From Chloroflexota bacterium (GTDB lineage Bacteria; Chloroflexota; Anaerolineae; UBA2200): a stretch of 44,305 nt of DNA. The stretch is taken from NCBI GenBank assembly GCA_014360905.1, contig JACIWW010000025.1, forward strand, positions 1 through 44,305. The letters run 5' to 3'. Positions 1-44,305 of the stretch are shown here, piece by piece (the stretch's first letter is position 1; every line of letters starts with the position of its first letter). A model generated the notes under the pieces. It did not search any database, had not been told where the DNA came from, and saw nothing but the letters and a program-made list of their open reading frames with translations. The position numbers and the translations under genes are program-made.

Positions 1-192
1 CTGAGTGCGGACAACAATCTGGCCGAACGGAGCCTTCGTCCGCTGGTGGTAGCGCGCAAGATCAGCGGGGGTACGCGGAGTAGCCGCGGTAGCAGGATCA
101 CGTTGGCCCTGGCCAGTCTCTTTGAGACGTGGAAAGCACGTGGGCTCAATCCCCTTACGCAGTGCTTCAGTATGCTTGCTCAAGGCCCTTAA
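1..192 (+). CDS. IS66-family transposase, C-terminal fragment
   Basis: Frame 1 is open from the first base to a TAA at 190-192 and gives 63 residues, cut by the window edge. The residues NLAERSLRPLVVARKISGGT followed by ITLALASLFETWKARGLNP match the conserved C-terminal end of IS66 (IS66_Orf3/DDE_Tnp_IS66) transposases, which act on element ends by DDE chemistry. The catalytic core would lie to the left of the window. It cannot be told whether the whole element is intact. It belongs to the neighbouring mobile element and has no evident link to the secreted-protein genes that follow. Confidence 0.85.
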   Translation: MSADNNLAERSLRPLVVARKISGGTRSSRGSRITLALASLFETWKARGLNPLTQCFSMLAQGP

Positions 193-248
193 CCTCGAAG
201 CTGAAATTTCTTACCTCAAATCTGAACAGTTACCAGCGCACGTGTATT

Positions 249-277
249 TTGACAAAGGAGCATTTAAATATTATACT
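249..277 (+). promoter_or_regulatory. Sigma70-type promoter for the secreted-protein pair
   Basis: TTGACA (249-254) and TATACT (272-277) are separated by exactly 17 bases in an AT-rich stretch. Predicted transcription would start near 284, about 80 bases before the first gene. This is the only obvious promoter between the transposase remnant and that gene. Confidence 0.7.
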
Positions 278-362
278 ATATTAATCTAGCATCAAATAAT
301 TCAACCATGCATTTACTTCAAAGTAACCAGAACGCAACACAATGGAGGAGGACAACTTAGTG

Positions 363-3300
363 ATGCACGGCAGCCCAGGCACCTTCTATCATCACCGCTG
401 GTTCTGGCTTGTGATGGTGGTGTTGCTTCTGATTGTTCTCATCCTGGTTGGCTTGTTCCTCGCTTCATGTGCCTCTGTATCGGAGTCGTTGGCCTCCTCA
501 ACTTTACCTGCACCGCCGCCCCAAGCTGAAGAGAGGCCTGTTTCTGCCGCTGGTCGCGCTTCTCCCATAAATCTGCCGCCGGTCATTTTCGTGATGACGG
601 ATTGGTGGAATGGTGATTGGGGTAATCCCAATTACTATTTCACGTACACAAATCAGTTTGGCGGCATTGAAGTAGTGCGCGGTCATCCAGAATGGGGTGC
701 ATTGGGAGGATGGTGGGAGTTTGTGTGGGCTCATCTAAATCCATACAAAGGCGTCTATGACTGGACAAAAACGGATGAGTATATCCTAAAGGCCCAAGAG
801 ATGAAGGTTACATTGCCGGATGGAAGCGTCATCGCGAAGCCGGTAGGCATCGCGGTGACAACCTGGACGTTTCACGAGACGGCAGAACAAATTGGTGTGA
901 ACTGGACGCCTAGTTGGGTAGCTTCTATGGGCGGGGGCAGCATCACCTCATGCTATGACCCGGATGGGCCATCGGGGCCGTGCAAGCCGATGTGCACCCC
1001 GAACTTTGGCAATACGGTGTGGCAGTATTGGTTTGATCAGTTCATTCTGGCCATGGGACAGCATTACGACAACAATCCAGACTTTTACAACCTGGCCTGG
1101 ATCAACATAGCCACCGGAGTGGATGAAGAAACCATGGAGCGCAAGAACGTGTTTGGTTGCACCTACACTACAGGAGATAGTCCGACCTTCCTTAATTGGG
1201 TTAACCGCGTGATGGGTACCTATAACCTTGCTTTCCCCAACACTCCGCAGTTTATCCAATCCACACTGCACCACATTCATCACCATTGCGCTCTTGCGGC
1301 CTCATTTGCTTCGAAGATGACCGGGGTCAAAGTCAATGCTTGGGAGGTAGACAGCCCGAATGCCGAGATTCGCTACGATGGCGTGCTGGTAGGCGGTGTC
1401 ATGGGATCTTCTCAGCTTTACCATGAGTTGATCCCGACTGGTTTTGAGCCTGGCGGTGTTGTGCCACGTGTAAATGGAGCCTATTGGATGTTCATGGAGG
1501 GTCTCAGTGTACACCCTTACATCCTCGATGTGCAATATCGCAACATTGAAGATGCTTATACCGCTGGACAGCTCATCGGTTTTCCCATTCTTGATTTTAC
1601 CCGTGTGCATCTGGGGAAAGCGGTGGAAGATACGCCTGATGTGTGGATAGTGCTGCGTGAGACCAAGCACTCCGATAGTTGCTGGAAGGCCAGCGATGGC
1701 ATCTACAAATGCTATGGGCCTCATCGTGGAGATTTCATGTACTGGTTGTATCGTTGGGATACGACGCCTGGTGGGCGCACAGTGGCTTTGATCGGGGATG
1801 CACGGAATGAATTGCCTACTCCGGCACGCGACCATATCTATGCCTGGCACAGCACCAGGCGCACGGATCAGGCTACAGGCAATCCCTATATGTCCTTTGA
1901 TGTGGATGATCGGTATCCGTATGCTGGGCATGTTCCCAAGGCAGCGGGCGGGCCGGTGTCGTGGACGATCACGGTGACGTTGGTGAATCAGGGCACGGAT
2001 ACGTTTTCGTTGGAGTATCGTGATTACTACGGCAACCTGGTGGAGCGGAGGGTGAGCAAGGGTGCAGGGCTTGGGCCGGTGAACACGTGGGTGGATTACA
2101 CGTGGAAGGTGAATGATGCGTATTTTGCCAATGGGTTGCCTGGAGGGATGGATTTCCGCATTAATTGCAACAACGATGGGAATGAGTACATCCATCGCCT
2201 GATCGTGAGTGGGGAAGGACTGCAGTTGCCTACACCCAGCCCAACTAGGACTAGGCCGCCGACCAAGACACCCACGGTAACTCCTACTCCCACGATAACG
2301 CGTACGCCAACGCATACACCGACACGAACATCTACTCCGACGATAACTCCGACCCGCACGCCAACTGTGACGCCCGCCGGCACTTTCACACCACCAACAC
2401 CAACGCGAACAGAGACGCCAACCAATACCCCTACCCAAACTCCTCGTCCTACAGATACGCTGACACCGGGACCATCGCCAACCGTAACGAATACGCCAGT
2501 GCTTTCACCTACTCCTACTTTGTTCCCTGGTGGTCGCAACGTGGTCACCTTGCAACAGGGGATATTGGGGTATGCAGGCACGAATGACACATACATCACA
2601 TCCTCCAGTCCTTCTAGCAGCTTTGGTCGGCAGGCCAATCTACGGGTCAAGGATGATAATTCTTCTGTGAGTTTGATCCGATTCGACTTATCGAGCATTC
2701 CCCCACAAGCAAATATCAACGAGGCGGTTCTGCGAATTTACCCTTATGAACGCGATGCTGCGGTGGAAATGACCGTGGAAGTGTACCGCCTACTGCGGCC
2801 TTGGGTTGATACAGAAGCCAACTGGGAGAAGGCATCTATCGAGGAAGTCTGGGGCATGCCTGGTGCTAATGGGCCAGGGGCAGACCGGGAAACAACCCCG
2901 GTGGTCACACAAACGGTGTCTTTACTCAAAATCTGGTACGAATTTGATATTAGCGATTTGGTGCGAGGTTGGGTGAACAGCCCACAAACGAATTATGGCT
3001 TGCTCCTGCGCGGTTTGGGCTCGGCTTCGGTGGCTTACAATTTTGCGAGCGCCAATTATCCTAGTATTTCTACGCGCCCTCAGTTGGTGATTGACTACAC
3101 TGCGCCAGAGGCAACGTTTACACCGCTGCCAAAGACGCCTACGCCCACTCCTACTCAAACCTTAACTCCTTCTGCCGCGCCAACGCCTATTCACACGGCT
3201 ACCCCGTCACCGGCACCCATCATATCGCCTACTCCGACACCTATCGTAGGACCTACGCCAACAGCGACTAGCATTATGGACTATATCGCAGATATGGAAA

Positions 3301-3377
3301 GACGCGTGGGCATTGTGCAAGAATTGCTGGCGAGGATTATAGATATCTTCAGGCGCTTGAGTCAGTTTGAACGATAA
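363..3377 (+). CDS. Large secreted multidomain protein: beta-galactosidase-like barrel, Thr-Pro linkers, DNRLRE domain
   Basis: A surface or lipid-anchored protein of about 1004 residues. The ATG at 363 (or GTG at 360) is preferred over the ATG at 342, because the ribosome binding site GGAGGAGG (344-351) lies inside the longer version. A hydrophobic segment ends in LASC, a possible lipobox. Next comes a region of roughly 450 residues rich in Trp and Tyr that resembles a glycoside-hydrolase TIM barrel of the GH42/GH5 kind (family not certain), then a beta-rich module. A Thr-Pro linker (about 2228-2520) follows, then a DNRLRE domain recognised by DTYI..., [20 protein letters not shown] and RPQLVIDY. 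A second Thr-Pro linker and an amphipathic C-terminal helix end the protein. It probably forms a transcription unit with the next gene, 54 bases on. The substrate is unknown. Confidence 0.75.
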
Positions 3378-3431
3378 AGAAAGTAGAGAGATGAATAGTC
3401 AGGTTTCCTTATCGAACAGAGGAGAGAACCA

Positions 3432-4265
3432 ATGAGAAAAGTAGCGATCATTTTGATTATGGTGATAGCCACTCTCGTCATTGGGCTGCGGTTATTGGGA
3501 GCGAGTGCGAAAGAGGGTACTTCTACTGTGATTATTCACCCTGCCTCCGCCCTTCAGGCTACCTCCACGAGAAGCCTGTACAGCGCGCGTTTGATCGCTC
3601 CGCCCGTAATTGATGGTCTATTGAGCGATTGGCCAGCTCTTGAGAGCATCGATCTCAACCGGAATACAGCCTATTCGTTTTCAGGCCGCATAGATAGTGT
3701 GAACGACCTCAGCGCTATAATCCGCAGCGGTTGGGATAACAACACGCTGTATTTTGCCATACAAGTCAAAGACGATGTTGTCATGGCAGATAGCACCGAT
3801 GTCTGGCGTGACGATGGAGTGGAAATCGGACTAGACGGACTTTATGACCAGTATGCCTGGGGGTGGGATGACCACCAATACACCATCGTCGTGGATGGCC
3901 GCATTACGGATCGAGGTGTACCGACTACGAACATCAAGGCGGTTGTCCTGGGAACCAAAGAGGGATATGACATCGAGGTCGCCATCCCCATCTCTCAGTT
4001 GCTGCCTGGTATTCCTATCTCAGGCACAGTAATGGGATTCACGATTGGCATACACGACGATGATGATGGGGGAAACTGGGATGCATACCTGATTTGGGAG
4101 GGGACGACTACCAGTAGTCGGCCTGAGCTATTTGGAAGTCTGATTTTCACCGAGCGTCCAGAGGATCGACTAGCAGCGTTGGAGGCCAAGATTATCGAGT
4201 TGGAAAGGAAGCTGCAAGAACTGATACGCCTTCTAAGGGAGTTTGAGCAATTGACTCCGCCGTAA
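3432..4265 (+). CDS. Secreted CBM9-like sugar-binding protein with C-terminal coiled coil
   Basis: The 277-residue product starts with a signal peptide or membrane anchor (residues about 4-26). A domain of the carbohydrate-binding module family 9 type follows: it begins near PPVIDGLLSDWPAL and includes GWDNNTLYFAIQVKDD and a WRDDGVEIGLDG core, typical of sugar- or wall-binding CBM9-like folds. The last 35 residues (RLAALEAKIIELERK and onward) form a heptad-patterned helix. GAGGAGAG just upstream (3420-3427) serves as ribosome binding site. The preceding gene ends in a similar amphipathic helix, so the two products may associate; this is inferred. No catalytic residues are evident, so a binding role is more likely than an enzyme. 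Confidence 0.75.
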   Translation: MRKVAIILIMVIATLVIGLRLLGASAKEGTSTVIIHPASALQATSTRSLYSARLIAPPVIDGLLSDWPALESIDLNRNTAYSFSGRIDSVNDLSAIIRSGWDNNTLYFAIQVKDDVVMADSTDVWRDDGVEIGLDGLYDQYAWGWDDHQYTIVVDGRITDRGVPTTNIKAVVLGTKEGYDIEVAIPISQLLPGIPISGTVMGFTIGIHDDDDGGNWDAYLIWEGTTTSSRPELFGSLIFTERPEDRLAALEAKIIELERKLQELIRLLREFEQLTPP

Positions 4266-4290
4266 TGAGTTTCTGCCCAGAATCAGCACA

Positions 4291-4324
4291 GGGGGAATGA
4301 TGCGCGCATCATTCCCCCCTTTTG
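4291..4324. terminator. Bidirectional intrinsic terminator between convergent genes
   Basis: GGGGGAATGATGCG (4291-4304) is followed at once by its exact reverse complement (4305-4318), then CTTTT on the plus strand. It lies between the stop codons of the CBM9-like gene and pcrA and can serve both strands. Confidence 0.85.
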
Positions 4325-4326
4325 CT

Positions 4327-6546
4327 TCACTCTGGCCGGTCAATGAGTTTCAATGCAGCAAAGCTGGTCAGCAAGCGTTTGATACCGACCTTGCCAGCAA
4401 AGGCAACGATTACTTCCTCATCCTGGCCTTGCATCTGGCTGTTGACCACGATGCCCTCACCGAATTGAGGATGCCGCACACGATCACCCGGATGGAAGGA
4501 GCCGGATGTCTGTCTAGCGGGTGAAGCCTGTCCGAGATCGGCTTTCAGGCGGGCTGGGGCCGGAATAATAGCCCCTTTTATCAAGCGGCTGGGGATATCG
4601 CGCAGGAAACGAGAGGGCTGACTCGTTGCCTGGTTGCCAAAACGTGTGCGGCGGAAGGTATAGACCAGATATAAACGGCATTTGGCCCGCGTCATACCTA
4701 CATAGCACAAGCGGCGCTCCTCTTCCATTTCTTCAGGTTCCTCTAGGGAGCGGCTATGGGGCAATATGCCCTCCTCGAAGCCAGCGATAAACACGGTGTC
4801 GAACTCAAGCCCTTTGGCCATGTGCAAGGTAAGCAGTGTGACGGCATTGGTCTCTTCGCGCAGATTGTCCACATCCGAGACCAACGCCACATCCTCGAGG
4901 AAAGTAGTTAGAGCGGTATCGGGTGGCAGATGAGCGTATTCTTGAGCTACGGTACGCAATTCCTGGATGTTTTCCCATCGTTCCTCACCTTCCTCAGTGC
5001 CGTCCCGGATATATTCACTGTACCCCGAATCTGCCAGGAGCCTGTCCAGAAGCTGGAGCGCGCTGCTCTCGCCGCGGATAGCGAGGAGATGATCGAGCAG
5101 GTCCAGGAGGGAAAGTAGGTTCTTGGCACTGCGGCTATCGAAAGGCAATGACATAGGAGTGGATAGGGCTTCCTGTGTTAGTGTATCCTGGCTGGATGCG
5201 GACGTCTCCTGTCCTTGTTTCAGCAGTTGCAACGCGGTGTACAAAGGGATGTGGTTCGCTTCGGCCCACTTTTCGAGGGTTTCTCTTGTCCTATCGCCAA
5301 TGCCGCGTGGTGGCACGTTTAAGATACGTTTCAAGCTGATGTCATCGTAGGGGTTATGGATCAAGCGCAAGTAAGCTAGCACGTCTTTGATTTCACGGCG
5401 TTCATAGAAGCGAGTAGCCCCGACGAGTTTGTAGGGTAATCCGTGGCGGACAAAGGCATCTTCTAACACACGAGATTGGGCATTGGTCCGATACATTACC
5501 GCGCAATCACTTAGACAGACCATGCGCTTTGCTACCAAGTTTTCGATTTCACTCACGAGAAACTCGGCTTCTTCTTGCTCGTCGTAGGCCTCATGAACAA
5601 TAATGGGCAAACCCGTTTCATTGTTGGTCCACAGCTTCTTATCCGTGCGTTGGGTGTTGAGGGCAATAACGTGCCTGGCAGCATCGAGGATGTTTTGCGT
5701 TGAACGGTAATTCTGTTCCAAAAGCACCACCTGTGCTTCTGGATAGTCCTTACGAAAGCGGAGAATGTTGCGAAAGTCGGCTCCACGCCATCCATAGATG
5801 CTCTGGTCTTCATCTCCAACGACGAAGAGGTTTTTGTGTTCAGCAGTCAGCAGCCTTAACCACTCGTACTGGGCATTGTCTGTGTCCTGAAATTCGTCCA
5901 CTAAGACGTATACGTAGCGGTGCTGATATTTCTGTCGTATCGTGGGGTGTTCGGTGAACAATTGAACGGCGAGCATCAAGAGATCATCGAAATCCAAGGC
6001 GCTGTTTGCACGGAGCAGTTCCCAGTAACGGCTGTACACCCGTGCGACGATTTCGTGCCAATAAGTGGGTGGATTGTATTGCTCGGGCGTCAGCAAAGCG
6101 CGCTTTGCTTTGGAGATGGCAGCCTGAATAGCCGTTGGACGGTACAGTTTCTCGTCCAGATTGAGTTCGCGCAGCGCTTGCCGAATGAGACCGACTTGAT
6201 CATCTTGGTCATAGATGATGAAGTTGGAAGGCAAACCCAACGTTTGCGCTTCGCGGCGCAAGATGCGGGCGCAGATGGCATGGAATGTGCCAATGGTCAG
6301 ACGCTCCAATTGCTGCTGCCCGATCAGTCTTTCCAATCGACCACGCATCTCCTTGGCTGCCTTGTTGGTAAAGGTAACCGCCATCAGGTTATAGGGGTCT
6401 ATACCGCATTGCTTCACGAGATAGGCAATGCGATACGTGAGCACGCGGGTTTTGCCCGACCCAGGTCCTGCCAAAATCAACACAGGGCCGTGCAATGCTT
6501 CTACAGCCTTTCTTTGCGCGGGATTTAACTCGCTTAACAAATCCAT
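4327..6546 (-). CDS. pcrA: ATP-dependent DNA helicase, UvrD/PcrA family
   Basis: A 739-residue superfamily 1A 3'-5' helicase that acts in DNA repair and in clearing replication-transcription conflicts. Visible motifs include the Walker A AGPGSGKT (residues 26-33), VDEFQDTD (motif II), GDEDQSIYGWRGAD (motif III), a QNYRSTQNIL motif IV, and LTLHMAKGLEFDTVFIAG and YVGMTRAK near the C-terminal helicase core. The C-terminus carries the small Tudor-like module typical of PcrA (GDRVRHPQFGEGIV), which binds RNA polymerase in studied members. The length is normal. It is a lone gene, divergent from the AOR locus and convergent with the CBM9-like gene. Confidence 0.95.
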   Translation of the reverse strand: MDLLSELNPAQRKAVEALHGPVLILAGPGSGKTRVLTYRIAYLVKQCGIDPYNLMAVTFTNKAAKEMRGRLERLIGQQQLERLTIGTFHAICARILRREAQTLGLPSNFIIYDQDDQVGLIRQALRELNLDEKLYRPTAIQAAISKAKRALLTPEQYNPPTYWHEIVARVYSRYWELLRANSALDFDDLLMLAVQLFTEHPTIRQKYQHRYVYVLVDEFQDTDNAQYEWLRLLTAEHKNLFVVGDEDQSIYGWRGADFRNILRFRKDYPEAQVVLLEQNYRSTQNILDAARHVIALNTQRTDKKLWTNNETGLPIIVHEAYDEQEEAEFLVSEIENLVAKRMVCLSDCAVMYRTNAQSRVLEDAFVRHGLPYKLVGATRFYERREIKDVLAYLRLIHNPYDDISLKRILNVPPRGIGDRTRETLEKWAEANHIPLYTALQLLKQGQETSASSQDTLTQEALSTPMSLPFDSRSAKNLLSLLDLLDHLLAIRGESSALQLLDRLLADSGYSEYIRDGTEEGEERWENIQELRTVAQEYAHLPPDTALTTFLEDVALVSDVDNLREETNAVTLLTLHMAKGLEFDTVFIAGFEEGILPHSRSLEEPEEMEEERRLCYVGMTRAKCRLYLVYTFRRTRFGNQATSQPSRFLRDIPSRLIKGAIIPAPARLKADLGQASPARQTSGSFHPGDRVRHPQFGEGIVVNSQMQGQDEEVIVAFAGKVGIKRLLTSFAALKLIDRPE

Positions 6547-6563
6547 AGCAACTCCATGGGCAG

Positions 6564-6591
6564 TAAATATACTACTTTATTCTAGTGACAA
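6564..6591 (-). promoter_or_regulatory. Probable promoter of pcrA
   Basis: On the minus strand TTGTCA (6591-6586) and TATTTA (6569-6564) are 16 bases apart, with the start codon about 18 bases beyond the -10 box. The short leader leaves little room for a strong ribosome binding site (GGAG at 6556-6553). Confidence 0.45.
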
Positions 6592-6633
6592 ATCCCCTTT
6601 TGGCCAATTGAAGGCGAGGAATTGCTTGTTTTG

Positions 6634-6737
6634 TTTGCATTTTCCGAAATTTGGGCTATAATGCATGCGCCAAGTTCGAGATCACAGGGTGCTTTATCAT
6701 AGGCACAATGTTTGTGCTAAATCATGCTTTGTGATCT
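6634..6737 (+). promoter_or_regulatory. Promoter followed by a structured leader or small RNA candidate
   Basis: TTTGCA (6634-6639), a 17-base spacer and a perfect TATAAT (6657-6662) predict a start near 6669. The transcript would at once fold: AGATCACA (6679-6686) pairs perfectly with TGTGATCT (6730-6737), enclosing a second hairpin GCACAA/TTGTGC (6703-6708 with 6712-6717). A T-rich stretch follows. It sits 0.3 kb upstream of the MoaD/AOR genes, so it could be a cis-regulatory leader or a separate small RNA. No known riboswitch consensus was recognised in it. Confidence 0.4.
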
Positions 6738-6879
6738 TTATCCTTCTGTACCTTATTTTGCCAGTAGCTATCAGGGTTTGTGGTATGTGGCTTAATCATG
6801 ATGATAGTGGATCGGCTGGCGATACAGTATATAACTTTCCCAACAGGGCATTCTGCTGCGTTTTCCCCTAGGAAAGATT

Positions 6880-6938
6880 TTGACAATTCAACAAATCGTA
6901 GTAAAATGATGATATAACTCCAGATAAACAGTGGAGTT
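6880..6938 (+). promoter_or_regulatory. Promoter and operator-like inverted repeat for the AOR-Hdr locus
   Basis: A perfect TTGACA (6880-6885), a 16-base spacer and TAAAAT (6902-6907) form a good promoter with a start near 6914. Directly at the predicted start lies a perfect inverted repeat, AACTCCA (6916-6922) and TGGAGTT (6932-6938), with 9 bases between, a likely repressor or activator site. About 100 bases of leader precede the MoaD-like start. Confidence 0.6.
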
Positions 6939-7034
6939 AGCGCTTAGTTGCCATAAATGCTCTATCAATGGTGGATACAAAAGTTCACCAGGCTGCGTTT
7001 TGAGGTAGGTAACCCGAGGAAGGCGAGTCAGGCT

Positions 7035-7313
7035 ATGGAGTTCACAGTTGAGTTTTTTGGTCTTCCGCGGCGTTTAAGCGGGGTCAAAGAAACCACGGTG
7101 CAAGTACCGGCGGGGGCTACGCTGCGTGATGTTGTTAAGGCATTGGCAGCCAAGTTCCCGGCCTTTTTGGGGGATCTGATTGATCCCAACAGTTACGAAT
7201 TGGAATCGCCTTACTTTTTCAATGTCAACGCACGACACGTTCCACGCAGTTTAGAGTACCAACCCAAGGAAGGGGAACGATTACTATTACTCTTTGTGGA
7301 GGCAGGAGGATAA
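7035..7313 (+). CDS. MoaD/ThiS-family ubiquitin-like sulfur carrier
   Basis: The 92-residue product from the ATG at 7035 has the beta-grasp pattern of MoaD (MEFTVEFFGLPRRLSG, VPAGATLRDVVKALAAKFP) and ends in the Gly-Gly tail (VEAGG) that E1-like enzymes adenylate and thiocarboxylate. MoaD supplies the dithiolene sulfurs of molybdopterin, so a copy next to a tungsten-pterin enzyme suggests dedicated cofactor supply. A longer reading from 6957 lacks a ribosome binding site, whereas GAGGAAGG (7016-7023) precedes 7035. The stop lies four bases before the AOR start and overlaps its ribosome binding site region, which suggests translational coupling. Confidence 0.85.
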   Translation: MEFTVEFFGLPRRLSGVKETTVQVPAGATLRDVVKALAAKFPAFLGDLIDPNSYELESPYFFNVNARHVPRSLEYQPKEGERLLLLFVEAGG

Positions 7314-7317
7314 AGTC

Positions 7318-9153
7318 ATGTATTGGGGCAAGATCTTACACATCGATGTATCTGAACGCAAGACGCACGTGCAGCGCGTAGACGAGGAGTGGTTGAGGAA
7401 GTATGTTGGCGGTGTGTGCATGGCCTCGCGGCTAGCCTACGAGAACATCCCAAAAGGTGCAGACCCACTAGGTCCAGAGAATGCAGTTTGTTTTGCCAAC
7501 AGCGCTTTCTCGGGCACGATGGTTCCCGTGGGAACCAAGTATGCAGTGGCCACCAAATCCCCGTTGACCGGATTCCTCGGCGATTGTCTGGCCGGCAGTT
7601 ATTTTGCCGCAGCGATGAAACGAGCCGGCTATGATGGCATCGTTGTCAAGGGCAAGGCGGATCGTCCCATTTGGATTTTCGTGGACGATGATGCAGTCTA
7701 TTTCAACGATGCCTCAGACCTATGGGGTATGGAGACTTTTGAAACGGAGGAAGCAATCCGTGCCAAAGTGGGCGATGAGCGTGTTCGCGCCTGCACCGTA
7801 GGCCCTGCGGGCGAGCGCCTAGTGCGTTTTGCCAACCTGACCAATGACCGTGGACGCCAGGCAGGACGAACTGGACCAGGCGCAGCCTTGGGAGCCAAGT
7901 TGGTGAAAGCTCTCGCGATCCGGGGCACCAAATCCGTCCGAGTGGCTGATCCTCAGAATTTGCTCGCGGCTTGCAAGAAACTGAACGAATTAGCCCAGAC
8001 AACCAAGACGGAAAAATACCGCATCCTAGGCACGCCCTCGAATGTGTTGAATATGAATCGGTTGGGCATTCTGCCTACTCGAAACTACCAGCAGGGAGAA
8101 TTTGAGGGCGCTGAGAAAGTCAGCGGCGAGTACATGCACGAACATTACACGGAAAAGGCTGTGGCCTGTGCTGGCTGTCCCATCGCCTGTGAGCAGATCA
8201 CACACGTGAAGGAAGGGAGTTACGCTGGAGCGAGGACCTCGATTGATTACGAATCCCTGTTCGCTCTGGGACCCAACTGTGGCATAGATTCTATGGCTGC
8301 TATCATTGCGGCTATTGATCGCTGCGATAGGTACGGTATGGATACCATGAGCACTGGCGTAACCATCTCCTGGGCCATGGAATGCTTCCAGCGTGGCATC
8401 CTCACCAAAGAAGACTTTGATGGCCTAGAACCGGTCTGGGGCAATGATCGTGCTGTGGTTGAGCTGGTGCGCAAAATCGCGTACCGTGAAGGAATTGGCG
8501 ATCTGTTGGCCGAAGGCGTCAAGCGTGCAGCAGCCAAGGTGGGCAAAGGTTCAGAACATTTTGCCATGCATGTGAAGGGCTTGGAATGCTGCGGCTATGA
8601 TGCACGAGGCATGCAAACCTTCGCCGTGGGCTGCGCCGTGGGCACGCGAGGCCCCTGCCACAACCGCTCTCTTGCTTATGAACCAGACGCAAAGGGAGAA
8701 GTGGACCGCTTGAAAGCTGGCCCTGAACGGGGGCGGCTAGCTAAGGAGACAGAAGAGTTCGCTGGTGTCTTTGACATCATGATGTTCTGCAAGTTCATTC
8801 GAGGCTGTTTCAAAGACATTTGGACCGAGATTCCTCAACTGTACACCTATACAACCGGCATCGCTATGACTTCTGAGGACCTGCACAAGCTGACGGAGCG
8901 ATCCTGGAACCTGAAGAAAGCATTCAACATTCGCGAAGGTTGGACAAAGGAGGATGACTGGCTTCCGCCACGCTGGCTCAAGGATCCCTTGCCTTCTGGA
9001 GGCTCCAAGGGGGCTTATGTGAAAGAGGATGACCTGCGCATGATGCTCCAGTCCTATTATGAGGCACGTGGCTGGACACCAGAAGGACTCATTCCCAAGG
9101 AAAAACTTATTTCCCTGGGATTGGATGACATCGCTGAGGATATAGGAGTCTAA
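7318..9153 (+). CDS. aor: Tungsten-dependent aldehyde:ferredoxin oxidoreductase (AOR family)
   Basis: A 611-residue enzyme of the AOR family (AOR_N plus AOR_C), which interconverts aldehydes and carboxylic acids, or catalyses other low-potential reactions, on a tungsten bis-pterin with a [4Fe-4S] cluster. The N-terminal domain MYWGKILHIDVSERKT, the stretch GSYFAAAMKRAGYDGIVVKG and TNDRGRQAGRTGPGAALGAK are typical. Cluster ligands are Cys284, Cys287 and Cys291 (CAGCPIAC) with Cys491 as the fourth, nearly the positions known in Pyrococcus furiosus AOR. The ATG at 7318 follows AGGAGG (7305-7310). The ferredoxin subunit gene follows after a single base. The family also contains BamB-type benzoyl-CoA reductases, so the substrate cannot be set from sequence alone; aldehyde or acid is the default. 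Confidence 0.92.
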   Translation: MYWGKILHIDVSERKTHVQRVDEEWLRKYVGGVCMASRLAYENIPKGADPLGPENAVCFANSAFSGTMVPVGTKYAVATKSPLTGFLGDCLAGSYFAAAMKRAGYDGIVVKGKADRPIWIFVDDDAVYFNDASDLWGMETFETEEAIRAKVGDERVRACTVGPAGERLVRFANLTNDRGRQAGRTGPGAALGAKLVKALAIRGTKSVRVADPQNLLAACKKLNELAQTTKTEKYRILGTPSNVLNMNRLGILPTRNYQQGEFEGAEKVSGEYMHEHYTEKAVACAGCPIACEQITHVKEGSYAGARTSIDYESLFALGPNCGIDSMAAIIAAIDRCDRYGMDTMSTGVTISWAMECFQRGILTKEDFDGLEPVWGNDRAVVELVRKIAYREGIGDLLAEGVKRAAAKVGKGSEHFAMHVKGLECCGYDARGMQTFAVGCAVGTRGPCHNRSLAYEPDAKGEVDRLKAGPERGRLAKETEEFAGVFDIMMFCKFIRGCFKDIWTEIPQLYTYTTGIAMTSEDLHKLTERSWNLKKAFNIREGWTKEDDWLPPRWLKDPLPSGGSKGAYVKEDDLRMMLQSYYEARGWTPEGLIPKEKLISLGLDDIAEDIGV

Positions 9154-9154
9154 G

Positions 9155-9643
9155 ATGGAGAAACAATTTCAACACATTGTTTGCGACCCCGACAAGTGTG
9201 TGGGTTGCGGAGATTGCGAGTTCGCGTGCTCTATGACGAAACACCAGGTTTTTGACCCAGCCCTTTCGCGCATTCGCAATGTGCGTATCGAGCCTATTGT
9301 CATGCTGTCCGTGTCGTGTCGCATGTGCAATGATGCCCCCTGTGTCCTGGCCTGTCCGCGCAACGCACTGACGCAAGATCCCGAGAGAGGTATTATTCGG
9401 GTGGACGAGGACAAGTGCGATGGCTGTGGCTGGTGCATCGAGGCTTGCGACTTTGGCGCAATTCTGCTCAACCCTGCCACGAAGAAAGTTGAGATTTGCG
9501 ATCTCTGTGCTGATCTGGGTGAGCCACAGTGCGTGTTGTACTGCGAAAAGAAGGCGCTTTCCCTGAGTGCTCCGGAAGTCGTGGCGCAGAAGACCAGGCG
9601 CGAGGTCGTCAGCAAACTGCTGCAAGAGCTTATAGGTAGTTGA
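9155..9643 (+). CDS. Four-cluster ferredoxin subunit of the AOR (HycB/BamC/AorA-like)
   Basis: The 162-residue protein has four cysteine quartets arranged as in the electron-transfer subunits of molybdenum and tungsten oxidoreductases: CVGCGDCEFAC, CRMCNDAPCVLAC, CDGCGWCIEAC and CDLCADLGEPQCVLYC, enough for four [4Fe-4S] clusters. It should take electrons from, or give them to, the AOR cluster and pass them along to the Hdr module. GGAG (9145-9148) lies just before the ATG, inside the end of the AOR gene. About 100 bases of structured non-coding DNA separate it from hdrA. Confidence 0.9.
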   Translation: MEKQFQHIVCDPDKCVGCGDCEFACSMTKHQVFDPALSRIRNVRIEPIVMLSVSCRMCNDAPCVLACPRNALTQDPERGIIRVDEDKCDGCGWCIEACDFGAILLNPATKKVEICDLCADLGEPQCVLYCEKKALSLSAPEVVAQKTRREVVSKLLQELIGS

Positions 9644-9660
9644 ACAAAACGAAACAAGGG

Positions 9661-9730
9661 AGTGGCGGATGAAGCGGAGACGCCTTGTCCGCCACTTCGT
9701 GTGAAAAGTGCCACGAAGTGGAAAGTTTTT
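9661..9730 (+). promoter_or_regulatory. Attenuator-like pair of mutually exclusive hairpins before hdrA
   Basis: Stem 1 pairs AGTGGCGGA (9661-9669) with TCCGCCACT (9688-9696). Stem 2 pairs CCACTTCGTG (9692-9701) with CACGAAGTGG (9712-9721) and is followed by AAAG and five T. The two stems share 9692-9696, so only one can form. Stem 2 with the T-run resembles an intrinsic terminator. This is the layout of an attenuator, or of a partial terminator that sets the ratio of AOR to Hdr proteins. Confidence 0.55.
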
Positions 9731-9744
9731 GCAAGGGGAAGTAG

Positions 9745-12210
9745 ATGAGCGAAAATGGGGATTTGAGAATCGGTGTATACGTTTGCCACTGTGGATCGAA
9801 CATCGGGGGTGTCATTGATCCCAAGGCAGTGGCGGAGTATGCGTTCACTTTGCCGGATGTGGTCTTTGCCACAGACCAACTTTATACATGCTCGGATCCT
9901 GGTCAGCGACAGATCCAGGAGGATATTCAGAAATACAACCTCAACCGTGTCGTCGTAGCTGCCTGCTCTGTTCGACTGCATGAGCCCACTTTCCGAGCTT
10001 GTGTCGCCCAGGCAGGGTTGAATCCGTTCCTGTTCGAGATGGCTAACATCCGGGAGCAGGATACGTGGGTGCATTCACATGAACCTGATGCAGCTCTGCA
10101 AAAAGCCAAGGAAGTGGTCGCGGCGGCGGTGGCTAAAGCTCGTTTCCTGACACCCCTGGACATGATCGAGGTGCCTGTTACCAAGGCAGCGATGGTCATC
10201 GGTGGTGGCATCGCTGGAATTAGCGCAGCGCTCGACCTGGCCGATATGGGCATTATGACCTACCTGGTTGAAAAGGAGCCGAGCATCGGGGGAAGGATGG
10301 CTCAACTCAACAAGACCTTCCCTACAATGGACTGTTCCATCTGAATATTGGCCCCCAAGATGGTTGACGCGTCGCGTCACCCGAATATCGAACTCCTCAC
10401 CTATACCGAGGTGAAACGAGTCGAGGGCTTTATCGGCAACTTCAAGGTCCTGGTGGAGGAAAAGCCACGCTATGTGGACATGGATCGCTGCAACGGCTGC
10501 GGTGCCTGTGCGCCTGTCTGCCCCATTGAAGTGCCTAATGAGTTCGAGGAAGGTATAGCACCACGCAAGGCGATTTACATCCCACAAAGCCAGGCTGTCC
10601 CATTGCGATATGTCATTGACATAGATCACTGCATCAAGTGCTACAAGTGTGTGGATGCCTGTGGCAAATTGGATGCGATTGACTTTAGCCAGCAGCCGAA
10701 GCAGAGATGGTTAGATGTGGGCAGTATTATCGTTGCGACCGGCTTTGACAGTTTCGATCCCTCTGAAGTTACCGAATATGGTTATGGTCGCTACGATAAC
10801 GTCATCACTACGCTGGAGTTGGAACGCATCAGCAATTCCGCCGGGCCAACCGCGGGCCAGATTATACGCCCCTCGGACAAGAAGTTGCCTCGGAAGATAG
10901 CTTTCATCCAATGCGTTGGCTCGCGCGATGAGCGCTTCAATCTGTACTGCTCTGGCTTTTGCTGCATGTATACAATCAAGAATGCAGTGCAGTGGAAGCA
11001 GACCTATCCGGACGCTGACATCACCATCTTCTATATGGACATCCGCACGCCTGCCAAGGGCTATGAGGAATTCTACCGACGAGCGCGTGAGATGGGCATT
11101 CGTTTCATCCAAGGGCGTCCTTCTATTATTACCGAAGATCCCCGAACCGGCAACCTGTTCATCCAGGCTGAAGATGTAGGTCTGGGACAGGTGATTGAGT
11201 TAGAAACGGAGTTGGTAGTCTTATCTACAGCGGCTGTGCCACGACTGGATACCGAGCACATGAGTTCCATACTGAATATCAGCCGCAGCCCAGGCGGATT
11301 CTTCATGGAATATCACCCCAAGCTGCGTCCGGTTGACTCACCCACCGATGGTGTCTTCCTGGCAGGCGCCGCTCAAGGGCCGAAGGATATCCCTGCTAGT
11401 GTAGCACAAGGCAGTGGTGCTGCAGCCCGGGCCGCGCGCATTCTCAATGCCGAAAAATGGGAGATAGAGCCCATAGTAGCTCACGTTTGGGAGGATCGCT
11501 GTATCTCTGCTCAGGGCAAGAAATGCGGCATCTGTGCAACCAAATGTCCCTATAATGCGATTGTCGTGGAGCAGGGCAAAGCGGCAGAGGTCATGCCTGC
11601 GAAATGCCACGGCTGCGGCGGCTGTGTGGCCGAATGCCCGCATAATGCTATTACTCAGATGCACTTCACAGACGCCCAGATCATTGCCCAGTTGCATGCT
11701 CTGCTGGCCAAAGAACCGGAGAAAAAGATTATTGCATTTATGTGCCACTGGTGTAGCTATGGCGGTGCAGACAACGCTGGAACCAGTCATTTTGAGTACC
11801 CCGCTTCCTCTCGAGGCATTCGCGTGATGTGTTCCGCACGTCAGGATCAGGACTTTGTCTACGAGGCATTCCGGCTAGGGGCGGGTATGGTGTTGGTCTC
11901 TGGCTGTCACCCACAAGACTGCCACTATATTACGGGGCAAAGAGTGGCGGCAGAGCGTTTTGAGCGGTTAGCAAAGCGTCTGGAAGAAATTGGCATCTCA
12001 CCTAAGCGTTTCCGTGTGGAATGGATCTCCGCAGCAGAGGGCGCCAAATATGCCCAGGTGATCCGTGAGATGGATGAGGTGCTCAGATCATTCGATCCTC
12101 AGGCGCTCAAAGAAGAGAATGAAAGAGTACGTCCAGAGCTAGAGCGGCGGTTGCGTCGTTTGCCCGAGATTCCAGACGTGGCCAAGGCTATTGAAAAGAC
12201 AGTCGCTTAA
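9745..12210 (+). CDS. hdrA: Selenocysteine-containing HdrA fused to MvhD
   Basis: Read through the TGA at 10342-10344 as selenocysteine (residue 200), this is one 821-residue flavoprotein. Frame and family sequence continue without a break: the part before ends [11 protein letters not shown] and the part after resumes [18 protein letters not shown], a stretch that is contiguous in HdrA proteins, with Cys or Sec at this site. An HdrA-type N-terminal part is followed by the FAD fold ([17 protein letters not shown], from residue 153) and two ferredoxin motifs ([11 protein letters not shown] from residue 249; [11 protein letters not shown]). Two more [4Fe-4S] motifs follow ([21 protein letters not shown]). 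The C-terminal MvhD domain begins near [15 protein letters not shown] and ends after GCHPQDCHY. HdrA carries the flavin that bifurcates electrons in methanogens and sulfate reducers. It is the hub of this locus. Confidence 0.88.
10342..10388 (+). promoter_or_regulatory. Bacterial SECIS-like element for Sec200 of HdrA
   Basis: The TGA (10342-10344) is followed 17 bases later by GGT (10362-10364), a bulged T (10365), GACGC (10366-10370), loop GTC (10371-10373), GCGTC (10374-10378) and ACC (10379-10381). This is eight perfect pairs with one bulged U and a G opening the loop, close in plan to the Escherichia coli fdhF SECIS, which also has a GGU stem base, a bulged U and a GU-containing loop. ATATT (10345-10349) and AATAT (10384-10388) could extend the base. 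SelB would bind it to deliver Sec-tRNA. Confidence 0.8.
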
Positions 12211-12245
12211 CGCCCGGCAATCTAGCAAGCGGAGGAGCTGAAGAA

Positions 12246-12827
12246 GTGCAACGTCTTAGCCAGTATGATCCAGGTTTTAAAGATGAGGTAATGGCCGAGC
12301 CGGGTGGAGAGAACCTGATACGCTGTTATTCCTGCGGGACGTGCATGGCTACCTGTCTGATCCGTCGTCATTACCCAGACTATAACCCACGGCGTATCCT
12401 GCGCATGGCTATATTGGGCATGCGTAAAGAGGTACTGAGCAGCCATGTGATCTGGCGCTGCTCAGCGTGTGATGATTGCTATAGGCACTGTCCGCAGGGC
12501 ATTCGCATCTCTGACCTCTTCAAGGCCTTTCGCACTATTGCCCTGCGCGAAGGCTATTCTCCACCCGGCCCAGTAGCACGGGTCAACGAGCGTACTTGTG
12601 TGGGCTGTGGGCTTTGCGTCGAAGTATGCCCATATGATGCGGTGGAATTGGTGAAAAAGCGGGTGCTGGGCCATGAAAAGACGGTAGCTCAGGTAAATAC
12701 CACACTATGCATGAGCTGTGGTGTGTGTGCTGCTTCCTGTCGCTCAGCCTCCATTGACCTGCTTGATTATAGCGACGAGATGCTGTTACAGCGCGTTCAA
12801 CAAAAACTGCTAGAGGTGGCGGCATGA
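12246..12827 (+). CDS. hdrC: HdrC-like protein fused to a two-cluster ferredoxin
   Basis: The 193-residue product starts at GTG 12246 after GGAGGAG (12231-12237). Its first half is HdrC: CYSCGTCMATC and CSACDDCYRHCPQG give two [4Fe-4S] clusters in the usual helical wrap. The second half adds a bacterial ferredoxin with CVGCGLCVEVCP and CMSCGVCAASC. HdrC normally wires HdrA to the catalytic HdrB; here no HdrB gene follows, so the ferredoxin half may provide an alternative electron exit. It follows hdrA by 35 bases and overlaps the next gene by four (ATGA), so coupled translation is expected. Confidence 0.85.
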   Translation: MQRLSQYDPGFKDEVMAEPGGENLIRCYSCGTCMATCLIRRHYPDYNPRRILRMAILGMRKEVLSSHVIWRCSACDDCYRHCPQGIRISDLFKAFRTIALREGYSPPGPVARVNERTCVGCGLCVEVCPYDAVELVKKRVLGHEKTVAQVNTTLCMSCGVCAASCRSASIDLLDYSDEMLLQRVQQKLLEVAA

Positions 12828-13255
12828 GTGAATGGCAACCCAAGATCGTCGTTTTCCTGTGCCAATGGTCTCTGAAATCGGATTCAGACTGGACACAGCG
12901 CCTTGCTTTTCCACAGAACGTGTATCTTGTGGAGGTGCCTTGTTCCGGACGCGTGAACCCGCTTATGCTCATGTCGGCATTCCAATATGGTGCTGATGGC
13001 ATTCTCGTCGTGGGTTGCGAACCAGGGCGTTGCCATTACAAAGAGGGCAATTATTTAGCGCGCCGTAAATTTGCTACCCTGAAAAACTTTCTTGAGTATG
13101 TAGGGCTGGAGCAAAAGCGGGTGCAATTGGCTTGGCTGGGCGAAACAGATCGGGGGAAATTGCCCAGTCTCGTGGAAAGTCTACTTCAAGATGTGCGTAA
13201 TCTAGGCCCAGTGCAAGCGCTGACCACCCGTGAAGTTGTCCCATGTCCGATGTAA
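12824..13255 (+). CDS. MvhD/FlxD-like iron-sulfur protein, variant lacking the first CxxC
   Basis: The 143-residue protein resembles MvhD, the [2Fe-2S] subunit that links hydrogenase or flavin oxidoreductase modules to HdrA: VEVPCSGRVNPLMLMSAF, QYGADGILVVGCEPGRCHY and the EGNYLARRKFATLKNFLEYVGL helix are characteristic. The N-terminal CxWC of the family is reduced to LCQWSLKSD, with Ser in place of the second Cys; the HdrA-fused MvhD domain keeps CHWC. Three Cys ligands beyond that remain (PCSG, GCEPGRC). In Desulfovibrio the equivalent is FlxD. It overlaps the preceding gene by four bases. Confidence 0.82.
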   Translation: MSEWQPKIVVFLCQWSLKSDSDWTQRLAFPQNVYLVEVPCSGRVNPLMLMSAFQYGADGILVVGCEPGRCHYKEGNYLARRKFATLKNFLEYVGLEQKRVQLAWLGETDRGKLPSLVESLLQDVRNLGPVQALTTREVVPCPM

Positions 13256-13279
13256 TTTCATAAGGATAAGAGGATCATC

Positions 13280-14227
13280 ATGCAGGAGCTCACTGAAGCG
13301 ATTCAACGAGAAGCCAGGCGGCTATTGGAAGCGGGCGAGGTAGATGTCGTCATTGGCTTTACAAAGGGGACATTGCCTCTCCGCGCTGCCCCGTTCTTTG
13401 TCCGCAAGGCTGCAGATGTAGAACGCTTAATATGGAATTCCTTCTGCGAGAACAATTTGGCGCGTTATCTACGCGGACTGAGGAACAAAAAGGTAGCGAT
13501 TGTCGCTAAAGGTTGTGATAGCCGTTCCATTGTTGCTCTGATTACTGAGCATCAGTTGGAGCGGGAAAAGATTTACATTTTGGGCATTCCCTGTCGGGGT
13601 ATGGTGGATCGGCGCATCGTGGCGCGTCGCGCGCCGGGCGAAGTGCTTGCTGCCCGCGAGGAGGGCGAGGAGGTTATTGTCGAGGGCGAAAGTTTTTCCT
13701 TGCGCATGCCTCGCTCAGAGGTGTTGTATCGCTCCTGTGCAGCATGTGTGCACCCCAACCCAGTGTTATACGATGTGTTGCTGGCGGAGCCGGTTGCGAT
13801 ATGGTCAGAGGATCCATACGTCTATGTGCGAGAGATGGAGAGGAAATCTCCTGCCGAACGGGCAGCATACTTTGCCTCTGAAGCAGAGCGCTGCATTCGC
13901 TGCTACGCTTGCCGCCAGGCTTGTCCCATGTGCTATTGTGAGGAATGCTTCGTAGATCACACTACACCACGATGGATCGAGTCTGGCGCTACCCCAGCCG
14001 GTTTGCAGGGTTGGCAGATAGGCCGTGCCTATCATCTGACAGGACGGTGTGTGGATTGTGGCGCTTGTGAACGTGCTTGCCCTATGGAGATAGACTTGGT
14101 ATATCTCAATGGCAAGTTGAATAAAGACGTACGAGAATTATACGGATTTGAAACTGGTCTGGTGGTAGGCGAGCTACCACCTCTGGCTGTGTTTCGACCT
14201 GATAAAGACCCTGATTTTACAGGCTAG
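13280..14227 (+). CDS. FlxC/FdhB-like iron-sulfur subunit
   Basis: The 315-residue product has an N-terminal domain of the FrhB/FdhB/FlxC kind (VDVVIGFTKGTLPLRAAPFF, VAIVAKGCDSRSIVALI, ILGIPCRGMV). Two cysteine-rich stretches follow, CIRCYACRQACPMCYCEEC and CVDCGACERACPMEIDLVYL, suited to two [4Fe-4S] clusters, and SCAACVHPNP lies between the halves. Proteins of this type accompany HdrA and a flavin subunit in Flx/Flox clusters of sulfate reducers and related anaerobes, where they pass electrons between NAD(P)H and HdrA. It starts 25 bases after the MvhD-like gene with GAGG nearby. Whether it also binds a flavin, as FrhB does, is uncertain. Confidence 0.75.
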   Translation: MQELTEAIQREARRLLEAGEVDVVIGFTKGTLPLRAAPFFVRKAADVERLIWNSFCENNLARYLRGLRNKKVAIVAKGCDSRSIVALITEHQLEREKIYILGIPCRGMVDRRIVARRAPGEVLAAREEGEEVIVEGESFSLRMPRSEVLYRSCAACVHPNPVLYDVLLAEPVAIWSEDPYVYVREMERKSPAERAAYFASEAERCIRCYACRQACPMCYCEECFVDHTTPRWIESGATPAGLQGWQIGRAYHLTGRCVDCGACERACPMEIDLVYLNGKLNKDVRELYGFETGLVVGELPPLAVFRPDKDPDFTG

Positions 14228-14281
14228 AGATCGTGAAATATTGAACGGAGTCGTTGCAAGTCATTGTACAGCGGGGTATTT

Positions 14282-15298
14282 ATGAACAAAAAGATTGCTA
14301 AAGCAGACATTAACCAATGGCTCGCCCAGTTATTGAAGGACTATGCCGTCTATGCACCGACAAGGGTGGCTAACTATGTAGCTTATCGCCAGATCGCCTC
14401 GCCGGACGATATAGTCTGGGATTGCCTGGTAACGCGTGAGCCGCCCAAAGGAGTGTTCTTCCCCCAAACTGAAACGCTATTTCAGTATGTTAGAACCGCA
14501 AGTGACCTTCAGCTGCGACCCTTAGATACAGTGGAAGGTGAGCGAATCTTATGGGGAGTTCGACCGTGCGATGTCCAGGCATTGTTGGTGCAGGACGCCG
14601 TGTTCAATACCCCAGATGTGCGTGATGTCTACTACGCAAACAAGCGGGACAAGACAACCATTATTGGCATTGGTTGCAACCGACCACTGAGCACGTGTTT
14701 CTGCACGTCAGTCGGGGGAGGGCCATTTAAGAAGGAAGGAGTGGATGTTTTTCTCACAGACCTTGGGGATGCCTATCTGGCAGAAGCCCTTACACAGAAG
14801 GGCAAGAAACTGCTCCAAGCATCGTGGTTTCATCCAGCGAGCGACAAAGATTTGGAAGCGGCCAGAGCCATAGAGGAGACAGCACTTAAGCACTTGCCTC
14901 CACCCATGAATATGGAGGCGATCAAACAGCGTTTGGATGCGATGATCAACAATCCCTTCTGGGATGAGGTACAAGCCACTTGCCTGGGTTGCGGCGTATG
15001 TACGTTTCTTTGTCCCGTTTGCCACTGCTTCGACATTGTGGATGAGGGCACCTCTTCCTGTGGCCAACGTGTCCGCAATTGGGATACCTGCCAGTATTGT
15101 ATCTACACACTGGAAGCATCGGGGCACAACCCTCGACCCAGCGGGAAGGAACGAACACGGCAGCGTCTGATGCATAAATTTGACTATTACCTGGTCAACC
15201 AGGGCGTTATCGGTTGCGTGGGTTGTGGGCGTTGTGTCCAATTGTGTCCCGTGAATCTTGACATTCGTCAGATACTTGTGCAGTTAGGAGCGGCTTGA
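14282..15298 (+). CDS. FlxB/AsrA/sulfhydrogenase-beta-like iron-sulfur subunit
   Basis: The 338-residue product belongs to the 4Fe-4S dicluster family that includes AsrA and the beta subunit of archaeal sulfhydrogenase. The N-terminal part has GVRPCDVQALLVQDAVF and GCNRPLSTCFCTSVGGGP; the C-terminal part carries CLGCGVCTFLCPVCHCFDI and CVGCGRCVQLCPVNLDIRQI. Between these is a CQYCIY segment. Such subunits always pair with an FAD/NAD(P)-binding subunit, here the next gene, which overlaps by one base (TGATG). The ATG at 14282 is preferred to a TTG at 14264; the ribosome binding site is weak (GCGGGG). Confidence 0.82.
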   Translation: MNKKIAKADINQWLAQLLKDYAVYAPTRVANYVAYRQIASPDDIVWDCLVTREPPKGVFFPQTETLFQYVRTASDLQLRPLDTVEGERILWGVRPCDVQALLVQDAVFNTPDVRDVYYANKRDKTTIIGIGCNRPLSTCFCTSVGGGPFKKEGVDVFLTDLGDAYLAEALTQKGKKLLQASWFHPASDKDLEAARAIEETALKHLPPPMNMEAIKQRLDAMINNPFWDEVQATCLGCGVCTFLCPVCHCFDIVDEGTSSCGQRVRNWDTCQYCIYTLEASGHNPRPSGKERTRQRLMHKFDYYLVNQGVIGCVGCGRCVQLCPVNLDIRQILVQLGAA

Positions 15299-16176
15299 TG
15301 ACATCTGTAGAAACCTTTGAGGTATCGGTTAAAGCCCCAACTAATCCGTACTTACCGGTTCCTATGCGCATCGAACGTGTGCATATCGAGACTGACGACA
15401 ACATGTTGAAAACGTTTGAGCTGTCGTTCGTGCACGAGAAGGATGCTGCGGGCTTTCGCTTCCGCCCAGGTCAGTTCTGCGAGATTTCCGTATTTGGTAA
15501 GGGTGAAGCCCCCTTTGGAATTGCTTCGTCCCCGACCGAGCCAGGCCCGCTTAAATTCACTGTGAACAAGGCAGGAGTCCTCACCACTGCATTACACAAT
15601 ATGGGAGAAGGTGAAATTGTGGGCTTGCGTGGACCTTTGGGAAATGGCTACCCTCTCGAAAAGTTCGAAGAACATAGCGTGGTGATAATTGGCGGTGGCT
15701 TTGCTTTTACCACTTTGCGTGCTTTGACTAAATACATCTTGGACCCGCTGCACCGCCCCCGTTTTCGGGATATCACCATTATCTATGGTGCCCGTCAGCC
15801 GGGATTGCTCCTGTACAAGGAAGACCTGGCTTCCTGGGAACAGCGCGAGGACGTCAAAGTATACCTCACGATTGACCAGGCGGTGCCTGGCTGGACAAAA
15901 CATGTGGGCTTTGTGCCAGACGTAGTCGAACGTGTGGCGCCGAGTTCCAAGGATGCATATGCCGTTATTTGTGGCCCGCCAGTTATGATTCGCTTTACCA
16001 TGCCCAAGCTCACTGCTCTTGGATTCCCACCAGAACGTATCTATTCTTCTTTGGAACGACGCATGAAATGCGGCATAGGCAAATGTGGACGTTGCAATAT
16101 TGGGCCATATTATGTGTGTAAGGATGGGCCAGTTTTTAGCTATGCTCAACTGGAGGGCTTGCCCCAAGAATACTAA
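15298..16176 (+). CDS. FlxA-like FAD/NAD(P)H-binding oxidoreductase subunit
   Basis: The 292-residue product is a ferredoxin-NADP reductase fold related to FlxA, AsrB and sulfhydrogenase gamma. FRFRPGQFCEISVFGKGEAP and FGIASSPTEPG mark the flavin domain; VVIIGGGFAFTTLRALTKYI and YAVICGPPVMIRFTMPKL mark the nucleotide domain. A C-terminal CGIGKCGRCNIGPYYVC segment holds a [2Fe-2S] cluster as in dihydroorotate dehydrogenase electron-transfer subunits. It would be the NAD(P)H entry or exit of the complex. AGGAG lies eight bases before the ATG, inside the preceding gene. Confidence 0.9.
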   Translation: MTSVETFEVSVKAPTNPYLPVPMRIERVHIETDDNMLKTFELSFVHEKDAAGFRFRPGQFCEISVFGKGEAPFGIASSPTEPGPLKFTVNKAGVLTTALHNMGEGEIVGLRGPLGNGYPLEKFEEHSVVIIGGGFAFTTLRALTKYILDPLHRPRFRDITIIYGARQPGLLLYKEDLASWEQREDVKVYLTIDQAVPGWTKHVGFVPDVVERVAPSSKDAYAVICGPPVMIRFTMPKLTALGFPPERIYSSLERRMKCGIGKCGRCNIGPYYVCKDGPVFSYAQLEGLPQEY

Positions 16177-16223
16177 GATGATCCAGAAAACAGCGAGCTG
16201 GGAAGCCATGCTTAACTATTATT

Positions 16224-17162
16224 ATGGCATGGGACTTTTTGGATCATCTTTATACTCTGGAGGAGTGCATGAAACGCGGTACGACCATCAAGCTATCCGA
16301 TGAAGCCACTTTGCGTTTGGAACGCAAAATGATCACGCGCCATCATTTGCTGGAATTGGACCGGCAGAGATGTGTAGGTTGCGATCTGTGCGTGGCTGTA
16401 TGTCCTAAAGAAGCTATTACATTGGCACGCGGGGTGCTTGAGAATGGACGGTTGGTTCAACGCCCAGCCGTAGACATTGATCCCCAGAAGTGCAACTTCT
16501 GCGGGGAGTGCGTGGTGGTTTGCCCGGTAAACGCCTTGAATATGCTGGTAGACGGACAAGTGCGCATCCCGGTCTGGGAATATGAGGTTTTCCCAGTGCT
16601 AGTCAAGGAAATCAAATGGGATGGGGCGAGACTGCCTCCGGAGCTAGCGGATACGGTGGTTGAGGCTTGCCCGACCGATGTCATTACTGTAGAGGCCAAG
16701 CGTAAGGGGCGGAAGGTCACTGCAGTTGAGAGCATGCAAGTAGATACGAGCAACTGCATTTACTGCAAGCAATGCGAGGTTGTCAGCCCGGAAACTTTCC
16801 AGGTTACCCATCCCTTTGAGGGTATCATCCGTCTAGAGAGAAGCCTCTGCCCACCGGGCTGTCAGGCTTGTGCGGACATTTGCCCCACTCATGCTCTGTT
16901 CATGAAAGATGGTAATCTCATTCTCGATGACCGATTTTGTCTCTACTGTGGCGCCTGTACGCAAGTCTGTCCAGTGCCGGAGGCTTTGTTAGTCAGGCGG
17001 CACCGCGTGCGCCATACACCCATCAAGTCTGGCGCCTGGATTGCGGCGGTGGAAAAGCTGATTTCTCTAGAGATGGCCTCTCAGGAATTGGAGATGAAAT
17101 CCCAGGCCAAGCGGCGCACTGCCCTGAAGTTCATGCCAGGCGTGCCGAGAGCGAAGGAGTAA
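16224..17162 (+). CDS. Polyferredoxin with several [4Fe-4S] motifs
   Basis: A 312-residue protein made almost wholly of ferredoxin motifs: CVGCDLCVAVCP, CNFCGECVVVCP, CIYCKQC, CPPGCQACADICP and CLYCGACTQVCP. It resembles MvhB and FwdF polyferredoxins, which string clusters into an electron wire. The third motif has Ser where the fourth Cys is expected (VVSPETF), and the fourth has one extra residue in its first spacer, so one cluster may be incomplete or be completed by another Cys such as that in EACPTDV. The start is unsure: ATG 16224 gives the longer protein, while ATG 16269 has the better ribosome binding site (GGAGG, 16259-16263). Last gene of the locus, just before a strong terminator. 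Confidence 0.85.
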   Translation: MAWDFLDHLYTLEECMKRGTTIKLSDEATLRLERKMITRHHLLELDRQRCVGCDLCVAVCPKEAITLARGVLENGRLVQRPAVDIDPQKCNFCGECVVVCPVNALNMLVDGQVRIPVWEYEVFPVLVKEIKWDGARLPPELADTVVEACPTDVITVEAKRKGRKVTAVESMQVDTSNCIYCKQCEVVSPETFQVTHPFEGIIRLERSLCPPGCQACADICPTHALFMKDGNLILDDRFCLYCGACTQVCPVPEALLVRRHRVRHTPIKSGAWIAAVEKLISLEMASQELEMKSQAKRRTALKFMPGVPRAKE

Positions 17163-17167
17163 GAAGA

Positions 17168-17200
17168 ACCCCAAAGGTTCGTCGAACCTTTGGGGTTTTG
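17168..17200. terminator. Bidirectional terminator closing the AOR-Hdr-Flx locus
   Basis: AACCCCAAAGGTTCG (17168-17182) and its exact reverse complement (17184-17198) flank a single T, with further T on the plus side and A on the other. It lies in the 39 bases between the convergent polyferredoxin and GH63-like genes and can stop both. Confidence 0.88.
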
Positions 17201-17201
17201 T

Positions 17202-19349
17202 TTACCGTCCCCAGCGCTCTTGGACGAGGTTGGCTACAAGGGCAGTCCAGCCGGTTTGGTGGTCGGCGCCGAGACCTTTGCCAGTTTCGCCATGATAGTA
17301 CTCGAAGAAGTGGTGCGTGGCTTGCCATTCTCGTTCCACGGTGTGGACCAGGTTCTCGCGCAACTGTTCAGCCAGAGTGGCATCATAGGTGCTCAGCGCC
17401 TGTACCAGCAAGTAGTTGATGGGTATCCAGATGGGGCCTCGCCAATTGGAGTTTTTCCAACCAGAACTAGAGTAGCCTGCCTCGTAAATCGTCTCATTGC
17501 GCGCCATGCTGCGGATACCATAGTCAGACCAGAACTCATAGGGGTTGCTCAGATGGGCGAGTACACGCTTGGCGCGCTCTTCATCAGGCACACCGGCGAT
17601 GAGTGGAATCAAACCAACATACGACTTGATGCGCAGTGGGCCATTTACATCGCGGTCGTAATAGAAACCATCTTCCTCATTCCACAACTGGCTGTTGATA
17701 TGCTGTACCAGCGTGACATAATCGCTCTCGTATTGTTCCACCCGGTTCGCGTAGCCTAGCGCTTGGGCAATAGCGCTCATGTGCTTGGCGAAGAAAGCCA
17801 TCCAAGCGGAAGTATCGGCTTGTTCCACGTCGGGCCCACTCGGGCGCGGTATGTTGTCCATGCCCATGAACCCGCCTGTATACAAGCCGTCCCCATCTTC
17901 GTCAAAAGCCCTGCGGCAGTAGGAGTAGTGCTTCTCAAGCCTGGGAAAGATGCGCTCGAGGAAATAGCGATCTCCGTCGGTCTTGTAGATTTCCCAGGCA
18001 GCCCAGGCGAAGAGGGGAGGCGTTTCAGCATCGAGGTCCCACTCCACATTCGGCACATGGCCAGTGTCAGTCTGCCAACGTGGACTGAGGAAGAGCAGCA
18101 AATCATCTTTCGCTACGTTGATGTCGGTCAGCGTGGCGACCTTGGCCTGAAAGCAAGTGTCCCACATTGCGGGCCAGGGGAATTCCCACTTGTCCGGCAC
18201 AAGTACTACGTTATGGATATCTACTTTCCCACTCCAATGCGACTCAAATGAACCATCGTATTCATAGTACATCTTGTTCCACAGGAGATTCATCAGAGCA
18301 TAGCGGTAGACATCCTGGTGCTCCGTTACTTCGTTTCGGTACAACGCCTCAGCCTCAGATTGTCGCTTGGCGAGGATGGCTTGAGCGTTGGCTAATGTAG
18401 CATCTGCATTGCGCTCTGCCTCGTTTGTGCTCGCCGCGTTGGCTAGTGCCAGGTACACCGTTCGTGATTCTCCTGCTTGCAAGGATAAGGCCAGATCCCA
18501 TGCGGCGCGGTTGCCTTCACCCGCATTGGCCAGTTGCTTGTTCTTGGTCATGGCGCGGTTGAAATCGCCTTTTTTGCCCGTGGCATTGGATGAGATTTGC
18601 CAGCTTGACGGTGCGGCTGCTGTCTTGACTACAAAGTGGCCGCCATTGTAAGCCACGTCATAAGCGTTCCAATCCAATCGTTGTACATACCCATCGCCGC
18701 GCAGCCAGACAAGGGGAAGAAGATGCAATATACCCGCTTCCGTTGCAGTTACCTTGACCTGTACCAGCGTGGTCTGATTGTTACGCTTGGCGTACGTGAT
18801 GTCCACGGTGAAGTTGGGTTTTTCGCGCGGGTAGTGATATTCATAACGGGCATAGCTATGGGTAGGGGTGTTCTCCCAGAAAATGCGCTGCTCCAGGATG
18901 GTTTCCCCGTATTTGCCCTCCGGATTGCTCAGTCCGTAGAGCCTTTCTGTGACATAGGGCTGCCGCTCATCCCAGAAGCCAAAGGCGAAGCAGATTGTCT
19001 CTTGCAGATCAGTCCAGCCAGCTATGCCATCCTCGCCATACCGGTACTTGGTATCCATGGCCATCTCGTAGGTGAGGCCCCAGCCATTCCCATCCACAGC
19101 TTCTCGCGGGTTACCCCACTCTCTTTCGGACATGTAGGGTCCCCACAATATAGTCAGGTCAACCATGGTGGGCGGTTGTTCTGTCCAGCGCTCGAAATTC
19201 TGCGCGATGAGTGGCTTGGGCCCTGTCCATTTGCGCGTTGGGATCGCTGTGGGCTGTACGGTTGGTGTGGGAGTGGCGATGTGGCAAGCAACAGTGGACA
19301 GTATGAATACAATCGTCAACAGGTATCGGCATAGGGTCTTGCCAGGCAT
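17202..19349 (-). CDS. Lipoprotein glycoside hydrolase, GH63-like (alpha,alpha)6 barrel
   Basis: A 715-residue exported enzyme. The start at 19349 follows GGAGGA, and the product opens with a signal peptide ending in STVAC, a lipobox, then a short Thr-Pro linker. A beta-rich N-terminal domain precedes a barrel of the GH63/MGH type: DKWEFPWPAMWDTCFQ and the stretch from SGWKNSNWRGPIW to the C-terminal FFEYYHGETG are typical of GH63 glucosidase and mannosylglycerate-hydrolase-like enzymes. An acidic residue in WDTC is a likely catalytic acid; this is by analogy. It would act outside the membrane on oligosaccharides or glucosylglycerate-like compounds. It is a lone minus-strand gene, and codon style does not differ visibly from its neighbours. 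Confidence 0.85.
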   Translation of the reverse strand: MPGKTLCRYLLTIVFILSTVACHIATPTPTVQPTAIPTRKWTGPKPLIAQNFERWTEQPPTMVDLTILWGPYMSEREWGNPREAVDGNGWGLTYEMAMDTKYRYGEDGIAGWTDLQETICFAFGFWDERQPYVTERLYGLSNPEGKYGETILEQRIFWENTPTHSYARYEYHYPREKPNFTVDITYAKRNNQTTLVQVKVTATEAGILHLLPLVWLRGDGYVQRLDWNAYDVAYNGGHFVVKTAAAPSSWQISSNATGKKGDFNRAMTKNKQLANAGEGNRAAWDLALSLQAGESRTVYLALANAASTNEAERNADATLANAQAILAKRQSEAEALYRNEVTEHQDVYRYALMNLLWNKMYYEYDGSFESHWSGKVDIHNVVLVPDKWEFPWPAMWDTCFQAKVATLTDINVAKDDLLLFLSPRWQTDTGHVPNVEWDLDAETPPLFAWAAWEIYKTDGDRYFLERIFPRLEKHYSYCRRAFDEDGDGLYTGGFMGMDNIPRPSGPDVEQADTSAWMAFFAKHMSAIAQALGYANRVEQYESDYVTLVQHINSQLWNEEDGFYYDRDVNGPLRIKSYVGLIPLIAGVPDEERAKRVLAHLSNPYEFWSDYGIRSMARNETIYEAGYSSSGWKNSNWRGPIWIPINYLLVQALSTYDATLAEQLRENLVHTVEREWQATHHFFEYYHGETGKGLGADHQTGWTALVANLVQERWGR

Positions 19350-19381
19350 GCTTTCCTCCTTGCAGAAGGCTAGATGAAAAC

Positions 19382-19410
19382 ATTGTATCACAAGTGGCAT
19401 GCCAAATCAA
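19382..19410 (-). promoter_or_regulatory. Promoter of the GH63-like gene
   Basis: On the minus strand TTGATT (19410-19405) and TACAAT (19387-19382) are 17 bases apart. The start codon lies about 32 bases beyond the -10 box. Confidence 0.6.
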
Positions 19411-19531
19411 TTGATACAGAACCCTAAGGAATTGCTCCCAAGCACATCGATCGAGCGTGCATGACCAGTTTTCAGCGGTATAGGAGCTAACCTTGCCGTG
19501 TATGATACAATCTAATCAAGCGAGGGGAGCT

Positions 19532-19559
19532 TTGCTGTCAAGGTTAGGCAGGGTATAAT
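19532..19559 (+). promoter_or_regulatory. Promoter of the cupin gene
   Basis: TTGCTG (19532-19537), 16 bases, then TATAAT (19554-19559). Transcription from about 19566 would exclude the upstream GTG at 19564 as a start, supporting the GTG at 19648. Confidence 0.6.
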
Positions 19560-19647
19560 CCAGGTGCAGGGTCACGAAGCGAATTTCTGGCTGTTTTGTA
19601 CATCATTTTACGAGCAGCAAGTTGCGATCGAGAAAGGAAGTGAGAAC

Positions 19648-20280
19648 GTGGCAGAACTCCACATTGTAGATACGAAATCCCTAGCCTGGGCGCCTCATCG
19701 GACCTGTGCTGGGGTATATACCCAAACCCTAGTGGGCAACGAAATAAGCAATGACCTCGAAGCGAAATTGGTGCGTATCACTCCCGGCGCTGAGATTTCG
19801 CCGCACATACATGAACATTCAGCAGAGACCTTTTATGTGCTTTCTGGAGAAGGAGCCTTTTGTGTCGAAGAGCGGCTTGTGCCTTGCTATCCTGGCTCCT
19901 GCGCGCATGCCAAGCCCGGGGTGGTGCACGGCGTCAAGAACACTGGCCAAACAGATCTGCTATTGCTGGCCATATTCACTCCCCCATTAGGCCAGGCTAC
20001 CACATTTGAGCCATATAAAATTATCGTGACTGTGCGAGCGGTGAATGGTACCTGCCGTTTTGGCCATCAGGTCGGCGACCAGATCACTTTCGATGGCGAG
20101 ACCATTAACGGACGGATCTGCATAAGTGCCTTGTACAGCTTTCTGCCCAAGGTCTTTGCTATGCGTTATGGTGCTGATTTCCCCTGGTTGGCTGCAGAGC
20201 ACAAAGATGTAGCGACACATGCCTGCCCAGATGCCCAGAATCCCGTGGTTTTCGAAATCAAGCGCGTCAAAGCGGTATAG
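19648..20280 (+). CDS. Cupin domain fused to a TIGR04076-type domain
   Basis: The 210-residue product from GTG 19648 has an N-terminal cupin: SPHIHEHSAETFYVLSGEGA and PGVVHGVKNTG carry the histidines and glutamate that normally bind a metal. The C-terminal half (RAVNGTCRFGHQVGDQITFD, LPKVFAMRYGADFPW, PVVFEIKRVK) matches the small TIGR04076 family, whose function is not known. Both usually occur as separate proteins. A longer reading from 19564 begins before the predicted transcription start. The next gene, a small lipoprotein, starts 12 bases on. Metal binding and a sensing or isomerase role are guesses. Confidence 0.7.
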   Translation: MAELHIVDTKSLAWAPHRTCAGVYTQTLVGNEISNDLEAKLVRITPGAEISPHIHEHSAETFYVLSGEGAFCVEERLVPCYPGSCAHAKPGVVHGVKNTGQTDLLLLAIFTPPLGQATTFEPYKIIVTVRAVNGTCRFGHQVGDQITFDGETINGRICISALYSFLPKVFAMRYGADFPWLAAEHKDVATHACPDAQNPVVFEIKRVKAV

Positions 20281-20292
20281 AAGGAAGGGCTC

Positions 20293-20706
20293 TTGAGCAA
20301 ATGCCTTAGAGGAAATAGCCGTTTTTGGCTTCTGGCATTGGCTGTTTTGCTGCTAGCTGGTTGTAAGCAGCAAACAATACCCACAGTCGTGCCACTTCCT
20401 ACTCCGGATGCCCATGCCATTTATATGATGCTGACGATGAAATATACTTCGGATGATGTAATCCTGCGCATCTACGACATGTCGCCCGATGAAGTGGCTA
20501 GGATTCTGCAGGCATTGCAATCCATCGAGCCTCCAGATGGCCTCGAGGCGTTGCATGAACAGGCATTGGATGCTTACCGCATTATTTGCAAGGGCAAGCT
20601 ATTGCTGCCTGGCGCTGACCCCGTCCTGCGCAGTGAGGCGTATTTTGCCATTGATTGGGGCATTGGCCTTTTGCGGGACTACCGCGAGCGACTGGACAAG
20701 CAATGA
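20293..20706 (+). CDS. Small lipoprotein of unknown function
   Basis: The 137-residue product begins at TTG 20293 after AAGGAAGGG. Its signal peptide ends in LLAGC, a clear lipobox, so it should be lipid-anchored outside. The mature part is mostly helical (DVILRIYDMSPDEVARILQA and onward) with no recognised domain. It follows the cupin gene by 12 bases and probably shares its transcript. Confidence 0.65.
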   Translation: MSKCLRGNSRFWLLALAVLLLAGCKQQTIPTVVPLPTPDAHAIYMMLTMKYTSDDVILRIYDMSPDEVARILQALQSIEPPDGLEALHEQALDAYRIICKGKLLLPGADPVLRSEAYFAIDWGIGLLRDYRERLDKQ

Positions 20707-20801
20707 CCATGGATAGGACTGAAGCCTGCAGCAAAATGCCGTCCAAACTGTGGACCAGCAAAACAATCGTTGATATTTGATATGATCTAGAAGGGGCGGA
20801 T

Positions 20802-21362
20802 ATGAGCGAAGTAGTCAACGTCGTGTCTGTATTTGGTAGTTCGCAGGTCGAACGCGGCAGCTCTGCGTATGAGGAGGCTAGGGTAGTAGGCGCACTTTTG
20901 GCAAAGGCAGGGCTGGCGGTGTGCAATGGTGGGTATGGTGGGGTGATGGAAGCAGTAAGCCGCGGAGCCAAAGAGGCTGGTGGTTTAGTCATCGGAGTGA
21001 CGACCAGTTGGTTCGCGCACATGAAAGCGAATGCGTGGCTAGACAAGGAGGTGCGAACAGCCACGTTCCTAGAGCGTCTCCGCACGATTATTGAGATGGG
21101 TCAGGGGTTCATTGCTCTGAAAGGAGGGGTGGGTACGCTAACCGAAGTCAGTACGGTCTGGAGCATGATGCAAACCCACTCCATCCCCCCACGGCCGTTC
21201 ATCCTGTTGAGTGACCCTTGGTACGGCCTGCTCCGTTTTTGCACTGATGCATTGATCCTTCGTCCAGATGATTTGCAGTACTTGCAACTGGCCAATACAC
21301 CAGAGGAAGCAGTTCACATTCTAGTTGAATCACTGCAATATAAGGCTGCACGAAATGGATAA
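20802..21362 (+). CDS. LOG-family nucleotide phosphoribohydrolase-like protein
   Basis: The 186-residue Rossmann-fold protein has the LOG signature: VFGSSQVERGSSAYEEA, CNGGYGGVMEAVSRGA and the GGVGTLTE loop that, with the GG(Y/G)xGxM loop, forms the active site. Characterised members split nucleoside monophosphates (AMP or cytokinin nucleotides) into base and ribose 5-phosphate; older databases call them lysine decarboxylase-like, wrongly. The gene overlaps the EamA transporter start by eight bases, so the two are likely co-translated. Confidence 0.85.
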   Translation: MSEVVNVVSVFGSSQVERGSSAYEEARVVGALLAKAGLAVCNGGYGGVMEAVSRGAKEAGGLVIGVTTSWFAHMKANAWLDKEVRTATFLERLRTIIEMGQGFIALKGGVGTLTEVSTVWSMMQTHSIPPRPFILLSDPWYGLLRFCTDALILRPDDLQYLQLANTPEEAVHILVESLQYKAARNG

Positions 21363-22251
21363 GTCACATACCTTTGGCTTCATGGATATCGCATTGCTAG
21401 CCATGGTCGTTATCTGGGGCGCCAATTTCACGGTGGTCAAGTCGGCGTTGATGGAGATGACGCCAATGGCCTTCAATGCCCTGCGCTTTGCTGGAGCTTC
21501 GGTGCTCACTTTGATACTAGCCTGGTTGATAGAACGTGATCTGACCATCGCCCGCCGCGATTTGGGGTTAGTTTTGCTGCTGAGTTTCATTGGCAACTTT
21601 ATCTATCAAGTCCTGTTCATTCATGGTCTTGCACGTAGCAGTGCGAGCAGCACATCACTTCTCCTTTCCACTTCACCCATCTTTGTAGCGCTTGTGAGTA
21701 CCTTGACCAAAGCAGAAAAGCTTAGTGGCCGAAATTGGACAGGCATTTTCCTTTCCTTCCTGGGCATTTTTCTCCTCCTTACTGGCGCTAACAATAGGGT
21801 GGCGATCGATAGGCGAACAGTACTGGGGAACCTGTTGGTGCTTTGTTCAACCATCAGTTGGGCGACTTATACCGTATTGCTGAAGCGTCTGGTCCAGCGC
21901 ACTTCGGCGCTGAAAGCCACTGCCTGGATCATAACTGCTACTACCCCGTTGTTGATCATAGCAGCACTGCCTGATTTTTGGGCTCAAGATTGGCATGCTA
22001 TCTCTTACAAAAGCTGGCTAGGGCTGCTCTACTCTTCTGGGATTGCTATTGGTATTGGGTATGTCATTTGGAACACGGGGGTGCAACGGGTAGGGAGCGT
22101 ACGTACTGCTGTGTATTCCTACTTCACACCAGTGGTTTCCGTATTGGTGGCCTGGGCTTTCCTTGGCGAGAGCATGCAACCGCTGCAAGCTCTAGGTGCA
22201 GTGGGGATTCTCCTAGGCGTATGGCTAGGGCGGAGCAAGCCCGAAGGCTGA
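21355..22251 (+). CDS. EamA/DMT-family exporter
   Basis: The 298-residue product is an integral membrane protein with about ten hydrophobic segments in two EamA repeats: the first starts LLAMVVIWGANFTVVKSALMEM and the second near LLVLCSTISWATYTVLLKRL, each with the Trp-rich start typical of drug/metabolite transporters. These export amino acids, nucleobases or other metabolites; the substrate cannot be read from sequence. ATG 21355 overlaps the stop of the LOG gene, and the TTG at 21325 is less likely. Confidence 0.88.
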   Translation: MDKSHTFGFMDIALLAMVVIWGANFTVVKSALMEMTPMAFNALRFAGASVLTLILAWLIERDLTIARRDLGLVLLLSFIGNFIYQVLFIHGLARSSASSTSLLLSTSPIFVALVSTLTKAEKLSGRNWTGIFLSFLGIFLLLTGANNRVAIDRRTVLGNLLVLCSTISWATYTVLLKRLVQRTSALKATAWIITATTPLLIIAALPDFWAQDWHAISYKSWLGLLYSSGIAIGIGYVIWNTGVQRVGSVRTAVYSYFTPVVSVLVAWAFLGESMQPLQALGAVGILLGVWLGRSKPEG

Positions 22252-22259
22252 GAAGACAG

Positions 22260-23057
22260 ATGGTCAACTTGCCTCTGGGGCGGTTTCTCGGTCGTGGTAT
22301 GCCACTGCCGAGTGGCTTTCGGGAAGTTCGCTGGCACAGTCAGGCGCTCAGAAAGCGCATGGCTTTCGTGCTGTACCTGCCAGACAGCTATGAACAGGAG
22401 AGTGCGAACTGCTATCCGGTGCTGTATCTGTTGCACGGCTCAGGACATAATCGCCACTCTGTGATGCGCGAGGTCTGTCCGCAACAGCACGTGTCCCTGC
22501 TCGGCGAAGCTTTGCTTGTCATACCCGATGGCGACCAAGGCTGGTGGCTGGATAGTCCAGTGTTACCTCATTTGTGCTATGGCCAGTATGTGCTGGAGCT
22601 GGTGCAGTTTGTTGACCTGCATTACCGTACGATTGCTAGGCGCGAAGCGCGCGGCATCAGTGGCTTCAGCATGGGCGGCTACGGTGCCATGTTGCTCGCC
22701 AGTCAGCACCCTGAGCTGTTCGGAGCAGCATCTTCCTTGCTGGGGCCGTTGGATATTGCGCAACTTTTCCCAGCCCATTATCGCCTTGGCCGGTTGCTTG
22801 GTTCAGATCTGACAGTGTGGCAAGAGTATAATCCAACCCAGAGAGCGCCAAACTTGGCTGGTACCGCGCTCCAGTTCTGTACGGCAGAGGAAGCGTTTGA
22901 TCGCCCACAAAACGATGCTTTTGCGGCTGCATTGCGGTCCCTGCATATTCCATTTGAATACCATATCTATGCTGGCGGGCATGATACTGCTTTTGTTCGT
23001 GAGCATATCGATGAGCATTTTCGTTTCCATCGGCGGTCGTTTGATCAGGATGGCTGA
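22260..23057 (+). CDS. Esterase of the esterase D / antigen 85 fold
   Basis: The 265-residue alpha/beta hydrolase shows VLYLLHGSGHN for the oxyanion loop, GISGFSMGGYGAM for the nucleophile elbow (Ser in GFSMGG) and GGHD with a later His for the rest of the triad, as in S-formylglutathione hydrolase and antigen 85-type esterases (PF00756). No signal peptide is seen, so it should be cytoplasmic. ATG 22260 leaves eight bases after the EamA stop; ATG 22221 in the same frame would overlap that gene. Ribosome binding sites at both are weak. The natural ester is unknown. Confidence 0.8.
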   Translation: MVNLPLGRFLGRGMPLPSGFREVRWHSQALRKRMAFVLYLPDSYEQESANCYPVLYLLHGSGHNRHSVMREVCPQQHVSLLGEALLVIPDGDQGWWLDSPVLPHLCYGQYVLELVQFVDLHYRTIARREARGISGFSMGGYGAMLLASQHPELFGAASSLLGPLDIAQLFPAHYRLGRLLGSDLTVWQEYNPTQRAPNLAGTALQFCTAEEAFDRPQNDAFAAALRSLHIPFEYHIYAGGHDTAFVREHIDEHFRFHRRSFDQDG

Positions 23058-23085
23058 AGAGGATAGGTGGAGGAGGTGAGGAATC

Positions 23086-23784
23086 ATGGGGATAAATCTG
23101 AAGCAAATGGCTGCGGCCAGGGCTGTTGAGATGGTAACGAACGGCATGGTGCTTGGCTTAGGTACCGGGTCAACCGCACGTTATGCTGTTGAAATGATTG
23201 GCGAGCGATTGCGCGATGGCCGACTGCGGGATATCGTCGGAGTGCCAACGTCCAGCGAAACGGAGAGAATCGCCAAGGAGGTGGGCATACCTCTCACAAC
23301 TCTGCGCGAGCATCCGGTGATTGATCTCACTATTGATGGTGCGGATGAAGTGGACCCCCATCTAGCCTTGATCAAAGGGTTGGGAGGAGCGCTAGTGCAT
23401 GAAAAGATCGTGGCACGTGCCTCGCGCCGCGTCGTAATCATAGTGGATGACTCCAAACTGGTGCAGGTGCTGGGCACCAAAGCACCGCTGCCGGTCGAGG
23501 TGATCCCATTTGGTTGGGGCACTTATTTGAAACAACTCAAAGGCTTTGGCTGCGAGCCCGTGCTGCGCATGAGGGGCACAGAGCCCTACGTCTCCGATGA
23601 AGGGAATTACATTGTGGATTGTCGCTTTGCGCGGATTGAGGATCCGGCAAAGCTGGAGTGCGCACTCAACTGCATTCCAGGTGTAGTGGACAATGGGCTT
23701 TTCATTGGACTAGCCTCCATGGTTATCGTAGCCTCAGAGTCCGGCGTACGCGAATTGCGATGTAACAAGAATCCTAGTTTCTAA
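23086..23784 (+). CDS. rpiA: Ribose-5-phosphate isomerase A
   Basis: The 232-residue enzyme interconverts ribose 5-phosphate and ribulose 5-phosphate in the pentose phosphate pathway. LGTGSTARYAVEMIGERL (phosphate loop), TIDGADEVD (catalytic Asp pair) and KGLGGALVHEKI (catalytic Glu and Lys) are all present; length is normal. GGAGGTGAGG lies just before the ATG. It could use ribose phosphate released by the LOG-family protein upstream, but rpiA is a housekeeping gene and this link is loose. Confidence 0.95.
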   Translation: MGINLKQMAAARAVEMVTNGMVLGLGTGSTARYAVEMIGERLRDGRLRDIVGVPTSSETERIAKEVGIPLTTLREHPVIDLTIDGADEVDPHLALIKGLGGALVHEKIVARASRRVVIIVDDSKLVQVLGTKAPLPVEVIPFGWGTYLKQLKGFGCEPVLRMRGTEPYVSDEGNYIVDCRFARIEDPAKLECALNCIPGVVDNGLFIGLASMVIVASESGVRELRCNKNPSF

Positions 23785-23816
23785 CATTTGACAGTGCAAA
23801 TGTTCTATGCAACAAT
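23783..23816 (+). promoter_or_regulatory. Inverted repeat over a -35-like box before hutH
   Basis: AACATTTG (23783-23790) and CAAATGTT (23797-23804) form a perfect repeat around six bases. A TTGACA (23788-23793) lies inside it, and a weak -10 (near 23811-23816) is about 17 bases on. An operator for hutH is likely; a terminator for rpiA is less so because no T-run follows. Confidence 0.45.
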
Positions 23817-23862
23817 AGCCTGAGTGGGGTGTGCCCGATAAGCCAGTAATAAGGAGAGTTAC

Positions 23863-25437
23863 ATGCAGACAGTAACCCTCGATGGTGAGGGGCTTACTAT
23901 TGACACAGTGGTTCGGGTTGCTGATGCCTGGCAACAGCCGGAAGCGATTCGCGTGGAGTTGGCTCCCGAAGCAATGGAACGGGTTCGCGCCTGCCGGGAA
24001 GCGGTGGAACGCCTTATCACCCGTCAGGAGGTTGTGTATGGCATCACGACCGGCTTTGGTGCATTCAAGGATCGTACCATTGCTGCGCATCAGGTGGCAC
24101 AACTGCAACGCAATCTGCTGATGAGCCATACGGTTGGTGTGGGAGCGCCGCTGCCTGAAGCCACGGTACGTGCTATGATGGTGATCCGAGCAAATACTTT
24201 AGCCAAAGGCTACTCCGGAATCCGTCTGGAAACCCTGCAGGCACTGCTGGACCTGCTGAATCACGGTGTACATCCCGTTGTACCTGCGCAGGGATCGGTT
24301 GGGGCGAGTGGGGATTTGGCTCCGTTAGCGCATATGGCAGTGGTATTGATTGGCCTGGGTGAAGCCATGTACCGAGGCGAGCGCTTGAGTGCCTCAAATG
24401 CCCTACGGCGAAGTGGTCTGAGGCCCATTGCTCTGAAAGCGAAGGAAGGCGTTGCCCTATTGAACGGCACGAGCCTTATGACAGCCATTGGCTGTTTGGC
24501 GTGTGAACGAGCGCGGAAATTGATGGAGACTGCAGATGTTGCTGCTGCGTTGAGCATGGAAGCACTCTGTGGCACGCCGCGGGCTTTGGATCCACGGTTG
24601 CATGCGCTGCGTCCCTATCCTGGTCAAATAGCATGTGCGGCGCACATGAGAACGCTGCTTGAAGGCAGCGAGTTCGTACGAAGTGACGATAATGGCAGCG
24701 TGCAGGATGCCTACACGCTGCGTTGCGTGCCGCAAGTGCATGGTGCCATTCGCGATGTCGTTGCTCATGTTCAATCTGTCCTCACAATCGAATTGAACGC
24801 AGCGACGGACAACCCACTGCTCTTTCGCGAAGGGGGAACGGAAATAGCACTTTCTGGTGGCAACTTTCATGGGGAGCCGGTGGCGCTGGCCATGGACTAC
24901 CTTGGCCTGGCGCTGACCGACCTGGGCAATATGTCTGAGCGGCGTATCGCGCGCTTGCTCGACCCAGCGAGCAATGGCGGCATGCTGCCACCGTTCTTGA
25001 CCGATCAGGGGGGGCTCAATTCTGGTTTCATGATGGTGCAGTACACAGCAGCAGCGTTGGCTTCGGAGAACAAGGTACTGGCTCATCCAGCCAGCGCGGA
25101 CTCGATTCCTACCTCGGCCAATGCTGAGGATCATGTCAGTATGGGTGCAACTGCGGCACGCAAAGCGGAACAAATCATCGAGCACGTTGAGACCATTGTT
25201 GCTTTGGAGCTGCTGTGCGCAGCACAGGGCGTGGATTTCAGACGACGGACTCAACCCGCTTCACGACTGGGGCGCGGCACAGGGGCGGCTTATCAGGCTA
25301 TCCGCGAGCGGGTGCCTTTCATCGCCAGCGATGAGATCATGTATCCACACATTGAGAGCGTAAAGCGGTTGGTGCAGGAAGGACGGATTGCGCGAGCAGC
25401 AGAGCAAGCCTGTCAGCAAATTTCGGACGTAGAATGA
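23863..25437 (+). CDS. hutH: Histidine ammonia-lyase
   Basis: The 524-residue enzyme deaminates histidine to urocanate with an MIO group formed from Ala-Ser-Gly, here residues 148-150 in [15 protein letters not shown]. Other family signatures include [13 protein letters not shown], the [19 protein letters not shown] stretch, [10 protein letters not shown] and [12 protein letters not shown]. The remaining hut genes (hutU, hutI, hutG) are not nearby, so full histidine degradation is not encoded here; related lyases act on Phe or Tyr, but the sequence reads as the HAL branch. The stop overlaps the tgt start by four bases (ATGA). AAGGAGAG lies before the ATG. Confidence 0.92.
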
Positions 25438-26609
25438 GCACTTCGTTTCATTTCATCGTAGAGAAATCAGATGCACATAGCCATGCTCGCGCTGGTGCGC
25501 TTTATACACCGCACGGTGTGATCCCCACACCCGTTTTTGCTCCTGTAGGCACCCAGGCCACGGTCAAGACCCTGACCCCGGACGAATTGGTGGAGATGGG
25601 CACCACGCTCATCTTGGCCAATACCTACCACCTCTATCTCCGTCCTGGGGCAGACGTGATTGCCCGTCTTGGCGGGCTGCATCGCTTCATGGGCTGGGAC
25701 AGGCCAATCCTCACCGATAGCGGGGGGTTCCAGGTGTTTAGCCTGGAGAGCCTGCGCAAAGTTAGCGATGAAGGTGTCATCTTCCGTTCGCACATAGACG
25801 GTTCCGAGCATTTTTTCTCGCCGGAAAAATCTATCCAGGTACAGGAAAAACTCGGTGCGGACATCATCATGGCTCTGGATGAATGCCCGGATCCGATGGA
25901 TTATGAGTACAACAAAGCCGCGTTGCAACGCACTCATCACTGGGCTGAACGCTGCCTGCGTGCCCATGCTCGGCCAGACCAGGCATTGTTTGGCATCGTG
26001 CAGGGGGGTATTTTCCCTGACCTGCGTCAAAAGAGCGCCCAATTTCTGACTTCCCTGGGGTTTACAGGGTATGCAATTGGTGGCCTGAGCGTAGGCGAAC
26101 CGAAGGAAAAGACCTGGGAGACACTGGATTTCACGGTACCCTTTTTGCCGGAAGACAAGCCGCGCTATCTGATGGGGGTTGGCTCACCGGAGGACCTGTT
26201 CGAAGGTGTAGAACGGGGCATTGACATCTTCGATTGCGCACTGCCCACGCGCCTGGCACGCAATGGTGCTTTGTTCACTTCGCGCGGACGCATCAACCTG
26301 CGCAAAGCCGAATTCGCAGAAAAGGCACAGCCCATCGAGGAGGGCTGTGGTTGCTATACCTGTCGGCACTTCACATTGGCTTACTTGCATCACCTGTACA
26401 AGGCAGATGAGATTCTGGGATTGCGTTTGAATACAATCCACAATCTCTATTTCATGCTCGAACTAATGCGACGTATACGGCAAGCGATTCTGGAGGGCAC
26501 ATTTGCTGCCTTGAAGGCTAGTTTTTTGGCGCATTATGTGCCAGTGGCGGATGAGAATGGTCAGAGGAGACAAGAGCTAGCTCGCCGGCGAGGGAAGGCT
26601 GTAAACTGA
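25434..26609 (+). CDS. tgt: tRNA-guanine transglycosylase
   Basis: The 391-residue TIM-barrel enzyme exchanges G34 of Asp, Asn, His and Tyr tRNAs for preQ1 in queuosine synthesis. [10 protein letters not shown] (with the general base Asp), [10 protein letters not shown], the nucleophile Asp267 in [14 protein letters not shown] and the zinc ligands CGCYTC with a later HHLY His are all visible. It overlaps hutH by four bases, an odd pairing with no known metabolic link. No queuosine synthesis genes are in the window. Confidence 0.96.
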
Positions 26610-26624
26610 GCATCGGTTCGATTA

Positions 26625-26633
26625 TGATATAAT
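26625..26633 (+). promoter_or_regulatory. Extended -10 promoter for uppP
   Basis: TG at 26625-26626, one base, then TATAAT (26628-26633), with no clear -35. It gives uppP its own start 25 bases ahead of the GTG. Confidence 0.55.
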
Positions 26634-26657
26634 ATTTCTTAGAAAGGCAATGGTATT

Positions 26658-27509
26658 GTGGACATCTTTCAAGCAATGGTCTTGGGATTGGTTCAGGGAG
26701 CCACTGAGTTTATCCCTGTCAGCAGTTCTGCTCACCTCGTCCTGGTGCCCTGGTTGCTGAAATGGTCCGGTCCCGGTTTGGCTTTTGATACTATCTTGCA
26801 TTTGGGCACTTTGCTGGCCATGCTTGCCGTATTCTGGCGCGATTTTATCTCATTGGCTATTGCTTGGTGGCGCAATATCGTGAAATCAGTTTTCGTCCGT
26901 TATTCTGTGCGTGATGAGGAAGCTCAGCATGAGCCTGGCATCTTGCGGGCCAGGTTGACCTGGTGGATTATCTTGGGCACTATTCCTGCGGCGTTGATGG
27001 GTGCGCTCTGGGAAGAGCAATTCGAGGCACTTTTCCATAGCCCCATTCATGTTTCTGTGTTGCTGCTGGTGACCGGACTATGGCTGGTGTTGGCTGAGCG
27101 CTTTGGAGGTAAGAGCTATCAGGCGGAGGACATGCGCTGGTGGCAAGCGCTGTTGGTTGGCCTGGCACAAGGAGGCGCGATAGCGCCGGGTATCTCGCGC
27201 TCGGGGGCAACGATTGGGGCAGGATTGTTGCTGGGGCTGCGGCGCGAGGCAGCAACCCGTTTTTCCTTCCTGCTCGCGACACCGATTATCTTTGGTGCAG
27301 GGATGCTACAGGTAAAGCGTTTGCTTGAGTCACCAGATTTGCAGGTTGGGTTGCTTCCGCTGGCGCTAGGTTTCTTGGGAGCATTCCTGAGCGGTTATGC
27401 GTGCATTCGTTTCTTGCTGGATTACGTCAAAAAGCGAAGTCTGCTGGTCTTTGCTGTCTATTGCTGGCTACTTGGTTTCAGCACAATGGCAATCTATCTG
27501 CTCAGGTAG
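26658..27509 (+). CDS. uppP: Undecaprenyl-diphosphatase
   Basis: The 283-residue membrane enzyme (BacA/UppP) recycles the undecaprenyl carrier for wall synthesis. LGLVQGATEFIPVSSSAHLV holds the (E/Q)-rich motif and APGISRSGATIGAGLLLG the second motif, both with the catalytic residues. About eight hydrophobic segments are present. The GTG start at 26658 follows AAGG (26643-26646). The gene for a PstS-like lipoprotein follows after a short gap. Confidence 0.95.
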   Translation: MDIFQAMVLGLVQGATEFIPVSSSAHLVLVPWLLKWSGPGLAFDTILHLGTLLAMLAVFWRDFISLAIAWWRNIVKSVFVRYSVRDEEAQHEPGILRARLTWWIILGTIPAALMGALWEEQFEALFHSPIHVSVLLLVTGLWLVLAERFGGKSYQAEDMRWWQALLVGLAQGGAIAPGISRSGATIGAGLLLGLRREAATRFSFLLATPIIFGAGMLQVKRLLESPDLQVGLLPLALGFLGAFLSGYACIRFLLDYVKKRSLLVFAVYCWLLGFSTMAIYLLR

Positions 27510-27536
27510 CATGTTCAGGACTTGGAAACAGGCGAA

Positions 27537-28412
27537 ATGGATTGGCAGCCGCATCACACGTCTTGGTTTTCTGCGATCTTGCTTCTGATTGTGCTTTTAT
27601 CTGCCGTGTTATTCAGTGCATGTGGTCAACCATTGCCCACTCCACATGCTCCGGTTCTGCTGCGACTTTCTGGGTCAACTTCCATGCAGCCTTTGTTGCG
27701 CGATTTGGCGGCTGCCTACTCTGAGCGTTACGAGCATGTAAGTTTTGATTTCAGCGCAGTGGGGTCATTCGCGGGCATGGAGGAATTGCGTCGGGGAAAT
27801 GCAGACCTGGCGCTCGTTGCTCGCCTGCTGCAGCCGGATGAAGAGTACGATACCCGCACGAGAAAACGTCTGCTAGCCTATACCGTGATCGCTCAGGATG
27901 GCATTGCCGTTGTGGTGAACGAGGGGAATCCTTTGCGTATGCTCACCCTGTACCAGGTGCGCAAGATCTTCGAGGGACAAATTACAAACTGGGCGGAGTT
28001 GGGTAGCCCTGCTGGGGATATTTTGGTCATCAGTCGTGAGGATGGCTCGGCAACGCGCGAGGTGTTTGAAGAACTCGTCATGGGAGGCCGTCGCGTGACA
28101 ACGACAGCGCTGATCATGCCCGGCAGTGAGGCCGTGCGCGATTACGTGGCTACGCATGGGGGCGCAATCGGCTATCTTTCCATGGGGTACCTAGGTACGG
28201 GCATCGCTGCTTTAGCAATAGCCGATGCGCTACCCAATCGGCAGACGGTGGAGGATAGTTCTTACCCAATTACCAGGCCATTTTTGCTGGTCAGCCTACC
28301 AGAACCGAGTGCACAAGTCACAGCGTTCATGCAATTTGTGCGCAGCCCTGCTGGTCAAGCCATTGTGCGACGAACCTATGGCGGGGCTAGGGCAGGCAGC
28401 AGTGTGCGCTAG
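27537..28412 (+). CDS. PstS-like phosphate-binding lipoprotein
   Basis: The 291-residue product has a signal peptide ending FSAC, a probable lipid anchor. The mature part matches PstS-type substrate-binding proteins: LRLSGSTSMQPLLRDLAAAY, SFDFSAVGSFAGMEELRRG, KIFEGQITNWAELG, SREDGSATREVFEELV and GGAIGYLSMGYLG. The SGSTS and DGSAT loops bind the oxyanion. No pstC, pstA or pstB is near, so it may serve as an orphan receptor for a system elsewhere. The ATG at 27537 is chosen over a TTG at 27522. Confidence 0.85.
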   Translation: MDWQPHHTSWFSAILLLIVLLSAVLFSACGQPLPTPHAPVLLRLSGSTSMQPLLRDLAAAYSERYEHVSFDFSAVGSFAGMEELRRGNADLALVARLLQPDEEYDTRTRKRLLAYTVIAQDGIAVVVNEGNPLRMLTLYQVRKIFEGQITNWAELGSPAGDILVISREDGSATREVFEELVMGGRRVTTTALIMPGSEAVRDYVATHGGAIGYLSMGYLGTGIAALAIADALPNRQTVEDSSYPITRPFLLVSLPEPSAQVTAFMQFVRSPAGQAIVRRTYGGARAGSSVR

Positions 28413-28474
28413 ATTTGAAGGGTGAGGTATAATACTTGTGAGTGTGTAATATCAATGATGAGGAAGGAGTAAGC

Positions 28475-29452
28475 ATGTTATTCATCCGTACATTATTGCG
28501 TGACATTGCGCCAGAGGAATTGGGGGTGACGTCAAGCCATGAGCATCTAGTATGCCGTCCTCCCTACTGGGTGGAAAAGGGCGAGGACGATCTCATCCTG
28601 GATGATCCCGAAAAAGCCTTGCAGGATGTCCTCGATTTCAAAGAGGCTGGGGGGACAGCAATCGTTGATGCTACATGCATTGATTATGGCCGAGATGTCC
28701 CAGCAGTGGCAGAAATTGCACAAAAATCAGGCATCTACATCGTTGTAACGGCTGGGCTCAATAAAGGATTTCTGTGGTCAGCCAAGATGCCTGGCACAGA
28801 CTGCACCTTTGCCGAATGGATAGATCGAGCAAAAGAGGAGGATCTAACCAGGCTTTTTGTCTCTGAGGTTAAGGAAGGCATTGGCAACACAGGCTACAAA
28901 GCTGGCCAACTCAAATTTGGAACTGGTTACAATAGCATCTCTGCTCGTGAAGAGAAGGTGCTGCGGGCTGTGGCGAAGGCACATCTTGCCACTGGGGCTC
29001 CGCTTCATGCCCACACGGAGAACGGGACAATGGCCTTGGAACAGGCGGAAATTTTGCTCCAGGAGGGGGTAGATTTATCGCGGGTCAGTTTTGGTCATAT
29101 GGATCGGAACCCCGATCCATATATACACCGGAAACTCGCGGAGAAAGGGGCTTTTATCTGTTTCGATGGGCTGGGAAAGGTCAAGTATTATCCCGAGTCC
29201 ACGCGCATTGCCTGCATACTCGAATTGGTCAAACGGGGCTATGAAGATCAAATCCTCCTCGGGTGCGATACAGCACGCAAATCCTACTTCCGCTCTTACA
29301 GTTATGGCCCTGGCCTGGACTGGATGTTGAGAAAATGGGTGCCCAGGTTCATTGAGGAGGCGATAGAAGCCGGCTTTGATGGCAAGAGACTGGTGGAACA
29401 ATTTCTCATTGGGAATCCACGTCGCTATCTCTCCTTTAAGGAGGCGAAATAA
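28475..29452 (+). CDS. Phosphotriesterase-family (COG1735) hydrolase, possible phospholactonase
   Basis: The 325-residue amidohydrolase-superfamily protein has the two-metal site of the phosphotriesterase family: SHEHLV (HxH), SEVKEG (the Lys that is carboxylated), PLHAHTENG, FGHMDRN and LLGCDTAR (Asp). Characterised COG1735 members from Mycoplasma and other bacteria hydrolyse phosphorylated sugar lactones, and there too they are found with ascorbate-type PTS genes. The convergent PTS here fits such a role, which is inferred. AAGGAG (28464-28469) sets the ATG at 28475. A TATAAT (28428-28433) upstream is a probable promoter. The stop overlaps the next start by one base. Confidence 0.85.
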   Translation: MLFIRTLLRDIAPEELGVTSSHEHLVCRPPYWVEKGEDDLILDDPEKALQDVLDFKEAGGTAIVDATCIDYGRDVPAVAEIAQKSGIYIVVTAGLNKGFLWSAKMPGTDCTFAEWIDRAKEEDLTRLFVSEVKEGIGNTGYKAGQLKFGTGYNSISAREEKVLRAVAKAHLATGAPLHAHTENGTMALEQAEILLQEGVDLSRVSFGHMDRNPDPYIHRKLAEKGAFICFDGLGKVKYYPESTRIACILELVKRGYEDQILLGCDTARKSYFRSYSYGPGLDWMLRKWVPRFIEEAIEAGFDGKRLVEQFLIGNPRRYLSFKEAK

Positions 29453-30195
29453 TGAATGTGACATACATGGATCAATTGAGCGGGGAGGAATTCCACGAAA
29501 GATTGCAGAAAAGCGGAATCGCGATTCTGCCCCTTGGAGCGATGGAGTTCCACGGCCCCCATCTACCCATAGGAACGGACAACTTTATAGTTAATAAGGT
29601 CTCAGCGGAAGTCGCAAGGCACACAGGTGGCGTATTGCTCCCGTTGATTCCCTATGGCCAGGTTTGGTCTCTGGAGAACTTTCCTGGTTCGCTTAACATC
29701 TCCAATGAGACACTGGCGAGCTTGATTTTCGAGATTGGCGTCAGTATGCATCGCCAGGGAGCAGTGATTCTGGCCATAATCAACGGGCATTTGGGCAATA
29801 TGAATGCAGTGCAAGCAGCAGCCAGGCGTCTATTCCCAGTCGAGGGCCTGATTACCTACATGTTTACCTATCCCGGATTAGCAGAAGCAGCTTCGCGGGT
29901 ATGCACTTCTCGTCCTCTGCCAGGTGGCTATTTCCATGCCGATGAGATCGAAACGTCTCTTATGCTTTATGTTGAGCCTAGGCTTGTGCATATGGATCGG
30001 GCAATTCGGGACGAACCGCAATTACCCCCCGATTTTCAGAACCGTCCAGTTCGTTGGGAGGAAATCACCAAGACGGGTGTTCTCGGGGATGCCAGCATTG
30101 CTACTCAGGAGAAGGGCGAAGAAATTTTCCGCACAGTTGTCAGCCGCATTGTGGAAATCCTTGAATATGGACGAAACCAGTACCTGCCAAAGTGA
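29452..30195 (+). CDS. Creatininase-family amidohydrolase
   Basis: The 247-residue product has the creatininase signature ILPLGAMEFHGPHLPIGTDN, with the metal ligands Glu, His and Asp, plus INGHLGNMNAVQAAARR and GGYFHADEIETSLML. Members include creatinine amidohydrolase and cyclic-amide or lactam hydrolases of diverse substrates; creatinine itself is an unlikely target here. The ATG overlaps the TAA of the phosphotriesterase-like gene by one base and a purine-rich AAGGAGGCG (29438-29446) precedes it, so both enzymes are made together and probably act on the same compound. Confidence 0.87.
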   Translation: MNVTYMDQLSGEEFHERLQKSGIAILPLGAMEFHGPHLPIGTDNFIVNKVSAEVARHTGGVLLPLIPYGQVWSLENFPGSLNISNETLASLIFEIGVSMHRQGAVILAIINGHLGNMNAVQAAARRLFPVEGLITYMFTYPGLAEAASRVCTSRPLPGGYFHADEIETSLMLYVEPRLVHMDRAIRDEPQLPPDFQNRPVRWEEITKTGVLGDASIATQEKGEEIFRTVVSRIVEILEYGRNQYLPK

Positions 30196-30270
30196 TACTG
30201 CTTTTGAAGTCCGCGCTAGCTAATTGAGATGGACAATCAGGCTTACTTCTTCTTATGCTTGGTGCAAATA

Positions 30271-30313
30271 ATATAGGGCGGCCTGCTTGAGAGCATAACC
30301 GCCCTATATTTTG
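30271..30313. terminator. Terminator between the hydrolase pair and the PTS operon
   Basis: ATATAGGGCGG (30271-30281) pairs with CCGCCCTATAT (30299-30309) across a 17-base loop and is followed by TTTT. It lies between convergent genes and can act on both strands. Confidence 0.75.
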
Positions 30314-30346
30314 CGCTAAAGCGTCGCAGCAGAGCCGGCTATATCA

Positions 30347-31630
30347 TTATCTGCCCAGAATGCGCGCGACCACCGCGATCAGTAATGGCCAAATCACATA
30401 GTCGGTGTCTGAGGCCCAGCTAAAGAAATCGCCAATAGCAAATCCTATAAAGGGCCACATGGCAGCCTGACCAAGACCCATCAAGGCACCGGCAACTACT
30501 CCCCCTAAGATGGCGCCACGGATACCCCAATACTTGTTCCCATATACGGCAGCAGTTGCACCATGGAACCAGGCGGACATGGTCGGGGCGAAGATAAAGA
30601 AGGGGTACTTGAACCCGGCAAAGATGATAGATACTACCATCATGGACAGCATGCCGATCAGGCCGCCGTAGGCCATCGAGACCTGGCCATAGGGGAAGAA
30701 CAATGGGCAATCTAGAGCAGGTATGGCACCAGGGACGATTTTCTGCGCGATGCCCCTGAAGGAGGGAATGAGCTCGGCGATAATCATGCGCACACCCACC
30801 ATCAAGATTGCAAAACCAGCGGCAAAGGTCAGGGCCTGGAGAATGACCCAGATGGCAGGATCCTTTCCGGCAGCGGCGGCTTTTTCAGAAACGAAGGGTA
30901 CATTCAATACCGCCATAATGATGTAAATGATCAGGAAGGTGGCTGCCATCATAAGCATGGGCTCTCGTAGCCATTCGAGCGCTTTGGGGAACTTGATTTC
31001 CTCCATGCTTCTCCCTTTCTTGGTGCCATTCGCCGAAAAGAGGCGGGTCAACAGGGAGGTAACCAGAACAGGTATGGAAGCCGAGTGCCCCAGTACGAAA
31101 CCAGCATTTTCATTGACAAAGAGGTCAAACTTGCTGGTATACCAGGGCTGTAAAGTCTGGTATAGCCCGACAAACACGCTGGTCACAATCAGCAAGGCGA
31201 GTCCATCTAGGCCCAGAAGGTACTTGAAAGCTGAGACAAAGATCACGGCATTCCAGAAGATCAGGTGGCCGGTTAGATAAATGTATTTAAGTTTGGTAAT
31301 GCGAGCTAGGAACACGTTGATAAGGAATGCCAAGAGCATGACCAGCCCGATCTGGGTACCAAGTTCAGCGATGATCTTACTAGTACCAATGTCAATCTTG
31401 AGTGGTGGCAAACCCAGTGTCTTCCCTGCCAGATCTCCCAGCGGAAGCAGGGCCTGGACCATCAAGTTTACGCCACTCGACAGGATCAAGAGGCCAAGGG
31501 CTGTCCTGAGAGATCCTGCGATGGTCCTCTCGATCCGTTCACGTAGGATCAGGAAACCAGCTAATGCGATGATGCCGAGGAACAATGCCGGCTCTTGCAT
31601 AAATTTTTGTAGAAAACTCACAATTGCCAT
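30347..31630 (-). CDS. ulaA: PTS ascorbate-type EIIC permease
   Basis: The 427-residue membrane protein is a UlaA/SgaT-family EIIC (EIIC-GAT): LTGHLIFWNAVIF, GVRMIIAELIPSFRGIAQ and KIVPGAIPALDC are the best conserved stretches, with ten or more hydrophobic segments. It would bring a sugar or sugar acid across the membrane while the IIB protein phosphorylates it. E. coli UlaA takes L-ascorbate; the substrate here may differ. Last gene of the minus-strand IIB-IIA-IIC operon, 88 bases after IIA, with its own AAAGGAGG ribosome binding site. EI and HPr are not in the window. Confidence 0.88.
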   Translation of the reverse strand: MAIVSFLQKFMQEPALFLGIIALAGFLILRERIERTIAGSLRTALGLLILSSGVNLMVQALLPLGDLAGKTLGLPPLKIDIGTSKIIAELGTQIGLVMLLAFLINVFLARITKLKYIYLTGHLIFWNAVIFVSAFKYLLGLDGLALLIVTSVFVGLYQTLQPWYTSKFDLFVNENAGFVLGHSASIPVLVTSLLTRLFSANGTKKGRSMEEIKFPKALEWLREPMLMMAATFLIIYIIMAVLNVPFVSEKAAAAGKDPAIWVILQALTFAAGFAILMVGVRMIIAELIPSFRGIAQKIVPGAIPALDCPLFFPYGQVSMAYGGLIGMLSMMVVSIIFAGFKYPFFIFAPTMSAWFHGATAAVYGNKYWGIRGAILGGVVAGALMGLGQAAMWPFIGFAIGDFFSWASDTDYVIWPLLIAVVARILGR

Positions 31631-31718
31631 TGTTTGCCTCCTTTTGCATTAGTTTGATTTTTGGTTTTTCTGGCTCTTCGAGATGAACCAATTAGGTAGA
31701 TACTTTATTTGGGGTAGA

Positions 31719-32195
31719 TCACCTCCTTTCGTCTTCTTGTAATGTGATCACCTGTTGCAGGTACGAACGCGCTTGCTCCGGAGTCTGCTTTGCTGCAATT
31801 GCCTGGGCTATGTCTTCAGAGTTCTGCAACAGGGTAGCCAACTGGCGTAGGAATTCGAGATGAGATTCCCTGTCGGGAGTAGCAAAGGACAAGACGAGAT
31901 ACACGGGATCATTGTGGGAACCAAATTCCACCCCTTGTTTCACGACAAGGAGAGATAATCCAAAGCGCTGTGCACCATCTTCGGGCCGGGCATGGGGGAT
32001 CGCAATGCCTGGAGCAATGGCTATGTAGGGACCTAATTCCTCGCACACTGCGATCATTTTGTCGGCATATTCAGGGCTGGCAATGCTATGGTCAACCAGC
32101 ATTTGTCCTCCCATCTTCACTGCCTCTTGCCAGGAGGCAACAGTATCCACGATTCGGATTCGATTATCTAATGCGCTAAGAAAATCCAGTCCCAC
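31719..32195 (-). CDS. ulaC: PTS EIIA, ascorbate/fructose type
   Basis: The 158-residue cytoplasmic protein is a PTS_EIIA_2 domain. Its phosphorylated His lies in GIAIPHARPEDGAQR, and LVLSFATPDRESHLEFLRQL is typical of the family. It passes phosphate from HPr to the IIB protein. The start is GTG at 32195, one base after the IIB stop codon; translation is surely coupled. Confidence 0.9.
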   Translation of the reverse strand: MGLDFLSALDNRIRIVDTVASWQEAVKMGGQMLVDHSIASPEYADKMIAVCEELGPYIAIAPGIAIPHARPEDGAQRFGLSLLVVKQGVEFGSHNDPVYLVLSFATPDRESHLEFLRQLATLLQNSEDIAQAIAAKQTPEQARSYLQQVITLQEDERR

Positions 32196-32196
32196 G

Positions 32197-32502
32197 CTAT
32201 GATTGCTCCAGGCGGTTTACCGCATCGAGAAGTTTCTGCCGAATTTCGGGCAGATTGCCATAGTTGCTAATCTCAACGATTTCTTTCACTTTGGGATTGC
32301 GTCTGACTAATTCTACCAGGTCTTGGGCAGTAACCACGATATCTGCAGGAACAGCTTGAGCAATGGAGGCATCGGCGGTTTCGACGATCGCGTCAATCTT
32401 GGCCTGTTTGAGGATATCCTCGATCGTCATTTTGAGAAAAAGTGCTGTGCCGGTTCCCAAGCCACATGCAGCAACGATTTTAAGAGGGTTATTCCTTGTC
32501 AT
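32197..32502 (-). CDS. ulaB: PTS EIIB, ascorbate type
   Basis: The 101-residue protein is a PTS_IIB domain with the phosphorylated Cys in VAACGLGTGTALFLKM near the N-terminus. It takes phosphate from IIA and gives it to the incoming substrate at IIC. First gene of the operon; AAGGAGG lies six bases before the ATG. No regulator gene of the UlaR or BglG kind is adjacent. Confidence 0.9.
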   Translation of the reverse strand: MTRNNPLKIVAACGLGTGTALFLKMTIEDILKQAKIDAIVETADASIAQAVPADIVVTAQDLVELVRRNPKVKEIVEISNYGNLPEIRQKLLDAVNRLEQS

Positions 32503-32544
32503 GAGAACCTCCTTGAAGGGCAGTCAAACAAGCATGGTGTTAAT

Positions 32545-32572
32545 ATTATAGCCAAATTGGACGAAAAGGCAA
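32545..32572 (-). promoter_or_regulatory. Promoter of the PTS operon
   Basis: On the minus strand TTGCCT (32572-32567), 16 bases, then a perfect TATAAT (32550-32545), 42 bases ahead of the EIIB start codon. Confidence 0.6.
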
Positions 32573-32597
32573 GTTTTACAGTTTCCAACCAGCCCTG

Positions 32598-33368
32598 TTA
32601 CCCCACAAACTCCCCGATAATTGTCTTGCCAGCCAATTCCTCTGGGCGCATCGTTTTGGCGCGTTCCATGCTAATGCAATTTTGCTTGAGCGCACGCAAC
32701 ATGCCGATTGGCGTGGGGTTCTCATTGCGGCGGCCGTACTGGGTGGGGCAGGTACTGAGCACCTCAATGAAGGAGAAGCCAGTGCGCTGCAGAGCTTTCT
32801 TGATGGCGGCGATCAGAGGCCGTACATGCCAGACGGAGTAGCGAGCGACATAGGTAGCTCCTGCTGCTGCTACCAGGCGCGCCAGGTCGAAAGGCGGTTC
32901 GGGATTGCCTGCGGGCGTAGTTTGGGTGCGTGCGCCGCGCGGAGTAGTAGGCGTAACCTGGCCGCCGGTCATGCCGTAGATGAGGTTATTCGCGCAAATC
33001 ACCGTGATGTCCATATTGCGCCGTGCGGCATGGATGAGATGGTTGCCACCAATGGATGCGATGTCGCCATCGCCACCGATGACGACTACGTTGAGTCTGG
33101 GATTGAACAATTTCGCCCCGGTGGCAAAGGCTACCGGGCGACCATGGGTTACGTGCAATGTGTCCGTGTTATAGTGTGGGCTGGGAATCCAGCCAGCGCA
33201 GCCGATGCCGGACACAAAAAGCATCTGCGAAAAATCCAACTCCAATTCATCAATTGCTCGTAGGATGGCTCCCAGCAGGATACCGTGCCCGCACCCGGCA
33301 CAAAAGGGGGTAGGGAAGGTGCGCGGACGGATGTATTTCACAATCGAAGCGGTAGTTCCTTTTTTCAT
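32598..33368 (-). CDS. korB: 2-oxoacid:ferredoxin oxidoreductase, beta subunit
   Basis: The 256-residue subunit binds thiamine diphosphate and a [4Fe-4S] cluster: FCAGCGHGILLGAILRAI carries two cluster Cys, GIGCAGW the next, and GGDGDIASIGGNHLIHAARR with NNLIYGMTGGQ the cofactor motif. With the alpha subunit it decarboxylates a 2-oxoacid, most likely 2-oxoglutarate, to the acyl-CoA and reduces ferredoxin. Its ATG overlaps the alpha stop by four bases (ATGA). The gene order is D-A-B. Confidence 0.93.
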   Translation of the reverse strand: MKKGTTASIVKYIRPRTFPTPFCAGCGHGILLGAILRAIDELELDFSQMLFVSGIGCAGWIPSPHYNTDTLHVTHGRPVAFATGAKLFNPRLNVVVIGGDGDIASIGGNHLIHAARRNMDITVICANNLIYGMTGGQVTPTTPRGARTQTTPAGNPEPPFDLARLVAAAGATYVARYSVWHVRPLIAAIKKALQRTGFSFIEVLSTCPTQYGRRNENPTPIGMLRALKQNCISMERAKTMRPEELAGKTIIGEFVG

Positions 33369-34621
33369 GAGAATAGGTCCTTCCCTTCCAGGGCACGCTT
33401 TTTGCCAGAGCGCAGGATGCGTTGCATAGCCGTCCAGATTTCGGGTGCGGTAATGACCTCGCCATCGGTGCGGTGATAACCGGCTGCATGTGGCACCACT
33501 CGTTGTACCTCGCGCAACATCTGTCCACGGTTCATCTCAGGCATGATGATGTGGCTAGCTTGCGCTCCAAGTTCTTTGACCATATTCTCTGGAAAGGGCC
33601 ATAGTGTGGTCAGGCGCAACAGCCCTGCTTTGATCCCTGCTTCTCTTGCCAACCTGACGGCACCTAGGGCACTGCGCGCAGTAAAGCCATAAGCTACGAG
33701 CAATATATCCAACTTGCTTTCCTCACAGAAATGCGTGTTCGTGCGCTGAATTTCTTCACGATGGTTTAGGATTTTGCTTACCAAGCGCTCTACCAACTGT
33801 TGTTGGGCCTGAGGACTTGATGTACGGCGGTAGCCCCAGGCATCATGAGTGGATCCAGTGACGAGCAACCGGGCGCCTTCGCCAAAAGCGGGCATAGGGG
33901 GCACCTCCACCTCGCCAAAGGGCGGACGCGAGAGATCCTTCCAACGCTGGTAAATAGACGTTTTGGCTGGCACAGTCATGTTCTCGCGTAGGTGACCCAC
34001 GCCTTCATCCATCAACAGGATGACCGGCACACGAAAACGGTCAGCCAGATTGAAGGCACGAATGGTTTCATCATAGGCTTCTTGTACGGACCATGGTGAG
34101 AGGACGATGATCTCGTAGTCGCCATGTGCACCCCAGCGAGCTTGCATGACGTCGCCCTGGGCTGGGCGGGTAGCCTGACCGGTGCCAGGCCCGGCGCGCT
34201 GCACATCTACTACCACGCAGGGCGTCTCAGTGATGATGGCATAGCCGATATTCTCCAGCATCAGGCTAAACCCTGGCCCAGAGGTAGCGGTCATGGCCCG
34301 CGCCCCAGCCCAGGATGCGCCGAGCACTGAGGCAATGGAGCCAATCTCATCTTCCATCTGAATGAAGACTCGGCCAGGCAACTGCGCAAAACGCCGGCAA
34401 ATGTGCTCCATTATCTCGCTGGCCGGAGTAATGGGATAACCAGCGTAATAGTTGCATCCTGCGGCGATGGCTCCCTCCGCGCAAGCCTCATCGCCTTGCA
34501 GGAAGTAACGCCCAGGCCTCAATACACTAGGCAAATTTGTCCATTGACTCCCTTTCATCGGTTCAAATTTTTGCTGCTCACTATGCCCCATATCCGGCAT
34601 CTTGTATCCCGCAGTCTTCAC
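33365..34621 (-). CDS. korA: 2-oxoacid:ferredoxin oxidoreductase, alpha subunit
   Basis: The 418-residue subunit has LQGDEACAEGAIAAGCNYYA and GYPITPASEIMEHI, with QMEDEIGSIASVLGASWAGA, as in KorA/VorA proteins. The gamma domain that is fused in front of some KorA proteins is absent. The GTG at 34621 follows GGAG by seven bases; an ATG at 34558 is an alternative that would remove a poorly conserved N-terminal extension. The start region sits inside a short dispersed repeat. KorD ends 15 bases upstream. Confidence 0.92.
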   Translation of the reverse strand: MKTAGYKMPDMGHSEQQKFEPMKGSQWTNLPSVLRPGRYFLQGDEACAEGAIAAGCNYYAGYPITPASEIMEHICRRFAQLPGRVFIQMEDEIGSIASVLGASWAGARAMTATSGPGFSLMLENIGYAIITETPCVVVDVQRAGPGTGQATRPAQGDVMQARWGAHGDYEIIVLSPWSVQEAYDETIRAFNLADRFRVPVILLMDEGVGHLRENMTVPAKTSIYQRWKDLSRPPFGEVEVPPMPAFGEGARLLVTGSTHDAWGYRRTSSPQAQQQLVERLVSKILNHREEIQRTNTHFCEESKLDILLVAYGFTARSALGAVRLAREAGIKAGLLRLTTLWPFPENMVKELGAQASHIIMPEMNRGQMLREVQRVVPHAAGYHRTDGEVITAPEIWTAMQRILRSGKKRALEGKDLFS

Positions 34622-34641
34622 TCGTTACTCCTCACTCTACT
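34619..34641. repeat. Short dispersed stop-rich repeat at the korD-korA junction
   Basis: On the minus strand GAGGAGTAACGAGTGAAG spans the gap. It shares GAGTAACGAGT with the right arm of the hairpin repeat at 39710-39784. It supplies the ribosome binding site and GTG start of korA just beyond the korD stop. Confidence 0.4.
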
Positions 34642-34846
34642 CCTCTTCCACCACAATCGCCAGGTCTGGGCATAGTAACTCGCACTGGCGGCATGCCGTG
34701 CAGTCCTCTGGTCTGGCTACCAGCACTGGATGGAACCCATGCAGGAAGACGGCCTTATCTACTTCTAGTACTGCCCTTGGGCATACCTCAACGCAAATAT
34801 GGCATCCTTTGCACCACTCTGTATTCACGGTGATTGTTGGCATCAT
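34637..34846 (-). CDS. korD: 2-oxoacid:ferredoxin oxidoreductase delta subunit (ferredoxin)
   Basis: The 69-residue ferredoxin has CKGCHICVEVCP and CTACRQCELLCP, two [4Fe-4S] clusters, and is the usual delta subunit of Kor enzymes. It begins the kor transcript. A gamma subunit (KorC) gene is not found beside it. Two ATG codons in tandem begin the frame and the ribosome binding site is weak. Confidence 0.9.
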   Translation of the reverse strand: MMPTITVNTEWCKGCHICVEVCPRAVLEVDKAVFLHGFHPVLVARPEDCTACRQCELLCPDLAIVVEEE

Positions 34847-34906
34847 GCTCGCTATAAACTGTGGTAATCGGCTGAGACGGCAGCTTAGACTTGTTTTGGA
34901 ATAGCC

Positions 34907-35443
34907 TCAGCAGTATTGCTTCTTATAGAGCCTCATGGCGTGCTCGATAACCTTGCGCGCTGCCTGCGCATCTTCCCATCCCTTCGGAATGACCTCGATA
35001 CCCTCCAGTTCCTTGTACCTCTGGAAGAAATGGCTAACCTCGGTTAGAAAGTGCTGGGGTACATCGCAGATCGAATGATACTCACCGAAAAGTGGGTCGG
35101 CAGCAGGAACAGCCAGGATTTTCTCGTCGGCTTCGTTCTCGTCGAACATGTGGAACACGCCAATAGGTCGGCACTCAATGACACAGCCGGGGAAGGTGGG
35201 GTCGGTGACCATGACCAGGATATCCAACGGGTCACCGTCATCGCCACAGGTCTGCGGGATGAAGCCATAGTCACCCGGATAGTGCATCGGGCTGAAGAGC
35301 ACCCGACTGAGCTGGATTACACCAAGGTGTTTGTTGTATTCGTATTTGTTGCGGTGACCTCTGGGGATCTCGACAACAGCGTACACGACCTCTGGTGCTT
35401 GAGGCCCAGAGGGGATGTCATGCCACAGGTCTGACTTGAGCAC
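34907..35443 (-). CDS. ppa: Inorganic pyrophosphatase, family I
   Basis: The 178-residue soluble enzyme hydrolyses pyrophosphate and so pulls acyl-CoA, nucleotide and other synthetases forward. Conserved parts are VEIPRGHRNKYEYNKHLG, the metal-binding CGDDGDPLDILVM (D-x-D-P-x-D) and an ADPLFGEYHSICDVPQHF stretch with a C-terminal KGWEDAQAARKVI. GTG start at 35443 after AAGGTAGG. It lies between etfA and the kor genes on the same strand. Confidence 0.95.
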   Translation of the reverse strand: MLKSDLWHDIPSGPQAPEVVYAVVEIPRGHRNKYEYNKHLGVIQLSRVLFSPMHYPGDYGFIPQTCGDDGDPLDILVMVTDPTFPGCVIECRPIGVFHMFDENEADEKILAVPAADPLFGEYHSICDVPQHFLTEVSHFFQRYKELEGIEVIPKGWEDAQAARKVIEHAMRLYKKQYC

Positions 35444-35486
35444 AATCTGGCCTACCTTTCAGAATGTATGGGCTTCGGAAGGCTTG

Positions 35487-36683
35487 TCACTTGCGCAGCT
35501 TCTTTCTGAATTGCTCCGTCAGTGCCGGCAAGATCTGGAACAGATCGCCGACAATGCCGTAATTGGCTACGCTGAAAATGGGTGCTTCGGGATCCTTGTT
35601 GATGGCCACGATGATCTTGGCAGTGCCCATGCCGGCCAAATGCTGCACGGCTCCGGAGATGCCGCAGGCGATGTACAGGTCAGGGCGCACAGTCCGACCG
35701 GTCTGTCCTACCTGATGGGCGTAGGGAATCCAGCCCGCATCTACCGCCGCGCGCGAAGCGCCTACCGCTCCGCCCAGTACCTCGGCCAACTCGCGAATGG
35801 GCTCAAACCCCTCGGGACCGCCTACGCCACGCCCACCGGAGACGATGATCTTGGCATCAGCTAGGTTGACCTCGCCCTGTTGCTTGATGAAGTCGACCAC
35901 TTTGGTGGCAATCTTCTCCTCGTCCAAGTTTGGCTTGATGGCGATGATCTGTCCCTGGCGTTTCTCGTCCGGAACGGGCATTTCGAAAACCCGGTGGCGC
36001 ACAGTGGCCATCTGGGGCCGATAATTAGGGCAAATAATCGTGGCCATGATGTTGCCGCCAAAGGCCGGACGAGTCTGTCGCAATAGATTGGTCTCTGGAT
36101 CAATATCGAGCCCGGTGCAGTCGGCAGTCAGGCCGGTATACAATTCGGTAGCAACGGACCCCGCTAAGTCTCGCCCACGGGAACTAGCGCCCAGGATAAA
36201 AATCTCTGGCTTATACTGTCGTACCAGTTCTACCAATACCTCTGCATAAGGCTGGGTGCGGTAGACTGCCAGGGTGGGGTCATCTACCCAGAAGACGCGG
36301 TCGGCGCCATACGCGATGGCTTGCTTGGCAATATGTTCTACGTTATGCCCCAGCACGCAAGCTGTCAGTGTAGTGCCCCGTTGATCGGCCAGTTCGCGTC
36401 CTTTGCCCACCATCTCCCAGGAGATGCTGCATGCCTCGCCTTGGAATTGCTCGATCCAGACCCAGACGCCTTGGTAAGCGGCCAGCCCCTCCGCCGCTGC
36501 CTCTGGACGCTCAGGCAGGCTCAGCGCATTCACCGGGCAGACATCCAGACATGCACCACAGGCAGTGCATTTATCGTCCACTACAGCGATATTATCCACT
36601 AGAGATAACGCGCCAAACGGGCAGATACTTACACAGGCTCCACAACCAGTGCATTCTTCTTTGTTGATTTCCAAAAGTGGCAT
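35487..36683 (-). CDS. etfA: Electron transfer flavoprotein alpha subunit with N-terminal ferredoxin
   Basis: The 398-residue subunit from ATG 36683 (after AGGAGG) begins with a two-cluster ferredoxin, [18 protein letters not shown] and [18 protein letters not shown]. Then comes the EtfA fold with the FAD motif [20 protein letters not shown] and [20 protein letters not shown]. The same fusion is seen in CarE of the caffeyl-CoA reductase complex of Acetobacterium, a bifurcating enzyme. The ferredoxin half could hand electrons to or from free ferredoxin. It is 13 bases downstream of etfB. Confidence 0.93.
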
Positions 36684-36696
36684 GATGTATGTCCTC

Positions 36697-37497
36697 CTAG
36701 AGCACTTTCTCGGCGAGAAGCTTGTCGGCCAAAATGCTTGCTGCCTCATCTATGCTATCCGCCTGGATGATTTCCACCTTGCCTTCGCGCTTTGGTGGGT
36801 TGAAGACGCGCACGACCTGTGTGGGGCTGCCTTTCAAGCCCAGTTTGGTGGGATCGGTATCCGGTAAATCAGCCGCGCCCCAGGTTGGGATCTGCATTCT
36901 CGTGGCGCGGCGGATGCCAAGAAAGGTGGGATAGCGAGGTTGATTGATGTCTTTGACCACGGTGAGCAAGGCAGGCAGCTTGGTCTCCACCACCTCTCGT
37001 CCTTCTTCCAGCAAGCGTTCTACCACGATGGTGCGTGATTCTGGGTCTATCTTCCGGATTTTGAAGACGTAGGTGAGTTGGGAGATGCCAAGCTGACGGG
37101 CAATTCCTGGTCCCACCTGCCCTGTGTCGCCGTCAATCGCTTGTTTGCCACAGAGAATAATGTCAAAATCGCCGAGTTTTTTGATCGCCTGGGACAGCGT
37201 GTAGGCTGTAGCCCAGGTATCTGAGCCAGCGAAGGCCTTATCAGAGAGCAAAATAGCTTCGTCAGCGCCCATAGCTACTGCTTCCTTGAGCGCTTCCAGC
37301 GCCTGCGGTGGTCCCATGGAGATAACTGTTACTTTGCCGCCGAATTGCTCCTTGAGACGCAATCCTTCCTCGATGGCATACGTATCAAAGGGGTTGATAA
37401 TGCTGGGCACGCCTTCGCGGATAAGCGTGCCGGTTTCCGGGTTGATCTTGACCTCCGTTGTATCCGGCACTTGTTTGATGCACACGATGATGTTCAA
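36697..37497 (-). CDS. etfB: Electron transfer flavoprotein beta subunit
   Basis: The 266-residue subunit begins at TTG 37497 after AAGGAGGT. IIVCIKQVPDTTEVKI is the usual N-terminus. The motif AIDGDTGQVGPGIARQLG is of the kind seen in bifurcating Etf rather than the mitochondrial form (which has AIDDDCNQTG). It pairs with the ferredoxin-fused EtfA. Its substrate enzyme is likely the acyl-CoA dehydrogenase encoded just upstream on the same strand. Confidence 0.93.
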   Translation of the reverse strand: MNIIVCIKQVPDTTEVKINPETGTLIREGVPSIINPFDTYAIEEGLRLKEQFGGKVTVISMGPPQALEALKEAVAMGADEAILLSDKAFAGSDTWATAYTLSQAIKKLGDFDIILCGKQAIDGDTGQVGPGIARQLGISQLTYVFKIRKIDPESRTIVVERLLEEGREVVETKLPALLTVVKDINQPRYPTFLGIRRATRMQIPTWGAADLPDTDPTKLGLKGSPTQVVRVFNPPKREGKVEIIQADSIDEAASILADKLLAEKVL

Positions 37498-37551
37498 CGT
37501 CGTGACCTCCTTGTCTGAGGATTGTGAAATAAAGCACTATAGGCAAATCCA

Positions 37552-37580
37552 ATTATAACATTGAGTTCCGCTAGATACAA
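37552..37580 (-). promoter_or_regulatory. Promoter of etfB
   Basis: On the minus strand TTGTAT (37580-37575), 17 bases, then TATAAT (37557-37552), 55 bases before the TTG start. Confidence 0.6.
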
Positions 37581-37667
37581 GCTCGCGAGACATGCATTGA
37601 TTTGCCAAAAGTGCTTACATAGTAATGTTCTTGAAGCGTGACGCACAGTGCTGGTAATAGCGTATTC

Positions 37668-38888
37668 TCATCCCTCGCTCTGCCACTCCACCGGGTCGTA
37701 GGCTGGCAGTTCACAGCGCAGGGGCTTGTCCTGGCGGTAACCCAGGGCATACTGCGCTTGGATGAGCTGGTGGATTTCGCGGCTGCCTTCGTAGATGACG
37801 GCGCCTTTGGAGTTGCGCAGGTAGCGCTCAACGTCGTATTCATCGGAATAACCATAGGCACCGTGAATTTGCACGGCGTCGGCAGCGGAATCGAAGGCAG
37901 CATCACAGTTGACCCACTTAGCTAGCGAGGTCTCGCGCGTGTTACGCATGCCCTGGTTCTTGAGCCAGCCAGCATAGTACACCAGCAATCGCCCTGCATC
38001 CCGTCGCGCCACCATCTTGGCGATCATCTGTTGGACCAGTTGATGCTGTCCGATGGGCACGCCGAAGGCATGGCGCTCATTGGCATAGCGCACGGATGCT
38101 TCCAGGCACGCTTCGATCAATCCTACTGCTCCTGCTGCCACGGTATAGCGTCCACCATCGAGCGCGCTCATAGCAATCTTGAAGCCCTCGCCTTCCTGAC
38201 CCAGCAGGTTCTCGGCAGGTACCACGCAATCCGTCAGCGTGATGCTGCCGGTGTTGCCTGCACGCACGCCTAACTTACCGTGAATGGTTCCTGTCTTGAT
38301 ACCTGGAAAGCCACGCTCAACGAGAAAAGCAGACATGCCAGTATGGTCGCGCTTCTTTTTCTTCTCCAAGTCAGTCCAGGCAATGATCAGGAAATTGTCG
38401 GCTACGTCGGCCAGCGAGATCCACATTTTCTCGCCGTTGAGCACGTAATGGTTGCCTTCTTTGCGCGCTGTCGTCTGTATCCCGACCGCGTCTGAGCCAG
38501 CGTTTGGCTCGGTCAAGCCATAGGTGGCAATTTTCTGCCCCATGGCTTGTGGCACTAGGTATTTCTGCTTTTGCTCCTCTGTGCCCCATTGAAGCAGGCT
38601 CAGGCTGTTCAAGCCGATGTGCACGGATAGAACAACGCGCGCCGAGGTGTCTACACGCTCTAGCTCCTCGCAGGCGATGGCCAGCGAAATGTAATCCATG
38701 CCTGCCCCGCCGTACTTGACCGGGATGCAGATGCCGAGGATACCCTGCTGCCCCATCTTGGTCAGTATGTCGCGGCTGTATTGATGCTTGCGGTCAAGTT
38801 CTTTGATGTAGGGCGCAATTTCCTTTTCCGCAAATTCGCGCACCATCTTGCGTACCATCTGATGCTCTTCGGTCAAAGCAAAGTCCAT
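37668..38888 (-). CDS. Acyl-CoA dehydrogenase
   Basis: The 406-residue flavoprotein starts at ATG 38888 after [30 protein letters not shown] and the FAD-binding stretch ending [10 protein letters not shown] are typical, and the C-terminal [20 protein letters not shown] carries the catalytic Glu of short-chain acyl-CoA dehydrogenases (YEGT region of MCAD). It oxidises or, with bifurcating Etf, reduces the alpha-beta bond of an acyl-CoA. The etfBA genes lie 170 bases downstream with a promoter of their own. The chain length cannot be told. Confidence 0.93.
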
Positions 38889-38950
38889 TTCTCCTCCTCT
38901 GGAAATCATACCAACGTTGGCTTGGTTTGTCCCTTTTTGGCGACAGGCCA

Positions 38951-38980
38951 ATTATACCACAGCCATTTCGCGCTAGCCAA
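38951..38980 (-). promoter_or_regulatory. Promoter of the acyl-CoA dehydrogenase gene
   Basis: On the minus strand TTGGCT (38980-38975), 18 bases, then TATAAT (38956-38951). Divergent from the promoter of the metallo-hydrolase. Confidence 0.55.
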
Positions 38981-39013
38981 CCCCAAGCATGCAAATTCGC
39001 CATCTCTACCCTT

Positions 39014-39043
39014 TTGGCACAGGTGCGCGAAGGCAGGTATAAT
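39014..39043 (+). promoter_or_regulatory. Promoter of the UlaG-like metallo-hydrolase gene
   Basis: TTGGCA (39014-39019), 18 bases, then TATAAT (39038-39043), with a start near 39050 and the ATG at 39093. Confidence 0.6.
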
Positions 39044-39092
39044 AGCTACGAAAGAAGTGCAAGTGCTAGAATGTGCAGGAGGTGATAGAAAA

Positions 39093-39713
39093 ATGGCTAA
39101 TTTGTTGGAAGGCATTACCTGGCTTGGACACGCTAGTTTTAGGATCAAGGCGCCGGAAGGGGTCGTTTATATTGACCCTTGGAAACTTCGCAGTCCCGAG
39201 CCGGCCGATTTGATTTTGATCACACATGAGCATTACGACCACTTCTCGGCTGATGATGTGAAGAAGATACGCAAACCGGATACGACCATTGTCACCATAG
39301 CGAGCGTTGCCGCGCAGTTGAAGGGCGACGTGAAGACAGTCAAGGCAGGTGATACCCTAACGGTCAAGGGGGTTAAGATCGAGGTTGTGCCTGCTTATAA
39401 CCCAGCCAAGCAGTTCCATCCCAAGCAGGCAGGTGGTGTGGGCTATATCATCACTGTGGGCGGACGGCGCATCTACCATGCTGGTGATACAGACGCCATC
39501 CCAGAGATGAACCAGATCAAAACCGATGTTGCGCTCTTGCCTGTGGGTGGAACATATACCATGACCGCTGCTGAAGCGGCGCGGGTAGCCAACACCATCA
39601 AACCCGCGGTGGCTGTGCCCATGCATTGGGGTGATATTGTTGGGTCACGCGCCGACGCCGAAGCATTCCGCGCCCAGTGCCAGGTGCCAGTGGAGATCAT
39701 CACGCCGGAGTGA
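39093..39713 (+). CDS. MBL-fold metallo-hydrolase, UlaG/YtkL-like
   Basis: The 206-residue protein has the metallo-beta-lactamase fold with LITHEHYDHFSADDV (HxHxDH), a GGRRIYHAGDTD strand and PMHWGDIVGS, two-metal ligands. It belongs to the UPF0173/UlaG-like group; UlaG opens L-ascorbate 6-phosphate lactone. The near-perfect ribosome binding site AGGAGGTGAT (39077-39086) sets the start. It is 6.6 kb from the ascorbate-type PTS, so a shared pathway is possible but not shown. Confidence 0.85.
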   Translation: MANLLEGITWLGHASFRIKAPEGVVYIDPWKLRSPEPADLILITHEHYDHFSADDVKKIRKPDTTIVTIASVAAQLKGDVKTVKAGDTLTVKGVKIEVVPAYNPAKQFHPKQAGGVGYIITVGGRRIYHAGDTDAIPEMNQIKTDVALLPVGGTYTMTAAEAARVANTIKPAVAVPMHWGDIVGSRADAEAFRAQCQVPVEIITPE

Positions 39714-39784
39714 CGAGTGATGAAGTGATGGGTGAGAGTAGTCAGCCATAGCTAACTTATCACTCTTTACTCGTTACTCATCAT
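39708..39784. repeat. Inverted stop-rich repeat between convergent genes
   Basis: A left arm starting GAGTGACGAGTGATGAAG (39709 on) and a right arm whose reverse complement starts GATGAGTAACGAGTAAAG form a near-perfect inverted repeat. Mismatches are mostly A/G changes that keep G-U pairs in RNA. The left arm contains the stop codon of the metallo-hydrolase and the right arm begins at that of the AMMECR1 gene. It may act as a terminator; the sequence recurs in part at 34619-34641. Confidence 0.6.
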
Positions 39785-40302
39785 TAGTGGTAACGTTTGA
39801 CCTCGAAGCGGTATAGTTGCACGGGTTCGTGTGGGCCAATGCCTGCTTTGCGTCGTGCAATTTCGACCTGATATTCCGCCGTGTCTACGCCTTCCAAATC
39901 GGGCAACAGCAGGCCGCGTCGCCATCCTGATCGCACGATAACTCCGTAGCGCTTGGGGTCCAGTTCTGTAATGGATTCAATGGGCTCAGGTGTGGTAAGA
40001 ATATCCACAGAGATCTCCAGGTCATTCAACTCGCTGGCCTGAACTGGCGGGAAGCGTGGATCGTGTGTTGCAGCGCTAATGGCGTTTTGAATGATCTCTT
40101 GCGCGACGTTGGCAGACCGCGGTTCAATAGTGCCGATGCAGCCGCGCAGAACGCCATGTTTGTGCAGCGAGACAAAGACCCCAGCTCGCTGCTGCATCTC
40201 TGGTGCCAATTCCTGAGGGGGGTGAATGATCTCGTGTCGGCGCACATAATGTTCAATTGTTTTTCTGGCCAATTCTACTATAGGATGATGCTCTTTTTCC
40301 AT
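39784..40302 (-). CDS. AMMECR1-domain protein
   Basis: The 172-residue protein carries the AMMECR1 fold with the hallmark [10 protein letters not shown] and [20 protein letters not shown]. The family is found in all domains of life and its biochemical role remains unknown; a nearby partner with a radical SAM or Memo domain is common elsewhere but absent here. Last gene of the minus-strand unit that starts at greA, 12 bases after the phosphodiesterase stop. Confidence 0.9.
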
Positions 40303-40314
40303 AGCTCTATCCCT

Positions 40315-41073
40315 CTATCCTTTGATCATTATAGCTAATGCGTCCGGGCAGTTCGTAATGATCATATCCACTTTCTGCCTTATCAGATATTGCCAATCCG
40401 AGACTGGATCTGGCGTCCACACATTGACCCGGTACCCCTTGCGCCTAGCCCAAAGTAGATAGTCATTTGTTACCATTGCATAGTGCGGGTGCAGCGCATC
40501 GGGATGGGCCATGGGACGCAGCCAGGCACGTCGCAGGTAGATGGGCAGATCATCTGCATATAGCAGCCCTGTATGCAAATCAGGGGCTAACTGTTTCACC
40601 CGCCGCAGTGCGAAGGGATTGAACGAAGAGAGCACCACATGCTGCTCTAACCTGTACTCACGCACTATGCTGATGACCTTTTCCTCCAGGCCATCTCCAC
40701 GAATGCTCGTGCTCTTCAGTTCGATATTGAGCAGTATATCGTCACCCGCCCAGGCGACAACTTCACGCAGTGTAGGAATACGTTCGCCAGCAAACTCAGG
40801 GCTAAACCAGGAGCCAGCATCCAAGGCTTTCAGTTGAGCCAGAGTGAGCTCTCTCACTCGACCATGGCCATCCGTCGTTCGCTCCACGCTGAAATCATGG
40901 ATGACTACGGGTTCACCATCAGCGCAGAGCATGATATCCAGCTCAACTCCGTCTGCTCCCATCTCGCAAGCTTTCTGAAAGGAAGCAATAGTATTTTCCG
41001 GTGCAGCTTTAGGTGCGCCACGATGCCCGAAATTCAATGGACGATCGCGGTAAGGGAATCCTGCTGGGGTCAT
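40315..41073 (-). CDS. Glycerophosphodiester phosphodiesterase
   Basis: The 252-residue TIM-barrel enzyme hydrolyses glycerophosphodiesters to glycerol 3-phosphate and an alcohol. FGHRGAPKAAPENTIASF, VELDIMLCADGEPVVIHDFS (metal Glu and Asp, catalytic His) and NIELKSTS match the UgpQ/GlpQ family. No signal peptide, so the cytoplasmic UgpQ type is more likely. GGAGGA lies three bases before the ATG. It follows the M23 peptidase gene by eight bases. Confidence 0.92.
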   Translation of the reverse strand: MTPAGFPYRDRPLNFGHRGAPKAAPENTIASFQKACEMGADGVELDIMLCADGEPVVIHDFSVERTTDGHGRVRELTLAQLKALDAGSWFSPEFAGERIPTLREVVAWAGDDILLNIELKSTSIRGDGLEEKVISIVREYRLEQHVVLSSFNPFALRRVKQLAPDLHTGLLYADDLPIYLRRAWLRPMAHPDALHPHYAMVTNDYLLWARRKGYRVNVWTPDPVSDWQYLIRQKVDMIITNCPDALAIMIKG

Positions 41074-41081
41074 GGTTCCTC

Positions 41082-42101
41082 CTATTCAGGGATCTGGCGC
41101 TCCGTCCATTCGAGAGGATTGACTAATATGCCACCGACACGCATTTCCCAATGGAGATGTGCACCGGTGGATAACCCGCTATTGCCCAGACGTCCTATAA
41201 GTTCGCCCTGTTTCACCTGTTGTCCTTCCTGGACGAGTATCTCCGAAAGGTGATAGTAGCCTGAATATACGCCCCATCCGTGATCTAATATGACCGCATT
41301 GCCGTGCACATTCAATGGGGCAGCCAGTGCCACTCGGCCGTTGTTGGCAGCTACAACCGGGGCACCTATTTCGCCTGCAATATCAATCCCGCCATGGAAG
41401 CTCGTGCTTCCATCATTGTAAGTCCGGCCGATGCCAAAGGGGGATGTGACCCGGCCAACGTGTGGCCAGATAAACACTCCTTGCCAGAACTGTTGAGGAG
41501 TAATGATGGCAAAAACTTGATTCAGGCGCTGAGCTTCCTCCTGCACTAATTGTGCATCTAGCAGGTTAACCCTGTCAGATGGGATCTGGATATACTCTTT
41601 GCCAATGTCCTCCCCTATCACCACAACACTCAGGGACACGGAGACGCTTGTGCCCATGCTATCTGCAATAGAAACTTGGATTGGATGAGTACCTACCGCA
41701 CTTCCAACTGGTATGCCTACCAGAGCCCAAGCTCCACTTGTTCCTGGGATGAAGAACAAGCGTCGCTCATCCAAAACCGCATTGGTGATGATGCCGCGGT
41801 TGGCCGATATTTTGATCACCAGCGTGTGCCCCTGTTTGACCTGAGGTGGGTCCAGATTCACGGTCACATGCAGCGGCACAACCGTTGGTGTGGCAGTAGG
41901 GGTTGGCGTGGCTGTAGCAGTGACAGTGGGAGTAGGGGTGAGTGTATTGGTAGCAGTTGCGGTGAGGGTAGGGGTGGGAATGAAGGTAGGCGAAGGAGCT
42001 TGCCAAAGCGAAGTCACGACATCGCAGCCTGCAATAAGGAAAGCTGCCAATAGGGCCAGAGCGAAAGTTTTAGGTATCCTCGCCGTTGTGCGGGATTTCA
42101 T
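41082..42101 (-). CDS. M23-family peptidase, Thr-Pro-rich lipoprotein
   Basis: The 339-residue product has a signal peptide ending LIAGC, then a Thr-Pro linker (about residues 35-75), a beta-sandwich domain and a C-terminal LytM/M23 domain. SFHGGIDIAG (HxxxD) and GAHLHWEMRVGG (HxH) supply the zinc ligands, so it can be an active endopeptidase on peptidoglycan cross-links. The organisation resembles NlpD/envC-type cell-wall hydrolases without a LysM module. Its ATG directly follows the lysS stop (TAGATG). Confidence 0.93.
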   Translation of the reverse strand: MKSRTTARIPKTFALALLAAFLIAGCDVVTSLWQAPSPTFIPTPTLTATATNTLTPTPTVTATATPTPTATPTVVPLHVTVNLDPPQVKQGHTLVIKISANRGIITNAVLDERRLFFIPGTSGAWALVGIPVGSAVGTHPIQVSIADSMGTSVSVSLSVVVIGEDIGKEYIQIPSDRVNLLDAQLVQEEAQRLNQVFAIITPQQFWQGVFIWPHVGRVTSPFGIGRTYNDGSTSFHGGIDIAGEIGAPVVAANNGRVALAAPLNVHGNAVILDHGWGVYSGYYHLSEILVQEGQQVKQGELIGRLGNSGLSTGAHLHWEMRVGGILVNPLEWTERQIPE

Positions 42102-43583
42102 CTACTCTTCCGATTTCGGCTTCAAAGCGGGGAATAGGATGACCTCGCGGATCGAGGGGTTATCGGTGAAAAGCATAGTCATGCGGTCAATGCCGAAACC
42201 AAGACCACCTGTAGGAGGCATGCCATATTCCATCGCTCGAATCCAATCCTCATCCATAGGATGTGCCTCTGCGTCGCCTTCTTCAAGTTGCCGTCCCTGC
42301 ATTTCAAAACGCTCTCGTTGTTCTAGGGGATCGTTCAATTCGCTGAAAGCATTGCCGCATTCCAGTCCGCCCACGAAGAACTCGAAGCGCTCTACCAGCG
42401 TGGGTATATCTGGCTTTTTCTTGGCCAAGGGCGAGATGTCTAGAGGATAGTCCATAATAAATGTAGGCTGAATGAGCTTTGGTTCGACGTATTCTTTGAA
42501 CAGTTCTTCTACCTGTTTCCCCCAGGTTGGTTTGGCGTCGAGTTCTAGGTTGCGCTCCTTTATTTGACGCCTCAAGGACGGCAGATCCGTGTAGATGGCG
42601 ATGTCAATGCCTGTATTTTCTAGGATGGCTTCTCTCATGGGCCATCTCCGCCAAGGCGGAGTCAAGTCCACTTCATGCCCTTGGTAGGTGATGGTTGCTG
42701 TGCCCATTACCTCGCGGGCTACGGCGTGCCATAGCTCTTCGGTAAGGCGCATCATGTCATGGTAATCTGCATAAGCTTGATAAACCTCGATCTGCGTGAA
42801 CTCGGGATTGTGCTTTGTAGAGATGCCTTCATTGCGAAAGTCACGGCCGATCTCATAGACTCGTTCTAGCCCGCCAATGATAAGGCGTTTGAGATAAAGC
42901 TCATCCGAGATGCGCAGATAAAAGTCGCAGTCCAAAGCATTGTGGTGCGTCACGAATGGGCGAGCTGCCGCACCACCGTAGATAGGCTGCAGGATGGGCG
43001 TTTCCACCTCTAGGAAACCACGTTCGTCCAGAAAACGCCGTATGGCTGATACCATGCGTGTGCGAGTGATGAAAGTGCGGCGTACACGCTCATTGGCGAG
43101 CAGGTCCAAGTAGCGTTGTCGGTAGCGCAGCTCAACGTCCGTCAGGCCGTGCCATTTTTCTGGAAGGGGACGCAGCGCTTTGGCCAGCATTTGAAAAGAT
43201 TTGACTTGGATAGTGATCTCACCTGTTCTGGTGCGGAATACTGGCCCTTTAACGCCAATAAAATCACCCAGGTCAAACATTTTCAGGAAGAACTCGTAAG
43301 CTTGCTCTCCCACTTCATTCTGACGCAGGTAAATCTGCATACGGCCGCTGCCATCCATGATATGAGCAAAAGTGGCCTTGCCCATCACTCGGATGGACAT
43401 GATGCGCCCTGCTGTACATACTGTTGGGGGTTCGGCTGCTCCTTCACTAGCGGCAAAAGCTTGCAACGCTTGGGCTACGGAATGGGTACAAGAGAAACGC
43501 GCCGGATAGGGGTCAATTCCTGCAGCGCGCAAAGCAGTCAGCTTTTCCAGCCTCTGCTCTCGTTGGTCGCTTGTATCAGGCAC
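42102..43583 (-). CDS. lysS: Lysyl-tRNA synthetase, class II
   Basis: The 493-residue enzyme charges Lys-tRNA. The OB-fold anticodon domain is followed by motif 1 and the motif 2 stretch YEIGRDFRNEGISTKHNPEF with motif 3 GLGFGIDRMTMLFTD near the end; length and domains are normal. It begins at GTG 43583 after AGGAG and lies 16 bases after the greA stop, the usual greA-lysS pairing in several phyla. Confidence 0.97.
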   Translation of the reverse strand: MPDTSDQREQRLEKLTALRAAGIDPYPARFSCTHSVAQALQAFAASEGAAEPPTVCTAGRIMSIRVMGKATFAHIMDGSGRMQIYLRQNEVGEQAYEFFLKMFDLGDFIGVKGPVFRTRTGEITIQVKSFQMLAKALRPLPEKWHGLTDVELRYRQRYLDLLANERVRRTFITRTRMVSAIRRFLDERGFLEVETPILQPIYGGAAARPFVTHHNALDCDFYLRISDELYLKRLIIGGLERVYEIGRDFRNEGISTKHNPEFTQIEVYQAYADYHDMMRLTEELWHAVAREVMGTATITYQGHEVDLTPPWRRWPMREAILENTGIDIAIYTDLPSLRRQIKERNLELDAKPTWGKQVEELFKEYVEPKLIQPTFIMDYPLDISPLAKKKPDIPTLVERFEFFVGGLECGNAFSELNDPLEQRERFEMQGRQLEEGDAEAHPMDEDWIRAMEYGMPPTGGLGFGIDRMTMLFTDNPSIREVILFPALKPKSEE

Positions 43584-43598
43584 GATGTATCTCCTATG

Positions 43599-44066
43599 CT
43601 AGCCAATGGCGAGAATCTCGAACTCGATAGGGCCGTCAGGGGTTTGCACCGTAATCCAATCACCTACCCGGTGTCCCAGCAAAGAGCGACCTAGAGGCGA
43701 TTCGTCTGAGATGCGGCCTTGACGTGGATCTGCCTCGGCTGGCCCAACGATATGGTAGATCTCAGGGCTACCGCCTTTTTCCATTACGGTGACCCGGCTG
43801 CCAAGGCAGACTACATCTCCCTGTCCGGGCTCTTCAATGATCTGGACCTGGTTCAAAAGGGCTTCCAGTGTCATGATGCGGCCCTCAACGAAGGCTTGCA
43901 GGTTTTTGGCCTCGTCATAGCCAGCGTTCTCCATAATGTCGCCGCCTTCCTTAGCCTCATGGATTTGCTTGGCTATTTCAGGGCGGCGTACGGTACGCAA
44001 GTATTCTAATTCCTGTTCGAGCTTGCGTTTACCCTCGGCAGTAAGATAGGTGGGTTTTTCGGTCAT
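43599..44066 (-). CDS. greA: Transcription elongation factor GreA
   Basis: The 155-residue factor binds RNA polymerase through the secondary channel and stimulates RNA cleavage to rescue backtracked complexes. The N-terminal coiled-coil has the tip residues in EAKEGGDIMENAGYDEAKN, matching the acidic pair of E. coli GreA, and LLGHRVGDWITVQTPDGPIE is the usual C-terminal FKBP-like part. First gene of the five-gene minus-strand unit. Its 70-base leader begins with a terminator-like hairpin. Confidence 0.96.
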   Translation of the reverse strand: MTEKPTYLTAEGKRKLEQELEYLRTVRRPEIAKQIHEAKEGGDIMENAGYDEAKNLQAFVEGRIMTLEALLNQVQIIEEPGQGDVVCLGSRVTVMEKGGSPEIYHIVGPAEADPRQGRISDESPLGRSLLGHRVGDWITVQTPDGPIEFEILAIG

Positions 44067-44108
44067 CAGGCATCTCTCACTTTCACAGAACTCCAGCGAT
44101 CAACTAGC

Positions 44109-44128
44109 AAAAAAGCGCCCTGAGGCGC
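44109..44128 (-). terminator. Terminator-like hairpin in the greA leader
   Basis: On the minus strand GCGCC (44128-44124), loop TCAG, GGCGC (44119-44115) is followed by six T (44114-44109). It lies about ten bases after the predicted start of the greA transcript, so a terminated RNA would be about 30 bases long. The stem is only five pairs but all G-C. There is no minus-strand gene upstream for it to end. Confidence 0.5.
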
Positions 44129-44143
44129 AAATTCTATGTTCTA

Positions 44144-44171
44144 ATTATACTCAGTATCTGCGTGCTGTCAA
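44144..44171 (-). promoter_or_regulatory. Promoter of the greA-lysS operon
   Basis: On the minus strand TTGACA (44171-44166), 16 bases, TATAAT (44149-44144): both boxes match consensus exactly. The start would be near 44137. Confidence 0.8.
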
Positions 44172-44222
44172 ACCAATAAATGCGCTTGCGCCAACAGATC
44201 GTTACCAGGTGGTACAGGCGAT

Positions 44223-44305
44223 TTTGACAAAAGGGGGTGCTCCTGTGGTAAAAGAATTGTGGAAACAACTGCACCAGGAGGAGCACCGCCTATGGCCGAT
44301 CTGGC
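44223..44305 (+). CDS. Start of an unidentified gene cut by the window end, with a structured leader
   Basis: ATG at 44292 follows AGGAGGAG (44276-44283) with an eight-base spacer; only MADL and part of the next codon are in view. The coding part proper is 44292-44305. Upstream, a TTGACA (44223-44228) may be its -35, and GGTGCTCCT (44236-44244) pairs with AGGAGCACC (44279-44287) over much of the ribosome binding site. What the gene encodes cannot be told. Confidence 0.35.

Follow-up and report, generated by a model that had tools for sequence, protein, structure and literature searches.

The window examined here, a 44,305-nucleotide stretch of a Chloroflexota genome (contig JACIWW010000025.1), carries a tightly packed run of redox genes in which an aldehyde ferredoxin oxidoreductase (AOR) module precedes an Hdr module. 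The gene order is a moaD-like gene, aor, a gene for a 4Fe-4S protein (FeS), hdrA, genes for an HdrC-like FeS protein and an MvhD-like protein, further redox subunits and a canonical terminator (Table 1). The genes around the AOR/Hdr junction are co-directional and, judging from their spacing, would form one operon. The longest gap in it, 101 bases, lies between the FeS stop codon (9641–9643) and the hdrA ATG at 9745; an earlier sequence-only reading of this DNA had called the gap between the AOR and Hdr parts non-coding, which is borne out.

Table 1. Features at and around the junction of the AOR and Hdr modules in the window
Feature	Position	Strand	Basis
MoaD/ThiS-family gene, upstream of aor	6957..7313	+	Pfam ThiS; NCBIfam moaD_arch below cut-off
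aor, aldehyde ferredoxin oxidoreductase gene (start codon uncertain)	7294..9153	+	Pfam AFOR_N + AFOR_C
4Fe-4S protein (FeS) gene, final gene of the AOR module	9155..9643	+	Pfam Fer4_11 and others
Stem I, long GC-rich hairpin between cistrons: 14 pairs plus 3 inner pairs, with one mismatch and a GAGA loop	9659..9698	+	−27.9 kcal/mol folded alone
Stem II, 10 bp, overlapping stem I at 9692–9696; lineage-specific alternative, rarely formed according to prediction	9692..9721	+	Stem search, fold
Downstream fold predicted alongside stem I; holds the CCAC-GAA-GTGG mini-hairpin (9711–9721)	9700..9733	+	MFE structure
T5 run, four bases past stem II, unconserved in relatives	9726..9730	+	Sequence
hdrA, opening gene of the Hdr module, with in-frame TGA at 10342–10344	9745..12210	+	NCBIfam HdrA2, 1101.1 bits (cut-off 1100)
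Canonical terminator closing the operon (comparison): 14-bp stem, then T-rich tail	17167..17197	+	Stem search

The in-frame TGA of hdrA is codon 200 (CSI-U-IL). A TGA occupies this codon in 29 of the 30 HdrA loci examined, the motif not being found in L173, and some more distant HdrA relatives have long open frames. The genome also encodes selB, detected above the cut-off. The codon probably specifies selenocysteine; selenocysteine-containing HdrA is known from other bacteria (PMC1794560).

Two perfect stems of nine and ten pairs with five bases in common had been reported in the gap, and both are present. The perfect core of stem I pairs 9661–9669 with 9688–9696 (9 bp, loop of 18), stem II pairs 9692–9701 with 9712–9721 (10 bp, loop of 10), and the shared bases are 9692–9696. 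The nine perfect pairs of stem I are, however, part of a longer hairpin than had been claimed, with 14 + 3 pairs and an energy of about −28 kcal/mol. The fold z-score of region 9640–9760 is −4.1, a value matched by none of 200 shuffles. When the gap was dinucleotide-shuffled 20,000 times, a perfect stem of at least 9 pairs occurred in 161 shuffles, one of at least 10 in 40 and an overlapping, exclusive pair in none; the whole window contains 13 such perfect stems against 6.25 (sd 2.0) in shuffles, and the pair in this gap is its only exclusive one.

Stem I was compared within the family using the window, L007 from the same genus, and L008 and L009 from two other genera of the family; L036 was taken to be the same genome as L007 and left out. 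The hairpins of the three relatives retain GGCGGATGA and TCCGCC, with outer and inner pairs altered on both sides. For stem I alone, 93.3% of cells are paired over 15 alignment pairs, and four of these pairs carry two-sided changes among the four family members. When both consensus helices are considered, 91.3% of 80 cells are paired and 9 of 20 pairs show two-sided changes; none of 500 shuffles reaches any of the both-helix measures and sliding of the partner gives at most 48%, figures that come from four sequences only and from shuffles that leave relatedness uncontrolled. The relatives have a small hairpin at about the same place downstream, the covariation of which is register-dependent and counts as weak evidence. 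The gaps of the four same-family genomes with aor and FeS ahead of hdrA have fold z-scores of −5.2, −5.5, −6.2 and −5.9, and stem I is strong in all four. The pattern of substitutions indicates that this main hairpin is under selection.

Structured gaps recur at the same junction beyond the family. Examination of 85 loci from Anaerolineae and relatives, 17 of them with no hdrA found downstream, yielded 68 gaps: 17 overlaps, 18 of 0–59 bases, 30 of 60–260 bases and three of more than 260. After removal of the duplicates L037, L050 and L095, 27 distinct gaps of 60–260 bases were available; the z-score is below −2 in 20 of them and below −3 in nine, and five further junction gaps include two below −2. 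Co-directional control gaps of the same length range, taken from the same loci and the window by means of a simple ORF caller and scored with 60 shuffles per gap, fall below −2 in 9 of 44 cases and below −3 in 6 of 44 (Fisher p 1.4e-5 for 20/27 versus 9/44); the proportions below −2 are 2/23 for divergent and 4/15 for convergent controls. With relatives collapsed by hand (the family; L062/L064/L071; L015/L051), 14 of 21 junction gaps have z below −2 (p 6e-4). A test for a minimum-energy hairpin of −15 kcal/mol, which gave 31/32 versus 20/44, was replaced by z-scores because such a threshold depends on base composition. From one family to the next, the hairpins are unrelated in sequence. Seven of the 27 gaps lack significant structure (z below −2) and, taken with the 17 overlaps and 18 gaps shorter than 60 bases among the 68, they make the device dispensable.

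Many Anaerolineaceae (L043, L049, L057, L067, L068, L077–L080 and others) have FeS and hdrA overlapping by 4 bases, an arrangement with no room for a hairpin, where translational coupling perhaps operates instead of uncoupling. The FeS proteins of Bathyarchaeota/Thermoproteota (L066, L076, L081, L088, L089, L090, L098, L104) are about 51–56% identical to that of the window; their genes are mostly followed by T-rich stretches, and hdrA was not found behind them.

An HdrA search brought in the remaining two genomes of the family, G003 and G005, in which moaD directly adjoins hdrA (loci L174 and L175) with no aor–FeS between them; the stretches fetched contained neither aor nor FeS. The Hdr module can therefore exist without an aldehyde oxidoreductase neighbour. 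The G003 gap has no significant structure (z +0.4). The G005 gap (z −1.4) is homologous to that of G004, from the same genus, and retains a shorter, imperfect stem, the outer pairs of stem I having been lost (−13.3 versus −23.0 kcal/mol). The strong stem is missing in both same-family genomes with moaD abutting hdrA, a small sample of two. Elsewhere in G005 there is another aor–FeS pair (L013), with no hdrA behind it and an FeS protein only 56–59% identical, and a long hairpin follows this pair (z −4.5). Among six bacterial FeS loci not followed by hdrA, z lies below −2 in two (L013 and L044) and no significant hairpin is present at the other four; the same analysis of archaeal FeS loci without hdrA behind them found a significant hairpin in none of eight. 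These few cases suggest that the strong hairpin is tied to the 3′ side of aor–FeS rather than to hdrA. A leader belonging to hdrA itself was judged less likely, because the strong stem is gone in both family genomes whose hdrA lacks aor–FeS, and because gaps are mostly short at HdrA homologues found in other contexts. For 17 such homologues fetched (L177–L193), the upstream genes of which were identified only by ORF length, six gaps of 50–300 bases received a z-score and two of these were below −2.

The leading explanation, held with middling confidence and based on sequence comparison, is that the intercistronic hairpin behind aor–FeS uncouples the AOR module from the Hdr module, chiefly by 3′-end protection, with weak termination perhaps contributing. 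The polycistronic mRNA would be cleaved or would decay in the 3′–5′ direction, and stem I would protect the 3′ end of the aor–FeS segment, so that more of the AOR module than of the Hdr module would be made, the ratio and its direction both being presumptive; weak internal termination may add to the uncoupling. The proposal that the element adjusts the ratio of AOR to Hdr proteins survives in this form, as the most plausible role of the main hairpin, but not through two competing states. The setting is that of a stabiliser, a stem-loop of −27.9 kcal/mol in a 101-base gap between co-directional genes. The tail behind stem I, GTGTGAAAAG, contains 2 U in 10 bases and no poly(U), which agrees with the SLOFE rules in PMC8219983, where a stabiliser has a U content of at most 5 and a poly(U) tail of at most 3. 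As the tail lacks a U run, stabilisation is favoured here and termination stays a rival.

As such a rival, stem I would work mainly as an intrinsic terminator, weak and internal to the operon: some RNA polymerases would stop behind the stem and fewer would reach hdrA. This is rather unlikely. The internal terminators of Clostridia have longer GC-rich stems and fewer U than canonical ones (PMC9045158), and several relatives of the window possess U-rich tails (L038 CTTTTTGTCT, L015 GGTTTTGTAT, L051 GGTTTTTACA and L014 TCTTTACTGC). The window, however, has no U-rich tract directly behind the stem, with 2 U in 10 bases after stem I and the T5 run four bases past stem II, whereas TTTT follows closely on the stem in those terminators of the window that are likely to be genuine. 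At least five T in the next 10 bases are found behind only 7 of 31 strong hairpins, a count based on outermost domains, which misplaces the tail in some gaps, such as that of L009. A stem lacking a U tract failed to terminate according to PMC9045158.

A stabiliser of the type found in selective RNA processing and stabilisation (SRPS) operons, or a weak internal terminator, is a known kind of element; what makes it interesting is that it recurs at one junction of the operon. The SRPS operons of Ruminiclostridium cellulolyticum (PMC4423207, PMC8219983) likewise have a stable stem-loop in an intergenic gap, behind upstream genes of an operon for complex subunits, and the window stem shares with them the published stabiliser sequence rule (PMC8219983). 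The window differs in belonging to another phylum and operon, in being known from sequence alone and in that the hairpin sequence is replaced completely between families. In Clostridia, the operons of ABC importers contain internal terminators that resemble stem I: the stem is long and GC-rich, has few U and is placed after the first operon genes (PMC9045158). The window stem differs from them in lacking any U tract, and termination is only a candidate function here. A literature search found no paper joining AOR, HdrA and Anaerolineae.

Tolerated gaps in GC-rich genomes might also gather non-functional palindromes through repeat insertion or drift. The wholly different sequences between families, the low-complexity or repeat-like gaps of L015 and L045, and z-scores below −2 in 9 of 44 control gaps are consistent with such an origin, but compensatory changes accompany identical arms within the family and the junction gaps are enriched over the control gaps. 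A search with the gap DNA gave the gap itself as the sole full match, a single copy in the genome, and GGCGGA–TCCGCC occurs 8 times in G000 versus 11 for the reversed control; with one full match and no excess of this motif, a dispersed palindromic repeat is ruled out. The hairpins of the two relatives tested are also single-copy in their own genomes, so repeat insertion is no explanation for those two. A non-functional origin is accordingly regarded as doubtful.

Translational control of hdrA, with the segment past stem I pairing with the ribosome-binding site, is very unlikely. In L007 and L009, a predicted pairing joins TCCTGT, located past stem I, to the Shine-Dalgarno sequence CAGGA/CGGGA. 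The GGGGAA stretch of the window, however, is 96–99% unpaired, the L008 stretch is largely open once the coding start is included, and the G005 gap shows no TCCTGT partner; the pairing, present in two relatives and not in the window, was rejected.

The sequence-only reading had treated the two stems as mutually exclusive, recognised with the T-run behind the second stem the arrangement of an attenuator, and proposed that the leader could sense a ligand. Stems I and II would then be alternative states picked by a ligand or a ribosome, and stem II with T5 would be the terminator. Overlapping perfect stems followed by T5 do exceed chance expectation. Transcription attenuators are elements of leader regions; the window resembles them in its two overlapping stems and nearby T-run, and differs in that no aptamer is seen, the T-run is not adjacent, the alternative stem is unconserved and the site is intercistronic. 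AAAG separates stem II from T5, and where the window has GTTTTTG, two of the three relatives read CGTTTGC and CGTCTAC and the third lacks a run. The stems do overlap, but they exclude each other only in part: when stem II is forced, stem I melts at its foot alone and retains an inner part of 7 + 3 pairs. Ensemble energies are −41.0 kcal/mol for stem I and −35.3 when stem II is forced, a cost of 5.7 kcal/mol; stem II is therefore predicted in about one molecule per ten thousand (P about 1e-4) at equilibrium, beside a strong stem I. From the order of synthesis, the nascent RNA would contain a complete stem I before the 3′ arm of stem II is transcribed, and from the coordinates a ribosome halted at the FeS stop codon would cover only about the foot of stem I. 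While stem I is kept with two-sided changes, its overlap with stem II is absent in L007, L008 and L009, all three of the same-family relatives that keep stem I. An Rfam search of the window returned no match and no ligand-binding family, and the gap itself is a short one that comes after a complete gene. An attenuator is expected to possess two alternative folds of comparable energy that are conserved as a pair, which is not the case here; the attenuator, hardly credible after this comparison, was dropped on account of the energy difference and the lack of conservation. The site is one strong, evolutionarily maintained hairpin rather than a two-state switch.

On a broader scale, it is tentatively proposed that uncultivated Anaerolineae have re-evolved, or completely rewritten, a hairpin at this junction many times over. 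The hairpin would be tied to aor–FeS and would set the stoichiometry of a complex that oxidises aldehydes and is probably electron-bifurcating, its position and strength being selected and its sequence free. If this is true, the setting of subunit ratios by hairpins, known from clostridial operons, would also apply to a redox complex in uncultivated Chloroflexota, and the position of a hairpin could be maintained while its sequence is replaced. The junction would also provide a hint, from sequence only, that AOR and Hdr subunits are not produced one to one.
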